A DNA stretch of 64,000 nucleotides from Staphylococcus taiwanensis. Lineage in GTDB: Bacteria > Bacillota > Bacilli > Staphylococcales > Staphylococcaceae. Both the position numbers and the translations under genes were made by a program. The stretch lies in the NCBI GenBank assembly GCA_020544305.1, contig CP058667.1:1984001-2048000 (forward strand), given 5' to 3'. The notes beneath the pieces were generated by a model. That model saw only the letters and a list, made by a program, of their open reading frames with translations, searched no databases and was not told where the DNA came from. This document shows, one piece after another, positions 1-64,000 of this stretch (within the stretch, counting starts at the first letter, position 1; the number at the start of each line of letters is the position of its first letter).

Positions 1-199
1 CAAAACTTAGTAATTGTATACTTAAATACTTGTTACCAAATAAGTTATGCTTATCTGATGAAAAGATGATTACAATCATAATTGCTGTACTAATACCGTT
101 ATACCAATAGCTTCGCTTACCTAAGAATCCGAGTATGATGACTGGTAATAGTACGATAAACCCAATTAAGAAGAAGGTAAACGTTCCATAAGGAATCAT
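1..199 (-). CDS. dltB: DltB, N-terminal part (cut by window edge)
   Basis: This is the first 66 codons of DltB, the membrane-bound O-acyltransferase that moves D-alanine from carrier protein across the membrane for teichoic acid D-alanylation. The frame opens [20 protein letters not shown], a hydrophobic first membrane span, and continues [12 protein letters not shown] into a second one. The start ATG overlaps the dltA stop codon as ATGA (positions 199-196), the usual dlt coupling. The gene runs off the left edge, so catalytic residues cannot be checked. Confidence 0.9.
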
Positions 200-1587
200 G
201 CGTTAATATCCTCCGCAACTTGTTTACGGTCAAGTTTTCCGTTAGAAGTTAATGGTAATTGGTCCATCCAAACAAATTTTCTCGGAATCATGTATTCAGG
301 TAAGCGAGATTTTAGTTCAGATTTGATGTTTCTTGTCATTTCTAAATCATCTTTAACTTCTTCAGTTGGTACAATTGCGCCAACTAGATGTATCACTTTA
401 TTGTTTTTGTAAATTGGTACTACAATTGTTTCTCTTACATATTGAGATTGACGTCCTTGTATGAACCATTGACCATCCTTTTCAACCGCTTTATCACCTG
501 TATGATAGATGCGTAAACCATCATCAAAATTGAACACCGCTTCAGTCTTCTCTTTATTCTTTAAGTAACCAAGGCTAACACTATTTCCTTTGATAACCAG
601 TTCCCCTTCATCTGTTGTAGATAAAGTTGTATTTGGTCTTGAAACACCAACAGGTAGTGGATTGTAAGTTTCAATAATCTCTGGTGTTAACTTAACGCCT
701 GTGACAGCAACTGTCGCTTCAGTCGGTCCGTACGTATTGTATATAACAGCGTTAGGGTATCTATCCATTAATGCTTTTGCTGTTCTGTGCGGTAGAATTT
801 CACCACAGAAGAAGAAATGATTCAAACTTGGATAACTTGATTCATTTAGATTAGGTAATAGTAAACACATTTCCATAAATGATGGTGTTGATACCCATGC
901 ATTGATTGGCGTATTTACTAACATTTCATTTAATAACTTAGGTTTGTTTATCATATCTTTATCTACTAAGTTTAAAGTTCCGCCTGATGTTAAGCACGGA
1001 TAAATTGCCATCACTGATAAATCAAATGAAAACGGTGCTTGATTTAACCATTCTTGAGGTTCATTAGATTCATTTAATGAAACCATCCATTCTGCAAATT
1101 CGATTAAACTTGCATATTCGATTTGAACCCCTTTAGGTTCACCTGTAGATCCTGAAGTGAAGATGGTATACACAACATCTGTCATAGCCATTTGGCTATC
1201 AAATACAATCGGATTATCAGATTGTTGAATATCTTGGATTGTAATCTCAGTTGCAGTGTGATGATTTAATGTTGTCTCAGTTGTATTAAATATAAACTCA
1301 GGTTGTACTTTATCAATAATCATTTCTACACGTTCACTTGGAACAGATGTATCAATTGGTACATAACCGCATCCTGCTTTAATTGCACCTATCATACCTA
1401 CTAACATGAATGGCGACATGTGACCAAAGACAATTAATGGTTGTTTCGTATCTTGCAATAGGTGTGCTAATTTACTCGATTCATCCATCAATTGTTTATA
1501 TGTTAATTCCTCATCTTTATGTCTAATTGCTACGCGATCAGGATTTTTTTGACCAAAGTCATTTATTAAATTTATGATATCTGACAT
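196..1587 (-). CDS. dltA: DltA, D-alanine--D-alanyl carrier protein ligase, with internal in-frame gap
   Basis: DltA activates D-alanine with ATP and loads it on DltC for teichoic acid D-alanylation, which lowers surface negative charge and helps resist cationic peptides. It is an acyl-adenylate enzyme: the P-loop-like [11 protein letters not shown] lies near residue 145, the A5-type [12 protein letters not shown] near 285, and the A10 lysine in [12 protein letters not shown] at the C-terminus. The length is 463 codons, whereas from memory the S. aureus protein is 485. The shortfall is one place: after WFIQGR the sequence jumps to [11 protein letters not shown], so the A8 hinge segment (family pattern GRxDxQxKxxGxRxE) is absent with no frame change. 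The enzyme may be impaired. The product call is secure; activity is doubtful. Confidence 0.93.
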
Positions 1588-1601
1588 AATTAGACTCCTT
1601 A

Positions 1602-1751
1602 TTAAAATTCATTGTAAATGAAATTATTATGTGTATCGCCGGAACCATAAATTAGGTACAGCGCAATAAATATAGCTAAATATAATATTGTTAATAAGTA
1701 TGGTTTCGCTTTTTCAAAATATAGCATCGCCTTATTATTCTTTTCTTTCAA
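1602..1751 (-). CDS. dltX: DltX, small teichoic acid D-alanylation peptide
   Basis: A 49-codon frame immediately upstream of dltA ends in FIYNEF, the C-terminal signature of DltX. DltX is the single-span peptide that helps pass D-alanine from DltB towards DltD and the outside. The middle ([19 protein letters not shown]) is one membrane segment. The start is uncertain: TTG at 1751 lies about 10 bases after GAGGTG, and an in-frame ATG follows at 1727. Its distance from dltA is 14 bases, so it is the first gene of the operon. Confidence 0.85.
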
Positions 1752-1881
1752 TGCAATATGGCACCTCACTATCTTTTACTTGAGTGAAGAGGATTTCTTC
1801 ATCCAGTTTGTATCTGAACCTCTAATGTAGATTTAAATATAAAATTTAATATATAAAATTTATATTTTACACATTCATCTT

Positions 1882-1910
1882 ATTATAATTAAAAACTGTA
1901 TTAAAGGCAA
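1882..1910 (-). promoter_or_regulatory. Sigma-A-type promoter of the dlt operon
   Basis: On the minus strand TTGCCT (1905-1910), a 17-base spacer and TATAAT (1882-1887) form a good vegetative promoter. Transcription would start near 1875, leaving a leader of about 120 bases before dltX. The rest of the 1752-2096 gap is AT-rich and I see no further element in it. Confidence 0.65.
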
Positions 1911-2096
1911 ATCGATTTTTTGAGCATCTTTAATAAAAATGCTTTTTATTAATTTTGAGCTAAAGTTTCAATTTAAATAAAACAATTTATCAATTCATTT
2001 AGCTACAACATTTATCGATTTCAAGGACAACTATTATATTAGTACCAAATCGTTAACTTCACAATTACACACCACATAACAAAACTGTTATATAAA

Positions 2097-2151
2097 AAAA
2101 CTTCTTATTGTTAAAGGACAATATGAATCACCCTTTGGAATAAGAAGTTTT
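2097..2151. terminator. Long-stem terminator between dlt promoter region and the dehydrogenase gene
   Basis: A perfect 13-bp inverted repeat (2097-2109 with 2139-2151, arm AAAACTTCTTATT) encloses a 29-base loop. It sits just after the stop codon of the leftward dehydrogenase gene, and A/T runs flank both sides. Confidence 0.65.
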
Positions 2152-2157
2152 AAATCA

Positions 2158-3123
2158 TTATTTGTTTGTGACTGCTGTAAGTGGTGCTTGTTCTTGTAAA
2201 ATAGCTTTAATATTATCAACACATAATTGAATCATACGATTTCTAGTGACTACAGAAGCACTACCTATATGCGGTAAAATAACTGCATTATCTAAATCTA
2301 AAAGTGGATGATTAAGACGAACGGGTTCTTCTCTTAAGACATCTAAACCACATCCACCAATTTCGTTATTTTTTAGTGCCTTTACGAGTGCCTCTTCATC
2401 AACAATCGCACCGCGTCCAATATTAATAAAAATCGCATCTCTTTTCATTTTTGAAAATGCAGCTTCATCGAATTTGTTTTCAGTTTCCTTAGTAAGCGGC
2501 GCAGTACAAATTATAAAATCACTCTGATTTAACAATTCGTCGAACGATACATACGTTGCATTGATTTCTTGTTCAGCCTCTTCATGTCTTGAACGATTAT
2601 GATAAAGAATGGTTGTATTAAATCCTTGAAGTCTGCGAGCAAAGCTTTTTCCAATCTCACCCATACCATAAATACCTACTGTCGAACCATAGACATCTTT
2701 GTCTGATAACAAATATGGCCCCCAGCTTTTCCATTCACCATTTTGAACATAGCGTTCTGCTTCAATAATTCGACGTGCGACAGTTAACATTAAAGTAAAA
2801 CCTAACTCAGCCGTTGTCTCTGTTAACACATTAGGCGTGTTCGTAATGACAATTCCTTTTTGGTTCGCTAATCTTACGTCTATATTGTCATATCCCACAG
2901 CCATATTAGCGATTACTTTCACGTTGTTCGCGTGTTCAAGACTTTCCGCGTCTATTTTTTCGCTTAAAGTAATAAAACAAGCGTCTGCTTCTTCTAAACC
3001 TTTTAAAAATTCAGACCTCGGCATAGGTTCAAATTCTTCGTCCCACATTTGAACGTCACCTAGTTGTTTTAACTGTTCAACATAATAATCAGGAATTTTA
3101 CGTGTGACTAAGATCTTTTTCAT
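2158..3123 (-). CDS. D-2-hydroxyacid dehydrogenase (glyoxylate/hydroxypyruvate reductase type)
   Basis: An NAD(P)-dependent D-isomer 2-hydroxyacid dehydrogenase of 321 residues that reduces small 2-oxoacids such as glyoxylate or hydroxypyruvate. The nucleotide-binding GIYGMGEIGKSFA lies in the middle. The catalytic set is visible: Arg in NIGRGAIVDEE, Glu in VLREEPV and His in ILPHIGSAS. I chose the ATG at 3123 (MKKILVTRK) rather than the TTG two codons upstream: AGGAG sits 10 bases before the ATG and only 4 before the TTG. Exact substrate is not shown by the sequence. It is separated from the HAD gene upstream by 15 bases, so the two are probably co-transcribed. Confidence 0.88.
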   Translation of the reverse strand: MKKILVTRKIPDYYVEQLKQLGDVQMWDEEFEPMPRSEFLKGLEEADACFITLSEKIDAESLEHANNVKVIANMAVGYDNIDVRLANQKGIVITNTPNVLTETTAELGFTLMLTVARRIIEAERYVQNGEWKSWGPYLLSDKDVYGSTVGIYGMGEIGKSFARRLQGFNTTILYHNRSRHEEAEQEINATYVSFDELLNQSDFIICTAPLTKETENKFDEAAFSKMKRDAIFINIGRGAIVDEEALVKALKNNEIGGCGLDVLREEPVRLNHPLLDLDNAVILPHIGSASVVTRNRMIQLCVDNIKAILQEQAPLTAVTNK

Positions 3124-3138
3124 TATCAAGCCACTCCT

Positions 3139-3933
3139 TTATTTATTCTGAGTGTTCTTTTCTAATTCTGATATCGCTACATTTAAATCTTCAAATGAAT
3201 ACGTTGGCTGTTTATCTTTTTGTTGTAGTTCTTCGTAAGATGTTACCCCTGTTTGAACATGGATGGTATCTACGCCGACATTGATGCCTGACATAATATC
3301 TGTATCATATAAGTCACCAACCATGGCTACATCAGATTTATCCAATTTCAATATATCTAAAGCAATATCCATGATGACTGGTTCAGGTTTACCAATAAAT
3401 TGAGGTTGTTGGCCTGTAGAAACACTGACAACACTTGTAATTGCCCCATTACCAGGTAAGAATCCGCGTTCTTTTGGAATTGAAACGTCAGGGTTAGTTG
3501 AAATGAATCTTGCACCCTTACGTACAGCGAGAGTAGCAATAGCCAGTTTCTCATAAGTAACTTGTTCATCTAAACCAATCGCAACGTAATCAACATTTTC
3601 GTCGTCTTTAACAATTAAACCAGCGTCTGTAAGTGCAGTGCGCAATCCACTACCGCCTAACATATATACCGTCGCACCACTTTTTTCTCCAGCAATGAAA
3701 TTCGCAGTAGCTAAAGCAGAGGTTACAATTTCTTCAGGTTTAGCATCAATCTTCATTTCTTTTAATTTTTGAGTTACTTCTTCAGGCGTTTTCGTTGAAT
3801 TATTAGTTACATATAAATGAGGAATATCACGCTTATTTAGATAATCAATAAATTGAGCTGCACCATCAATTTCATCTGTACCTAAATACATTGTTCCGTC
3901 TAAATCAATTAAATAACCTTTATAATCTTTCAT
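3139..3933 (-). CDS. NagD-like HAD phosphatase (TIGR01457 family)
   Basis: A 264-residue HAD-superfamily hydrolase of the NagD/phosphoglycolate phosphatase-like class. Motif I is LIDLDGTMY near residue 10, with the aspartate nucleophile and general acid. Motif II is the [10 protein letters not shown] stretch. The lysine of GKPEPVIMD and motif [11 protein letters not shown] follow late in the protein. The cap region between them is C2 type. Its start codon overlaps the stop of the upstream HEPN gene by one base (TAATG), so translation is coupled. The physiological substrate is not known to me. Confidence 0.88.
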
Positions 3934-4376
3934 TACTTGTTTTCTCCTTTTCCAAAAGCAGTAACTGGAACGTTTTCCTTTTCAAGAAATTGCGCTACTT
4001 CTTGAATGAACTGCTCATAGTAAGGTAACGCTTTATCAAAAAGTGGTTGAATTGCGTCACAATCCAGTTCCGTATAATTATGAGCAAACTGCTTTCTCAC
4101 GTCTATTGTTTCATTAATATGTTGTTGTGTAGATTTGGTAATAACATCCTCTAATTCCAAGATATCAATCACATCTTTATAATTACCGGGATCTCTTAAA
4201 ATAAAACCATCGATAATCATATTGCCAATATCTACTGAAGATTCAATTAACATTTGAGCAATGCGTTCAAATGCATAATGATTATTTTTATTTGTTTCAT
4301 AATCTTGAGTTAGTTGATTTAAATACGTTAGTTTTAAAGTTAATTTATCTTTATCTACAAAATACATGTCCGTCAC
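3933..4376 (-). CDS. HepT-like DUF86 (HEPN) protein
   Basis: A 147-residue all-helical protein matching the DUF86/HepT-like family. The HEPN RNase motif RX4HXY is present as RKQFAHNY near residue 95. In two-gene HepT/MntA modules, HepT is an RNase toxin silenced by a MntA nucleotidyltransferase. No nucleotidyltransferase gene lies next to this one; it is coupled instead to the HAD phosphatase. A housekeeping role is therefore as likely as a toxin role. Family assignment is good, function open. Confidence 0.82.
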
Positions 4377-4469
4377 CCCTTAATATATCTATCATATCAC
4401 AGTTTTGCATCGGTCTTCATTTGTCGTTATACTAAATTAAAATACAATGATAGAAGGAGTTTAACGCTT

Positions 4470-4736
4470 ATGATAGATATGTATCTATACGATGACGAAG
4501 AACAAAGCCAAGTCCAATTTGTCGGCTTCGTAGGTGAACATAGTCGATATGATTTAATGCTTGTTCAAACAGACCGTCATTATGGCAAAACACTCGTTTT
4601 AAATATGCAAACAAATAAGTTTGGTATTATTGGAACGGATGATATTGAAGAAGAAGGCTATATTGCACATATTTTAGGCGTTAGCCAAGAGGAAAGTGAT
4701 GAAATTATCGAATATTTGAATCAAGTTATTCAATAA
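4470..4736 (+). CDS. DUF3055 family protein
   Basis: An 88-residue acidic cytoplasmic protein of the DUF3055 family (YDDEEQSQVQFVGFVGEHSRYDL). There is no signal peptide or membrane span. AGAAGGAGTTTAACGCTT precedes the ATG, a clear ribosome site. It is divergent from the HAD/HEPN pair and convergent with yutD. No function is established for the family. Confidence 0.85.
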   Translation: MIDMYLYDDEEQSQVQFVGFVGEHSRYDLMLVQTDRHYGKTLVLNMQTNKFGIIGTDDIEEEGYIAHILGVSQEESDEIIEYLNQVIQ

Positions 4737-4749
4737 AATATATATAAAT

Positions 4750-4850
4750 AAGCGAATCGGAATACCCATTTGATTTGAACCATATAAAGGTAGATTTGAG
4801 TCTAACATTTAAGGTCCATGCCAAATAAAGTTACGCGATTCGCTTTTTTG
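4750..4850 (+). terminator. Terminator with long structured apical part
   Basis: The arms AAGCGAATCG (4750-4759) and CGATTCGCTT (4836-4845) are perfectly complementary and are followed by TTTTT on the plus strand. The 76 bases between them are much longer than an ordinary loop. It ends the DUF3055 transcript and may serve yutD from the other side. Confidence 0.55.
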
Positions 4851-4852
4851 TT

Positions 4853-5245
4853 TTATTCGTCGCTATTTTTAGTTTCTTGAATTGTAGGTTTAATTTTGAC
4901 GTCATGCAATTTATCTTCTGCTTCGCCTAAGATCATTTCTTCTTTATCTCGTTCTAATTTCTGCACTTCTTTATTTGATAAATGTCTTAGTACAAAATAA
5001 GGACAACCAAAATTACAATATTCTAATATATAATCTTGAATACTTGAAAAACGCTTCGATATTTCAGCTTTTTTATTTGAATCTTTATAAAACCCTTTTA
5101 AGCGTAATTGGTCATATCCAAAATCACCCACAATAAAATCGTATTTATCTAAAATATCAGAATATCGAGAAGCAAATATTTCTTCTTCAAAACAATCTCG
5201 ATAGTCTTCGATGATTTCAAAATATTGTTGATCCACTTTAATCAT
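4853..5245 (-). CDS. YutD family protein (DUF1027)
   Basis: A 130-residue protein of the YutD/DUF1027 family. The hallmarks are VDQQYFEIIEDYRDCFEEE, YDFIVGDFGYDQLRLKGFY and the cysteine-containing YILEYCNFGCPYFVLRHL near residue 75. It is predicted to be cytoplasmic. It sits downstream of lipA in the same direction, an arrangement common in Firmicutes, but a terminator-like hairpin lies between them. Function unknown. Confidence 0.86.
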   Translation of the reverse strand: MIKVDQQYFEIIEDYRDCFEEEIFASRYSDILDKYDFIVGDFGYDQLRLKGFYKDSNKKAEISKRFSSIQDYILEYCNFGCPYFVLRHLSNKEVQKLERDKEEMILGEAEDKLHDVKIKPTIQETKNSDE

Positions 5246-5271
5246 ACTTTGTCACCTTTAATTCGTATAAT

Positions 5272-5316
5272 AAAAACTTAGATTACACATCTATATATCA
5301 ATGTGCAACCTAAGTC
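5272..5316 (-). terminator. Terminator downstream of lipA
   Basis: ACTTAGATTACACAT pairs with the ATGTGCAACCTAAGT arm (two mismatches). The minus strand runs into TTTTTATTAT after the stem. Confidence 0.6.
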
Positions 5317-5344
5317 ATTAGTAAATTGATTTGTCTCATTCAAA

Positions 5345-6265
5345 TTAATTTTGTTGTAATTGTTCTTCACCAAGACGATGTTTTTCTTTAGCCGCTTCGT
5401 TAACTTGTTCATCTGCATGGTATGAACTACGTACCATAGGGCCGGCTTCACAGTGTTTGAAACCTTTATCCATAGCTACTTTTCTTAATTTACCAAATTC
5501 TAATGGTGTATAGTATTTTTCAACTTTTAAATGCTTACGTGATGGTTGTAAGTATTGACCGATTGTTAAAATGTCTACATCATTTGCACGAAGATCATCC
5601 ATTGTTTCATAGATTTCTTCAACAGTTTCTCCTAAACCAACCATTAAACTTGATTTAGTAGGAATATCTGGTTGTAATTCTTTAGAACGGCGTAGGAATT
5701 CTAAAGTTCTTTCGTAAGTCGCACGTGCACGAACTCTTGGAGTTAAGCGACGTACTGTTTCGATATTGTGGTTTAAGATATCTGGTTTAGAAGCCATTAA
5801 TGTTTCAAGTGCTTCATAATCACCACCCATATCTGATGGTAAGATTTCGATTGTCGTGAACGGATTACGTTCACGTACTTTACGTACTGTTTCTGCATAT
5901 ACGTTTGAGCCAGCATCTCTTAAATCATCACGTGCAACTGCAGTGATTACCACATGTTTTAAGTTCATTAATTCAACTGATTCTGCTACACGTTCTGGTT
6001 CATTTAAATCTAATTCATTAGGCAAACCTGTTTTAACTGCACAGAAACGGCAAGCTCTTGTACATACTGCACCTAGAATCATAAATGTAGCTGTACGTCT
6101 AGCTCCCCAACATTCATGTATATTTGGACATTTTGCTTCTTCGCAAACTGTGTGTAGATTTTTTTCGCGCATCATTTTCTTGAGGCCAATATAGTTTTCA
6201 TTCGTGTTAAGCTTAATTTTCAACCAATCTGGTTTACGTAAGATTTCTTCATTTTTAGTAGCCAT
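5345..6265 (-). CDS. lipA: Lipoyl synthase
   Basis: LipA is a radical SAM enzyme that inserts two sulfurs into protein-bound octanoyl groups to make lipoate. The 306-residue protein has the auxiliary-cluster cysteines in [12 protein letters not shown] (about residues 40-51) and the radical SAM CX3CX2C as [10 protein letters not shown] (about 68-75). The C-terminal serine motif region [11 protein letters not shown] is also present. Its product modifies targets such as GcvH, encoded at about 23 kb. The SD GGAGGG precedes the ATG. Confidence 0.96.
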
Positions 6266-6406
6266 AACAACGTATACCCTCCTGTATCATCTATCTTTTC
6301 TTATTATAACGAAATTTACATTAAATTAAAACGTAATAACCTATAATTTTCATTATCGCCATATATTCTATTATTTTAAAAAATTCAGTTTACTTAAGCA
6401 TATGCT

Positions 6407-7726
6407 TTATAAACTTAATAATTTATCTTTAAATATATCTCTTAAAAATTCAGGCATTATATAATCAATGGATAACCCCTTCAACATTGGGAAATATCTA
6501 CCGAATGTATACATATCTACTGTGCCTAATGTGTACATCTTATCATTATCAATTTCTTCTCCAGCAACAAAAAATTTATCTTCTGATTGGATAAAACCAC
6601 AATGATATAAGACATATCCTCCAAAAATATCGCCTCTAAAACCAAGACCTTGCGCATGTTCATGCATGTATTCTTGTTTTTGGCTTTTAATGATTACATC
6701 AATCAGTTCTGAACCTTTAAGTCTAACACGTACTAGGTTAATTGGATGTGGTAACATTTTATGAATATCATATTCTGTTAGCTTATCTGCTTCAATACCT
6801 TCGACAAGTAAGCCGGCATTAATAATGGCACAGTCTGCATGCGTAAATTCATAAACACTTTCAGCTAATAAATAGGTTGGTTTTGTAATAACATCTGTTT
6901 TACTCATCAAATTAATTGGATGATCAATTACTGGCGTACTCATTAGGGCTTTACCTTCAGTCTCATAATCTGTTTCAACTAATGGTAAGGTTTCAACGGG
7001 ATATATCACAGCCTTTTTATCTACGACTTTTTTATTTTCTATCGTTAAATTGACTTCGCCTAAATAATAACCATATTTACCTGCTGCGGCCATTAACACG
7101 CCATTATTCATTTCTCCTTCATCAAAATGATGATGTGTATGGCTACCTAATATGACATCAATTTCAGGTATTTCTTGGCATAGCTTTTCATCAAAAAAGA
7201 TACCAACATGGCTCATGACAATAAGAACATCATAATTACCTTGTTGATTTGCAATTTCATCTTTAATGGCTTCTAGTGGATCAGTAACAATCCAATCCAA
7301 CGCTCGATAGAATGGCGTAAAAGGTGCTGTTGCAGCTACGAATAAAATTCGAACGCCTTCAATGTCTTTAATACAAGACGTCGTAATATTATGAGGTAAG
7401 TGTCCTTGCTCATCAATGACATTCGTACAAATCACTTGAAAATTAGCGTCATTATATAAGTTATTTAAAGCCTCATGTGAAATGGTCATACCCTCATTAT
7501 TACCAATCGTTGCAATATCACAATGAGCCGCATTAAGAAGGTCCACATTTTTATGACCTAACGTTGCTTCGGTTACTGGTGCAGATAAATCGACATGGTC
7601 ACCAATATCTAAGTAAAGAGAGGGATGTTGAAGTTTGGGTCTGTGTTCTGCCATGTATGATGTAATACGTGCATATTCGTTTAGATGACTGTGAATGTCA
7701 TTCGTATGATAAATGGTTAACTTCAC
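6407..7726 (-). CDS. Metallophosphatase/5'-nucleotidase (YunD-like)
   Basis: A 439-residue protein with the two-domain layout of UshA-type nucleotidases. The N-terminal metallophosphatase starts with YHTNDIHSHL and carries DIGDHVD, TIGNNEG, MSHVG and GSHTHHHFD metal-ligand motifs. The C-terminal 5'-nucleotidase domain has NAGLLVEG. It lacks a signal peptide, so it acts inside the cell, like YunD of Bacillus. It is followed closely by the YunE- and YunF-like genes; the three form one leftward run as in Bacillus. Confidence 0.88.
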   Translation of the reverse strand: MKLTIYHTNDIHSHLNEYARITSYMAEHRPKLQHPSLYLDIGDHVDLSAPVTEATLGHKNVDLLNAAHCDIATIGNNEGMTISHEALNNLYNDANFQVICTNVIDEQGHLPHNITTSCIKDIEGVRILFVAATAPFTPFYRALDWIVTDPLEAIKDEIANQQGNYDVLIVMSHVGIFFDEKLCQEIPEIDVILGSHTHHHFDEGEMNNGVLMAAAGKYGYYLGEVNLTIENKKVVDKKAVIYPVETLPLVETDYETEGKALMSTPVIDHPINLMSKTDVITKPTYLLAESVYEFTHADCAIINAGLLVEGIEADKLTEYDIHKMLPHPINLVRVRLKGSELIDVIIKSQKQEYMHEHAQGLGFRGDIFGGYVLYHCGFIQSEDKFFVAGEEIDNDKMYTLGTVDMYTFGRYFPMLKGLSIDYIMPEFLRDIFKDKLLSL

Positions 7727-7747
7727 TTAAATTCCCCCTATATCTAT

Positions 7748-8575
7748 TTAAAGAAAAGATTTAATAATTAAATATACACCCATAATTAACATAACTGTAC
7801 GTAGTAATGTGACAACTGTTTCTGATTTGATAGAGCGATTCACACGTACACCAATTTGAGCACCAATGTAACTTGAAATAATTAAAACAATCGAATATGA
7901 CCAAGCAACATGTCCTTGTAAAATATGACCTATTGAACTCATCACACTTGAAAAGAAGATCATCATCATACTTGTTCCCACTGCAACATGAGGTGGAAAT
8001 CTAAATACAATCAACATCAATGGCGTCATCAAGGTGCCTCCACCAATACCAAATAAACCAGTTAAAATACCAATTAAAAGTGTTGCAAAGAATGCAAATA
8101 ATGGTGGCACACTATAGTGATATGTTTTACCTTCCGCGTCAACATATGTCTTGCGGTATTGTTCTTTATCAAATAATTTAAATGGTTTAATTTTATGTCT
8201 TACCATAAGTATGATGGCAACGATAATCATAAAAATACCAAAATATAAATTAAATGAATTTAACGTTAAATATCGACTTAAAAATGAACCAATCAATGAG
8301 CCTGGTAATAATCCGAACAAGAAGATAGATCCATTTTTAATATCGACCTGCTTCGTTTTCAAATATCCTAAAGAAGAAGATAATCCTGTGACGATTAGAA
8401 TTACCGATGATGTCCCTATCGCAATCTGTGGCGTTATGCCATGCAATAAATGGTGTGTAACACCGAGATAAACAAGTGTAGGTACAATGATGATACCACC
8501 ACCGATACCAACCAATGAACCTAAAACGGCCGATAATAGACCAATAATTACTAATAAAATAATTGTTACTAACAT
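7748..8575 (-). CDS. TauE/SafE family sulfite exporter-like membrane protein (YunE-like)
   Basis: A 275-residue integral membrane protein with about eight spans and two internally similar halves. Each half has a glycine-rich motif, GSLVGIGGGIIIVPTL near residue 22 and GLFGIGGGTLMTPLM near 173, typical of the TauE/SafE (DUF81) family. Members export sulfur-containing or other organic anions, but the substrate here is unknown. It lies between the YunD- and DUF72-type genes. Confidence 0.88.
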   Translation of the reverse strand: MLVTIILLVIIGLLSAVLGSLVGIGGGIIIVPTLVYLGVTHHLLHGITPQIAIGTSSVILIVTGLSSSLGYLKTKQVDIKNGSIFLFGLLPGSLIGSFLSRYLTLNSFNLYFGIFMIIVAIILMVRHKIKPFKLFDKEQYRKTYVDAEGKTYHYSVPPLFAFFATLLIGILTGLFGIGGGTLMTPLMLIVFRFPPHVAVGTSMMMIFFSSVMSSIGHILQGHVAWSYSIVLIISSYIGAQIGVRVNRSIKSETVVTLLRTVMLIMGVYLIIKSFL

Positions 8576-8589
8576 TATAATTTCGCCTC

Positions 8590-9438
8590 TTAGAATAGTT
8601 TTAGTTGCTGAGGTGCTAAGCCCTCATAATCTATATCTAATATTTCTTGATATGTTTTTGCATTTTGAGCAGCATGACCACCCGAATTATTATTAAAGAC
8701 AACATAAATCTTTTTAGCTTTTTGTTCTAAAATCTTAACCTTATTAGCTAAATCTGTTAATTCTTCTTTATTATAATCGTATAAATAACGCACATCTCGC
8801 CATTCTTGATCCGTCATATCCTTTTTTGTCCAACCATGTTTATTTCTTCCATGATAACGAACAAAAGCTGTTTCTGTCGTAATTCGATTGATTAATGGAA
8901 CAGAGCCGTCTTTAACTTGTGGTTCATCAACAACTGCATGAATAATGTGATGTTCTGTTAAAAACGCTAGCGTTTGTTCCTTAAATTGCGTATTAAACCA
9001 TGATTGATGACGGAATTCGACGCACATTGGAATATCTGCTAATTGTTGACGTACGTATAAAATATAGTTAATATTTTGAGCGTTACAATCAAACCATGGT
9101 GGGAATTGAACAAGCACCATGGCCAATTTATGATGTTCAATTAGCGGTTGCAACATTAATTTAAATTGTTCAAACAACGCACTGCGCGTTTCCGCAAATG
9201 CTTTATAATCTGCATGAAGTGTCAACGCTTGATGGATTTTCACTATAAATTCAAAACGTTCTGGTGTTTCTTTAATCCACTTCATGATGTTACGTTCGGG
9301 TTGGATGGCGTAATAAGAGGCATCAAGTTCAACAACAGGAAAGTGACTTGCATAGGTTAGTAACTTATCTGATTGACGTTGTAAGTCCTCATACAAAGTA
9401 TCATGATCTCCCCATCCAGTAAGACCTATATTTATCAT
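8590..9438 (-). CDS. DUF72 family protein (YunF-like)
   Basis: A 282-residue DUF72 (YecE-type TIM-barrel) protein. Motifs seen are NIGLTGWGDHD, VVELDASYYAIQPERNIMKW, LVQFPPWF, CVEFRHQSW, VRYHGRNKHGW and VFNNNSGGHAAQNA. The ATG at 9438 lies 7 bases after GGTGAT and is preferred over the in-frame GTG at 9447, which is itself part of that site. Biochemical function is not established; it is the last gene of the yun-type run in conserved order. Confidence 0.85.
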   Translation of the reverse strand: MINIGLTGWGDHDTLYEDLQRQSDKLLTYASHFPVVELDASYYAIQPERNIMKWIKETPERFEFIVKIHQALTLHADYKAFAETRSALFEQFKLMLQPLIEHHKLAMVLVQFPPWFDCNAQNINYILYVRQQLADIPMCVEFRHQSWFNTQFKEQTLAFLTEHHIIHAVVDEPQVKDGSVPLINRITTETAFVRYHGRNKHGWTKKDMTDQEWRDVRYLYDYNKEELTDLANKVKILEQKAKKIYVVFNNNSGGHAAQNAKTYQEILDIDYEGLAPQQLKLF

Positions 9439-9568
9439 TGTTATCACCAGCTATATGATACCATATTCATTTTTAAGTTATCACTTGTTCCATACTAACT
9501 TTACATTTTCTTATTATTTTTGAAAATGCAGCACCCTAAAGCTCACATCATTTTCTAAAAAATAAAAA

Positions 9569-10642
9569 CTACTGCACAGCCTTCAAAATATCTTCAACTT
9601 GCGCAACGAGATGGTCCATTAAATGAACAACCTTTTGTGAAGTAGCTAAACGAGGCGATTGACCACTCCACATATGCGTCCATTCACGTTTATCGTGTGA
9701 AGCAGCTGTCTTTCTAATTGAATTGGTTAATTGATTCTGTATAGGATATGGAGGGATTTCACCTTCATATTTCGACATTGTTTCAACAAATTCATTATTA
9801 ATACCACGGGCAAATTTACCGCTAAAGACATCCGTAACCACTGTATCCGTTTCTTTACTATGAAGTACAGCATGTTTAACTAGGTCATTGGCACCACTTT
9901 CTTCAGTAGTTAAGAAAGCTGTACCCATTTGAACACCTTGAGCTCCTAGTATTTGACTCGCTAAGATACCACGACCATCCATAATACCACCCGCCGCAAT
10001 GACTGGTATGGATACCTGATCAACAATTTGAGGAACTAAACTCATTGTGCCGATAAGTGGTTCATGGTGCTGCTTTGCAGGTAAGAAAGATCCTCTATGA
10101 CCACCCGCCTCACTACCTTGAGCAACCACTACATCCATACCTGCACGTTCGTTTTCTATCGCTTCATCGACAGAGGTCGCAGTACCAATTAACATAATAT
10201 TCGCATCTTTAAGTTGAGTAATAGTATCTTTCGAAGGTATGCCAAAGGTAAAACAACATATTGGTACATTATATTTAATGATTGTGTCAATTGCGTTTTG
10301 AAATTGTTGCTTTTCAGAAATATTGACTACTGGTTCTTCAAGATTTAGCGCCTTGCGATATGGTTTTAACCATGCATTCATATGTTCTACTTGCACATCT
10401 GAATATGCATTATCACTTGGTACAAACAAATTGACACCAAATGGTTGTGTCGATAATGCTTGCACTTTTTGAATTTCTTGCTCTAACTTTTCAGCTGTAA
10501 AATAGCCTGCACCGATGCAACCTAATCCACCATTATTACTTACTGTCGCAACCAAATCAGGCGTTGTACTTCTTGCCATGCCTGCTTGAATAATAGGATA
10601 TTTGATATTTAATATTTGCGTTAAATGATTGTCATACCACAT
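9569..10642 (-). CDS. Nitronate monooxygenase family flavoprotein
   Basis: A 357-residue FMN-dependent TIM-barrel enzyme of the nitronate monooxygenase (2-nitropropane dioxygenase) family. The N-terminus [20 protein letters not shown], the phosphate-binding [13 protein letters not shown] and [14 protein letters not shown], and [14 protein letters not shown] are family motifs. These enzymes detoxify alkyl nitronates such as propionate 3-nitronate. It appears monocistronic. Confidence 0.9.
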
Positions 10643-10754
10643 TTGAATATCACCTTTTCTTTATTTTTTTGAGGCCATCGATGAATATTTGAAATTATTT
10701 AAATTATTCCCTACACCAATTTTCACTAAACTTTGCAATTTTTTGAAAAATAAT

Positions 10755-10792
10755 AGCAAGGCTTGAACTTTTGTAAAGTTTGCCTTGCTTAT
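10755..10792 (-). terminator. Hairpin downstream of the orphan membrane protein
   Basis: AGCAAGGC (10755-10762) pairs with GCCTTGCT (10782-10789), with further pairing inside. The minus strand continues into TATTATTTTTC. The stretch 10643-10924 holds no intact gene, only this hairpin and a short protein-like remnant described in the findings. Confidence 0.5.
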
Positions 10793-10924
10793 AAACTGTT
10801 GAATTAATCATAAAACGCTTATTCAATAACTATGAATTTGATAATGCTGACAATACATTTTCAGGTGTGCCTATATCTAATCTATCATTAGGAAAGCACT
10901 TTAATTATGATACTAATCTATTTA

Positions 10925-11605
10925 TTAAATCGAAATCAAAAACAAAAATTGCCATAAACAGAAAATCATTGGTCGAAATACCAGTCCGGGAAATTTACCT
11001 CTCTTATTCCATAACACTAAGTCAATAATGAAATAGATAACGATTAAAAAGGCTGAGATTAAAAACATAAAGCCTCCAAATCCTAATAAATTCTCTACTG
11101 TTCTAGCTAATTCTTGTGACGTCATCCATTCTTTACTGTGAATAAATTTTATTTTAGCTGACCAGGCAACGATGAAATAAGCAGCTCCAATTGAACCAGA
11201 CCATGCATTTATTTTGGCAGTATGCAATTCATCTTTTAAAGATTTCATTTCTTGGTTGGTCATTTTATTCGTCTTACCATGTCTAGATTTTACAAATTCT
11301 AATTTTGTTTTAAGAGGACGCTGCATTAGGTAATGACTAGATAAATAGCACATCCATAAGAAAGGAAGCATCGTTACGATAAAAACCATATTATATCTTT
11401 GAATTTCCTCACCAGAAAAATGTATTAACAACTCAAGTAATGCTGCATAAATTAAAAATATTCCCAAATACCAAATTTTCTTTTTCTTCTGAACCTTTTC
11501 TAAACTAAACATTGCTACAAAGGCCAAACCAATTGAACCGAAAAACAGTAAAACATATTCAACAAGATTAATTAACCAATACCAATTCGCATAAAAGTCA
11601 AACAT
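10925..11605 (-). CDS. Uncharacterised membrane protein
   Basis: I do not recognise this 226-residue protein. It has about six hydrophobic segments: LINLVEYVLLFFGSIGLAFV, WYLGIFLIYAALLELLIHF, VFIVTMLPFLWMCYL, IGAAYFIVAWS, MFLISAFLIVIYFIIDLVLW and a C-terminal one. A basic cytoplasmic loop (KSRHGKTNKMTNQEMKSLKDEL) separates the third and fourth. It lies downstream of the suf terminator and has its own upstream gap of about 200 bases, so it is probably not part of suf. Confidence 0.65.
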   Translation of the reverse strand: MFDFYANWYWLINLVEYVLLFFGSIGLAFVAMFSLEKVQKKKKIWYLGIFLIYAALLELLIHFSGEEIQRYNMVFIVTMLPFLWMCYLSSHYLMQRPLKTKLEFVKSRHGKTNKMTNQEMKSLKDELHTAKINAWSGSIGAAYFIVAWSAKIKFIHSKEWMTSQELARTVENLLGFGGFMFLISAFLIVIYFIIDLVLWNKRGKFPGLVFRPMIFCLWQFLFLISI

Positions 11606-11727
11606 TGTAGAGTCCTCTCAAAACATGTATTTTATTAAATCTATTGTTATTTTCAATATTATATAAAATTATATCATAATAAAAATAAATAATTAATATA
11701 AAATATGTATTGGATAATCTAAGATAT

Positions 11728-11776
11728 AAAAAAGTACCAAAGTGTTGATATGATACATACACTCTGGTACTTTTTA
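11728..11776 (-). terminator. Terminator of the suf operon
   Basis: AAAAGTACCAAAGTGT and ACTCTGGTACTTTT form a long stem (one mismatch) with a loop of about 15 bases. The minus strand ends in a run of T. It lies 36 bases past the sufB stop. Confidence 0.8.
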
Positions 11777-11811
11777 TAATTTTATCGGAAAAGATTAAAC
11801 GGTATCGATGA

Positions 11812-13209
11812 TTAGCCGATAGAGCCTTCCATTTCGAATTTAATTAAACGGTTCATTTCTACCGCATATTCCATTGGTAATTCTTTAGTGAATGGTTCGA
11901 TGAAGCCCATTACGATCATTTCAGTCGCTTCTTCTTCAGAAATACCACGGCTCATTAAGTAGAATAATTGTTCTTCAGATACTTTAGAAACTTTCGCTTC
12001 ATGTTCTAATGAAATATTGTCATTGAATACTTCATTGTATGGAATTGTATCTGAAGTAGATTCATTATCTAAGATTAATGTGTCACATTCGATATTAGAA
12101 CGTGCACCTTTCGCTTTACGTCCAAAGTGAACGATACCACGATAGATAACTTTACCACCATTTTTAGAAATCGATTTAGATACAATTGTTGAAGATGTGT
12201 TAGGTGCTTTATGAATCATTTTGGCACCAGCATCTTGTACTTGGCCTTTACCAGCAAAGGCGATAGATAATGTACTACCTTTCGCACCTTCACCTAAAAG
12301 TACACAGTTAGGATATTTCATCGTTAACTTAGAACCTAAGTTCCCATCTACCCATTCCATGTTACCATTCTCATGAACAAATGTACGTTTTGTAACCAAG
12401 TTATAAACGTTGTTAGCCCAGTTTTGAATCGTAGTATAACGTACATGTGCGTCTTTATGAACGATGATTTCTACTACTGCTGAGTGTAATGAACTTGTAG
12501 TATAAACTGGTGCAGTACAACCTTCAACGTAGTTCACTGATGCACCTTCATCAGCAATAATTAATGTACGTTCGAATTGACCCATGTTCTCTGAGTTAAT
12601 TCGGAAGTATGCTTGTAATGGTGTATCTAATTTAACATTCTTAGGTACATAGATGAATGAACCACCTGACCATACAGCTGAGTTTAATGCTGCGAATTTA
12701 TTATCAGCTGCTGGAATAACAGAAGCAAAGTATTCTTTGAATAGTTCTTCATTTTCACGTAAAGCACTATCTGTATCTTTAAAGATGATACCTTTTTCTT
12801 CTAATTCTTTTTCCATGTTGTGGTAAACAACTTCTGATTCATATTGAGCAGAAACCCCTGCTAAATATTTTTGCTCAGCTTCTGGAATACCTAATTTATC
12901 AAATGTACGTTTAATTTCTTCAGGTACTTCGTCCCAAGAACGTTCAGTATGTTCTGAAGGTTTAACGTAGTATGTGATGTCATCAAAGTTTAATTCTGAT
13001 AAATCGCCACCCCATTGAGGCATTGGCATTTTATAGAATAATTTTAAAGCTTTAAGTCTGAAGTCAAGCATCCATTCTGGCTCTTCCTTCATATTTGAAA
13101 TTTCTCTAACGATATTTTCAGTTAAACCACGTTCTGATCTGAAAATGGAAACATCCTCATCGTGGAAACCATATTTGTAATCTCCAACATCAGGTGCTTT
13201 TTTAGCCAT
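11812..13209 (-). CDS. sufB: SufB, Fe-S cluster scaffold subunit
   Basis: SufB is the scaffold on which Fe-S clusters are built in the SufBC2D complex. The 465-residue protein carries the family beta-helix core ([26 protein letters not shown]) and the C-terminal [20 protein letters not shown] motif shared with SufD. I start at ATG 13209 ([15 protein letters not shown]), with AGGAG 8 bases upstream; a GTG three codons earlier would overlap that site. It is the last gene of sufC-D-S-U-B. Confidence 0.97.
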
Positions 13210-13403
13210 TTCAATCACTCCTTAAATATATTTAAAACGACGTGCGTGAGATTTTTAATATTTATTATTGTCTATTGTCATTGTAACAATATGCAACCTT
13301 CATAAAAAGTCACAAGTGTAAAAAGTTAAGATCAGATTAATAATTAAGCATTTCGTCATTTATAAATGCTCAAGTCATGACCTGTATAGCAACAATTAGG
13401 TAA

Positions 13404-15102
<1,699 letters not shown>

Positions 15103-15148
15103 TCACGACCTTTCTTATATTAAAAATCTCTTTTATAGTTCTATAGTT

Positions 15149-16456
15149 TTATTTGTTAACTTTAAGCTCAATTACTTCTCTTAATTGACGTTTAACATCT
15201 TCGATTGGTAATTCACGTACCACTGGATCTAAGAAACCGTGAATAACTAAACGTTCTGCTTCTTTTTGAGAAATACCACGACTCATTAAGTAGTAAAGTT
15301 GTTCTGGGTCTACTCGACCAACTGACGCTGCGTGTCCTGCTTCTACATCGTCCTCATCAATTAATAAGATAGGGTTGGCATCGCCACGAGCATTTTCAGA
15401 AAGCATTAATACGCGTGATTCTTGGTTTGCGATAGATTTCGTACCACCATGTTTGATATGACCAATGCCATTGAATACTGAAGATGCACTTTCACGCATT
15501 ACACCATGTTTCAAGATATAGCCGTTTGTTTCTTTACCGTATTGAACGATTTTTGAAGTTAGGTTAATCTTTTGATCACCAGTACCAACAACAACTGATT
15601 TAAGTTCACTTGTTGAACGATCACCGATTAAATTAGTTGTATTATCAATAATTTGACTACCTTCATTCATTAAGCCTAACGCCCAATTAATTGAAGCATC
15701 TGCTGCTGTCGTACCACGACGAATGATGTGTCCAGTAAAGCCTTTGTCTAAATAATCTACTGAACCATACGTAATATTTGAATTTGCACCTGCGATAACT
15801 TCAGATACGATATTAAGTTGATTACCTTCACCACTTGCAGTTGATAGATAGTTCTCAACGTAAGTAATTTCAGCACTTTCTTCAGTTACGATAATAACAT
15901 GATTGAAGAAGCTAGCATTCTCATCGTCATGTAAAACAACATATTGAACTGGATCTTCAACAACAACATTTTTAGGTACATAAATAAATACGCCACCATT
16001 GATAAGTGCAGTGTGAAGTGCAGTTAAGCGATGTTCATCAACAGTTACTGCATCTGTCATTAAATATTTTTGAACTAAATCACTGTGATTTACTAATGCT
16101 TCTGACAAGCCTTCAATAATCACACCATTGTTTGTCGCTTGTTCTGACACTTGTGTATAAGCTAATGCATTATTATGTTGAACGACTAAGTTTTTTGTAT
16201 TTTCGACATCAATAATATTTTTAATTGTATCGGGAAGTTCTGATAAATCGTTAAATGATTTACCTTCAACATTATGTTGTTTGAAAGAATCGAAATCCCA
16301 TTTTCTTAATTTAGTTTTATCTGGTTTAGGCATTTCTAAAGTTTCTGTTAATTTCAAAGCTTTTTGACGTAATTCTGTCATCCAAGAAGGTTCATTGTGC
16401 GCTTTAGAATAATCAACAAGTTGTTCTTCAGAAATGTTTAAAGTTTCAGTTGTCAT
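15149..16456 (-). CDS. sufD: SufD, Fe-S assembly complex subunit
   Basis: SufD is a SufB paralogue that pairs with it and with SufC to mature clusters. At 435 residues it has the shared YVPKNVVVEDPVQYVVLH and the ending [22 protein letters not shown]. The histidine expected in SufD is visible in the DDVEAGHAASVGRVD segment. An SD GGAGG precedes ATG 16456. A gap of about 180 bases separates it from sufC. Confidence 0.96.
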   Translation of the reverse strand: MTTETLNISEEQLVDYSKAHNEPSWMTELRQKALKLTETLEMPKPDKTKLRKWDFDSFKQHNVEGKSFNDLSELPDTIKNIIDVENTKNLVVQHNNALAYTQVSEQATNNGVIIEGLSEALVNHSDLVQKYLMTDAVTVDEHRLTALHTALINGGVFIYVPKNVVVEDPVQYVVLHDDENASFFNHVIIVTEESAEITYVENYLSTASGEGNQLNIVSEVIAGANSNITYGSVDYLDKGFTGHIIRRGTTAADASINWALGLMNEGSQIIDNTTNLIGDRSTSELKSVVVGTGDQKINLTSKIVQYGKETNGYILKHGVMRESASSVFNGIGHIKHGGTKSIANQESRVLMLSENARGDANPILLIDEDDVEAGHAASVGRVDPEQLYYLMSRGISQKEAERLVIHGFLDPVVRELPIEDVKRQLREVIELKVNK

Positions 16457-16634
16457 AACTCTTTTTTTCCTCCTACTTGATGAAAATTTTATCGACTGTA
16501 GACAATCAATACTCCACTTTTAATTTCTGAAAAGTATAATGTCTCGGTCTTACTTAATTAATCGTTTTACTTTAATGTTGAAAGTACATTGAAGTATAGT
16601 TTTGTTTCATCAGCAAAGATGAACATTTGCTAGA

Positions 16635-17396
16635 TTATCCTTGAGCACCAAATTCTTCTTTAACCCATTCATAACCTTCTTCTTCAAGACGTTTAGCTAA
16701 TTCTGGACCACCAGATTTAACTACTTTACCGCCGTACATAACGTGTACTTTGTCTGGTGTAATGTAGTTTAATAAACGTTGGTAGTGTGTAATCATTAAC
16801 GCACCGAAGTCGTCTCCACGCATTTCGTTGATACCTTTAGATACAACTTTTAAAGCGTCGATATCTAAACCAGAGTCGATTTCGTCAAGAATTGCAAATT
16901 TAGGTTCTAACATCATTAATTGTAAAATTTCGTTACGTTTTTTCTCACCGCCAGAGAAACCTTCATTTAAGTAACGTTGAGCCATATCTTTATCAATATC
17001 TAAGAAATCCATTTCTTTATCTAATTTCTTGATGAATTGCATTAAGTTAATTTCTTGACCTTCTCCACGTTTTGCATTAATTGCTGAACGCATGAAGTCC
17101 GCATTCGTTACACCAGTAATTTCTGATGGGTATTGCATCGCTAAGAAAAGACCAGCTTTCGCTCTTTCGTCAACTTCTAATTCCAAGATATTAACGCCGT
17201 CTAATAACACTTCACCTTGTGTTACTTCATAAGTTGGGTGACCCATGATTGCAGATGATAATGTTGATTTACCAGTACCATTAGGTCCCATAATTGCATG
17301 TATTTCGCCTGTATTAACAGTTAAATTAACACCTTTTAAAATTTCTTTATCTTCAATAGACACATGTAGGTCTTTAATTTCTAATGTTGATGCCAT
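16635..17396 (-). CDS. sufC: SufC, Fe-S assembly ATPase
   Basis: SufC is the ABC-type ATPase driving SufBCD. The 253-residue protein has Walker [10 protein letters not shown] (about residue 38), the ABC signature [10 protein letters not shown] (about 148), Walker [13 protein letters not shown] (about 171) and the H-loop MITHYQRLL. It is the promoter-proximal gene of sufCDSUB. The SD GGAGGG lies before the ATG. Confidence 0.97.
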
Positions 17397-17756
17397 TTAT
17401 ATTCCCTCCGTGTAAATATAAAGTTTTCTTAACTAGTTTATAATAATTTTAATTTGTAGTCAAAAAGACTTTGTGTACTTTAATACACTTCATTATAACG
17501 TAATTAGTCCCTAATATAAACTTATTAAAACTCTAAATTAGACTCATTATTTAACTAAAATAATTTTTATCTAGTTAAAAATTATTAATGAAACTGATAA
17601 TCAGAAGCCCATGGTTCTCAATAGAAATATTTTCGACACAATATTTAGTGATGATAATTATTATTAAATATATTATAAATTTACAACCTATATATTTTAT
17701 TATTTTTGAAATTTCTGTTATTATGCAATTTAATCTAATTTAGAAAGGAGACATTC
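17397..17756. promoter_or_regulatory. Divergent sufC / DUF368 intergenic region with sufC promoter
   Basis: On the minus strand TTGACT (17458-17463), 17 bases and TAAACT (17435-17440) form a plausible sigma-A promoter for sufC about 40 bases upstream of its start. The rest of this 360-base AT-rich gap holds only AT-rich stretches. No convincing promoter for the rightward DUF368 gene stands out, and I see no gene here. Confidence 0.5.
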
Positions 17757-18608
17757 ATGCAACATTTTAGGTGGATTAATATTTTAAAAGGTTTTGGTAT
17801 GGGAACGACAGATTTGGTTCCAGGAATTAGTGGTGGTACGATAGCTTTACTACTAGGTATTTATGATGGGTTTATTTCATCCATTAGTGGTTTATTTTCA
17901 AAACGCTTTTGGCCTAGTTTGAAATTTTCACTTCCTATATTAATTGGTATGGGATTAGCTATTGGTATCTTAAGTAATTTAATTAATTATTTATTGGAGC
18001 ATCATCAAGTTACAACGATGTTCTTCTTTACTGGACTAATCATTGGGATTATCCCTTATTTGTTAAGGACAGCGAATTTTAAAGACACATTTACAGCAAA
18101 ACATTACGGTGTATTAATCATTGGCATTATTATACTCGTAGCAATTACATTAATGAATTCAGGTAATCAAAGCGCTGACACATTACTTCATTTATCTTTT
18201 GGTCTTATTATTAAATATTTCTTAGCTGGTGCGTGTGCTTCAAGTGCCATGTTATTACCTGGTATTTCAGGATCATTCATGTTACTAGTATTTGGTGCTT
18301 ATGGAACGATAATGTTAGCGATTGCTGATTTAGTTAAATTGAACTTTGACGGTCTTCCAATTTTGCTCATTGTAGGATTAGGTGTATTAGCAGGATTTTT
18401 ATTATCTAGCCGTATCATCAAATACTTCCTGCATCATCATTTTGTCACTACATTTGCATTAATAACTGGTTTCGTTATTGGTTCAATATATGCCGTATTC
18501 CCTGGCCTACCAAGTAACGGTATTGAATGGATTATTTCAATGATTACTTTAATCTTAGGATTTATCGCAAGCTATTGGATTGGCCAAATTACAGATGATA
18601 ATGCGTAA
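17757..18608 (+). CDS. DUF368 undecaprenyl-phosphate translocase-type protein (PopT-like)
   Basis: A 283-residue polytopic membrane protein of the DUF368 family. Glycine/proline motifs typical of the family appear twice: DLVPGISGGTIALLLGIYDG near residue 20 and MLLPGISGSFMLLVFGAYG near 165, one per half of an inverted repeat. DUF368 proteins (PopT) were recently shown to recycle undecaprenyl phosphate across the membrane; the S. aureus member lies next to sufC, as here. GAAAGGAGAC precedes the ATG. Function by family, not tested here. Confidence 0.85.
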   Translation: MQHFRWINILKGFGMGTTDLVPGISGGTIALLLGIYDGFISSISGLFSKRFWPSLKFSLPILIGMGLAIGILSNLINYLLEHHQVTTMFFFTGLIIGIIPYLLRTANFKDTFTAKHYGVLIIGIIILVAITLMNSGNQSADTLLHLSFGLIIKYFLAGACASSAMLLPGISGSFMLLVFGAYGTIMLAIADLVKLNFDGLPILLIVGLGVLAGFLLSSRIIKYFLHHHFVTTFALITGFVIGSIYAVFPGLPSNGIEWIISMITLILGFIASYWIGQITDDNA

Positions 18609-18615
18609 AAGTAAA

Positions 18616-18655
18616 TCGGACAGGTGAATCAATAATTCATCTGCCCGAGTTTTTT
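18616..18655 (+). terminator. Terminator after the DUF368 gene
   Basis: TCGGACAGGTGAAT pairs with ATTCATCTGCCCGA around a CAATA loop (one mismatch, one wobble), followed by GTTTTTT. Confidence 0.85.
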
Positions 18656-18660
18656 CACAT

Positions 18661-18692
18661 AAAAAAAGCACAAGTGCTTAGCACTTATGCTT
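18661..18692 (-). terminator. Terminator of csbD
   Basis: AGCACAAGTGC and GCACTTATGCT pair around a short loop. On the minus strand the stem is followed by seven T. Confidence 0.8.
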
Positions 18693-18707
18693 CAAATAAT
18701 CATTAAA

Positions 18708-18902
18708 TTATTTATTGTCGTTGTTACCTTTTACTTTATCGATAAGGTCGTTTGCTTTATTTTTAACGTTTTCTACAGCTTCTTTAGCTTTACCAGAAGC
18801 TTTGTCGTTTTGACCTTCTTTTTCTAAATCTTTATTGTCAGTTGCATTACCAACAGTTTCTTTTAAGTTACCTTTTGCTTGTTCAAATTTATCTTCAGCC
18901 AT
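18708..18902 (-). CDS. CsbD family general stress protein
   Basis: A 64-residue, very hydrophilic Lys/Asp/Asn-rich protein of the CsbD-like family: [20 protein letters not shown] followed by [20 protein letters not shown]. It has no membrane span. CsbD of Bacillus is a sigma-B-controlled stress protein of unknown mechanism. A sigma-B-like promoter lies 45 bases upstream here, and a strong AAGGAGGAATTTATA ribosome site precedes the ATG. Confidence 0.9.
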
Positions 18903-18947
18903 TATAAATTCCTCCTTGATAGACTGTATGTCTTAGTTATTTGTTAA

Positions 18948-18972
18948 ATACCCCTTAAAATAAATCATAAAC
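18948..18972 (-). promoter_or_regulatory. Sigma-B-type promoter of csbD
   Basis: On the minus strand GTTTAT (18967-18972), 13 bases, then GGGTAT (18948-18953). The sigma-B consensus is GTTTAA-N12-15-GGGTAT, so only one base differs. Confidence 0.7.
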
Positions 18973-19079
18973 ATTATTTTTAATATATTGTGTTTAATTT
19001 GTCATTTATTCCTATAATAATGTCCCTATTTCAAATATAATGAACATGAATTATTTTTGTTAAAAGAGGTGTGAGGACT

Positions 19080-19244
19080 ATGAAATTTATTAATTTTACA
19101 GCTATGACTGAGAGTGGTTTAAATAAAAAGGTGAATCGCTTTTTAGATGACCAACCTTATATCGAAATTATAAAGTTTGATTATACCATGGGTTCAAGTG
19201 GTGTGGGTGTTGGTATACTGTATAAAGATAGAAATTCATTTTAA
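19080..19244 (+). CDS. Small Cse60-like protein
   Basis: A 54-codon ORF, MKFINFTAMTESGLNKKVNR then FLDDQPYIEIIKFDYTM and a SGVGVGILYKDR end. The layout (short beta start, helix KVNRFLDD, strands IEIIKFDY and GVGILY) resembles the Cse60 small-protein family, and some staphylococcal genomes annotate such genes. GAGG lies 5 bases before the ATG and a strong terminator follows 14 bases after the stop, which support a real gene. Function unknown. Confidence 0.6.
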   Translation: MKFINFTAMTESGLNKKVNRFLDDQPYIEIIKFDYTMGSSGVGVGILYKDRNSF

Positions 19245-19257
19245 ATCTCACTACATT

Positions 19258-19293
19258 AATAACCTCCGTAGTTATCCAACTACGGAGGTTATT
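19258..19293. terminator. Bidirectional terminator
   Basis: A perfect 16-bp stem (AATAACCTCCGTAGTT with its complement) around the loop ATCC, between the small ORF and metQ, which converge on it. Confidence 0.85.
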
Positions 19294-19304
19294 CTAATTA
19301 CAAA

Positions 19305-20120
19305 TTATTTTGCAGGTACAACGGCACCTTTATATTTATCGTTAATGTAATCTCTAATTTCTTTAGATTGTAATACTTCGATTAATGCTTTAATTTTAGC
19401 ATCATCTTTATGACCTTTTTGTACTGCAATTAAGTTTGCATAAGGGTTGTTTTTCGCTTTTTCAACTGCGATTGAATCTTTTTGTGGGCTTAAGCCTTGA
19501 TCAATTGCATAGTTAGAGTTAATGATAGCTGCATCAACATCTTGGTTTTCGTAAATTTTTGGTAGATACTCTGCAGATTGTTTAGCGTTAAATTTAATGT
19601 CTTTTTTGTTTTCAGTAATATCACTGAATTTAGCGTCTTCAATTTTCACGCCTTTTTTAAGTTTAATTAAACCTTCGTCCACGAAGAATTTTAAGAAACG
19701 ACCTTGTTCAGCTGGGTTATTAGAAACATAAACAGTTGCACCTTTTGGAAGGTCTTTTAAGCTTTTATATTTTTTAGAATAAACAGCCATTGGCTCTAAA
19801 TGCACTTTACCAGCATCTTCAATTTTGTAACCTTTTTCTTTACTTTCAGTTTTTAAATAAGGTACATGTTGGAAATAGTTTGCGTCTAATTCACCTTTAT
19901 CTAATAATTTGTTAGGCGTAGTATAGTCGTTAATTGTTTTGATTTCTAAATCATAGCCTTTCTTTTTAAGTAAAGGCTTAGCTTTTTCTAAAATTTCAGC
20001 ATGTGGTGCTGGCGATGCACCTACAACAATTTTCTTATCTTTACCTCCGCCGCCATTACCACAAGCAGCTAAAACTACAGTTAAAGTTAAAACTAAAAAT
20101 AAGCTAAAAAGTTTTTTCAT
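19305..20120 (-). CDS. metQ: MetQ, methionine-binding lipoprotein
   Basis: The substrate-binding lipoprotein of a D/L-methionine ABC importer (NlpA/MetQ family), 271 residues. The signal peptide MKKLFSLFLVLTLTVVLAAC ends in a lipobox with Cys20. The family core ASPAPHAEILEKAKPLLKKK and the NPAEQGRFLKF and INSNYAIDQGL motifs follow. It lies 18 bases downstream of the permease in metN-metP-metQ, controlled by a SAM riboswitch, which supports methionine as substrate. Confidence 0.93.
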   Translation of the reverse strand: MKKLFSLFLVLTLTVVLAACGNGGGGKDKKIVVGASPAPHAEILEKAKPLLKKKGYDLEIKTINDYTTPNKLLDKGELDANYFQHVPYLKTESKEKGYKIEDAGKVHLEPMAVYSKKYKSLKDLPKGATVYVSNNPAEQGRFLKFFVDEGLIKLKKGVKIEDAKFSDITENKKDIKFNAKQSAEYLPKIYENQDVDAAIINSNYAIDQGLSPQKDSIAVEKAKNNPYANLIAVQKGHKDDAKIKALIEVLQSKEIRDYINDKYKGAVVPAK

Positions 20121-20138
20121 TGAATCATTCCTCTTTTC

Positions 20139-20834
20139 TTATCGTTTATCAATTTTATTTGTAATCCAATCACCAATAAATTGAATTATAAATACAATAA
20201 TTAAAATAAATACTGTTGAAACTAAAATGACATCATTTTGGTTTCGCGTAAAACCAGTTAAATATGCTAGGTTACCTAAACCACCAGCACCGATAACACC
20301 TGCGATAGCAGTTGAACCAACTAACGCGATGGCTGTAACAGTAATACCTGATACTAAAGCTGGCATTGCTTCTGGTAATAGTACTTTACGAACGACTGTC
20401 CATGTACTTGCCCCCATTGACCAAGCCGCTTCAATAACACCTTTGTCAATTTCTTTAAAAGCAATTTCAACTAATCTTGCATAGAATGGTGCAGCACCAA
20501 TCACTAAGGCTGGTAAAGCCCCAGTAGGACCACTGATTGTTCCTAAAAGAACACTTGTAAATGGAATTAATAGCAAAATTAAAATGATAAATGGAATTGC
20601 TCTGAATAAGTTAACAATAAATGAAACGATGCTGTAAAACACTCTTGCACCTTTTGAATGACTTCTAGCTGATAAAAAGAGTAGTACTCCTAAAATTAAG
20701 CCAAATATAAATGCAAAAAATGTTGAAACAATCGTCATATACAACGTCTCATAAATGGCTTGCCAAACATCTGGCCATTGTACGTTAGGCATCGTAATCA
20801 TTTCTTTAAAAATATCACCATATGATTTATCCAT
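20139..20834 (-). CDS. metP: MetP/MetI, methionine ABC transporter permease
   Basis: A 231-residue permease with five or so spans and the binding-protein-dependent EAA loop ([28 protein letters not shown] split across residues about 140-165). It belongs to the MetI family and works with the ATPase upstream and lipoprotein downstream. I start at ATG 20834 (MDKSYGDIF), preceded by GGAGGTGG; the frame stays open further upstream into metN. Start and metN stop overlap by 8 bases. Confidence 0.92.
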
Positions 20835-21852
20835 GCTTAACCACCTCCACATTCACATGTTGCTGATGCAAATCATCTTTAAATTTCTCAAATTCATCTT
20901 TAGCAATATGAGGAATATGAATGACTAAGAAACCAACTGAGCCACCACGCGTGTTTTTAATATTTGCTTCAAGAATATTAACATCAATGTTATGTGCTCT
21001 AGTTATGTATGAAACCACTGGTTCTGTAGTGTTCTCACCATTAAAGTTAAGTCTTACAATATATGCATCTGAATCTAACGGTTCTAAATGTTTAATTGAT
21101 TCTTCAAAGTCATCATCTAAATCATCTTTTACAAATCGTCTAGTGACTTCATGTTGAGGGTTTTCAAATACTTGTGTAACTTTACCTTGTTCAATGACGC
21201 GACCACTTTCCATAACGGCTACTTCATCACAGACACGTCTTATGACATGCATTTCATGAGTAATAATAACAATTGTAAGATTTTCACGTTCTTTTATCTT
21301 CAATAATAAATCTAAAATTTCATCTGTCGTTTGTGGGTCAAGTGCACTAGTTGCTTCATCACATAATAGAACATCTGGTTCGTTAGCTAGTGCACGTGCA
21401 ATTCCAACTCTTTGTTTTTGACCACCAGACAATTCTGAAGGGTAGGCATTTTCTCTCCCTTTTAAGCCAACTAAGTCTATTAATTCTTGTGCTCTCTCTA
21501 CGGCTTTCCTTTTTGAAAAGCCTGCAATTTCCAATGGAAACATTATATTGCGAAGTACAGTACGTGACCATAACAGATTAAAATGTTGGAATACCATACT
21601 GACTTTTTGACGTTTTCTTCTTAATTCTGCCTTTGAAAGTTTGTTAATATTGTCGCCATCTATAATAATGTCACCTGATGTAGGTGCTTCTAGATTATTA
21701 AACATTCTAATTAACGTACTTTTACCAGCACCAGAGAATCCGATGACTCCAAAAATCGAGCCTGATTCTATATTTAAGTCAACGTGATCAACTGCTAGTA
21801 CGTCCTTATCTTTCGTGTGATAGCGTTTTACAACTTGATTTAACTCAATCAC
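20827..21852 (-). CDS. metN: MetN, methionine ABC transporter ATPase
   Basis: The ATP-binding subunit of the methionine importer, 341 residues from a GTG start ([16 protein letters not shown]), with AAGGAGG 8 bases upstream. Walker A is GFSGAGKST (about residue 38), the signature [15 protein letters not shown], Walker [14 protein letters not shown] and the H-loop IITHEMHVI follow. The C-terminal 90 residues form the ACT-like NIL domain used for feedback by methionine. A SAM riboswitch precedes it. Confidence 0.94.
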
Positions 21853-21885
21853 GTTAAGTGCCTCCTTAAAAAACATTATATAATT

Positions 21886-21925
21886 AAAAAATGCTTCCTC
21901 ACTTTAGTTAAGTCGAGAAAGCATT
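21886..21925 (-). terminator. Riboswitch-controlled terminator of metNPQ
   Basis: AATGCTTTCTC and its partner (arms 21890-21902 and 21912-21925) form a stem followed on the minus strand by TTTTTTA, lying between the SAM aptamer and metN. The upstream side overlaps the bases that would pair in an antiterminator. Confidence 0.85.
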
Positions 21926-21931
21926 CAATCA

Positions 21932-22046
21932 TCTTTCTCTCATCTTCTAAAGTAAGTAACTTTATGTGAATTGGCACCATTTCTATAATTAGACGGTTGC
22001 CGGGCTTCATAGGGCACATCCCTCCACCTCTCTTGATAAGAGTTTT
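21932..22046 (-). promoter_or_regulatory. SAM riboswitch (S-box)
   Basis: On the minus strand CTCTTATCAAGAGAGGTGG, then GGAGGG, a GCCC and GAAGCCCGGCAACC reproduce the S-box core. The P1 helix is CTCTTATC (22037-22044) paired with GATGAGAG (21935-21942), a full 8 pairs with one wobble. The family binds S-adenosylmethionine and, when bound, favours the terminator at 21886-21925, shutting off metNPQ when methionine is ample. Confidence 0.93.
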
Positions 22047-22099
22047 CGCACTATTTAATTAATTTATATCCTACCATTGCACTATAATTTCGTCAACAA

Positions 22100-22396
22100 C
22101 TATTTTAATTTCTCTAACAAATATGGAACTGATTGAAATGCATAAATTCGATCAGTTTCCTTACTTTTATTCATAACGACAAGTACTGGTACTGACATAA
22201 TTTGATTCTGTTCACTAAATTCAGGATGAAAATTTAAATCTATCTTTTTAATTGGTAATTGTAAAATCTCATTTGCGATATCTAACATTCGTTCTGAAAC
22301 TTTACATGTGCCACACATCGGTGTGTATCCAAATATAAGATGCTTTTCTTGATTAAAATTTTCACTTATATCTTCAACTTGAACTGATTTACTCAT
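22100..22396 (-). CDS. Thioredoxin-like protein with CGTC motif
   Basis: A 98-residue thioredoxin-fold protein with the redox motif FGYTPMCGTCKVSERML at about residues 28-31 and the cis-proline in IMSVPVLVVMN. The CGTC pair differs from the CGPC of classical thioredoxin. Its start overlaps the Toprim gene upstream by 8 bases, so the two are made together. It has no signal peptide and is cytoplasmic. Partner and substrate unknown. Confidence 0.82.
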   Translation of the reverse strand: MSKSVQVEDISENFNQEKHLIFGYTPMCGTCKVSERMLDIANEILQLPIKKIDLNFHPEFSEQNQIMSVPVLVVMNKSKETDRIYAFQSVPYLLEKLK

Positions 22397-22775
22397 GCAT
22401 AATTACTAACCTTTCAGTAGTTAAATTGGGGATTAGGCTTTTTTCTTTTCGAACTGTGAAACCATGCTTACTTAATACGTGAGCAAGATAATTCTTCGGA
22501 CAACGTGCAACTTCACAATACGTGCGGTCAACATAAATATGTTCACTTTCACTCAGGTGACGTTTAAACCACTTTCTGATTTTCTCACCCTCATCATCCG
22601 AATCTGCTAATACAAATACATGTTTATCATATAATGTTTCTATCATGTCATCTAATTTATCAACACTCATCGTACCATGAGTACAAATAATACTTACTGG
22701 TTCAGCGATTACTTGTTGTACTTTCTTCTTATCAGATTTACCTTCAACAATAATAACTTTGTTTAAAATTGCCAT
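22389..22775 (-). CDS. Small stand-alone Toprim domain protein
   Basis: A 128-residue protein that is essentially one Toprim domain: the glutamate motif VIIVEGKSDKKKV near residue 10 and the acidic DSDDEGEKIRKWF near 62. Single-domain Toprim proteins include RNase M5 and primase-like nucleases; this one is shorter than RNase M5. The ATG at 22775 has GAGGGTGG upstream; the open frame continues to 22808 but without a better start. It is coupled to a thioredoxin-like gene. Exact function unknown. Confidence 0.8.
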   Translation of the reverse strand: MAILNKVIIVEGKSDKKKVQQVIAEPVSIICTHGTMSVDKLDDMIETLYDKHVFVLADSDDEGEKIRKWFKRHLSESEHIYVDRTYCEVARCPKNYLAHVLSKHGFTVRKEKSLIPNLTTERLVIMHE

Positions 22776-22945
22776 GTTAATCCACCCTCTAAGTCGATAA
22801 TAAAACAATCATTTACTTTTTCACAGAACAGCTAAGCCTTAAACATACTTTACCATTACTTAACATTTAGAAAAATAATTATGCATTTATTAAGTTTTCA
22901 TCTAATTTGATATACTAAAAATCCAAAACTATAAATGGGCAAACA

Positions 22946-22983
22946 AAAAAACTCCAAGATATGCTATCTAGGAGTTTTTAAAA
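22946..22983 (-). terminator. Terminator of gcvH
   Basis: On the minus strand CTCCTAGAT and ATCTTGGAG form the stem, followed by TTTTTTTG. It abuts the gcvH stop codon. Confidence 0.75.
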
Positions 22984-22984
22984 A

Positions 22985-23365
22985 TTATTCACCAATCATT
23001 TCTTTATATTGATCAGCTGATAATAATTCATCTAATTGACTTTCATCACTAAGTTCAACTTTAACCATCCAAGCTTTTTCGTATGGTGATTCGTTAACGA
23101 ACTCTGGACTATCTTCTAATTCATCATTTGTTTCGACAATTTTACCAGATACTGGTGCGTATAATTCAGATACAGTTTTAACTGATTCCACACTACCAAA
23201 TGTATCCCCTTCGTTGATTTCATCATCAACTTCTGGTAATTCAACGAATACGATATCGCCTAATTCGCCTTGTGCGTATTCAGTAATACCAATTGTTGCA
23301 GTGTTGCCTTCAACTTTTACCCATTCATGTTCTTTAGAATATTTAAATTCGCTCGGTACTGCCAC
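22985..23365 (-). CDS. gcvH: Glycine cleavage system H protein
   Basis: GcvH carries the lipoyl arm of the glycine cleavage system and, in Firmicutes, also passes lipoyl groups to other complexes through LipL. The 126-residue protein has the lipoylation site in [18 protein letters not shown] (Lys about 63). It starts [18 protein letters not shown]. It stands alone rather than with gcvT or gcvP, in keeping with the lipoyl relay role. SD GGAGGGG. Confidence 0.96.
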
Positions 23366-23480
23366 GAGAATCCCCTCCTAAAAATAATTACAATTTAATG
23401 ATGCCATACCACAAGATTTCATTCAACTATTAATATAAAAAGTTGAAATAATTTATAGAAATAAAATTTGTAAATTTAAA

Positions 23481-23834
23481 CTATAACCAAGTTTCTTTAT
23501 ATTGTTCTTCTTTAAAGCCTAAAGTAATGTTATTACCTGAAATTGCTAATGGTCTTTTCACTAACATACCATCTGAAGCGAGTAAATTTAATTTTTCCTC
23601 ATCAGTTAGGTCTTTGAGTTTATCTTTAAGACCTAATTCTCTGTACTTAGCTCCATGTGTATTAAATAATTTGTTAATTTCTACACCTGTTTTATCGATA
23701 ATATCTTCAAACTCTTTTTGAGTTGGTGTGTGTTGAACAATATCAATGGGTTCGTAACTTACGCCATGTGTATCTAAAAATTTAGCGGCTTTTTTACAAG
23801 TCGTACAATTTGAGTATTGATAAAATTTTATCAT
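23481..23834 (-). CDS. ArsC/Spx family protein
   Basis: A 117-residue protein of the ArsC/Spx/YffB group, with the N-terminal redox CX2C in YSNCTTCKKAAKFLDTHG and the family KDLTDEEKLNLLASDGMLVKRPL. Arsenate reductases of this fold use a single Cys plus glutathione or glutaredoxin; Spx and MgsR are RNA polymerase-binding regulators with CX2C. The RPL arginine is retained. Whether it is an enzyme or a regulator cannot be told here. Confidence 0.83.
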   Translation of the reverse strand: MIKFYQYSNCTTCKKAAKFLDTHGVSYEPIDIVQHTPTQKEFEDIIDKTGVEINKLFNTHGAKYRELGLKDKLKDLTDEEKLNLLASDGMLVKRPLAISGNNITLGFKEEQYKETWL

Positions 23835-23975
23835 GCAGATGTAACCTCCTATTCTATCTTAATTTAAATATATCAGATAATTCATGTAAACGCTCTATAT
23901 TTTAAGCTTAATTTTTCAACTTAATTAAATATTTCGTTATAATACTGTTAGTATTTATGAAAAGGAGCGTTAACT

Positions 23976-24299
23976 ATGCAAAGTATTAAATCAACTGAAG
24001 ACTTTAAATCAACCATTCAAAGCGATAAACCTGTCATCGTGAAATTTGAGGCTGGTTGGTGTCCAGATTGTAAAGCAATGGACATGTGGATTGACCCAAT
24101 TGTTGAAAAATATAATGATTATGATTGGTATACTGTTAACCGTGATGAGCTAGAAGATGTAGCTGCGGATAATGATGTTATGGGAATTCCAAGTTTATTA
24201 GTATTCGAAAATGGCAACAAACGTGCACATTTACATTCAGCAAATGCAAAATCACCAGAACAAGTTGAATCATTCTTAGAAGAAACATTTAATAAATAG
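23976..24299 (+). CDS. Thioredoxin family protein with CPDC motif
   Basis: A 107-residue thioredoxin-fold protein. The active site is GWCPDCKAMD near residue 30 and the cis-proline in VMGIPSLLVFENG. The CPDC pair and charged surface distinguish it from housekeeping TrxA. It is cytoplasmic, has its own AAAGGAG site and is divergent from the ArsC/Spx-like gene, 141 bases away. Confidence 0.86.
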   Translation: MQSIKSTEDFKSTIQSDKPVIVKFEAGWCPDCKAMDMWIDPIVEKYNDYDWYTVNRDELEDVAADNDVMGIPSLLVFENGNKRAHLHSANAKSPEQVESFLEETFNK

Positions 24300-24309
24300 G
24301 GAGTAGAAT

Positions 24310-24425
24310 AGAAATCTAATTTGATAAAAAATTTTGTTCTTCTATCCCGGCAAGGGTGACTAAGAGTGGAAAAAGCTTAATACCAGCGTATTTCCAATTC
24401 AGTCAGCTATTGCCAGAGAAATTTA
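24310..24425. repeat. Dispersed staphylococcal intergenic repeat, copy 1 (partial)
   Basis: The segment TTCTATCCCGGCAAGG then GGTGACTAAGAGTGGAAAAA, GCTTAATA, TTCAGTCAGCTATTGCCA matches copies at about 32.4 and 59.1 kb in the same order and orientation. It lies between a rightward thioredoxin gene and a leftward nitroreductase gene. Confidence 0.7.
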
Positions 24426-24426
24426 G

Positions 24427-24470
24427 ACGGCTAAAACATTTATTTGTTTCAGCCGTCAATTTTTTCATAT
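24427..24470. terminator. Bidirectional terminator before the nitroreductase stop
   Basis: GACGGCTAAAACA pairs with TGTTTCAGCCGTC (one mismatch) and is followed by ATTTTTT on the plus strand. Confidence 0.75.
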
Positions 24471-25009
24471 TAATACTCAGAAATTAAATTTTTATTTTTA
24501 CGTGGTTTTTTAGTAGGTGCTTCTTCTAAATCTGTTAAATAAAGCAATCCAGCAATCACTTCATCATCTTTTACACCAAATACTTTACGTACTTTTGGCT
24601 CAAAGATATAAGGTGGTGTCTTCCAACACGTACCTATACCTTGTTCATGAAGTAATAACATTAGATTTTGTGCATAAGCACCCATCGCAAAATAATTTTC
24701 ACGATTTTGACGTTGTCTTGGATCTGTTTTAAGAACTAAGACAAGCATACCACCTAAGTTCGTTACATTATTATAGTGGTCCTCTTGTTTTTCAGGACTA
24801 TTAGGAAATGCAAAGTATGTTACGTCTCTACTCATTTCCCCTAATCGATCTTTAGACACATGAATGATTCTCCATGGCTCTCGCATACCATGATTTGGAG
24901 CATCAGCAGCTTTCTCAATTGCTTCAAATAAAGCATCCTCATCTATAGTCATATCATGGTTAAATTTTTTAATACTTCTTCTTGTAGAAATCGCTTCTTG
25001 TAATTCCAC
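24470..25009 (-). CDS. Nitroreductase family protein
   Basis: A 179-residue FMN-dependent nitroreductase-fold protein. It opens ELQEAISTRRSIKKF, has the FMN-contact region APNHGMREPWRIIHV and the dimer helix segment YAQNLMLLLHEQGIGTCWKT. Such enzymes reduce quinones, nitro compounds or act as dehalogenases; substrate not evident. Monocistronic, GGAGCG upstream of ATG. Confidence 0.88.
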   Translation of the reverse strand: MELQEAISTRRSIKKFNHDMTIDEDALFEAIEKAADAPNHGMREPWRIIHVSKDRLGEMSRDVTYFAFPNSPEKQEDHYNNVTNLGGMLVLVLKTDPRQRQNRENYFAMGAYAQNLMLLLHEQGIGTCWKTPPYIFEPKVRKVFGVKDDEVIAGLLYLTDLEEAPTKKPRKNKNLISEY

Positions 25010-25079
25010 AATTATCGCTCCTTCATATTGATAACTATTATCAATTATAAGGCTTTAAAGCAGGTAATTCAAATGTATA

Positions 25080-25805
25080 CTACATATTTTCATAGAATAA
25101 CAGTTGTTCTTTTAATGTTTTAACATGAATCTGTCCTGGTGCTTGAGGTTCACCTAAACATCCGTATGAAACGGATCCACCAAAGACACCTTGTGCAGTA
25201 CGACTTACCAGTCCCATTTGAGACATCGAAATACCAATCACTTTTGAATATACTGCATCTACACTATTCGCCATTGCTTCCAATAGAATTGCTACATCTT
25301 CGCGACTATGTGGCATTACTGCAATTTTGACATAATCTGGATTTAATTGATGCATTTTATAATATGTGAATCTTAGTATATCTATATCTGGTGTTTCTTG
25401 AAAATTATGATACGACACCACAACTTGCTTGTAGTTCTGTTGCGCCAACTGAACCAGTTCACGATGTGCAAAAACATCGTAATCACTGTCCCATTCAATA
25501 TCAATCATATGACAATCGTCAACATATACGATTTCATGTAGAAGAGCCATATATGCTTCATATGACAACTCACCTTTACCACCTTGAGTAGAGGTACGAT
25601 AAGTAACCAAGACTTTAAAATCTATATCATGGCGATGCAATAATTGCAGATTGTCTTTAAGTAATTGTAGATGATTATCTGGCCACTGGTCGATACGTAA
25701 TTCCACTATATCAATGTCATGACTATACGTCTTTAAATCTTTTAGCGTTGTTGTATCAATTAATCCAATTGGTGCTATCGTTGCAGCAACTTCTACATTC
25801 GTCAT
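25080..25805 (-). CDS. aroD: Type I 3-dehydroquinate dehydratase
   Basis: AroD catalyses the third step of the shikimate pathway by a Schiff base mechanism. The 241-residue TIM barrel shows VELRIDQWPDN (conserved Glu/Arg), the catalytic His in VVSYHNFQETP (about 135), the Schiff-base lysine in NPDYVKIAVMP (about 162), SKVIGISMSQMG with the substrate arginine downstream, and FGGSVSYGCLGEPQAPGQI at the C-terminus. The gene stands alone. Confidence 0.95.
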   Translation of the reverse strand: MTNVEVAATIAPIGLIDTTTLKDLKTYSHDIDIVELRIDQWPDNHLQLLKDNLQLLHRHDIDFKVLVTYRTSTQGGKGELSYEAYMALLHEIVYVDDCHMIDIEWDSDYDVFAHRELVQLAQQNYKQVVVSYHNFQETPDIDILRFTYYKMHQLNPDYVKIAVMPHSREDVAILLEAMANSVDAVYSKVIGISMSQMGLVSRTAQGVFGGSVSYGCLGEPQAPGQIHVKTLKEQLLFYENM

Positions 25806-25967
25806 AGCGTTCCCTACTTTCTTATTATGCTTTGTATATATTTTAAACTATTGAGAATTTAACGCCAAATTCAAGGGTGTCCATTTTAAATCTTAAAAAT
25901 AAATATGATTTAAAATTTACAAGTTGGGTAAACAATGATTGTATACGAAATTTAGGAGGTAATAATA

Positions 25968-26390
25968 ATGGCAGTTCAATATGAAACTAAAGCAACAAAC
26001 GTTGGTGGACGTAAAGGACATGTACACACTGACGATAATGCAATTAATGCAGATGTATTACCACCACAACAAGCGGACGGAAACGCAACTAACCCTGAAC
26101 AATTGTTCGCAGCTGGTTATGCTTCATGCTTTAACGGTGCATTTGATTTAATCTTAAAACAAAATAAAGTACGCGATGCTGAACCTGAAGTAACATTAAC
26201 AGTACGTTTAGAAGATGATCCTGATGCAGAAAGTCCAAAACTTAGCGTAGCCATCGATGCTAAAGTTAAAAACGTATTATCACAAGAAGACGCTGAGAAA
26301 TATTTACATGATGCGCATGAATTTTGCCCATACTCAAAAGCAACACGTGGCAACATTGATGTAGATTTAAACGTACAAGTTGTAGAATAA
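25968..26390 (+). CDS. ohr: Organic hydroperoxide resistance protein
   Basis: Ohr is a thiol peroxidase that reduces organic hydroperoxides using lipoyl or thiol reductants. The 140-residue protein has the peroxidatic cysteine in [12 protein letters not shown] (about 52) and the resolving one in [12 protein letters not shown] (about 117). The glycine-rich [13 protein letters not shown] start is typical. No ohrR regulator is adjacent. Strong SD TTAGGAGGTAATAATA. Confidence 0.95.
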
Positions 26391-26446
26391 TTAATATTAA
26401 CTGATTAATTTATCAATGGACAAATATTACGATATATTATTAATTT

Positions 26447-26490
26447 GAAGACATAGAAATTCATTTTTGGATTTTTATGTCTTCTTTTTT
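26447..26490 (+). terminator. Terminator after ohr
   Basis: GAAGACATAGAAAT pairs with ATTTTTATGTCTTC and is followed by TTTTTTTG. Confidence 0.8.
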
Positions 26491-26638
26491 TGTATAATGA
26501 GCTAATTTAAGTTAATCTATAAATACAGTAAATAAATAACTATATAAAACATTTATACATACTAAAAAAACAACCAATTTATGTAAATTCATTTTATATA
26601 ACAAAAATGTTTTCTTTTTTTCATTTAAGGAGGATATG

Positions 26639-27130
26639 ATGGCTGATATCAGAATATTAAAACAACAAGATTTAAATCACTATACTAAACTACTATCGAG
26701 CAACTCTCATACCTATGCTTGGGATAAATTGTATCTGGAGAATGTTTCAGATGATTATCTACAACAAGTACTTTCTTCAGAAGAAGATTATTGCAACATA
26801 TTTGGTGCTTTTAAAGACAAGGAACTTGTAGCATGCGTTACACTTCGCCAACTTAGACAAGTTGGTAATGCTCATAAAGCATTGATAGAAAATTTATTTA
26901 TAATCGACAAAGAAGATAAAGATACAATTCAAAAATTATTAAATACGGTCATTGAACATGCTAAATCTCGAAATATTGAAAAATTAATGACGTGTGTAAC
27001 ATCTAATAATATAAGTGGTAAAATCTTCTTTTCAACGTTAGGATTTGAAACATTAGGTTTAGAAACAAAATCTTCAAAAATTGGTAATGATTACTTCGAT
27101 GTTCATTGGTTACTCTATGACATTGATTAA
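26639..27130 (+). CDS. GNAT-type acetyltransferase-like protein
   Basis: A 163-residue protein with GNAT-fold features: the strand-rich KELVACVTLRQLRQVGN, the acyl-CoA region LIENLFIIDKEDKDTIQKLL and a late NNISGKIFFSTLGFETLGLE. The canonical Q/RxxGxG/A is weak, so the donor-binding loop is atypical. Two ATGs are adjacent; the second (26639) is 5 bases after GGAGG and fits better than the first. Substrate unknown. Confidence 0.72.
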   Translation: MADIRILKQQDLNHYTKLLSSNSHTYAWDKLYLENVSDDYLQQVLSSEEDYCNIFGAFKDKELVACVTLRQLRQVGNAHKALIENLFIIDKEDKDTIQKLLNTVIEHAKSRNIEKLMTCVTSNNISGKIFFSTLGFETLGLETKSSKIGNDYFDVHWLLYDID

Positions 27131-27165
27131 TCATCCATCCTTTTAATCATGCTTAAATATCCTCT

Positions 27166-27201
27166 AGACATTATAAGCATATGCTTTATAATGTCTTTTA
27201 T
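27166..27201 (+). terminator. Terminator after the GNAT gene
   Basis: AGACATTATAAGCAT and ATGCTTTATAATGTCT form a nearly perfect self-complementary stem, followed by TTTATA. Confidence 0.7.
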
Positions 27202-27260
27202 ATTCTAAATTTTCAGAAACTATACAATAAAAGATGATTTAAAATATGGAGGCGTGTTAA

Positions 27261-27881
27261 GTGATTCAAGCAATTATTCATGGCTTTCTATTAGCTTTAG
27301 GTCTCATACTTCCACTTGGTGCTCAAAATGTATTTGTATTTAATCAAGGCGCAAATCAGCAAAAATTCAAACGCGCCTTACCCGCTATTATTACAGCGGG
27401 GCTATGTGATACATTACTTATCTCTTTAGCAGTAATAGGTGTTTCTTTAATTTTAATGTCACTACCAATGTTGCAACTAGTAGTCTATATTATAGGATTG
27501 TTCTTTTTACTCTATATGGCATGGTCATTATGGAAGGAAAATCCTAATAATGCTAACGACGTACAGGGAGGACTTTCTCCGAGTAAACAAATTAGTTTCG
27601 CACTTTCAGTATCCTTATTAAACCCACATGCGATCATGGATACAATTGGTGTGATTGGTACAAGCGCCTCAGCATATAATGGTGTAGCTAAAATCGCTTT
27701 TACTTTAGCAACTGTTTCAGTTTCTTGGTTATGGTTTATATTTTTAGCCATTGCAGGCCGTACAGTCGGACATTTTGATAAATCAGGACGTTTACTTTTA
27801 ATTTTAAATAAAGTATCCAGTATCATCATTCTCATAGTAGCCTGCATGATTATCGAAAAAATTATCCATTTACTATTTTAG
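27261..27881 (+). CDS. LysE/ArgO family amino acid exporter
   Basis: A 206-residue protein with six hydrophobic spans of the LysE superfamily. It opens IHGFLLALGLILPLGAQNVFVFNQG, the family signature, and has SVSLLNPHAIMDTIGVIGT in the middle, as in lysine/arginine exporters. It starts at GTG 27261 with GGAGG 8 bases upstream. No LysG/ArgP regulator is adjacent. Basic amino acids are the likely substrate, but this is inferred from the family. Confidence 0.88.
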   Translation: MIQAIIHGFLLALGLILPLGAQNVFVFNQGANQQKFKRALPAIITAGLCDTLLISLAVIGVSLILMSLPMLQLVVYIIGLFFLLYMAWSLWKENPNNANDVQGGLSPSKQISFALSVSLLNPHAIMDTIGVIGTSASAYNGVAKIAFTLATVSVSWLWFIFLAIAGRTVGHFDKSGRLLLILNKVSSIIILIVACMIIEKIIHLLF

Positions 27882-27960
27882 AGAATCAACAAATTTAAAC
27901 TTTATGGGTATTTTATGTTTTATCTTTAATTCTTCATGTTTTTATTATAGAATTACACAT

Positions 27961-28030
27961 AGGCGCATTACCTTTCTTTTTTATTGTGTTTGGTAGCTAA
28001 TAATTATAGAGGTAATTGCGCCATTTTTGT
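27961..28030 (+). terminator. Terminator-like inverted repeat after the LysE gene
   Basis: GGCGCATTACCT pairs with AGGTAATTGCGCC (one bulge) across a loop of about 35 bases, then ATTTTTG. Confidence 0.5.
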
Positions 28031-28041
28031 ATTCAAAACAC

Positions 28042-28083
28042 AAAATTGGACTGATGACGAGAAGCATCAGTCCAATTTTTTTA
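28042..28083. terminator. Bidirectional terminator before the phosphatase gene
   Basis: AAATTGGACTGATG and CATCAGTCCAATTT form a perfect 14-bp stem around ACGAGAAG, with A and T runs on both sides. Confidence 0.85.
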
Positions 28084-28132
28084 ACTTCATTTTATGATTT
28101 TTAATTTGTATTACTCATAAATTTGCAACGCT

Positions 28133-28735
28133 TTAATATTCAATTTTTTCATTTGTTATAGGGTCTACTTTATTAAGCAATTTAAATTGATGTTCATCAT
28201 ATTCAAATTTTAAAATATGGCAATTACCTATAAATACTTCAGTAGTTAAAGCGTTTCTCATCCATTTTCTTAAAAAGATTTGGATTGCTGTGCCGTGGCT
28301 TACAGCTAATACAGTGCTACCTGCTGTACCTTCCATAATTTCAGTCAAGGTGTCATTTAAACGTTCCTCTACTGCTTCTTTAGCATCTCCACCAAATGGC
28401 ACTAAACGATCTCCAAACACATCTTTATTATCCCATATAGCATCTAATAATTCCGTACTATCCCCTTCAAACAAGCCAAAATTCCACTCTTTAAGCCCTT
28501 TTAATCGTTGGTACGCTCTATTAGGGACTGCATGTTCCAAAGTATCACAAGCGCGTTCAGAACTTGAAGAGAACAATGCATCAAAGTGGATGTTATGAGT
28601 ATTAAAATATTGACTTGCTTGTTGTGCTTGAGAAATACCAAGCTCACTTAAAGGTGAATCACTTGCACCTTGTACTTTTCCCCTTAAATTAAACATTGTT
28701 TGACCATGTCTCATTAAATAAAGTGTTTTAGACAT
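28133..28735 (-). CDS. Histidine phosphatase family protein
   Basis: A 200-residue member of the histidine phosphatase (phosphoglycerate mutase-like) family. The catalytic LYLMRHGQTMFNLRGKVQG with phospho-histidine at about residue 9 and the second histidine in LAVSHGTAIQIFL are present, with ERACDTLEHA and EWNFGLFEG between them. The length fits broad-specificity phosphatases such as PhoE rather than glycolytic GpmA. Substrate unknown. Confidence 0.88.
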   Translation of the reverse strand: MSKTLYLMRHGQTMFNLRGKVQGASDSPLSELGISQAQQASQYFNTHNIHFDALFSSSSERACDTLEHAVPNRAYQRLKGLKEWNFGLFEGDSTELLDAIWDNKDVFGDRLVPFGGDAKEAVEERLNDTLTEIMEGTAGSTVLAVSHGTAIQIFLRKWMRNALTTEVFIGNCHILKFEYDEHQFKLLNKVDPITNEKIEY

Positions 28736-28908
28736 TCTTTACACCTCAATTTTTGAATTTTGAAAAATAATAAAACATTATGCTTTATAAGGTAAATGTA
28801 AAAAATATTTGATATATGGCACGCATATAAGAATTAAATAATCATACAATAGTATACATTATTTTTTTAATTTTCAAAAACAAGAACATAGAAAAACTTT
28901 ATAAAATA

Positions 28909-28933
28909 GTTTGATAGTGATTAGGTTGGGTAT
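28909..28933 (+). promoter_or_regulatory. Sigma-B-type promoter
   Basis: GTTTGA (28909-28914), 13 bases, GGGTAT (28928-28933), the same spacing as the csbD promoter. A TATAAT overlaps its end, so sigma-A use cannot be excluded. It would drive the small ORF at 28975. Confidence 0.55.
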
Positions 28934-28974
28934 AATGAATTATAAGTTTCACAATCATAGAAGGAGTGTTAACT

Positions 28975-29214
28975 ATGAATCATAATGAGTGTAATTATGT
29001 TAATCCTAATAAGCTCTCATTAGATTGGGAATGTTTAATAATAAGTAAAACAGATATGTTACTTGATGGGATTCCTAATGAATTAATTAATTCATGGATG
29101 GCTAGAGAAATTATTGAGCCTTTCTCGATTAAAAATAATGAAATTAATTTTAAAACGAAAGATATTTGGGATGCATTAAACACACAAAATTGGTATTATT
29201 CATACTCAAATTAA
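28975..29214 (+). CDS. Small uncharacterised protein
   Basis: I do not recognise this 79-residue soluble protein ([20 protein letters not shown], later [18 protein letters not shown]). It has no membrane span. AAGGAG lies 8 bases before the ATG, and a sigma-B-like promoter lies about 40 bases upstream, so a stress-related role is a guess. It converges with the yozE-like gene, the two stops overlapping by 9 bases. Confidence 0.65.
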
Positions 29215-29409
29215 TTTATATAGACTGATTGCTCTATTTGTGCTTTCAATAAGTTGATGATCTTCATAATTTGTCATCACATATGCTCTAATTTCTTTAT
29301 TATTATATTCGTGTTTTGGAAACTTGCAATCGTTTACGATATATTGTGCTAAACTTCCAAGAGGTGTATCGTCGTTTATAAATCCAATAATAAAATCATA
29401 AAATGTCAT
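29206..29409 (-). CDS. YozE family SAM-like protein
   Basis: A 67-residue protein matching the YozE_SAM_like family: [20 protein letters not shown] then [20 protein letters not shown]. The fold resembles sterile-alpha-motif domains, but function is unknown. The start ATG 29409 has GGAGG 6 bases upstream. Its stop overlaps the converging small ORF. Confidence 0.82.
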
Positions 29410-30004
29410 AATTATCCTCCCCAGTTTAATCAATTTCTTTCTTTTTCTCTTTTAAAAATACGTATTTAGTTTAAACATATAGGATAACTCAAGTTTAAAA
29501 TATTAATTTAAAGTACATTTTTGATTTGATGTACTTTTTGTGCCGATAGATGGCTAACGCGTTAAATATATTGTAAAAAACTTTCTTATTATAATTAAAT
29601 CATGTACTAATTAAATAATCACTATATTATTAATCAATAAAGTTAATTATTTTATAAATATGACAATATCGTGACTAATTTAAGCATTACATTTATTATT
29701 TTTAACTTCTCGGTCTCTTTGAAGATATATATTGATAGTATATTTAAACGCTTAACTCAAAAAATATAATTCCTTTAATTGCCTACTTATAGTAAAAATA
29801 AAGTGGGCAGTTTTATTTTGAATTATTAAAATTAAAGATTGATACTTATTATTGCCTACTTTTCAATTAATAGCAACAAAAATTTTGTCAATTTTTAGTC
29901 TTTTTTCAAAAACCTTTTAAGTCTTTTATTGAATGTCTTTTTACTATTATAATATTAATGATATGATTGAATAGATTAATTTAACTTACAATGAGGTGAC
30001 ACCT
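29410..30004. other. Long AT-rich gap with two terminator-like hairpins
   Basis: I see no gene in this stretch. A hairpin AAGTACA/TGTACTT (29511-29536) precedes TTTTT, and a second TGCCTACTT/AAGTGGGCA (29780-29809) precedes GTTTTATTTT. The decamer TTGCCTACTT recurs 73 bases after the second hairpin begins. A TATAAT near 29949 may be the -10 of the small membrane protein pair. A short untranslated RNA ending near 29820 is possible. Confidence 0.4.
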
Positions 30005-30262
30005 ATGAATATAAATAAAATTTTTTGGATAAATATTTTTATGACACTTGTATTTTTAGGCTTTAATATTATCGTCACCTATTATCCAAATTTAGATGAT
30101 TTCTTTTGGCTCGTACCAGGTCTTATTATTAGCGGTATTACAATTATATTGAGCTTAGTTACTGCTATGATTTGTAAATCACTCATTAGTGAAGTCATTT
30201 TTCTAGTCAATATCGTATTACTTTTATATTATATATATCCATTGATATATACCTTTTTCTAA
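30005..30262 (+). CDS. Small three-span membrane protein
   Basis: An 85-residue protein with three hydrophobic segments (IFWINIFMTLVFLGFNIIV, FWLVPGLIISGITIILSLV, LISEVIFLVNIVLLLYYIY). No family recognised. ATG 30005 has GAGGTG 6 bases upstream and is preferred over the GTG inside that site. It is followed 24 bases later by another small membrane protein, likely the same transcript. Confidence 0.65.
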   Translation: MNINKIFWINIFMTLVFLGFNIIVTYYPNLDDFFWLVPGLIISGITIILSLVTAMICKSLISEVIFLVNIVLLLYYIYPLIYTFF

Positions 30263-30286
30263 ATTTAATTATAGGAGGCTTTAAAT

Positions 30287-30475
30287 ATGAGTATGCATTT
30301 AACCATTTTATTATGGCTTGGTATCCTCTTCGTAGTCGCAGCCTCAATTGTATTGGGCTTACTACTTAAAACTAAAAAAGAAGAACGCAAAGAGTCATAT
30401 TTAGGTTTTACCGTCGTGTTTTACATTTTTGGTTTTGCTTTATTAATATATGTACTAATATTTGGCGTTTTATAA
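30287..30475 (+). CDS. Small two-span membrane protein
   Basis: A 62-residue protein with two hydrophobic segments (LTILLWLGILFVVAASIVLG and LGFTVVFYIFGFALLIYVLI) separated by the charged KTKKEERKES turn, so both ends face the same side. AGGAGG lies 8 bases before the ATG. A terminator follows 12 bases past the stop. Function unknown. Confidence 0.68.
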   Translation: MSMHLTILLWLGILFVVAASIVLGLLLKTKKEERKESYLGFTVVFYIFGFALLIYVLIFGVL

Positions 30476-30486
30476 TGTACCTACTA

Positions 30487-30530
30487 CAAAGAACAAAATT
30501 AATTTTTAAGTTTTGTTCTTTTTTTATTAT
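30487..30530 (+). terminator. Terminator of the small membrane protein pair
   Basis: AAGAACAAAATT pairs with AAGTTTTGTTCTT and is followed by TTTTTT. Confidence 0.8.
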
Positions 30531-30593
30531 CATTTAATTACCACCAAAGTAAATAATTTATAGCGATAGATAGACTTACTAAGGAGTCCTTAA

Positions 30594-31163
30594 GTGAATA
30601 CAATTAAACCTTATTATATAAAGTTACTTTCAATAACATTAATCTTATTTTTATTCTTTACCTCTCATGCTCAAGCAAGTACGACTTACTCAAAGGATTC
30701 TGATGATTTCGATTTAGAACCAGGCGATATTATTTTAACTAAAGGGCCTGTTTTATTTGGATTTTTTGGGCATTCAAGTATTGCTCTTGATCATGATACG
30801 GTGTTACAAATAGAAGGCCCAGGCGATAATCCTATAACAGAATCATTCCATTCTTTTAAAGAAAGGTTTGGAGAAGGACAAGACGATTGGATTAAAATTT
30901 ATCGTTGTTCTAAACCAGGAGCTGGACAAAAAGCTGCCGAATGGGCAAATAAGCATTATAAAGATAGTGACAAAACGTACTTAGTCACTTTAAATCCAAA
31001 AAGCGAACGTTTTACATACTGTACAAAAATAATTTATCAAGCTTATAAGTATGGTGTGAGCAAGAACTCGGTCAACGATCAAGGCTTGTTAATCATTTCA
31101 CCCTATGCTTTAGTTGATAATTTTACAGATGACTATAAGCTAAAATTAGTAAAGCAATATTAA
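30594..31163 (+). CDS. Secreted YiiX/NlpC-P60-like cysteine hydrolase
   Basis: A 189-residue exported protein: signal peptide of about 29 residues ending SHAQA, then a permuted papain-like (YiiX/YycO type) domain. The catalytic histidine is in FFGHSSIALD (about residue 62) and the cysteine in RFTYCTKIIYQAYKYG (about 143), with GDIILTKGPV at the domain start as in the family. It starts at GTG 30594, AAGGAG 8 bases before. Likely an amidase or esterase acting at the cell surface; substrate unknown. Confidence 0.8.
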   Translation: MNTIKPYYIKLLSITLILFLFFTSHAQASTTYSKDSDDFDLEPGDIILTKGPVLFGFFGHSSIALDHDTVLQIEGPGDNPITESFHSFKERFGEGQDDWIKIYRCSKPGAGQKAAEWANKHYKDSDKTYLVTLNPKSERFTYCTKIIYQAYKYGVSKNSVNDQGLLIISPYALVDNFTDDYKLKLVKQY

Positions 31164-31186
31164 TAAATAGTAAAAAACAAGCTTTA

Positions 31187-31250
31187 TAGAATATGCTCTT
31201 TTCAAAGTTTCTATTCATAAATAGTTACCTTGTAAAGAGCATATCTTTTT
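31187..31250. terminator. Convergent terminator
   Basis: AATATGCTCTTTT pairs with AAAGAGCATAT across a long loop and is followed by CTTTTTTATT. Confidence 0.6.
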
Positions 31251-31252
31251 TA

Positions 31253-31489
31253 TTAAACTGATTCTTTAAAGTAATTAACAAAGTGTTCATTTTGTTCTAA
31301 TAAATCAATATAAGAAATAGAGCTAAACGGAATGATACGAGTACAATTTTTAAGTGGATAAATAATAATTTCATTCTCATAATCTAAATGAATATCATTT
31401 TCCATAATCATTTTCTTTGATCCTACTACAATAGCGATGGCTTTGAAATCATTGTTCTCAAAATATTTTTTTAATAAGTTTTTATCCAT
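31253..31489 (-). CDS. Small uncharacterised protein
   Basis: A 78-residue soluble protein, MDKNLLKKYFENNDFKAIAI with a strand-rich middle (EIIIYPLKNCTRIIPFSSIS). I do not recognise a family; the beta content and IPFSSISYIDL end recall small PH-like or LSM-like domains, which is only an impression. The ribosome site is weak (GGATGTGAG). Convergent with the YiiX-like gene. Confidence 0.55.
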   Translation of the reverse strand: MDKNLLKKYFENNDFKAIAIVVGSKKMIMENDIHLDYENEIIIYPLKNCTRIIPFSSISYIDLLEQNEHFVNYFKESV

Positions 31490-31659
31490 AACATCTCACA
31501 TCCTATTCACTTCATATTTATCACATTTATGTAAATTATTGATGAATTATGCGTATTATTTATGTAAATAGAATTTTCTCAATTAATTTTAAATTTCCAA
31601 ACATTTATAAAATAATTTTATGTAAAATAATAATATAGTTTATTTTAGGAGTGGTTATA

Positions 31660-32421
31660 TTGAAAAAAGTTTTATTTATATTTTTATTAAGTATGTTGGT
31701 AGTAGCTGGATGTAGTCATACAGATAGCAATAATGACAACAAGGATAAAAAATCCAATACACATGCTTCGTCAAAACAAAAAGACAAAGATACATCTAAA
31801 GAAAAAGATTCAAAAGATGAAAAATCTGAGGATAATAATAGTAATGACAAAGATTCAAAAGACCAAAATAAATCTGATGAAAATAGTAACGAGTCAGACA
31901 ATCATAAGAATACTGTCAATAATCAATCGGCTAAAGATAATAGTCAAATAGATGTTAATAACATTACGGATCGTGCGACTTTAGCATCAATCATTAATAG
32001 CAATCAGTATTCTGAAGGAGATAAAGTAGCTGCTTATAATAGTGCTGTAGCTAATGGTGTTATTCCTCAAGGTAATGTTATGGAAGGCTCAGCAAGTGAA
32101 GCATATGCAAGTTCGCTTCGTGTTGAGAGTGGCAAAGAAAAATCGGTTTATGACCAATCTCAAAATAACAATAATGCATCCTCTCAAAGTAATGAAGCTG
32201 ATCCGAATGCTGAAATTAATGCTGCAACCAATGAGGACGATTATGTAGATGCTTTAAGAAAGAAATATAACGGTGGTTTATCATCCGGAGAAATCCAAAC
32301 TAAAAATGCTATTGAGCAAGGTACTTATGATGGCGATGATGCTGATGAAGTCTATAATACAATTCAACAAAGAGAACAAGATATCGCTAATGGTAAGTAT
32401 GATAAATATAAGCAAGATTAA
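31660..32421 (+). CDS. Lipoprotein with charged low-complexity linker
   Basis: A 253-residue lipoprotein from a TTG start (AGGAG 8 bases upstream). The signal ends in the lipobox LVVAGCSHTD. A linker of about 75 residues rich in Lys, Asp, Ser and Asn follows, then a folded region from DRATLASIINSNQYSEGDKV to NGKYDKYKQD. Within it, IINSNQYSEGDKVAAYNSAV and YVDALRKKYNGGLSSGEIQT look like related helical units. No enzyme motif seen. It is membrane-anchored and surface-exposed. Confidence 0.75.
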   Translation: MKKVLFIFLLSMLVVAGCSHTDSNNDNKDKKSNTHASSKQKDKDTSKEKDSKDEKSEDNNSNDKDSKDQNKSDENSNESDNHKNTVNNQSAKDNSQIDVNNITDRATLASIINSNQYSEGDKVAAYNSAVANGVIPQGNVMEGSASEAYASSLRVESGKEKSVYDQSQNNNNASSQSNEADPNAEINAATNEDDYVDALRKKYNGGLSSGEIQTKNAIEQGTYDGDDADEVYNTIQQREQDIANGKYDKYKQD

Positions 32422-32436
32422 AGGTATTATAGAAAC

Positions 32437-32620
32437 TGAGGAGAGTGGGACAGAATTCATTTCGTATTCATTGTCCCACCTCAACTTGCTTTGCTTGTAA
32501 AAACCCTTTTTGAGATTTTCTATGTTGTAGCCCCACCTGAAAGGGTGACTAGAGTTGAGTAAATCTTAATATAAGCACCTTTTCCATTCAATTAGCTACT
32601 AGGAATTTGCAGTGTAACCT
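32437..32620. repeat. Dispersed staphylococcal intergenic repeat, copy 2 (full)
   Basis: It begins with the hairpin GTGGGACA...TGTCCCAC (32445-32478), followed by CAACTTGCTTTGCTTGTA, a CCCCACC block and the conserved AAGGGTGACTAGAGTTGAGT to TTAGCTACTAGG tail. It lies between a rightward lipoprotein gene and a leftward GNAT gene; the first hairpin may serve as terminator. Confidence 0.75.
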
Positions 32621-32651
32621 CATAATATTATTGACTCACACATCTCAACTT

Positions 32652-33260
32652 TTATTTTAAAATTTTCCTCATCTTATACAGATAATACGGTTTATGATTA
32701 ATTTCCCCTACAATATTAAAGCCTTTCTTTTGATATAAATTTAAAGCTGGTAAATTATCTTGAACGACTGTTAAAGATATTTTATTAAATCCCGCTTCTT
32801 TTGCCTTTGCTTGTGCAACATCTAATAATTGTTGGCCAACACCTTTTCCCCTAGCTTCTGTCACGATGGCTAACATAGCAATGTGATATTCGTCTTCATT
32901 CCCCTCATCCATAGTAACCATTGAATAAAATTTCTTTGGGTGTTTCATAATAGATTTGAATGGCGCCAATTTATTCATTGAGAGGATTTGTAACACTGTG
33001 GGAACCATTGCTTTTTCTATTTTTTCTAAAGGTCCACACGTCATAGCGCCGAGAACCTTATCATTCTCTACTGCAACATAAGAGATGTCATAGCTAAATC
33101 TATTTGCCCGATTTTGCCATAATTGTTGTAAATCTGCGACAATTTCTGCATCTGTATAATGTCCAAGTATAATTTCAGCCATATCATCTATTGCTGCATA
33201 AATGAGTTCTCCTATACCTTGATGTTTAGCTTGACCAGGTTTAATTTGTATCGTATTCAA
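32652..33260 (-). CDS. GNAT family N-acetyltransferase
   Basis: A 202-residue GNAT enzyme. The acetyl-CoA loop is complete: AMLAIVTEARGKGVGQQLLD around residue 135 (R-G-K-G-V-G), followed by KEAGFNKISLTVVQDNLPAL and LYQKKGFNIVGE, which are motif B hallmarks. The N-terminal MAEIILGHYTDAEIVADLQQ part is helical. Acceptor unknown. GGAGG precedes the ATG. Confidence 0.87.
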   Translation of the reverse strand: MNTIQIKPGQAKHQGIGELIYAAIDDMAEIILGHYTDAEIVADLQQLWQNRANRFSYDISYVAVENDKVLGAMTCGPLEKIEKAMVPTVLQILSMNKLAPFKSIMKHPKKFYSMVTMDEGNEDEYHIAMLAIVTEARGKGVGQQLLDVAQAKAKEAGFNKISLTVVQDNLPALNLYQKKGFNIVGEINHKPYYLYKMRKILK

Positions 33261-33392
33261 CTCATTACCTCCTTACTTGTGTTATATACTATTTTTCCTA
33301 AAAACAAACAATAATTGCATTCTTAACCAACATAAATGATAATATATAGGTTAAATTATTCATATTTTGAAAAATAAATTAAGGAAGGTTCC

Positions 33393-34139
33393 ATGAAAAA
33401 GAGAAACAATTGGTATTCTAAGTTATATCATTTATTTATAATATTATTAATTATAGTCGTTGTCTCAGTAGCTTTTATTCTCTATAAAACACGTGAAGAA
33501 AAACAAAATCGCTCTTTAGACTACTATTCCAATTTCAAAGATTTAAAAGCCCATACGACAGAGGGTAAAGACTGGCGTATACAAACGAAGAATCGTAAAG
33601 ATAAACATATACTAGTTACTGCTATACATGGCGGTGGCATTGAACCAGGAACAACTGAACTAGCACGCCGCATATCAAACATTGGCCATTATGATTTTTA
33701 TTCATTCGAAGGTTTAATGTCGAAACATAACGAACGTTTACATATTACTTCGACTGTTTTCGATGAACCTACTTTATTAAAAATGTTAGACCATTCAGAT
33801 GAAACCATTTCCATTCATGGTTATTCTGGAGAAGACCCTATCGTTTATGTAGGCGGTAAAGACAAAGCATTAGCTAAATCAATTACGAAAGCTCTTAGAG
33901 ATAAAGGTTTCACCGTTCAAAAGAGTCCTAAAGGTGTTGAAGCAACATCTTCATCTAACATTATTAATAGAAATGATAATGATTCAGGAATTCAGTTAGA
34001 ATTAACTACTGGACAAAGAGCTTTATTCTTTAAAGACAAACAACTAGATTCAAAAACACGAAGTAATTCAAATAATTACACCCATACCTTCTATAAATTT
34101 GCTAGAGCCGTTAATGAAGGAATTAAAGATGCACAATAA
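33393..34139 (+). CDS. Poly-gamma-glutamate hydrolase family protein (PghP-like)
   Basis: A 248-residue membrane-anchored or secreted protein: one N-terminal hydrophobic segment (LYHLFIILLIIVVVSVAFIL), then a zinc peptidase-like domain of the phage PghP/YmaC family. Motifs: ILVTAIHGGGIEPGTTELAR (His and Glu ligands, about residue 78), DETISIHGYSG (His about 142) and SGIQLELTTGQR (Glu about 200). The family cleaves gamma-linked polyglutamate. No capsule (capBCA) genes occur in this window. Ligand roles are inferred from the family. Confidence 0.8.
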   Translation: MKKRNNWYSKLYHLFIILLIIVVVSVAFILYKTREEKQNRSLDYYSNFKDLKAHTTEGKDWRIQTKNRKDKHILVTAIHGGGIEPGTTELARRISNIGHYDFYSFEGLMSKHNERLHITSTVFDEPTLLKMLDHSDETISIHGYSGEDPIVYVGGKDKALAKSITKALRDKGFTVQKSPKGVEATSSSNIINRNDNDSGIQLELTTGQRALFFKDKQLDSKTRSNSNNYTHTFYKFARAVNEGIKDAQ

Positions 34140-34230
34140 TTTTAAATTTCTCCTCCTAGATTTTAACGTACTTGCGTTTTCTTTATCTAAAAAAATGGGT
34201 ATAAATAACTAATATTAGGGAGGAATTAGA

Positions 34231-34518
34231 ATGTTAAATGAATTAACCCAAGAACAAAAATATACAATCGCTAAATTTTACAAATTGTATATGGAACGTT
34301 CTAATGAAGGACAAACTGAAGCTGAAGCCAATGATTTTAAAGACAGTATCACAGCACAAGATGCGTATTTTTGCGATAGAGACTATAATGATTTTATCGA
34401 AAATTGTAAAGTTTTAATTGATTATGGCTATTTAGAAGGTAGCATAACTGCAGATCGTATCGATGATATTAAAGTAACCAATAAAGCTTTTACTGAAATT
34501 GAAAGAAGTTTTAACTAA
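34231..34518 (+). CDS. Small conserved-looking soluble protein
   Basis: A 95-residue acidic protein, MLNELTQEQKYTIAKFYKLY then FCDRDYNDFIENCKVLIDYG and a charged end. It is predicted helical with a possible winged-helix-like end (YLEGSITADRIDDIKVTNKA). I do not recognise a named family. A GGGAGGAATTAGA site precedes the ATG, and a terminator follows at once, so it is monocistronic. Confidence 0.65.
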   Translation: MLNELTQEQKYTIAKFYKLYMERSNEGQTEAEANDFKDSITAQDAYFCDRDYNDFIENCKVLIDYGYLEGSITADRIDDIKVTNKAFTEIERSFN

Positions 34519-34522
34519 TCCA

Positions 34523-34560
34523 TTTACTACGTTAGAATAACGCTAACGTAGTTTTATTTT
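34523..34560 (+). terminator. Terminator
   Basis: ACTACGTTAG pairs with CTAACGTAGT around AATAACG, followed by TTTATTTT. Confidence 0.8.
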
Positions 34561-34579
34561 ATAAAGAAAGGTGTATATA

Positions 34580-34804
34580 TTGAATAACTGGAAAATTAAT
34601 AATCACTCTCATAGACGTTTAATCATTCAAGAAACTAATAATGAAATTTCAATTGTTGAACCAATAGCATCTGGTGCTTTTAAAATATTAGCAGCAGTCA
34701 ATTTGAATCAATCCTCTCATAACACTCAAATTTATGACGATCAATTGTATGTGTCTGCTAGTATCGATGACGAGGAACTCAATATTTTTGATAAAACTGA
34801 GTAG
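34580..34804 (+). CDS. Small uncharacterised protein
   Basis: A 74-residue soluble protein from TTG 34580 (AAAGGTG 6 bases upstream); the frame also has a GTG at 34571 inside that site. It starts NNWKINNHSHRRLIIQETNN and has a beta-rich middle (AFKILAAVNLNQSSHNTQIY). No family recognised. It lies 28 bases after a terminator, so it must have its own promoter or depend on read-through. Confidence 0.55.
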   Translation: MNNWKINNHSHRRLIIQETNNEISIVEPIASGAFKILAAVNLNQSSHNTQIYDDQLYVSASIDDEELNIFDKTE

Positions 34805-34938
34805 ATGTGTCTGAAAATGAATGATTCATTTACATTACTGTATATAAAAATTAATTAGATGTTAATTCCACATTAATATTATTGTTTTATATGTATAGTA
34901 CAATATAATTAATGGTCTAAACAAAACGGAGGTAATGT

Positions 34939-35667
34939 ATGGATAAAATGTTGTTCTATACGGGTATGGCATTATTATTAATTGCTGTTTTAATCATTTT
35001 ATTTGCTATAGTCGCAGTATTTAAAAATAGAAATTATTTAAAGTATTTTGCAATGGCAATAACAATTATCCTATTGAGTATGTTGGCATTAGGTCTTCAT
35101 AAAATGATTGAAAGTAATAATCCATCAACAAATCAAGCAACAGAAACTCAAGATAAAAAGCCAAACGATGATAAATCATCAAAGGATAAACACAAAGATA
35201 AAGACAAGAAAAAAGATAAATCAGATGAAAATAGCAACAATAGTAATAGTAATGCAACACCGCAAGAAAATAGCTCCGAAGAAACTACGAATAACCAACA
35301 AACACAGGAACAACAAAATACACAACAAGAACAAGCTACAAATGAACAAGCAACAGATCAAAACAACACTAATCAAAATAATAACAACAATATGAATAGC
35401 CAAAATAATAACCAAGCTACAAAAGAGCAAAATACGAATCAAACTAATAATACAAACCAACAAAATACAAATCAAAACAATACAACTACAAATAATAATA
35501 ATGGTGTTGGCACACGCTCATCTGAAAATAATTCAAATACTGGTAATCAGTCTAATAGTACACAAACTCAGAATTATTCCTCAGACAATAATAGTAATCA
35601 GACACAAAGTAGCGAAACACAAACTACTGAAGATCGCTCAGCTCAATCGAATGACAATGCCAATTAA
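34939..35667 (+). CDS. Membrane protein with Asn/Gln/Thr-rich tail
   Basis: A 242-residue protein. Two membrane segments (FYTGMALLLIAVLIILFAIV and YLKYFAMAITIILLSMLALG) are followed by a highly charged Lys/Asp stretch and about 150 residues made mostly of Asn, Gln, Thr and Ser. The tail is predicted unstructured. It likely sits in the membrane with a disordered extracellular or wall-spanning tail. GGAGG precedes the ATG. Composition resembles the leftward gene at 55.4 kb. Confidence 0.72.
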   Translation: MDKMLFYTGMALLLIAVLIILFAIVAVFKNRNYLKYFAMAITIILLSMLALGLHKMIESNNPSTNQATETQDKKPNDDKSSKDKHKDKDKKKDKSDENSNNSNSNATPQENSSEETTNNQQTQEQQNTQQEQATNEQATDQNNTNQNNNNNMNSQNNNQATKEQNTNQTNNTNQQNTNQNNTTTNNNNGVGTRSSENNSNTGNQSNSTQTQNYSSDNNSNQTQSSETQTTEDRSAQSNDNAN

Positions 35668-35671
35668 TATT

Positions 35672-35706
35672 AATAGCAGATAGGTTAGCCTATCTGCTAT
35701 TTTTTA
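35672..35706 (+). terminator. Strong terminator
   Basis: AATAGCAGATAGG pairs perfectly with CCTATCTGCTATT around TTAG, then TTTTTA. Confidence 0.9.
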
Positions 35707-35832
35707 TTAGAATTATATTTTTGTAACTTTTTAATTTTTTTAACTATTGAATTTTTAGAAAAGTGTGACATACTTAAATTAAATTTATTTATATCTTTAC
35801 AATCTAAATTAACTTAAACAAAGGGTGAAACT

Positions 35833-36009
35833 ATGAAAAAAGTAGCATTTTTATTACTCTCAAGTTTTCTTGTATTAGGCGCGTGTAGTCATCATGATGA
35901 TTCAGTGAAAAACGTTAAAAAAAGTACGCATAAAAAGGACAACCCTAATGCACATAAAGATAAAGGCAACTCAGATCGTACTGACGGCAAAAAAATTGAT
36001 AAAAAATAA
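35833..36009 (+). CDS. Small lipoprotein
   Basis: A 58-residue lipoprotein. The signal MKKVAFLLLSSFLVLGAC ends in a lipobox (LGAC, Cys18), followed by a short His/Lys/Asp-rich tail (SHHDDSVKNVKKSTHKKDN). Its signal and the CSH start resemble the lipoprotein at 31.7 kb. AAAGGGTG lies before the ATG and a terminator follows. Function unknown. Confidence 0.7.
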   Translation: MKKVAFLLLSSFLVLGACSHHDDSVKNVKKSTHKKDNPNAHKDKGNSDRTDGKKIDKK

Positions 36010-36040
36010 TTAAAAAGCTAGCAATTATTTTGCTAAATTG

Positions 36041-36076
36041 ACAGGATACGAATTACAATTAACCTGTATCCTGTCG
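36041..36076. terminator. Bidirectional terminator
   Basis: GACAGGATAC pairs with GTATCCTGTC across a loop of about 15 bases, between the small lipoprotein and the converging GNAT remnant. Confidence 0.7.
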
Positions 36077-36080
36077 TTTG

Positions 36081-36526
36081 CTATATTAAATTTTTCACAA
36101 AGCCAAATGACTTTTTATCCAAACCACTATATTTATAAAAATGATGTGCAGTTCGTCTTTCTTCTTTTATCCCACTATTCAAAGTAAGAGCTTCACACTT
36201 CATTTTACGTGCTAAATTCTCACTTTCCTTAAGTAAAAGTGAACCATATCCATTTTTTCGATAATTGATATTAATAACAAATGCTAATATCCTCATATAT
36301 TCACCATTTTTTCGAAAAACAACATTTTACACATACCACTTAAGCCAATAATTTTATTATCCTTCAACAATAATAATAAATAATAGTCATCGCGATTATT
36401 TAATTTTTTTAATCTATCTTTTAACTCTTTTTTATTGGTAGGATATCCTATGTCTTCATATAATTTCTGTAAAGATTCTATTTGTTCTAAATCTTCATCT
36501 TTGAATAGTCGAGTAGTCAAATTCAT
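36081..36526 (-). pseudogene. GNAT acetyltransferase gene broken by a one-base frameshift
   Basis: Two overlapping frames encode the halves of one GNAT protein. The upstream half (36293-36526) ends KIIGLSGMCKMLFFEKMVNI and stops; the downstream half (36081-36296) begins MRILAFVININYRKNGYGSL with the acetyl-CoA loop. One extra A in the A6 run (T6 at 36307-36312 on the plus strand) would give FEKNGEYMRILAFV and one continuous frame of about 148 codons. It lies 12 bases after fosB in the same direction. Natural decay, phase variation or a sequencing error are all possible. Confidence 0.8.
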
Positions 36527-36538
36527 ACAATCACCATT

Positions 36539-36958
36539 TCACTTATAAAATATCATATGCTTTTTATCTTGTTTATAATAATTTAGTCTGTCTTGCAAAG
36601 TACCAGTGTGTAATTCTAATTTATGACCATCAGGATCTGTAAAATAAAGTGACTTTTTGTCTTTCATATCTCTCTTACGTCCTTTTAAAATATTCACCTT
36701 ATTATATTCAAGCCAACTATACCAATCTTCAAATTCTTGCTCTTCTATAGAGAACGCTATATGCGTATAGGAGTACTGAATTTCTTCACGAGGTATTCCT
36801 TCTTCTTGATTTAATGCTATCCATATTCCATTTAAATCAAGATAGGCTGTTGTGTTACCCTCAACTAAGAGTTTTGCTCGTAATATGTCTTTATAAAAAG
36901 ATATTGACTTTTGAAGATTACTTACTGAAAAACAAATATGGTTAAGTGCTTTAATCAT
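36539..36958 (-). CDS. fosB: FosB, fosfomycin bacillithiol transferase
   Basis: FosB is a metal-dependent thiol transferase that opens the epoxide of fosfomycin with bacillithiol. The 139-residue protein of the glyoxalase/VOC fold has the metal ligands His7 (ALNHICF), His66 (YSYTHIAF) and Glu115 (GHKLELHTG), plus Cys9 seen in staphylococcal FosB. The C-terminal RLNYYK segment is also typical. It is expected to give fosfomycin resistance. It lies 52 bases downstream of add. Confidence 0.95.
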
Positions 36959-37010
36959 AAATTATCCTCCTATAAATAGTTAACACAAATCCTTAATTTA
37001 TAAATTGAAA

Positions 37011-38000
37011 TTATTTCAATCTTTCTTTTAACACTTTTTTATCTTTTACATTAGCAAACGCATATTGCACCGCTTCATGATTAATACGTTTAATTTCATC
37101 TATACTGATCAAACCATTATTTAACAATGTTTGATATTCTTTCACTAAGTTTGTTTGCGTTACAACTCTATTGTCAGTATTAATCAAATACGGAATATCC
37201 ATCCTTTTCAATAAAGCTAAATCGATATCTTTAATATCATTAATCGCATTCGTTTGAATATTACTTAGCGGACAAATTTCTAATAAAGTATCTTTATTTT
37301 GAAAGTCATAGAATTGTTCTGTATCTTTAAAAATGGCTACACCATGACCAATCCGTTGTGCACCTAATTTTATTGAATCATGAATATTTTTTATACATCC
37401 GCATTCTCCAGCGTGTAATGTGATATTTAAATTATTCTCTTTAGCAAATGCTATAGCTGCTTCATGTTTCGGTATTGAATCATCTTCTTCCCCACCCGCT
37501 AAATCAACACCAACGATATATTGTTTTAATAGTTCTGTTGAGTGGATTTGTTTAAATATCTCGATATTTTCTTCATTTGAATGATGTTTCATACCACAAA
37601 CTATGATTCGGACCATGACATCCGTTTGGTCTTCAGCTTGTTGCGTACCTTTACATACAGCATGCAAGATATTATCTATGTTCATTCCCTTTTGCATATG
37701 AAATTTAGGTGCAAATCTTAATTCAATATATTTAATACCGTCTTTTTGAGCTTGTTTTGCAACGTCTACTACACTCTCAATTAGACTCTCTTCCGTTTGC
37801 ATGACTTTCAATATCTCATCGAAACAGCGTAAATATTCATCTAAACTTTCACATTGCTCATCTGCTGATATATTATCAAGATTAATGTTAATATTTTGTT
37901 TCTTTGCTTCCTTTTTTATAAATTCAACACTTACAGAGCCATCCAAATGACAATGTAGCTCAATTTTAGGTATAGCTATTAATGTATTCAAATCACACAT
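37011..38000 (-). CDS. add: Adenosine deaminase
   Basis: Adenosine deaminase converts adenosine to inosine for purine salvage. The 329-residue amidohydrolase has the metal motif IELHCHLDGSVSVEF near residue 15, the catalytic TLHAGECG (about 200), IGHGVAIF (about 222), CPLSNIQTNAI and the late INTDNRVVTQTNL (one aspartate as in many bacterial forms). SAM- or thioadenosine-specific relatives exist, so substrate range is inferred. fosB follows in the same direction. Confidence 0.9.
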   Translation of the reverse strand: MCDLNTLIAIPKIELHCHLDGSVSVEFIKKEAKKQNININLDNISADEQCESLDEYLRCFDEILKVMQTEESLIESVVDVAKQAQKDGIKYIELRFAPKFHMQKGMNIDNILHAVCKGTQQAEDQTDVMVRIIVCGMKHHSNEENIEIFKQIHSTELLKQYIVGVDLAGGEEDDSIPKHEAAIAFAKENNLNITLHAGECGCIKNIHDSIKLGAQRIGHGVAIFKDTEQFYDFQNKDTLLEICPLSNIQTNAINDIKDIDLALLKRMDIPYLINTDNRVVTQTNLVKEYQTLLNNGLISIDEIKRINHEAVQYAFANVKDKKVLKERLK

Positions 38001-38129
38001 TCCAATTCACCTGCTACTCAACAATTATATTGTTTGCATTATACAATATATATCTTAATTTTCAAATTTTTATTTTCCAAAAATAAATATAATACAGACT
38101 TCATTTGTTAATTCAAATCATTTTTCAGA

Positions 38130-38160
38130 AACAAAAAAGGGCTAATCAAAGCCCTTAAAA
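38130..38160 (-). terminator. Terminator of the MFS operon
   Basis: AAGGGC and GCCCTT form the stem around TAATCAAA; the minus strand continues TTTTTTGTTTC. Confidence 0.75.
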
Positions 38161-38179
38161 TGTTCATCTATTGAACGTC

Positions 38180-39556
38180 TTATTTAGATTTCAAACTATT
38201 GCCACCGAATATGGTCAATATCAAAATAGCGATAGCAATTATGGACGCGACAAAGCCTAAAGCATGTATCGCATACGTCAAGTTACTATCTTTAAATAAA
38301 ATACCAGTAAGTGTAGAAGATACAATCGCACCTATATACCCTGCTGTTCTTAATAATCCTGCTGACATACCAATAATAGATTTAGGTGCTTGATGGTAAA
38401 CTGCATTCTGATTCGCTAAATTGAGTAGTCCTTGCGGTAATCCAAATATAGCTGATAATACTATGAGTATCACTAGCGGTGTTGAACTATTGATAAATTG
38501 AAAACCAATCATAGTGATTAAAGCACCTAATGCACCTATATACAATTTAGCTCGAATCGATAATCGTGACCCTGATAATTGTGCCACAGTAATTCCAACT
38601 ATAAATTGAGGCAACATCATTAAACCAGCATGTGTCGGTGATAAGCCTCTATCTTCCTCTAACCATTGAACGTAACTATACAAAACACTATATGAAATCA
38701 GCATTGTAAGAAACATTCGAAGATAGGTATTATTTAGCACAATGTTATGACTTAATACTCTTAAATCGATAAATGGTTTTCTAGATTTTAATTCAAAATA
38801 GATAAAAATAATTAAACTTAACAAGCCTAGTAAAAATAACACCGCAGTTTTACGACTCGGTTCCATGAAGAATATCATCCAAGACGCTAACGTCATTGTA
38901 AATAATAGGATTCCGATAACGTCAACTTTGTCTTTCAATGCTTGTAATTTGTCTTTCACTACTATTTTCGGAAAATAAAGATAGCCAAAAACAAACGCAA
39001 GAACAGACAATGGTAAATTGACGATAAAAATAGATTTCCATCCACCGAAACCAATTAACAAACCACCTAGAGTTGGTCCAACAATCGCGATGATTTGGTT
39101 ACTTATCGCTAATATCGTCAGTATTGAACTTGGACTTTCTTTACCCGTACGATCAGCTTCATACTTAATCAAATACATGGCAGATGGATAACCTGCACAT
39201 GTTCCTATTCCGATTAAAAACCGGGCAAGTACTAGCCCATAAAATGATGGCGTAAATAGCGCAATTAAACTTGCTAAACCTACCAAACTTGTCGCAAATA
39301 AAAACAAACTTCGTGGTCCAAAAGTATCCACTAACTTTCCTATTACAGGCTGGCCAATACTTGTAGCCAAGTATAATGAGGAAATAAGCCATGCCGTTTG
39401 ATAAAACGGTACACCAAAGGCATGTGCAATAGGTACAAGCGCCACTGCAAGCATAGATGAGTTAATTGGATTCAAAATAGAACCTAATATCATGGGTGGA
39501 TATAACTTTGTATTAAACGTAGGTGCGGTTGAAGCGGTTGAATTAGAATTAGTCAC
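38180..39556 (-). CDS. MFS transporter, DHA2-type drug efflux family
   Basis: A 458-residue major facilitator with 12-14 hydrophobic spans. The motif-A region GQPVIGKLVDTFGPRSLFLF (about residue 68) and motif-C-like GPTLGGLLIGFGGWKSIFIV (about 160) mark a proton-driven exporter of the DHA2 group. The N-terminal ILGSILNPINSSMLAVALVP is also typical. Its start overlaps the end of the isochorismatase-like gene by 8 bases, so they are co-expressed. Substrate unknown. Confidence 0.85.
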   Translation of the reverse strand: MTNSNSTASTAPTFNTKLYPPMILGSILNPINSSMLAVALVPIAHAFGVPFYQTAWLISSLYLATSIGQPVIGKLVDTFGPRSLFLFATSLVGLASLIALFTPSFYGLVLARFLIGIGTCAGYPSAMYLIKYEADRTGKESPSSILTILAISNQIIAIVGPTLGGLLIGFGGWKSIFIVNLPLSVLAFVFGYLYFPKIVVKDKLQALKDKVDVIGILLFTMTLASWMIFFMEPSRKTAVLFLLGLLSLIIFIYFELKSRKPFIDLRVLSHNIVLNNTYLRMFLTMLISYSVLYSYVQWLEEDRGLSPTHAGLMMLPQFIVGITVAQLSGSRLSIRAKLYIGALGALITMIGFQFINSSTPLVILIVLSAIFGLPQGLLNLANQNAVYHQAPKSIIGMSAGLLRTAGYIGAIVSSTLTGILFKDSNLTYAIHALGFVASIIAIAILILTIFGGNSLKSK

Positions 39557-40109
39557 TCATGTCATCCCACTCTGATGTTGAGAGAACATCACCATATTTA
39601 GGGAAAATATCACGCGTTAAAAAGTGATGAACTTGTTCATCTCTATCCATCATAGCGTCTTTTAAAAATGTTAACTTATAGTCTTTATCACTAGCTTCTA
39701 CAGCAGTTGAAAGTACAACACCACTTGTCGCTACCCCTGTAAGCATTAAGTGATCAACTTGTAAGCCTCTTAATAACACCTCTAAATCACTTCCTGTAAA
39801 GGCGCTCACGCGTTTCTTAATAATAAAATGGTCGTTGGATTCAACATTTAAATCATCAATAATTTGTGTTTCCTTGTCGTCAACTGACATAGGTCTACCA
39901 CTATTTTTAATTTGATTAAAACGTTTATTATTAGATGAGATTTCACCATAATTTTTTGAAAAGGCGACTCTCACAAAAATAACCGGAATGCGCTTTGATC
40001 GAGCAACTGTTATGGCATCATTCGTTGCTTGAATTAACCCGTGTGTTTCAGCTAATGAATTCACAATACCATTTTGCATATCCATTACTAATAGTGCTTT
40101 TTTATTCAT
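39549..40109 (-). CDS. Isochorismatase-fold hydrolase
   Basis: A 186-residue isochorismatase-superfamily protein. The Asp of ALLVMDMQNGIVNS and the Lys of FIIKKRVSAFTGSDLE are in place. At the nucleophile position the sequence is LTGVATSGVVLSTAVEA, where nicotinamidases have GxxTxxCV; the Cys is Gly, as in the isochorismatase/PhzD branch. It may therefore not act as a cysteine hydrolase. ATG 40109 has AAAGGGAG 9 bases upstream. It is coupled to the efflux pump. Confidence 0.83.
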   Translation of the reverse strand: MNKKALLVMDMQNGIVNSLAETHGLIQATNDAITVARSKRIPVIFVRVAFSKNYGEISSNNKRFNQIKNSGRPMSVDDKETQIIDDLNVESNDHFIIKKRVSAFTGSDLEVLLRGLQVDHLMLTGVATSGVVLSTAVEASDKDYKLTFLKDAMMDRDEQVHHFLTRDIFPKYGDVLSTSEWDDMSD

Positions 40110-40240
40110 GTAAATACTCCCTTTCAATTAACAAATACATTTAAAAATCGTATCACATTAATTGAAAGAATTAAATTTATTAGTTTGTTTAACCATTTTG
40201 GACTTAAAAAAATTTAATGAAAGTGCTAATTTTAGAAAAT

Positions 40241-40356
40241 AAAAAACGTTGAAACGATTCGTTCCAACGTCTTGTCTACATTTATTGAAATTTGCATTTC
40301 AAATCCGATAATCAATGTATTTGTTTTAAAGTCCACGCACGACCGTTGACTAAAAA
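40241..40356 (-). ncRNA. Putative structured small RNA, unit A
   Basis: On the minus strand this unit holds the palindromic 20-mer (40331-40350), a UUGAAAU-GCAA-AUUUCAA hairpin with a GNRA loop (40285-40302) and an intrinsic terminator (40247-40269, ten pairs, then TTTTTT). The terminator's only non-Watson-Crick pair is a G-U on the minus strand and an A-C on the plus strand, which favours minus-strand transcription. No own -10 is seen; it begins right after unit B's terminator and may come from read-through or processing. No convincing ORF is present. Confidence 0.5.
40331..40350. repeat. Palindromic 20-mer, copy 1
   Basis: GTCCACGCACGACCGTTGAC: arms GTCCACG and CGTTGAC pair with one mismatch around the loop CACGAC. 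Confidence 0.8.
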
Positions 40357-40456
40357 GAGAGCAAGTCCTACCTGCTCTCTTTCCTAAGTTATTTAAAACT
40401 TATTCTTAGCTATGCAATGTATTTCGGTTTATAACGTCCACGCATTGTCGTTGACA
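40352..40456 (-). ncRNA. Putative structured small RNA, unit B
   Basis: Transcribed leftwards from a near-consensus promoter. The RNA would begin with the palindromic 20-mer (40436-40455), share the CGAAATACATTG-like segment with unit A, fold a CTAAG/CTTAG middle hairpin and end in the terminator AGAGAGCA/TGCTCTCT plus TTTTT (40355-40381). Length is about 105 bases. No ORF with a ribosome site is seen. Confidence 0.6.
40436..40455. repeat. Palindromic 20-mer, copy 2
   Basis: GTCCACGCATTGTCGTTGAC: same arms as copy 1, loop CATTGT. Confidence 0.8.
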
Positions 40457-40461
40457 TTTAT

Positions 40462-40489
40462 ATTATAACATTTTTATTAAATATGTCAA
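40462..40489 (-). promoter_or_regulatory. Consensus sigma-A promoter of unit B
   Basis: On the minus strand TTGACA (40484-40489), 16 bases, TATAAT (40462-40467). Both hexamers are perfect. The predicted start falls on the first bases of palindrome copy 2. The gap 40110-40556 otherwise holds units A and B and an inverted repeat GTTCATCCAA/TTGGATATGAAC at 40519-40546. Confidence 0.75.
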
Positions 40490-40556
40490 GATTAATAAAT
40501 TTAATATAATTTAGTTGTGTTCATCCAATATATTTTGGATATGAACATGTTGCTTA

Positions 40557-41573
40557 TCAAAAACGCTTAGTCCATGCTTTAAATAGCTTATTGTTTTGGA
40601 ACTTCACAGTATACATCGTGTATCTATTAATAGAATTTACGATATCATTTACAATCTTTGTATTAACATGCGATTTTAATAATTCGTCTATCTCTATTTT
40701 ACATTCATTATAAATTGTAGTGATATCAATAACATTTTGTACGTCTAATAGTTTTGTTATTTTCACTCTGCATTCAGCAATTAACATTTTATCAGCCTTT
40801 TCTTTGTCCATAATTTTTCTTTTTTGAATATTACGTGCTTCAGCCTCTTTTAAAAATTGCTGTCGTTTTAACTCTCGTTCTTTTCTTAATGCTTCTTGTT
40901 CTTTTTCTCTTTGAATACGTCTTTCTCGTTCTAGTTCTTCTAGATACGCAAGATATTTCTTTTTATGAAAATAATCAATCAAAGCAAAGACTTTCTGTTC
41001 GATGTTGGTGGGCAAAGCCATACTATACTTTTTAAAATCATTAATTAATTCAATATTCTTACTCGTAATAGGCTTTGATGAATTCGAATTAAATTCTTCC
41101 ACATCTAACTCAGAGATCGTATTCCACTCTTTATACATGTTTATCACTTTACGATGATACTCTGAATCATTCATCAATTTATCATGATTTAAGAGTACAT
41201 CATCCAACCAATCATCTAACAAGAACATATTCTTTCTAACCTGATAAGCAATACGATTCGGAATGCCACTATGTTCTTTAAAATGTTCAATCCCAAGTTT
41301 TATAATACTATCTTTTGACTTTGATCGTAGTATATATTGATACTTTAATTCTTTTCCGCATTCACAATATAACGGGTTATCATTACAACTCGTTCGGTAA
41401 TTTTCATTTACTTTAAAGTCGATAAGTTCCCACTCTTCTGAATGGCGATACATATCATTGATTAATATATTCTTTTTTCTGTATTTATAATACATAAACA
41501 GTATTTCTCTTTGGTTCTCAGTTAATTGACTGATTAAAGCATGTCTCTGTTTCTCGTTATTCACATATCTCAA
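40557..41573 (-). CDS. Orphan protein with coiled coil, beside tmRNA
   Basis: I do not recognise this 338-residue protein. Residues 1-60 are helical and open MRYVNNEKQRHALISQLTEN. A cysteine cluster TSCNDNPLYCECGKELKY lies near residue 85 and could bind a metal. A helical middle (FKEHSGIPNRIAYQVRKNMF) and a highly charged coiled coil at about 215-260 (LEELERERRIQREKEQEALR) precede a helical C-terminus. It is flanked by units B/A downstream and unit C upstream. The position next to ssrA suits an island remnant, but there is no integrase. Confidence 0.7.
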   Translation of the reverse strand: MRYVNNEKQRHALISQLTENQREILFMYYKYRKKNILINDMYRHSEEWELIDFKVNENYRTSCNDNPLYCECGKELKYQYILRSKSKDSIIKLGIEHFKEHSGIPNRIAYQVRKNMFLLDDWLDDVLLNHDKLMNDSEYHRKVINMYKEWNTISELDVEEFNSNSSKPITSKNIELINDFKKYSMALPTNIEQKVFALIDYFHKKKYLAYLEELERERRIQREKEQEALRKERELKRQQFLKEAEARNIQKRKIMDKEKADKMLIAECRVKITKLLDVQNVIDITTIYNECKIEIDELLKSHVNTKIVNDIVNSINRYTMYTVKFQNNKLFKAWTKRF

Positions 41574-41652
41574 ATAACCACCTCTTCTACTTATAAGGTT
41601 AACTTTAGTTCATTTCACATTAATCTGATGGTTGGATTTGTATGTTTGCATA

Positions 41653-41796
41653 TGTAAAAAAGAGATATGACTAATCACTCATTAATCATATCTCATTATC
41701 AACACTATGATATTCAATTATAATGCCTAGTCTCATAGCAGACGGCTACTACTGTACATGATTTTGTTTTTTAAAGTCCACGCATGGTCGTTGACT
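41653..41796 (-). ncRNA. Putative structured small RNA, unit C
   Basis: About 140 bases transcribed leftwards, upstream of the orphan gene. It begins with palindrome copy 3, has a GCCGTCT/AGACTAGGC middle hairpin, and ends in the strong terminator GAGATATGA/TCATATCTC followed by TTTTTT (41655-41694). The terminator lies before the orphan gene's start, so the unit is a separate short transcript. No ORF with a ribosome site is seen. Confidence 0.6.
41776..41795. repeat. Palindromic 20-mer, copy 3
   Basis: GTCCACGCATGGTCGTTGAC: same arms as the other copies, loop CATGGT. Confidence 0.8.
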
Positions 41797-41803
41797 TAAT
41801 TAT

Positions 41804-41832
41804 ATTATAATAATTTTATATAATAAATACAA
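41804..41832 (-). promoter_or_regulatory. Sigma-A-type promoter of unit C
   Basis: TTGTAT (41827-41832), 17 bases, TATAAT (41804-41809) on the minus strand, with the palindrome at the predicted start, the same geometry as unit B. Confidence 0.65.
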
Positions 41833-41871
41833 CATTTATATATTTTAACCTAGAAACGTTTAAATACAAAA

Positions 41872-41904
41872 CAAAAAGCCTACAACCACAAGGGTTGCAG
41901 GCTA
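41872..41904 (-). terminator. Terminator of ssrA
   Basis: AGCCTGCAACC and GGTTGTAGGCT pair around CTTGT, followed on the minus strand by TTTTTG. Confidence 0.85.
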
Positions 41905-41906
41905 CA

Positions 41907-42268
41907 TAGTGGAGACGGCGGGATTCGAACCCGCGTCCAGAGGTCCTGATACACACCTTTCTACGTGTGTAGTCTATTGATAAATTTCGCATAATAGTAA
42001 GCAACAGACAACCAGTATTATGCTAGTTTGATTGGATTTCATCTAAACAGACTTCAAACGGCAGTGTTTAGCATATCCTACTAGGGTTGAATCGCGTTAA
42101 CAGCACGTAGGAGATGCTGTTAGGCGATGCAGAGTGCTATTACGCAGCTACTGCGAAATTATTGTTTGATTTGTCAGTTATATTTACTGAAATGTGTTGA
42201 TGTCGGAGACAACCCTCCGACACGCTTAATGTGCTCGAGGGACCCCTGTCGAATCCAAAAACGCCCCC
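41907..42268 (-). ncRNA. ssrA: Transfer-messenger RNA
   Basis: tmRNA rescues stalled ribosomes by adding a degradation tag. The 5' end GGGGGCG pairs with CGTCTCC at the 3' end to make the acceptor stem. The T arm GGGTTCGAATCCC and the 5' ATTCGACAGGGGTCCC are diagnostic. The open tag frame encodes DKSNNNFAVAA then TAA TAG, which I recall from S. epidermidis-type tmRNAs; S. aureus has G in place of D. The 3' CCA appears not to be fully encoded. It follows smpB, its protein partner. Confidence 0.95.
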
Positions 42269-42336
42269 GAAATAATATTAGATACGTTTAGTATATAACA
42301 ACCCCTTAAGGTATCATATACAAACGCAGTACTTGA

Positions 42337-42380
42337 TTGAACTGAGAAGTTGCTAATATATAGCGCTTCTCAGTTCTAAT
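42337..42380 (-). terminator. Hairpin between smpB and ssrA
   Basis: AACTGAGAAG pairs with CTTCTCAGTT across a loop of about 20 bases. No T run follows, so it may be a processing or partial stop signal. The rest of 42269-42510 has the ssrA promoter region but no gene. Confidence 0.45.
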
Positions 42381-42510
42381 CATTCTTGCGAGATTGAGAT
42401 GATGCACTCGAGTAGAATGTCACCCCAATCGCTAACCAACGTATCAGTTAATTCACAACATCAGTTATCATACCAAATAGCGACCAATTAAGCAACAAAC
42501 GCGCTTACGC

Positions 42511-42981
42511 TTAATAACGGTCTTTGATTGCACGATCAACGTCACGTTTCATTGCTTTATCTTTTAAAGCTTGGCGTTTATCGTGTATTTTCTTACCACG
42601 TGCTACACCTAATAAGACTTTACACTGACCATGTTTCAAATACAATTTTAATGGGATAAGTGAATATCCAATTTCTCTCGTACGTTCTCCAAGTTTAATA
42701 ATTTCCTTTTTATGGAGTAATAACTTTCTAGAACGTAAAGGGTCATGATTAAAACGGTTTCCTTCTTCATAAGGTGCAATATGCATATTATTAATGAACA
42801 TTTCGCCACGTTTTACTTGCGCGTAACTATCTTTTAAATTGGCACTACCACGGCGAATGGATTTAATCTCTGTTCCTTTTAATGCAATGCCCGCTTCAAT
42901 AGTATCTTCAATATTATAATCATGTCTGGCTTTACGGTTTTCAGCTAGTGTACCGGGTGATTTTGTTTTTTTCTTAGCCAT
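42511..42981 (-). CDS. smpB: SmpB, tmRNA-binding protein
   Basis: SmpB binds the tRNA-like part of tmRNA and guides it to stalled ribosomes. The 156-residue protein starts with [20 protein letters not shown], has the RNA-binding [20 protein letters not shown], and the basic C-terminal tail [20 protein letters not shown]. It lies between rnr and ssrA, as is usual in Firmicutes. SD GAGGTG precedes the ATG. Confidence 0.97.
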
Positions 42982-43005
42982 TAGTCTCTGTCACCTCTTT
43001 GCTGA

Positions 43006-45384
43006 TTATTTTTTCTTACGACGTGATTTTTTCTTCACACTTTTATCTTTATAGAATGGTTTGTGATTGGTTTTACCTTGTTTATCACGACTACGTTGGT
43101 TTTTACCTTTTCGTTGCTTACGTTTTTTCTTCTTACCTTTATGATCATCATCTTTAGATTTATCTAGAGATTTACCACGTGTTTTAGCTTGGATGGTCTT
43201 CCCTCTTGCTGGACGTTGACTTCTATCATTCTTCGGTAAAGGCATGCCAACGATTTGGAAGTCTATCATACGTTCATCAACATCTACATGTGTGACTTTC
43301 ACAGTAACTTGATCACCAATACGGAATACTTTAGCTTGTCGTTCACCAATTAATGCCATTTGACGTTCATCAAAATGATAATAATCATCTGTCATATTTG
43401 AAATGTGAACCATACCTTCAATAGTGTTAGGTAGTTCAATAAACATACCAAAGTTTGCAACAGAGCTTACGATGCCTTCAAATTCATCACCGATATGTTG
43501 AATCATATATTCAGCTTTTTTCAATTCATCCGTATCGCGTTCGGCTTCAATTGCACGACGTTCACGTTGTGACGTATGTTCAGCTAATTCAGGTAATTTA
43601 TCTTCCCATTTGTGCAATTCTTTATTATTCATTGAATGATCGATGAGATATTTTCGAATTAGACGATGAACCGTTAAGTCAGGGTAACGTCTAATCGGTG
43701 ATGTGAAATGGGTATAGTATTCTGCTGATAAACCAAAATGTCCTAAGTTCGTATCATCATAATGTGCTTGTTGCATTGAACGTAACATCATTGTTGAGAT
43801 AACCATTTGTTCTGAACGGCCTTCAACTTCTTCCTGAATCGATTGTAATGTTGAAGGATGGATATCTTCACCTGTACCTTTAATCATAATACCGAAGTTT
43901 GTAATAAAGTCGAAGAATTGTCTTAAACGATCTGATTTCGGTTGTTCATGGACACGGTAAATGAATGGTACTTCTAGTTTATTGAAATGTTCAGCCACGG
44001 TTTCGTTAGCAGCTAACATAAATGATTCAATTAAACGTTCACCTTCACCACGTTCACGTAAAACCACATCAGTTGGTAGACCCTCATTATTAACTAACAC
44101 TTTGGCTTCACTAATATCGAAGTCAATTTCACCACGACGTTTACGCATTTGAATGAGACGATTTGATAAATCTTGTGCTAAATCAAGCATTGGTGTAATT
44201 TCTTGATATTGTTTGCGAACGTTTGGGTCCTTTTCAGTGATAATTTGATTCACCGCATCATATGTCATTCTGTAATTAGAATGAATGACACTATCGAATA
44301 TGTCATGTTTAACCACGTCGCCACGTTCATTAATCTCCATGCGACAACTGAGTGTTAAGCGATCAACTTCAGGGTTTAATGAACAAATACCATTACTCAA
44401 GCGATGTGGAATCATTGGAATCACACGGTCTACTAAGTAAACACTTGTCGCTCTATCGTAAGCTTCTTTATCTAATGCTGAGTCTTCTTTAACATAGTAG
44501 CTTACATCAGCGATACTTACAGTTAATTCAGTATGACCGTTTTGTAGTTTCTTCACACTTATGGCATCATCTAAATCTTTGGCATCTGCACCATCAATGG
44601 TAATCGTTAATTCATCACGTAAGTCAGTACGACCTTTAATTTCTTCAGGCTTAATATCTTCAGGTACTGCTTCAGCTTCTTTCAAAACATTATCAGGGAA
44701 TTCGATTTCAATACCGTGTTGATAAATGATAGATAGGATATCTACGCCTGGATCATTTTTATGGCCGAGTATCGCTGATACATGTCCTTCTGGATTATCC
44801 GTACCGTCCGCATACTTCGTAATTTGAACGAGCACTTTATGGCCATCTACGGCACCAAGACTTTGGCCTTTCGGAATGAAGATGTCTTGCATAATTCGTT
44901 TATCATCCGGAATGACAAAGCCAAAGTGTTTTGCTTCGCTATACGTACCTACTACTTGGGTTACAGAATGTTTCTCAATTGATTTAACTTCACCTTCAAT
45001 TTTACCTTTATGTTCACCTTTAGATTTTTGGATTTCAACAATGACTGTGTCACCATCTAATGCACGGTTAATCTTAGTTGGTGGAATAAAGATATCATCC
45101 ATACCTTCTTCTTCAGGTCGTAAGAATGCGAAGCCCTTCTTATTTTGACTTAACGTCCCTTTAATTAATTTAGAATTTGAACTTTTATGTGATTGTTTAC
45201 GTTGGTATCTATCTGTCTTAGTTCGTTCAACTAATCCTGCTTGTTCTAGTTCTACTAGCACCTTTATTAAATCTCTAAATGAGTCGGCACTATTAAGACC
45301 TAAAGCATCTTGAAAATCAGATACCGACATCGGTTCGTAATCAGGTTGCTTTATGATTTCTTCAATGGATTGCTTTAAATTCAT
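43006..45384 (-). CDS. rnr: Ribonuclease R
   Basis: RNase R is a processive 3'-5' exoribonuclease that degrades structured RNA and takes part in trans-translation. The 792-residue protein has an N-terminal winged helix, two cold-shock domains, the RNB catalytic core (TIDGADAKDLDDAISVKKLQ with active-site aspartates near 275), an S1 domain near 630 and a Lys-rich tail (KGKKKKRKQRKGKNQRSRDK). I start at ATG 45384 (MNLKQSIEEI), 6 bases after AGGAGG. It is followed by smpB 24 bases later. Confidence 0.96.
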   Translation of the reverse strand: MNLKQSIEEIIKQPDYEPMSVSDFQDALGLNSADSFRDLIKVLVELEQAGLVERTKTDRYQRKQSHKSSNSKLIKGTLSQNKKGFAFLRPEEEGMDDIFIPPTKINRALDGDTVIVEIQKSKGEHKGKIEGEVKSIEKHSVTQVVGTYSEAKHFGFVIPDDKRIMQDIFIPKGQSLGAVDGHKVLVQITKYADGTDNPEGHVSAILGHKNDPGVDILSIIYQHGIEIEFPDNVLKEAEAVPEDIKPEEIKGRTDLRDELTITIDGADAKDLDDAISVKKLQNGHTELTVSIADVSYYVKEDSALDKEAYDRATSVYLVDRVIPMIPHRLSNGICSLNPEVDRLTLSCRMEINERGDVVKHDIFDSVIHSNYRMTYDAVNQIITEKDPNVRKQYQEITPMLDLAQDLSNRLIQMRKRRGEIDFDISEAKVLVNNEGLPTDVVLRERGEGERLIESFMLAANETVAEHFNKLEVPFIYRVHEQPKSDRLRQFFDFITNFGIMIKGTGEDIHPSTLQSIQEEVEGRSEQMVISTMMLRSMQQAHYDDTNLGHFGLSAEYYTHFTSPIRRYPDLTVHRLIRKYLIDHSMNNKELHKWEDKLPELAEHTSQRERRAIEAERDTDELKKAEYMIQHIGDEFEGIVSSVANFGMFIELPNTIEGMVHISNMTDDYYHFDERQMALIGERQAKVFRIGDQVTVKVTHVDVDERMIDFQIVGMPLPKNDRSQRPARGKTIQAKTRGKSLDKSKDDDHKGKKKKRKQRKGKNQRSRDKQGKTNHKPFYKDKSVKKKSRRKKK

Positions 45385-45425
45385 CATGCCCCTCCTTTCT
45401 TCTTTCATTTCATATTTTAAATTTA

Positions 45426-46166
45426 TTATTCAGACCAATCTAAAGATTCTAAGAAATTGTATACGTCTTCGAATACTTGTTCTTTTTCTTTATCGATTGT
45501 AATGACATGTCCTGAATTTGCATACCATTTGATGTCTTTTTCATCTGAGTCGACATTCTCGTATATATAATTTGCTGATTGAGGATTAATCATTTCATCA
45601 TTTTCAGCTTGTACTACTAATATTGGATCTAATACTTCATCGATTTCGTTTCTAACGTTATTTAGTGTTTCGCTTAACTCTTTTAACGTTTCAGTAGGAT
45701 GGAAGTCTTCCATTTCTTTATCGATTGTGGCTTGATCTTTACCTTCATATTTTTTAAAGTTTCGTGCATATTCTAAAAAGCCTTCATATATTGCACCTTG
45801 CGTTTTACCTTCAGCGGGTGCACACATAGTTACAATACCCTTTACAGGACGATTTAAGCTAAGTTTCAAGGCGAAGACACCACCGAGAGATAAACCTGCT
45901 ACGGCAATTTCTTCATAGCCTTGGTCCACTAAATAATCATAACCATCAAGCACATCTTTAAACCATACATGCGGACTTGATTTCAAGATTTCTTCCGGTG
46001 GAGCTGCATGTCCCTCGTATTGAGGTGCATAAGATGTGTAGCCTTTTTTCTGTAAAAATCTTCCTAACTGTCTTACATCTGATGAGTTACCAGTAAACCC
46101 ATGTAGAAGTAGGACTGCACGTTTACCTTCTTCAAAGAAGAACGGTTGTGGTAATTTAATTTGCAT
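45426..46166 (-). CDS. est: Carboxylesterase (alpha/beta hydrolase)
   Basis: A 246-residue alpha/beta hydrolase similar to the Est30-type carboxylesterases. The oxyanion region [18 protein letters not shown] lies near residue 20, the nucleophile elbow in [14 protein letters not shown] (Ser about 94), an Asp in the QAENDEMI segment and the His in [11 protein letters not shown] (about 224). ATG 46166 follows AGAGGG. It sits in the conserved secG-est-rnr-smpB order. Confidence 0.88.
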
Positions 46167-46362
46167 TTCTAAATCCCTCTCCATCACAATATCTACGTCT
46201 ATTTACATCATGAGACATCAAACGACGCCTCTCATTTACATTTATTTGCCGTGTATGCTATTCCCTGATTCTCATGAAAATATACATACCCTTATCGTGC
46301 ACTTTAGTGTTTAAAACTTGAATATCTATTTAAAGTTTCGTCATTCTTTATTATAAATAAAA

Positions 46363-46388
46363 AAGCCCGACATTAACATCGTCGGACC

Positions 46389-46389
<1 letters not shown>
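46363..46389 (-). terminator. Terminator of secG
   Basis: GTCCGAC and GTCGGGC form the stem; the minus strand continues TTTTTTATTT. Confidence 0.75.
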
Positions 46390-46679
<290 letters not shown>

Positions 46680-46689
46680 TTATCAATGA

Positions 46690-47160
46690 CTAGCGATTAA
46701 ACGTACTCTTACGCATAATTGACACGACTAACATGTACAGTGCCAAGACTGTTGAACCGATAATAACAATTAAGATAGGCACAATAAACATCACTGATTT
46801 TACAGCCATAATCGCATTGATAACCATTGCTAAATTGACTAGTGTAAACAATACGTTAGACACATATACAGCAAACATAAACCACCATAAATATTTATGA
46901 CGATTCCATAATGCTATAACACCAGCTAGGTACGCTAGGATATACATGATGCCCGTATATCTGAAACTATTTAAGATATTGGCCACACCACTATCGCTTA
47001 CTTTTTGACCGGCACGTGATAGTAATGATTTAGCTGTTTGTGTGTCTAAGGCAATAAAGTTATGAATAATTAATAATATGCAGAATATTAAAGAACTGTA
47101 AGCGACTAATTTTGCAGTATTTCGTTCTCTTTGACTAGGTTGAGTAGGCTGATTCTCCAT
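46690..47160 (-). CDS. Four-span membrane protein
   Basis: A 156-residue protein with four hydrophobic spans: LVAYSSLIFCILLIIHNFIA, YTGIMYILAYLAGVIALW, YLWWFMFAVYVSNVLFTLVN and VMFIVPILIVIIGSTVLALY. The N-terminus is hydrophilic (ENQPTQPSQRERNTAK). ATG 47160 has AAGGAG 8 bases upstream; the frame extends to a TTG at 47181 overlapping that site. It sits between eno and secG. Family not recognised. Confidence 0.7.
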   Translation of the reverse strand: MENQPTQPSQRERNTAKLVAYSSLIFCILLIIHNFIALDTQTAKSLLSRAGQKVSDSGVANILNSFRYTGIMYILAYLAGVIALWNRHKYLWWFMFAVYVSNVLFTLVNLAMVINAIMAVKSVMFIVPILIVIIGSTVLALYMLVVSIMRKSTFNR

Positions 47161-47364
47161 GTTCCATTCTCCTTCTTTCAATTACACGCCTATTATATCA
47201 GTTTGTATAGGTAAATTAAATAAGTTCCATTGTGCCGGTAGTTTATTCAGAGTGATGTATCATTTACAACCCTATGTTGGTAGCTTCATCGTGATATAGT
47301 TTATTCCTACTGAAAATGGGCACAAATAGAGGTGTGGGGTCTCCATTTTCAAAAACAAAAAATA

Positions 47365-47396
47365 CCTGCCACAGTCTCAACTCTGTGACAGGCAAT
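47365..47396 (-). terminator. Terminator of eno / glycolytic operon
   Basis: TGCCTGTCACAGA pairs with CTGTGGCAGGTA (minus strand), followed by TTTTTTG. It ends the glycolytic operon. Confidence 0.85.
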
Positions 47397-47435
47397 ATAC
47401 ATTTGCGTGAACTCTTATAAAATGTCGAATCTCTA

Positions 47436-48755
<1,320 letters not shown>

Positions 48756-48892
48756 TTAATTTAGAATCTATAGCTATTATAGCTTGATTTCATCATTTAA
48801 TAAAATATTTGTATCGCATTAGGAAGTTCTCAATATAGGCATTTTAAAACGCCTTATATTGAAAACGTCTTCATGCATTTACACCAACAACA

Positions 48893-50410
48893 TTAGTGTT
48901 TAATTAATGATTCTCCAGTCATATCTGATGGTTGCTCAACATTTAATAAATCAAGTAATGTTGGTGCTAAATCACCTAGACGACCAGTTTCACGTAATGT
49001 TACGCCTTCTTTAGTTACGATAACTGGCACTGGATTAGTTGTATGTGTCGTCATTGGTTGATCATCATCTGTTAACACTTGATCAGAGTTACCGTGGTCA
49101 GCTGTGATAATTGCATACCCATTCATGTCTAAGATTTTATCAACGACTTCACCTAAACATTCATCCACTGCTTCGATTGCTTTAATCGTTGGCTCTAACA
49201 TACCACTATGACCAACCATATCAGGGTTAGCAAAGTTTAAAAGAATTAAATCTAAATCGCCTTTGTCTAACTCTTCAAGTAACGCATCTTTAACTTCATA
49301 CGCACTCATTTCTGGTTTTAAATCGTAAGTAGCAACTTTAGGTGAATCGATTAAACGACGACGTTCACCTTCAAATTCTTCGTTACGTCCACCACTCATG
49401 AAATACGTAACGTGAGGATATTTTTCAGTTTCTGCAATACGTAATTGTTTTAAGTTGTTGTTTTGAGCAACTTCACCAATTGTGTTCGTTAAGTCTACTT
49501 TTTCGAAGACAATTTCAGCATCTACATTATCATTGTATTTAGTAAATGTAGCGTAGAATAAATCGTTGACTTGTTCTACTTTGAAACCATCAAAGGCTTT
49601 GTTAGTAAATACTTCTGATAATTGTGCTGCTCTGTCAGGACGGAAATTAAAGAAGATAACTGCATCTCCATCATTCACGCCATTATTTTGACCATCAACG
49701 ATAAATGGTTCTACGAATTCATCCGTTAAATCTTGTGCGTAGTTCGCTTCAACGCCTTCTTTAGCTGAAGCATATGAAGGTCCTTCAAAGTTACGAATCG
49801 CGTTATATGCTTTTTGTTCACGATCCCAACGTTTGTCTCGGTCCATTGCATAATAACGACCAGAAATTGATGCGAATTGACCTACACCTAATGCTTTAAA
49901 TTTAGCTTCTGTCTCTTCAATATATTTTAGCGCTGATTTTTGATCTACATCACGACCATCTAAGAATGCATGTACGTAAACTTTATCTAAACCTTTTTGT
50001 TTAGCAAGTTCTAATAATGCAAATAGATGTTGGTAATGACTGTGTACACCACCATCAGATAATAAACCAAAGACATGTAATGCAGAATGATGATCTTTAA
50101 CGTGTTGCGCAGCATTATTTAATACATCATTTTCAAAGAAATCACCATCAGCGATAGATTTATTGATGCGTGTCAAACTTTGATAGACGATACGTCCTGC
50201 ACCAATGTTCATATGACCAACTTCTGAGTTACCCATTTGGCCTTCAGGAAGGCCTACGTCTAAACCACTCGCTTCAATTTGAGTAGTAGGGTATTTGCTG
50301 TAATAGCGATCAAAATTAGGTTTGTGCGCTTGTTTTACTGCATTACCATGTTCACTCTCACGATTAGCGAAACCATCTAAAATGATTAAAGCTGTTGGTT
50401 GTTTAGCCAT
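48893..50410 (-). CDS. gpmI: 2,3-bisphosphoglycerate-independent phosphoglycerate mutase
   Basis: GpmI interconverts 3- and 2-phosphoglycerate using two Mn ions. The 505-residue protein has the alkaline-phosphatase-type [20 protein letters not shown] start, the phospho-serine in [20 protein letters not shown] (Ser about 62), and the metal ligands of [20 protein letters not shown] and [10 protein letters not shown]. It lies 2 bases after tpiA in the same operon. Confidence 0.97.
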
Positions 50411-50412
50411 AA

Positions 50413-51177
<765 letters not shown>

Positions 51178-51301
51178 TTACACTCCTATATATCATATTT
51201 GTAATTTTAGCGTTAAATATTTTCTTAAGACGACACGCCTTAATCTTTATGCTTTTTCCCTTGAAAATGTTTTAAAAAACGTAGTGATTTTCCAAAGATA
51301 A

Positions 51302-52492
51302 TTATTTATCATTAATTGCTTTAATACCTGGTAATTCAATTCCTTCAAGATATTCTAATGAAGCACCGCCACCAGTAGAAATGTGTGTGAAGTCATCTTC
51401 AAATCCTAAAGAAATTGCTGCCGCAGCAGAGTCACCGCCACCAATAATAGTTGTAGCATCTTTTAAGTTAGCAATGGCTTTACATACTCCAATTGTACCT
51501 TGAGCAAAGTTACTGAATTCAAATACACCCATAGGTCCATTCCATACTACAGTGTGTGCACCTTCTAATTCTTTAGAGAATAACTCAACTGTTTTAGGGC
51601 CAACGTCCATAGCTTCTTGATCTGAAGGAATGTCATCAATTGCAACTTCAGTAATTTTAGCGTCATTAGAGAATTCTTTTGCAACTTTTGCATCAACTGG
51701 TAAAACGATTTGGTCGCCATTACTTTCTAATAATTCTTTAGCGAAATCAATTTTATCTTCTTCTAATAGAGATAAACCAATTTCTTTACCTTGCGCTTTT
51801 AAGAAAGTATACGCCATACCGCCACCAATAAGAATTTTATCAGCGATATTCACTAAGTTTTTAATGACACCAATTTTATCTGAAACTTTTGCGCCACCTA
51901 AAATAGCAACTACTGGTTTATGTGGGTCATTAACCACGCCACCAATAAATTTAATTTCTTTTTCCATTAAATAGCCAGCTGCTGTTTCTAAGTGAGTAGA
52001 AATACCTACGTTAGAAGCATGTTCACGGTGTGCTGTACCAAAAGCGTCATTAACGAACACGTCGCCTAATGATGCCCAATATTTACCTAATTCAGGATCA
52101 TTTTTAGATTCTTTTTTACCATCTAAATCTTCAAAACGTGTATTTTCAACTAATAATACATCGCCTTCATTTAAGTTTTTGATTGCAGATTCTAATTTTT
52201 CTCCACGTGTTTCAGGTACGAAAGTAACTTCTTTACCTAATTTTTCAGATAAAGCATCAGCTACAGGTTTTAATGTTAAACCTTCTTTGTCACTTTCTTC
52301 TTTAACTTTTCCTAAGTGAGAAAATAGAACTAATTTACCACCTTGTTCGATGATATATTTAATAGTTGGTAAAGCCTGAACAATACGGTTATCATTAGTG
52401 ATTTTACCGTCTTTTAAAGGTACATTGAAATCAGCACGTTCTAAAACAACTTTTCCTTTTAAGTCTAAATCAGAAACAATTTTTTTTGCCAT
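51302..52492 (-). CDS. pgk: Phosphoglycerate kinase
   Basis: Pgk makes ATP from 1,3-bisphosphoglycerate. The 396-residue protein has [19 protein letters not shown] at the N-terminus, the [10 protein letters not shown] basic patch, the hinge segment and the nucleotide site [15 protein letters not shown] with [10 protein letters not shown] (about 370). SD GGAGGAAATTATA precedes the ATG. A hairpin in the 142-base gap upstream separates it from gapA. Confidence 0.98.
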
Positions 52493-52529
52493 TATAATTT
52501 CCTCCTCTAATAGGAATTATTCATATAAA

Positions 52530-52562
52530 AATAAGCGGAGAAGCGTTAGTGCTCCCCGCTTA
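52530..52562 (-). terminator. Hairpin between gapA and pgk
   Basis: On the minus strand AAGCGGGGAGC and GCTTCTCCGCTT form a strong stem followed by ATTTTTAT. As an incomplete terminator it would give more gapA than pgk-to-eno mRNA. Confidence 0.65.
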
Positions 52563-52634
52563 CTCATAAGCTAACTTATTTCAATAATTTGTACAAGTGT
52601 ACTGAGCACAAGTTTATTTAACTATGCTTCTAAA

Positions 52635-53687
<1,053 letters not shown>

Positions 53688-53690
53688 TTA

Positions 53691-54707
53691 TTACTTATTT
53701 AATATTACTTTTGCTGCTGCTTCATCAGTGATTAATACTGTGTTTTTAGGTGCAATACTTAAGTAAGCTTTAATTGCTTCTCCTTTAGATTGCCCTCCTG
53801 CAACAGCGAATATAAAATCTTTGGTTTCTAAATCTTCAAGCTGTAGTCCAATCGTCTTCACTTTGTAGACTACATTTCCTTGAGAGTCAAAATAGTAACC
53901 GAAAGCTTCTGCAACGGCTTGGTGATGTTGAAGGCTTTCAATCACTTCATCTGACGATTGTCTACGACGCGCCATCTTCAGCGCATCACCAATACCGTGA
54001 ATTGTTATATTTGCTTGCTTAATTTTATCTAATGTATGTACCACGGAAGGTTCCATTAATAATGTATTGTAAGTAGATTCGCTCACATTATCTGGTACAT
54101 ATAGTGTTGTGTAATAGCCACCAGTCTGTTGGGCCATGCTAGCTGAAATCGTATTCGCTTGGTAGACCATATTTTCACCAAGACCACCACGAGCTGGAAC
54201 GAAAAATACATTAAATGGTAGCAAGTGCATTGCACGACTAACATTAGCCATTGTTGAACCACCCGTTACCGATACAATTGCATCCTCGTATAAAATACTT
54301 TCAAGTAATTGTCCAGCTTGTCTTCCCATTTCAGACTTAACATTTTCTTGACTATCTGAATCACCTGGTATCACATGAACTTCTTTAATATTAAAATTCG
54401 ATTTAATTTGTTCGGCCAACTGATTATCATCTGTATAAACATTAAAGTAATCATTAAGTTGTTTTAAAACTTCAGTGCCTTCATCAGTAATTTCCATTCC
54501 GGTTGATTTAACTTGGATTAGATCTTGCTTTTTCAACATATCCGTTTCAGATCTTAATACGCGTTCTGTAATATCCATATGTTCACTAAGGCTTCTTCTT
54601 CCTACTGGTTGATTGTTTGAGATAGTAGTTAAGATAGAAAAGCGACGATACATTTTATCGATTAAATCAGGTATCAACTTTTGCTGTATTTTAATCAGGT
54701 CTTTCAC
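53691..54707 (-). CDS. gapR: GapR/CggR, central glycolytic repressor
   Basis: GapR (CggR in Bacillus) represses the gap operon and is released by fructose 1,6-bisphosphate. The 338-residue SorC-family protein has an N-terminal winged helix (NQPVGRRSLSEHMDITERVL, about 32-51) and a sugar-binding domain with VSVTGGSTMANVSRAMHLLP (about 145) and FAVAGGQSKGEAI near the end. It heads gapA-pgk-tpiA-gpmI-eno. The SD GGAGGAAGGTAGTAG precedes a GTG/ATG region at 54707. Confidence 0.94.
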   Translation of the reverse strand: MKDLIKIQQKLIPDLIDKMYRRFSILTTISNNQPVGRRSLSEHMDITERVLRSETDMLKKQDLIQVKSTGMEITDEGTEVLKQLNDYFNVYTDDNQLAEQIKSNFNIKEVHVIPGDSDSQENVKSEMGRQAGQLLESILYEDAIVSVTGGSTMANVSRAMHLLPFNVFFVPARGGLGENMVYQANTISASMAQQTGGYYTTLYVPDNVSESTYNTLLMEPSVVHTLDKIKQANITIHGIGDALKMARRRQSSDEVIESLQHHQAVAEAFGYYFDSQGNVVYKVKTIGLQLEDLETKDFIFAVAGGQSKGEAIKAYLSIAPKNTVLITDEAAAKVILNK

Positions 54708-54760
54708 TACTACCTTCCTCCTTTATATCTAAAAGGTAACCAATAGTATAGAAGTGGGTT

Positions 54761-54797
54761 GACCAATTACGTCCCGCCTGGGACAAAATCCAACCTC
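54761..54797 (-). promoter_or_regulatory. CggR/GapR operator
   Basis: The minus strand reads a degenerate left half ending TTTTGTC (54782-54797), then CGGGACGTAATTGGTC (54761-54776). The known Bacillus CggR operator is two tandem CGGGAC-N6-TGTC-type halves. Spacing and the position downstream of the promoter match. The left half lacks a clear CGGGAC. Confidence 0.75.
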
Positions 54798-54808
54798 TTA
54801 CACTTGCA

Positions 54809-54837
54809 ATAGTACTATTGTGTTTATGAAATTGCAA
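54809..54837 (-). promoter_or_regulatory. Promoter of the gapR operon
   Basis: TTGCAA (54832-54837), 17 bases, TACTAT (54809-54814) on the minus strand, just upstream of the CggR-type operator so that the repressor would block elongation. The remaining part of 54838-55049 is AT-rich; I see nothing else in it. Confidence 0.6.
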
Positions 54838-55049
54838 GAGAAAAACTCTAATATTTAAAATTATCTGTAAAATTCGCTATTTTAAGTAAAATATCACTAT
54901 CAATCGCGTATTTCCATAGATAATTTCTCTTATTTTTAAATATTACCCTTAAAAACGAAATTGTATTCTTTTTCGACTTGCGATTCATTATTTTTATCTT
55001 TTTAAAATTTTCATATACAATTAAATAAAAAATGTGGGGAGGCTATGAC

Positions 55050-55268
55050 ATGACACGAGAAAATTCGAATGATGTAGAGGTTATTGACCCTTCTGATCGT
55101 AGATATAAAGATGATGACTATTTCAATGATAGAAACAATCATGAAACCAACAATTATTCAGTTCATTATCGTTATGGATGTGGCTGTCCTTTTGGTTGTC
55201 TTTCTTCAATATTCATTTCAGTTTTACTTTCAATTATATTAACGTTTTTATTGAATTGGATATTTTAA
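55050..55268 (+). CDS. Small tail-anchored membrane protein
   Basis: A 72-residue protein with an acidic, Asn-rich cytoplasmic part (TRENSNDVEVIDPSDRRYKD), a cysteine cluster YGCGCPFGCLSS, and one C-terminal span IFISVLLSIILTFLLNWIF. The ATG at 55050 lies 7 bases after GGGGAGG, better than the ATG at 55032. It has no recognised family. The GCGCPFGC motif next to the membrane is unusual. Confidence 0.7.
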   Translation: MTRENSNDVEVIDPSDRRYKDDDYFNDRNNHETNNYSVHYRYGCGCPFGCLSSIFISVLLSIILTFLLNWIF

Positions 55269-55347
55269 CGTTTTATGAAGATATATTGAATTACAAATTC
55301 TGTTTATATATCATTCAGTATTTATTATCAATGGCAACAATTGTAAA

Positions 55348-55402
55348 AAAGGAGTGAAACGGAATTTTTAAAATCATTTCGTCGTTTCACTCCAACTTAT
55401 TT
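55348..55402. terminator. Repeat-derived bidirectional terminator
   Basis: GGAGTGAAACG pairs perfectly with CGTTTCACTCC across about 21 bases, followed by AACTT. The layout resembles the first hairpin of the dispersed repeat at 32.4 kb. Confidence 0.65.
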
Positions 55403-55445
55403 AACTTGATAAATTTTATTAACCTGGACAGTTATTTATATAACG

Positions 55446-56243
55446 TTAGTTATCATCACTTGATGATTGTTGTGATGAATTACTTCGTGATTGTGCACTA
55501 CTGCTTTGCACTGATTGTTGTGTCGCAGTTTGTTTCGTAGATGATTGTGTTGTTGTCTTTTGTTGTGTCTGTGGTGACTGTTGTGTTTGTTGTGTGCTAT
55601 TTTGAGCATTTGATTGATTACTTTGTGAAGTTTGATTATTATGATCACTATCATTATTTGTAGTGTTATTTGATTTATCTGATTCTGTGCTATCGCTTTG
55701 GTTACTTGCTTTATCATTATTGCTATTACTATTAGCATCAGTATCCTTTTCTTCAGATGCTTGCTCTTCTGTGCTAGGTTCTTTTTTAGATGTATCTTCT
55801 TTCGTAGCTTTTTCTTCAGTAGTTGCTTCTTCTGAAGATTGTTTTGTAGGTTGTTTTTCTTGTGTTGTCGCTTGTTTCGTAGTTTTTTCTTGAGTAGATG
55901 GTGTTGCTTGATGTGTTTGACGTTGTTCTGTCTGTGGTGATTGTTTCACTGCGTTTTGTTGAGTAGCTTTATCATCACCATTATTATCTTCGGTTGTTTT
56001 CTTATCTTCACTCGTCTTTTTATCTTCTTTCGTTTTTTCTTTTTTATCTTTATGTTCTTCTGTTGACTGATTATTTAAACGTTCATTTGCTCTATTGGAA
56101 TGATCTACAAAAGAAAAAATCGCAAAAGCCAATCCACCTAGTAAAAGGAGAACAATGACAGTACTAATTACTTTCGAAATACCACTCATTTTTTTCTTTT
56201 CCGGCTCTTCAAAGTCTTCTCTATTTCTATTCTTCTTAGACAT
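55446..56243 (-). CDS. Single-span protein with long Ser/Thr/Gln-rich tail
   Basis: A 265-residue protein. The cytoplasmic head (KKNRNREDFEEPEKKKMSGI) is followed by one span (VISTVIVLLLLGGLAFAIFS, about 24-45) and about 215 residues composed of Lys/Glu/Thr then Ser/Gln/Asn. The tail is predicted unstructured and outside the cell, with many imperfect short repeats. No LPXTG or enzyme motif. It resembles in composition the protein at 34.9 kb. Role unknown; a wall-spanning or surface role is inferred. Confidence 0.75.
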   Translation of the reverse strand: MSKKNRNREDFEEPEKKKMSGISKVISTVIVLLLLGGLAFAIFSFVDHSNRANERLNNQSTEEHKDKKEKTKEDKKTSEDKKTTEDNNGDDKATQQNAVKQSPQTEQRQTHQATPSTQEKTTKQATTQEKQPTKQSSEEATTEEKATKEDTSKKEPSTEEQASEEKDTDANSNSNNDKASNQSDSTESDKSNNTTNNDSDHNNQTSQSNQSNAQNSTQQTQQSPQTQQKTTTQSSTKQTATQQSVQSSSAQSRSNSSQQSSSDDN

Positions 56244-56441
56244 AAGCTACCTCACTTTTAGATATTCTTTACAGTCCCCTGAATGTAGCATATTATTTTA
56301 CAACAAATCTCTTGAAAATGATATTAAAAGGATTAGGAGATGAAAACAAATTGATATATAATCACTTATATATGATAACATCATAAGTAAATACAAACAC
56401 TATTAATCTAAATTTTATTTTAATTTGAAAGTGTGATATAG

Positions 56442-56621
56442 ATGCGACAAAATTTTTCGAAAGATATATTTGAAGATGATAAAGTACCAAATCGTGGATT
56501 AAAATCAATGATGATTAATAATGACAATTATGATGATTCAAATTCTTCCAAATTTGATTTCTTATTCATTTCAATCATTGTCGTTTCTTTAATCATATTA
56601 TTCTTAATCTTTTATATTTAG
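56442..56621 (+). CDS. Small tail-anchored membrane protein
   Basis: A 59-residue ORF: hydrophilic start MRQNFSKDIFEDDKVPNRGL, Asn/Asp-rich middle and one C-terminal span FLFISIIVVSLIILFLIFYI. The layout parallels the protein at 55.05 kb. The ribosome site is weak (GAAAGTGTGAT), so expression is uncertain. It converges with a probable sRNA. Confidence 0.55.
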   Translation: MRQNFSKDIFEDDKVPNRGLKSMMINNDNYDDSNSSKFDFLFISIIVVSLIILFLIFYI

Positions 56622-56637
56622 TATTATAATAGACATA

Positions 56638-56763
56638 TAAAAGGCCCATACGTTTCTCGCATGGGCTACTACTAAAGGGAGTCAAAATTGACCTTCGTTT
56701 GTATATTTTATGGGGTATACTCATTTAACTAAAAGATGTTGAAATCATCTATAGCGAAGGTAC
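56638..56763 (-). ncRNA. rsaH: Probable sRNA RsaH
   Basis: A leftward RNA of about 125 bases is suggested by a TATAAT (56770-56775) and an intrinsic terminator GCCCATGCG...CGTATGGGC followed by CTTTTATATG (56641-56666). It folds several hairpins (ACCTTCG/CGAAGGT, GATGATTTCAACATC, GTCAATTTTGAC) and has the C-rich TCCC and ACCCC stretches of the RsaE/F/H group. As I recall, RsaH in S. aureus lies next to this epimerase gene, near clpP. The -35 is poor. The gap 56764-56921 holds nothing else I can name. Confidence 0.65.
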
Positions 56764-56921
56764 AACTTTATTATAACTTAACTTATATAAAATTAAATCC
56801 GGTTTACAGCATAAGAAATGACATATTATTGACTAATCATTGTATATTTTTTGAACATCATTTATTAGTTGTAAATAATAAAAATGAATATCTTAATTAA
56901 AAAATTAACAGAGGTGTATAT

Positions 56922-57818
56922 ATGAGACAATTCTTAATTACTGGTGGAACTGGAATGGTCGGTAGTCATTTAGTAAATGAATTAAAAAAACAAGACGTAC
57001 ACGTTACTATCCTAACGCGTAGTGACAAGGAAAGTGATGAACCTAAAATTTCATATGTTAATTGGTCTAAAGAAGGATGGGAAGATCAAGTTCCTGATAT
57101 AGATGTAGTTATTAACTTAGCAGGTGCAACTTTAAATAAACGTTGGACACCGTCTTATAAACAACTCATTATGACAAGTCGTATACAGTCCACACAAGCA
57201 CTGGTTGATTTATTTACTCAAAGAGAACATAAACCTGAAGTACTCTTTAACGCTAGCGCTATGGGCTATTATCCACCAAATCTATATCATAGTTACACTG
57301 AAATGTACCAAACGCTTCCTTTTGACTTTTTATCTGATGTTGTTTATCAATGGGAACGATTCGCTAAACGTTTCGAAGCATTTGGAACACGTGTTGTACT
57401 AGGAAGATTTAGCATGATTTTATCTGCTGATGGTGGCGCACTACAAACTATGAAATTACCGTATAAATACTTCGTTGGCGGTAAATTAGGTTCTGGTTTC
57501 CAATGGTATTCTTGGATTCATATCGAGGACTTAGTTAGCGCTATACTGTTCATTATTGATCATCCACAAGCTAAAGGTCCTTTCAATCTCGCTTCACCAA
57601 TTGCAGAACGTCAAAATTTATTTGGTTATACACTTGCGCGTACAATGCATAAACCTCATGAAACATGGGCGCCTTCACTAGCTATGAGAGCTGTTTTAGG
57701 TGAGATGTCAACAGTTGTACTAGATACTCAAAAAGTTTTACCTAACAAACTGGATGCATTAGGTTTTAACTTTAAATATCCTAATTTGAAGCTAGCACTT
57801 GAAGATTTAATTGACTAA
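56922..57818 (+). CDS. TIGR01777 family epimerase
   Basis: A 298-residue extended short-chain dehydrogenase-type protein, family TIGR01777 (YfcH/SulA-like). The NAD(P) motif [15 protein letters not shown] opens it; ASAMGYYPP stands where YxxxK enzymes have the active site, and [20 protein letters not shown] and [13 protein letters not shown] follow. It is sometimes annotated as a cell-division inhibitor homologue, which is poorly supported. A small membrane protein follows 22 bases later. Confidence 0.88.
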
Positions 57819-57840
57819 TAGTCATAGGAGTTTTTGAAAT

Positions 57841-58038
57841 ATGAATGACAATAAATTAACTTATATTTTACTAATGATTGCTAGTATCTTTCTTATATTA
57901 AATGGGATTTTTGCATTCGAACATGATTTTATAATTATCTTAATGTCTATTTTATTCATTATTGTAGGCTTAGTACTTCTTGCTATCTCAATACAATTAT
58001 TCTTGAAAAGTTCATCTCAAAATCGCAAACGTCAATAA
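57841..58038 (+). CDS. Small two-span membrane protein
   Basis: A 65-residue protein with two hydrophobic segments (YILLMIASIFLILNGIFAF and FIIILMSILFIIVGLVLLAI) and a basic C-terminal tail (KSSSQNRKRQ). AGGAG lies 9 bases before the ATG. It is downstream of the epimerase gene and upstream of a terminator, so the two form one transcript. Function unknown. Confidence 0.7.
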   Translation: MNDNKLTYILLMIASIFLILNGIFAFEHDFIIILMSILFIIVGLVLLAISIQLFLKSSSQNRKRQ

Positions 58039-58055
58039 AAGCAATTGTAACCATA

Positions 58056-58106
58056 AAAAAGCTCCCTTCAAAGTGTTCATTCATTGTCTACTTCGAAGGG
58101 AGCTAA
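58056..58106. terminator. Bidirectional terminator between the epimerase operon and clpP
   Basis: AGCTCCCTTC pairs with GAAGGGAGCT across about 28 bases, with A and T runs outside. Confidence 0.8.
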
Positions 58107-58137
58107 TTATATATATTATAATTCAAAAATAATGATA

Positions 58138-58731
58138 TTATGCGTTTTGATCTTCAGGTTGCATTACGTTATCGATTAAGCCATATTCTTTCGCTTCATC
58201 AGCTGTTAAGAAATTATCACGGTCAGTATCTTGTTGAATTTTTTCAATGCTTTGACCTGTACGTTCAGCTAAAATTCTGTTTAATTTTTCACGTGTTTTT
58301 AAGATGTGGTTAGCAGCAATTTCAATTTCAGTTGCTTGACCTTGTGCACCACCTAGTGGTTGGTGAATCATTACTTCAGCATTTGGTAATGCAAAACGTT
58401 TACCTTTAGCACCAGCAGCAAGTAAGAATGATCCCATTGAAGCTGCCATACCAATACAAATTGTTTGTACGTCTGGTTTTATATGTTGAATTGTATCATA
58501 AATTGCGAAACCAGCTGTGACACTACCACCTGGAGAGTTGATATATAAATAGATATCTTTCTCAGAGTCTTGCGCTTGTAAGAATAGCAATTGTGATACA
58601 ATTGAATTTGCTACATTGTCATCAATAGCAGAGCCTAACATGATGATGCGGTCTTTTAATAAACGAGAGTAAATGTCATACGCACGTTCTCCACGATTTG
58701 TTGTTTCAATAACTGTAGGAATTAAATTCAT
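58138..58731 (-). CDS. clpP: ClpP, ATP-dependent Clp protease proteolytic subunit
   Basis: ClpP is the serine protease core working with ClpX and ClpC. The 197-residue protein has the catalytic Ser98 in [14 protein letters not shown], His123 in [13 protein letters not shown] and Asp172 in [13 protein letters not shown]. The N-terminal [20 protein letters not shown] is the family start. It is monocistronic, with a CtsR box over the -35. SD AAGGAGG. Confidence 0.98.
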
Positions 58732-58766
58732 TTATATTTCCTCCTTATGATTAACTGTTATTTTGT

Positions 58767-58796
58767 ATTTTACATCAAAAGTCAAAAATGGTCAAA
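58767..58796 (-). promoter_or_regulatory. clpP promoter with overlapping CtsR operator
   Basis: Minus-strand TTGACC (58790-58795), 17 bases, TAAAAT (58767-58772). The plus strand across 58780-58796 reads AGTCAAA-AAT-GGTCAAA, a perfect match to the CtsR heptad RGTCAAA-NAN-RGTCAAA, covering the -35. This is heat/stress control of clpP. Confidence 0.85.
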
Positions 58797-58920
58797 AATT
58801 AAACTCACTCTTCCATAAAATTTGACCATATTTTAAAATATTTTGTACACTATAAACTACATACAGATTGTACTTTTAAATTAACAAATAGTACAGAAAT
58901 TCGGATTTTTTACTTTTTAA

Positions 58921-58992
58921 CTCCTCGTAGTGTAATGGATAGCACGTAAGATTCCGGTTCTTAAGATAGAGGTTCGATTCCTCTCGAGGGGG
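58921..58992 (+). tRNA. tRNA-Arg (anticodon CCG)
   Basis: A full cloverleaf in 72 bases: acceptor CTCCTCG/CGAGGGG (one wobble), D stem GTGT/GCAC, anticodon stem TAAGA/TCTTA around TTCCGGT (anticodon CCG, codon CGG), and T arm AGAGG-TTCGATT-CCTCT. CCA is not encoded. It stands alone between clpP and whiA. Confidence 0.95.
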
Positions 58993-59022
58993 CTAATCAC
59001 TTTAAATTACAACTATTTTCAA

Positions 59023-59056
59023 ACTGAGAACGCTGTTATGAGGGCGTTCTTTTTAT
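59023..59056 (+). terminator. Terminator of tRNA-Arg
   Basis: AGAACGC pairs with GCGTTCT and is followed by TTTTATTTT. Confidence 0.75.
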
Positions 59057-59099
59057 TTTGCCTTATGGTAAAACACCATATGAAATTTATTTTTTGTAA

Positions 59100-59312
59100 T
59101 GAAAGAGACTAGAACAGAATTCTTCTGAATTCGTCGTACTCCCAACTTGCTTTACTTGTAGAATTTCTTTGGGAAATTCTCTTTGCTAGGGCTCCCCCAC
59201 CTCGCAAGAATGACTAGATCTGAGTAAAGCTTGATTTAAAGTGCATTCTCAGCTCAGTCCGCTACTGCGAAATGACAATGTAGTCTTTTACTATAAATTT
59301 GTCCCGACTCTT
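59100..59312. repeat. Dispersed staphylococcal intergenic repeat, copy 3 (full)
   Basis: It contains ACAGAATTC, CAACTTGCTTTACTTGTAGA, GGGCTCCCCCACC, AATGACTAGATCTGAGTAAA, GCTTGATT and CAGTCCGCTACTGCGAAAT in the same order as copies 1 and 2. It lies between rightward tRNA-Arg and leftward whiA. Confidence 0.75.
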
Positions 59313-59317
59313 TAACT

Positions 59318-60262
59318 TTATAATTCTATTTTTTCGCCACTTCGTATTTTATCAGCAAGTTCATTTAATTTTCTCAATCGATGGTTAACACCGGATTTAG
59401 AAATGGCACCCGTAGAAACCATTTCACCCAATTCTTTCAACGAAATTTCTTGATGCTCTACACGAAGTTTAGCAATTTCTCTTAAACGATCTGGTAAATT
59501 ATCCAAGCCAATTTCTTGATCGATTAATTGAATACTCTCTACCTGTTTCATGGCCGCACTTACTGTTTTATTTAAATTAGCTGTCTCGCAATTAACTAAT
59601 CGGTTAACAGAATTTCTCATATCCCTAACAATTCGTACATCCTCAAATTTTAACAAAGCTTGATAACCACCTATCAAACTTAGAAAATCTGATATTTTTT
59701 CTGCTTCTTTCAAATAAGCGATACTACCCTTTTTACGTTCTAGATGTTTAGCATTCAAACCATAGCTATTCATTAACTTAGTTAAACCTTCAGAATGGTT
59801 CTCATATTGTGAAAAAATTTCTAAATGATACGAAGATGTCTCTGGATTATTAACTGAGCCACCAGCTAAAAACGCACCACGTAAATAACTTCTGCGCATT
59901 TCATCATCTTGAATCATACTTGCATCAATGTCATGTACAAAAATACCATTTTTCAAAATGCCAAGTTCATCTAGTATTTCCTTTGCACGTACTTTTGTAC
60001 GGCATATATAAATATTATTTTTCTTTAGTTTCATTTTTTTACGTACTAAAATTTCAACTTCCACATTAAATATACGCTTAATAAGTGAATATATTCGTCT
60101 TGCTGTGGTAGCATTTTCTGTTTGAACATTAATTACAAATTGTTGATTAGATAGGCTAAGTGCACCGTTCATACGAATTAACGCGCTAAGCTCTGCCTTA
60201 GCATTGGCTTCATCTACTTCTATACGTGTTAATTCATTTTTCATCTCTGAAGCAAAACTCAT
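59318..60262 (-). CDS. whiA: WhiA, DNA-binding regulator
   Basis: WhiA is a Gram-positive protein with an N-terminal homing-endonuclease-like LAGLIDADG fold and a C-terminal helix-turn-helix, linked to cell division and chromosome segregation. The 314-residue protein has [25 protein letters not shown] core (about 132-152) and the [23 protein letters not shown] (about 275). I start at ATG 60262; a GTG one codon upstream is also possible with AGGAGG. It follows yvcK in the rapZ-yvcK-whiA run. Confidence 0.95.
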
Positions 60263-60387
60263 CACAAATACCCTCCTCTAATCTCGTTATAAACATATGC
60301 AATTAACATTCTATCTCACTTATCATTCGTACAAATACTTCTATTAATAAACATATGCAATTTATCATAACATAATTATCTACAAGA

Positions 60388-61383
60388 TTAGAAGGAATTA
60401 TTTTTCGGTTGGAATTGAATTGTACTTGTCATTTCAAGTGCTAAATCATAAATCAATTTCGCTAATACTTTAGTATTATGTCGGACCAAATGTTGGTCAG
60501 AAATTTCAACTAAATTTGAAGATGTAATCATTTTAATATGATGCTCTGTGATTCTATCTTCATTCATAGCAACTGGTGTAGCATTACGTTCTTTATAACG
60601 CTCTAGCACCTCGTCATCATATTTATCTTCACTGCAAATAACATAATCTATAAAAGGTTTACCAGCATGTTTATGTATTGCTTCTATATGATCTACGACG
60701 TCATAGCCAGTTGTTTCCCCCGGTTGCGTCATTACATTAGATATATATAATTTAGGTGCTTTTGAACTTAAAATTGCATCTGACATACCTTTAACACATA
60801 AATTAGAAATGACACTTGTATAAAGCGAACCCGGACCCATAACAATTAAATCAGCTTCTTCTAGTGCGTCAATGGCTTCTTCCATAGGCTCAACATTTTC
60901 AGGCTCTAAATATACGCGATCAATGCGTTTATTCTTTTTTGGAATTTTCGATTCACCATGTACAATTTCTCCATCTTCTAAAACAGCATTTAACTTAACA
61001 TTAGTATTTGTTGATGGAATGACTTTCCCTTTAATGTTTAATATTTTACTTAATTCTTTAACCGCATGCCCAAAGTCATTCTTTATATTTGTTAAGGCAG
61101 CTAATAATAAATTGCCTAATGAATGACCTTCAATTTGGTTCTCTTTAAAACGATATTGAAATATTTCTTCCAATATTGGCTCAGCATCACTTAATGCCGC
61201 AATTACATTTCTAATATCTCCGGGTGCTGGTATATCCATTTCACTACGGATTTTGCCAGTACTACCGCCATCATCGGCAACTGTAACTATAGCAGTTATA
61301 TCAATGGGGTATTCTCTTAACCCCCTAGCTAATACCGACAGGCCAGTACCTCCACCAATCAGTACGATTTTTAATTGTTTCAT
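60388..61383 (-). CDS. YvcK-type gluconeogenesis factor
   Basis: YvcK (CofD-like, UPF0052) binds UDP-sugars and links metabolism to wall synthesis; it is needed for growth on gluconeogenic carbon in Bacillus. The 331-residue protein has [20 protein letters not shown] at the start, [15 protein letters not shown] (about 35-50), and the [14 protein letters not shown] loop (about 182). Its start overlaps the rapZ stop by four bases (ATGA). Confidence 0.93.
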
Positions 61384-62291
61384 TTTTTCACGCCACTTTC
61401 GATATGTGCATCTCGATGATGTACATAAACATTATAATCAAATATGTCTCTTAGCTCTTCACCGATTCGTTTCGCAAGAGCAACTGAGCGATGTTGTCCT
61501 CCCGTACAACCCATCGCAATCACTAATTGTGATTTACCCTCTTTTTTATACCCTGGAATCATGAATTTTAATAAATCCATTAATTTTTCATAAAAAATTT
61601 CTGTCTCTTTCCATTTCATAACATAATTATAGACAGGTTCATCTTCTCCAGTCATCGGTCTCAAGTCTTCAACATAATATGGATTAGGTAAGAAACGCAC
61701 ATCAAACACTAAATCTGCATCTTTTTGAATACCGTGTTTAAATCCAAAGCTTGTAACATTAATACTGAAGGATTTAAAGTTTTCATCTTCAAATTTCTTC
61801 TTAACTCTTTCTTTTAATTCCTTCGTTTTTAGATTTGTAGTATCTACAATATAATTTGCGATTGTACGAATTCTAGATAACATTTGTCTTTCTTCTAAAA
61901 TGGAGTCAATGAGCGACATTTGTCCATTTTCATTAAGTGGGTGTGCACGACGAGATTCTTTATATCTAGAAATTAGCTTCTCTGTATCTGCTTCTAAAAA
62001 CATGACATCTACAATAACATCATTACGACTTTTAATTGCATCGATTTCTTCTACTAATGATTTGAATAACTCTTTACCACGTAAATCGATTGCGATGGCT
62101 ACCTTTTGTAAAGAAGGATTTCCTTGTTCCATTAATTCTACAAATTTTGGAAGTAAAATAGGTGGCAAGTTATCTACGCAAAAGAAACCGATATCTTCTA
62201 AGCATTGGATTACTACTGTCTTACCGGCTCCGGATAATCCGGTAACTACTAATAATTCGCTTTTACTCATTTCATTGTCTGTATAATTCAT
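61380..62291 (-). CDS. rapZ: RapZ/YvcJ, nucleotide-binding protein
   Basis: A P-loop ATPase/GTPase family protein; RapZ in E. coli acts as an RNA adaptor controlling glmS, while YvcJ of Bacillus affects competence. The 303-residue protein has Walker [17 protein letters not shown] (about 16-30), the [14 protein letters not shown] switch and the conserved C-terminal [20 protein letters not shown] with [11 protein letters not shown] at the end. It opens the rapZ-yvcK-whiA operon. Confidence 0.93.
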
Positions 62292-62503
62292 TATTATGGC
62301 ACCGCCTAGTTCGTCTTATATATTTAAGTCGTTATTGTCTATTTATCTTTAATTTATAATCATAATATCACATGTTTAATCTATCGTAACTTTTCTCAAA
62401 ATGATTTAATAATTTAAAAATATAATCATTAAAAAAGCTAGAGCTAATGTCCATTTCACTTCGTTATTTTGAAGAAAGACATTACTCTAGCTATATTTAC
62501 GAA

Positions 62504-63496
<993 letters not shown>

Positions 63497-63502
63497 TTAA
63501 AT

Positions 63503-64000
63503 TTATATGCTCAACAATTGGTCAATTGCATTATCTAATTTGTAGCGGGATACATTAAATAATTCTAAAATCTTCTTCTTAGTTGTATGCGTAGCACAAT
63601 AACGATGATACAAATAAGCATGTGCAGCTACATATCTATCCACGTCACTCAAATCAACCTCATTTGCTATTAAACCCTCGCCTTTATCAATCCAACTTAC
63701 AAAAAGTTCTGTATCTTGTTGTAATTCCTCTGTTTCATATAACTTAACTAAGCCACGATGAATGAAATCAAGTTTATTCAAATGTAAGCCTTGAACTAAA
63801 TATGTTAAGTACAACTTTTCATAGTCATTCATTGTTTCTAAGATTGCCCAAATTTCTTCAGTCATCAATATTTCACTACCATTAAGTTGATTTAATAAGA
63901 ACACACCATACAATCTATAATGACTATCATCATCTTGTAGTAAAGGTAATATTTTATACTCAAATGTTTGCTTACTTTCCTCAAGTACCCACGGCGCATA
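63503..64000 (-). CDS. TPR-like protein, C-terminal part (cut by window edge)
   Basis: The frame is open from the right edge (YAPWVLEESKQTFEYKILPL) to a stop at 63503, so this is the last 165 codons of a longer gene. The visible part is all helical, with paired-helix segments such as LYLTYLVQGLHLNKLDFIHR, and ends NVSRYKLDNAIDQLLSI. As I recall, a tetratricopeptide-repeat protein precedes trxB in staphylococci; the paired helices fit. The methionine-like TTG at 63913 is internal, not a start. Confidence 0.65.
   Translation of the reverse strand, partial: YAPWVLEESKQTFEYKILPLLQDDDSHYRLYGVFLLNQLNGSEILMTEEIWAILETMNDYEKLYLTYLVQGLHLNKLDFIHRGLVKLYETEELQQDTELFVSWIDKGEGLIANEVDLSDVDRYVAAHAYLYHRYCATHTTKKKILELFNVSRYKLDNAIDQLLSI

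What the first reader, a model, noticed from the sequence alone, without database searches (positions are those of the whole stretch)
40241..41832. Three homologous palindrome-led short transcription units around an orphan gene beside tmRNA
Units A, B and C, all leftward, share a 20-bp imperfect palindrome (GTCCACG-N6-CGTTGAC on the plus strand), a similar AT-rich follow-on, a middle hairpin and an intrinsic terminator. B and C have good sigma-A promoters placing the palindrome at the transcript start. No ORFs with ribosome sites are seen in them. They flank a 338-codon unknown gene downstream of ssrA, a frequent integration site. It could be a family of small RNAs (antitoxin-like, anti-phage or regulatory) working with that protein, or operator-controlled decoys. 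This does not match any system I know.
Basis: partly seen in the sequence, partly recalled or inferred. Interest (0 to 1): 0.82.

Follow-up and report, generated by a model that had tools for sequence, protein, structure and literature searches.

The report
SprC-family small RNAs beside tmRNA
Next to the tmRNA gene of this Staphylococcus lie three related short units, one matching the known Staphylococcus aureus regulatory RNA SprC and two sharing only its front end; they are likely short regulatory RNAs of a wider staphylococcal family, and probably not partners of the protein gene lying between them.

Summary
In detail: the palindrome occurs three times in the window, 0.11 expected. It is not an unknown system. 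Unit C matches SprC (RF02890, 153.6 bits, cut-off 100), a SarA-repressed S. aureus small RNA. A and B match SprC only in the first ~45 nt, below cut-off. A fourth copy, D, lies elsewhere in the genome. The family is in 10 of 84 Staphylococcus genomes and in no other of 14 genera searched. The 338-aa protein is in 3 of 84: the family does without it, though the ssrA-side block always carries it. Two points look new. (1) Varying pairs suggest two H-type pseudoknots where Rfam draws nested helices: the second well supported, the first moderately. (2) 22 of 23 members lie downstream of a tRNA or tmRNA gene on the same strand, at three different sites; at two of them inserted mobile DNA is seen between gene and RNA. 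Likely function: base-pairing regulation, inferred from SprC. The published atl target is not supported in this species group.

The parts
41661..41795 (-). Unit C: SprC homologue (5' module, second domain, terminator)
   Evidence: Rfam RF02890 153.6 bits at 41661-41800, gathering 100
41804..41832 (-). Promoter of C: TTGTAT-17-TATAAT, 8 nt before the hairpin
   Evidence: read from the sequence; perfect -10, weak -35; the scripted scan prefers an overlapping TATAAT 3 nt before the hairpin, the scan lists another site
41756..41795 (-). C 5' module: hairpin GUCAACG-ACCAUG-CGUGGAC, A-rich linker, CAUGU able to pair with the loop (proposed pseudoknot 1)
41704..41750 (-). C second domain: GCC-GUCU/AGAC-GGC stem whose loop GCUAUGA can pair with UCAUAGU (proposed pseudoknot 2)
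41662..41694 (-). Terminator of C
40355..40455 (-). Unit B: 5' module, short hairpin, terminator hairpin 40355-40381
   Evidence: sub-threshold RF02890 28.5 bits; own 5'-module model 66.3 bits (B was in the training set)
40462..40489 (-). Promoter of B: TTGACA-16-TATAAT
   Evidence: 12/12 match with TG before the -10
40243..40350 (-). Unit A: 5' module, hairpin 40277-40319, terminator 40243-40273; no promoter of its own
   Evidence: sub-threshold RF02890 35.2 bits
40557..41573 (-). 338-aa orphan protein gene between C and B; probable bystander
41909..42268 (-). ssrA (tmRNA); own terminator at 41877-41903; its 3' end is where prophage contigs stop matching

Best explanation
Unit C matches the S. 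aureus small-RNA family SprC and units A and B share its 5' module, and the three are predicted to be short non-coding RNAs that likely act by base-pairing with mRNAs rather than through the neighbouring protein. Shown by calls: the SprC match of C; the shared 5' module; a fourth copy (D) behind a tRNA-Ser; no match outside Staphylococcus in the order; the placement behind tRNA or tmRNA genes. Inferred: B and C are made from their own sigma-A promoters and end at their own terminators, while A is made by read-through of B's terminator or by processing. Inferred: each RNA starts at or within a few nt of the palindrome, which folds as a 5' hairpin whose loop pairs with a downstream CAUUG-like motif (pseudoknot 1; doubtful in A). 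C and D add a second pseudoknot (S1 GCC../..GGC, S2 CUAUGA/UCAUAG) with a nearly invariant AU-rich linker AUAAUUGAAUA. Inferred: the 5' pseudoknot protects the RNA's end, and the linker is the pairing seed; in S. aureus-like genomes the linker has a 9-nt match to codons 4-7 of atl, the published SprC target. The ancestral site is probably behind the tRNA-Ser(GGA) cluster, and the ssrA copies were probably placed by DNA that targets tRNA/tmRNA 3' ends.
For: SprC model: C 153.6 bits vs cut-off 100; A 35.2 and B 28.5, same strand. RF02890 in 10 of 84 genus genomes, above cut-off in 5; 0 of 14 controls. Model of the 5' module: 23 members in the same 10 genomes (21 were in its training set) plus one weak match, G038, E 0.045, taken as chance; in the order 10 of 157 genomes, 1 of 14 genera. 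A -10 of at least 5/6 ends 3-14 nt before the hairpin in 20 of 20 members that are not A copies; the 3 A copies have 3-4/6 (no chance control). Pair counts, 5' module (18 distinct rows): 91.9% of cells paired, 4 pairs changed on both sides, 0 of 500 shuffles as high, best slid control 51.3%. Loop-to-downstream helix alone: 93.3% paired (2 of 500 shuffles), covariation score reached by 1 of 500. Second-domain S2: 98.9% of cells in 13 members against 66.7% for Rfam's competing outer helix. Two divergent members (G062) can form the same topology with other letters (loop helix of 10 nt, 22 of 2000 shuffles; 6 nt, 96 of 2000). A's terminator stem differs from G008/G032 by paired changes (by eye). 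22 of 23 members lie behind a tRNA/tmRNA gene on the same strand. Literature passages: SarA represses sprC (PMC8510525); SprC blocks atl translation (PMC9266662).
Against: No expression data for this species. A survey of strain HG003 left SprC out of its list of bona fide sRNAs, among RNAs with antisense expression or likely in type I toxin-antitoxin pairs (PMC5826253, passage). Predicted pairing with atl is unremarkable outside S. aureus-like genomes and G080: for the C/D-type members of G000, G008, G032, G010 and G023, 85 to 138 of 138 background start sites score as well, and the longest Watson-Crick match is 5-7 nt in G008, G032, G010, G020, G023 against 9 nt in G004, G006, G080. Even there the duplex energy of the linker with atl is ordinary (rank 49-56 of 262). 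No perfect 13-14-nt target site shared by the family emerged. Pseudoknot 1: in the loop-helix count only one pair changes on both sides, which 496 of 500 shuffles also reach; single sequences are matched by about 10-19% of shuffles in 6 of 9 tests, and A (90%), SprC (66%) and G080_2 (26%) give no support; A's MFE pairs the CAUUG stretch elsewhere. Pseudoknot 2: the MFE of C draws a nested outer helix as Rfam does, that of SprC uses S2 without S1, so S1 and S2 may be alternatives; Rfam's outer helix also beats 499 of 500 shuffles on covariation score. Shuffle controls do not correct for relatedness. The ssrA block always carries the 338-aa gene (3 of 3 genomes).
Confidence: 0.78

Rival explanations
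1. RNA-protein pair: A, B and C are antitoxin-like or guide RNAs of the 338-aa protein (type III toxin-antitoxin-like or a defence system).
For: The ssrA-side block A-B-gene-C is present in all 3 genomes that have the protein and aligned whole or nearly whole in 10 of 16 viral contigs. The protein has a CxCG motif and is of unknown function.
Against: 7 of the 10 genomes with the RNA family lack the protein, the S. aureus-like ones among them. No PADLOC match, no Pfam/PHROG/NCBIfam match above cut-off, no PDB fold match at E<=0.001. The RNAs have terminators of their own and are not a repeat array in front of the gene.
Confidence: 0.08
2. The palindrome is a DNA operator for a repressor that controls short leader transcripts (decoys or attenuators of the downstream gene).
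For: It sits at the predicted +1 of B and C. C ends ~75 nt before the ribosome site of the 338-aa gene (by eye), and D lies upstream of a menE-like gene on the same strand.
Against: A keeps the palindrome with no promoter-like site in 3 of 3 genomes. Stem changes are paired, and loop and downstream motif change together, which a dimer-bound DNA site would not need. In G080 the downstream gene is ~770 nt away. The units have terminators of their own.
Confidence: 0.1
3. The conserved domains bind a protein or small ligand (structured decoy RNA) rather than pairing with mRNAs; the sequence is conserved beyond what base-pairing needs.
For: Stem letters and linkers are nearly invariant (46 of 120 columns invariant in 13 members). 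H-type layout with A-rich third loop in both domains resembles ligand-binding pseudoknots (recalled). atl pairing is not conserved.
Against: S. aureus SprC has a published mRNA target (PMC9266662, passage). No partner is known or was searched for here.
Confidence: 0.2

Closest known systems
SprC (srn_3610, Teg10; Rfam RF02890), S. aureus
   Same: C matches the whole model above the curated cut-off; same 5' hairpin and GUAGCC..CUAGGC..AUAAUUGAAUAUCAUAG core; -10 and terminator.
   Different: Lies behind ssrA, not in the genomic island beside lukE; different terminator stem; atl pairing not predicted. Pair counts favour a pseudoknot over Rfam's outer helix.
Short type seen as A (also G032_E and G020_1); no published name known to me
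   Same: Same 5' module as SprC; the three A copies, G032_E and G020_1 share a second hairpin GGAUUUGAAAU..AUUUCAA, with one mismatch in G032_A.
   Different: No second pseudoknot; far below the Rfam cut-off. My paper searches were by SprC-related names and species, so an unnamed report of this type could be missed.
H-type pseudoknot elements (frameshift sites, preQ1/SAM-II riboswitches; recalled)
   Same: Stem, very short first loop, second helix from the loop, A-rich third loop.
   Different: At the 5' end of stand-alone RNAs with terminators; no Rfam riboswitch match there.

Membership tests
SprC RF02890 (unit C) | score above the Rfam gathering score over the full model | tested here: met
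   153.6 vs 100, model 1-153
SprC RF02890 (units A, B) | score above the Rfam gathering score | tested here: not met
   35.2 and 28.5 bits; alignment good only in the first ~45 nt. Filed as relatives sharing the 5' module, not as SprC.
SprC | atl mRNA as pairing target | tested here: inconclusive
   G004, G006 and G080: 9-nt match to atl codons 4-7 (9, 9 and 5 of 262 background sites as good, but duplex energy rank 49-56 of 262); G008 and G032: 5 nt. The own-genome atl was not scored; the G032 atl stood in for it.
SprC | location in the genomic island next to lukE | tested here: not met
   A-C behind ssrA; D and copies in 8 other genomes, S. aureus-like G006 included, lie behind the tRNA-Ser(GGA) cluster
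SprC | expression and repression by SarA | not testable with these tools
   published for S. aureus (PMC8510525, passages); no RNA data here
H-type pseudoknot, second domain | both helices pair across relatives, with paired changes, and cross each other | tested here: met
   S2 98.9% of cells, 2 pairs changed on both sides (22 of 500 shuffles as many); S1 97.8%, 1 pair. That both form at once was not tested, and MFE does not show it.
H-type pseudoknot, 5' module | loop pairs with downstream motif across relatives | tested here: inconclusive
   93.3% of cells, one pair A-U/C-G/U-G, score reached by 1 of 500 shuffles; weak in single sequences and failing in A
Type III toxin-antitoxin | tandem RNA repeats read through into an endoribonuclease toxin gene | tested here: not met
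   separate units with terminators; no PADLOC match and no PDB match at E<=0.001 for the protein

The most novel reading that the evidence does not exclude
SprC is not a pathogenicity-island RNA by origin but one branch of an old staphylococcal family of double-pseudoknot RNAs that spreads between, and is kept at, the 3' ends of tRNA and tmRNA genes where prophages and islands integrate; the pseudoknots may tie these RNAs to the coming and going of integrated elements.
Probability: 0.2. Interest if true: 0.7.

Novelty: new variant of a known kind. Interest (0 to 1): 0.48.

Why it matters
SprC is studied as a virulence-linked RNA of an S. aureus island. If it belongs to a chromosomal family present in about ten species, with paralogues and a pseudoknot fold, then its origin, structure model and conserved function need revising, and commensal or laboratory staphylococci become usable models. 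A shared 5' module with different bodies also gives a direct test of what the module does.

Tried and rejected
Partner-protein idea: tested by co-occurrence and by family, fold and homologue searches; not supported. DNA-operator-only idea: disfavoured by A and by paired changes. Conserved perfect target sites: two 13-14-nt complements searched in 10 genomes gave 28 matches, 17 of them the RNAs themselves; of the other 11 none lies at a start site with a ribosome-site-like motif, and the only shared sites are two between the close relatives G010 and G023. atl as a common target: not supported outside S. aureus-like genomes and G080; duplexfold with long interior loops is a crude measure. A small peptide starting in the loop (NUG-CGU-GGA): rejected by eye, as reading lengths differ between members and no ribosome site precedes it. 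Direct repeat of the ssrA 3' end bounding the block: none listed (repeats of 16 nt or more in 36000-42400). Plasmid and phage collections: only a 53-nt and a 109-nt match. The loop tests were on 16 pieces that I chose (7 for the second domain, 9 for the first), of which G020_2's second domain (263 of 2000) is also weak. Papers: PMC8905650, PMC5826253, PMC9266662, PMC5496865, PMC8510525, PMC3053349, PMC4994353 and PMC2873960 were seen as passages only; all others as search listings. The two papers on the SprC-atl interaction and on the SarA footprints are not held and are cited through others. Labels from memory, not from a call: menE-like, endolysin-like, leukocidin neighbours, S. aureus-like for G004/G006, comparison with riboswitch pseudoknots.

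Full report
What is there. The 20-nt imperfect palindrome lies at 40331-40350, 40436-40455 and 41776-41795 and nowhere else in the window with up to two mismatches; shuffles expect 0.11. All three units read leftward. B has a perfect promoter with its -10 ending 6 nt before the palindrome. C has a perfect -10 and a weak -35. A has none and starts just behind B's terminator. All three fold better than shuffled sequence. ssrA (41909-42268) has its own terminator at 41877-41903, upstream of C's promoter, so C looks like a separate unit.

What it is. Rfam calls C SprC, 153.6 bits over the whole model (cut-off 100). With a permissive threshold A (35.2 bits, E 0.005) and B (28.5 bits, E 0.1) match the same family, well only over the first ~45 nt; the other four rows of that search are weak matches to unrelated families. 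The own genome has one more copy, D, at G000:C1:1090142-1090276 (60.7 bits). Across 84 genus genomes RF02890 is found in 10, above cut-off in 5. A model built from the 5' module (57 alignment columns) finds 23 members in the same 10 genomes, 21 of which trained it; a further match in G038 (E 0.045) looks like chance. In 157 genomes of the order only this genus has it. Named species with an exact palindrome are S. caledonicus, S. croceilyticus, S. borealis and S. devriesei; two MAGs of other phyla also match, taken as chance.

Species. The 338-aa protein is 96% identical to one named S. haemolyticus, and the block is 95.9% identical to S. borealis over 1643 nt, so the window comes from the S. 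haemolyticus group. The record itself is unnamed.

Architecture. The shared part is GUCAACG-loop-CGUGGAC, an A-rich linker and CAUUG or a variant. In 18 distinct sequences the hairpin and the loop-to-CAUUG helix pair in 91.9% of cells; four pairs change on both sides; no shuffle does as well and slid controls reach 51.3% at most. The loop helix alone pairs in 93.3% and one pair runs A-U (10), C-G (5), U-G (1), 2 unpaired; that a single pair changes on both sides is itself usual in shuffles (496 of 500), the score is not (1 of 500). Single sequences do not prove it: six of nine tested are matched by about 10-19% of shuffles, and A, SprC and G080_2 by more. I call it probable, not shown, and unlikely in A, whose CAUUG pairs elsewhere in the MFE.

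The second domain (C, D, SprC and others, 13 members) has a stem GCC-GUCU/AGAC-GGC or GCC-AGCC/GGCU-GGC whose loop CUAUGA pairs with UCAUAG beyond an AU-rich linker. That helix pairs in 98.9% of cells with two pairs changed on both sides. Rfam's competing outer helix pairs in 66.7%; its covariation score beats 499 of 500 shuffles, but one slid version scores the same. In single sequences the loop helix is matched by 1.5-3% of shuffles in C, D, SprC and G010, and 13% in G020_2; two divergent members in G062 can form the same topology with other letters (1% and 5%). The two helices cross, so the domain is an H-type pseudoknot or a switch. MFE, which cannot draw pseudoknots, gives the nested outer helix for C, only the first stem for D and only the second helix for SprC. 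The A copies, G032_E and G020_1 instead share a simple hairpin GGAUUUGAAAU..AUUUCAA, with one mismatch in G032_A.

Place. All 23 members were looked at. 19 lie downstream of a tRNA or tmRNA gene on the same strand, at 100-500 nt in 11, 1.0-1.6 kb in 5 and 2.6-2.7 kb in 3. The three ssrA-side copies of G008 lie 14-16 kb behind ssrA on the same strand, with about 14 kb of extra DNA between (ssrA at C4:157893-158254; no tmRNA nearer). G004 has no tRNA in the 12 kb fetched. Three sites occur: the Met-Asp-Phe-His-Gly-Asn-Glu-Ser(GGA) cluster, Asn-Ser(GCT) in G080, and ssrA. In G010 a tyrosine integrase gene (PF00589, E 5e-20) lies between tRNA-Ser and the RNA; in G006 a DUF6978 and a DUF1828/1829 gene do. 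In 11 of 16 viral contigs the match to the window stops at 41923-41924, at the ssrA 3' end, and no tmRNA is found in those 11 pieces, as expected for prophages inserted there. In S. aureus, SprC was missing from one group of sequence types said to lack the island, ST398 excepted (PMC4994353, passage), yet relatives sit at the same tRNA-Ser in other species. The family is therefore probably older than the island; I did not search those genomes for the island itself.

Function. In S. aureus SarA represses sprC (PMC8510525) and SprC blocks atl translation (PMC9266662); one survey left SprC out of its bona fide list because of antisense or toxin-antitoxin-like signals (PMC5826253). UAAUUGAAU in the linker of the second domain is complementary to AUUCAAUUA in atl codons 4-7 of G004, G006 and G080 (9, 9 and 5 of 262 background sites have as long a match), but the duplex energy is ordinary (rank 49-56 of 262), and the match is only 5 nt in G008 and G032. 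Whole-RNA duplex scores rank 14 and 19 of 138 in the S. aureus-like genomes and 38-138 for the other 16 RNAs. So base-pairing is the leading mechanism by relation to SprC, with species-specific targets likely; the conserved 5' module would serve stability or a common partner. These steps are inference.

The protein gene. 338 aa, CECG motif, long helix; in 3 of 84 genus genomes; one close and two distant relatives in the large protein database; no family or defence match above cut-off, no solved fold match at E<=0.001. The distant relative P0003 matches DUF3895. In the 3 genomes the ssrA block is complete, so a local link is not excluded, but the RNA family does without the protein in 7 of 10.

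Verdict. A known RNA in a new host and place, plus new paralogues and a revised fold. Interesting for staphylococcal RNA biology, not a new kind of system.

Noticed in passing
G000:C1 ~1872112-1872508 and from ~1872467 (L114): In the window's own genome the atl reading frame appears split between two frames near its start; real or an assembly error, not resolved.
   Followed up: no
window 41909-41924: The ssrA 3' end looks like a prophage attachment site: 11 of 16 viral contigs stop matching the window at 41923-41924, and G008 has about 14 kb of extra DNA between ssrA and unit C.
   Followed up: partly
   Followed up: partly
L121: The second G080 copy lies behind Asn-Ser(GCT) tRNAs with a degenerate 5' hairpin but a kept second domain.
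   Followed up: partly
window 56637-56763 (-) and 21937-22042 (-): RsaH small RNA and a SAM riboswitch, both above Rfam cut-off.
   Followed up: no
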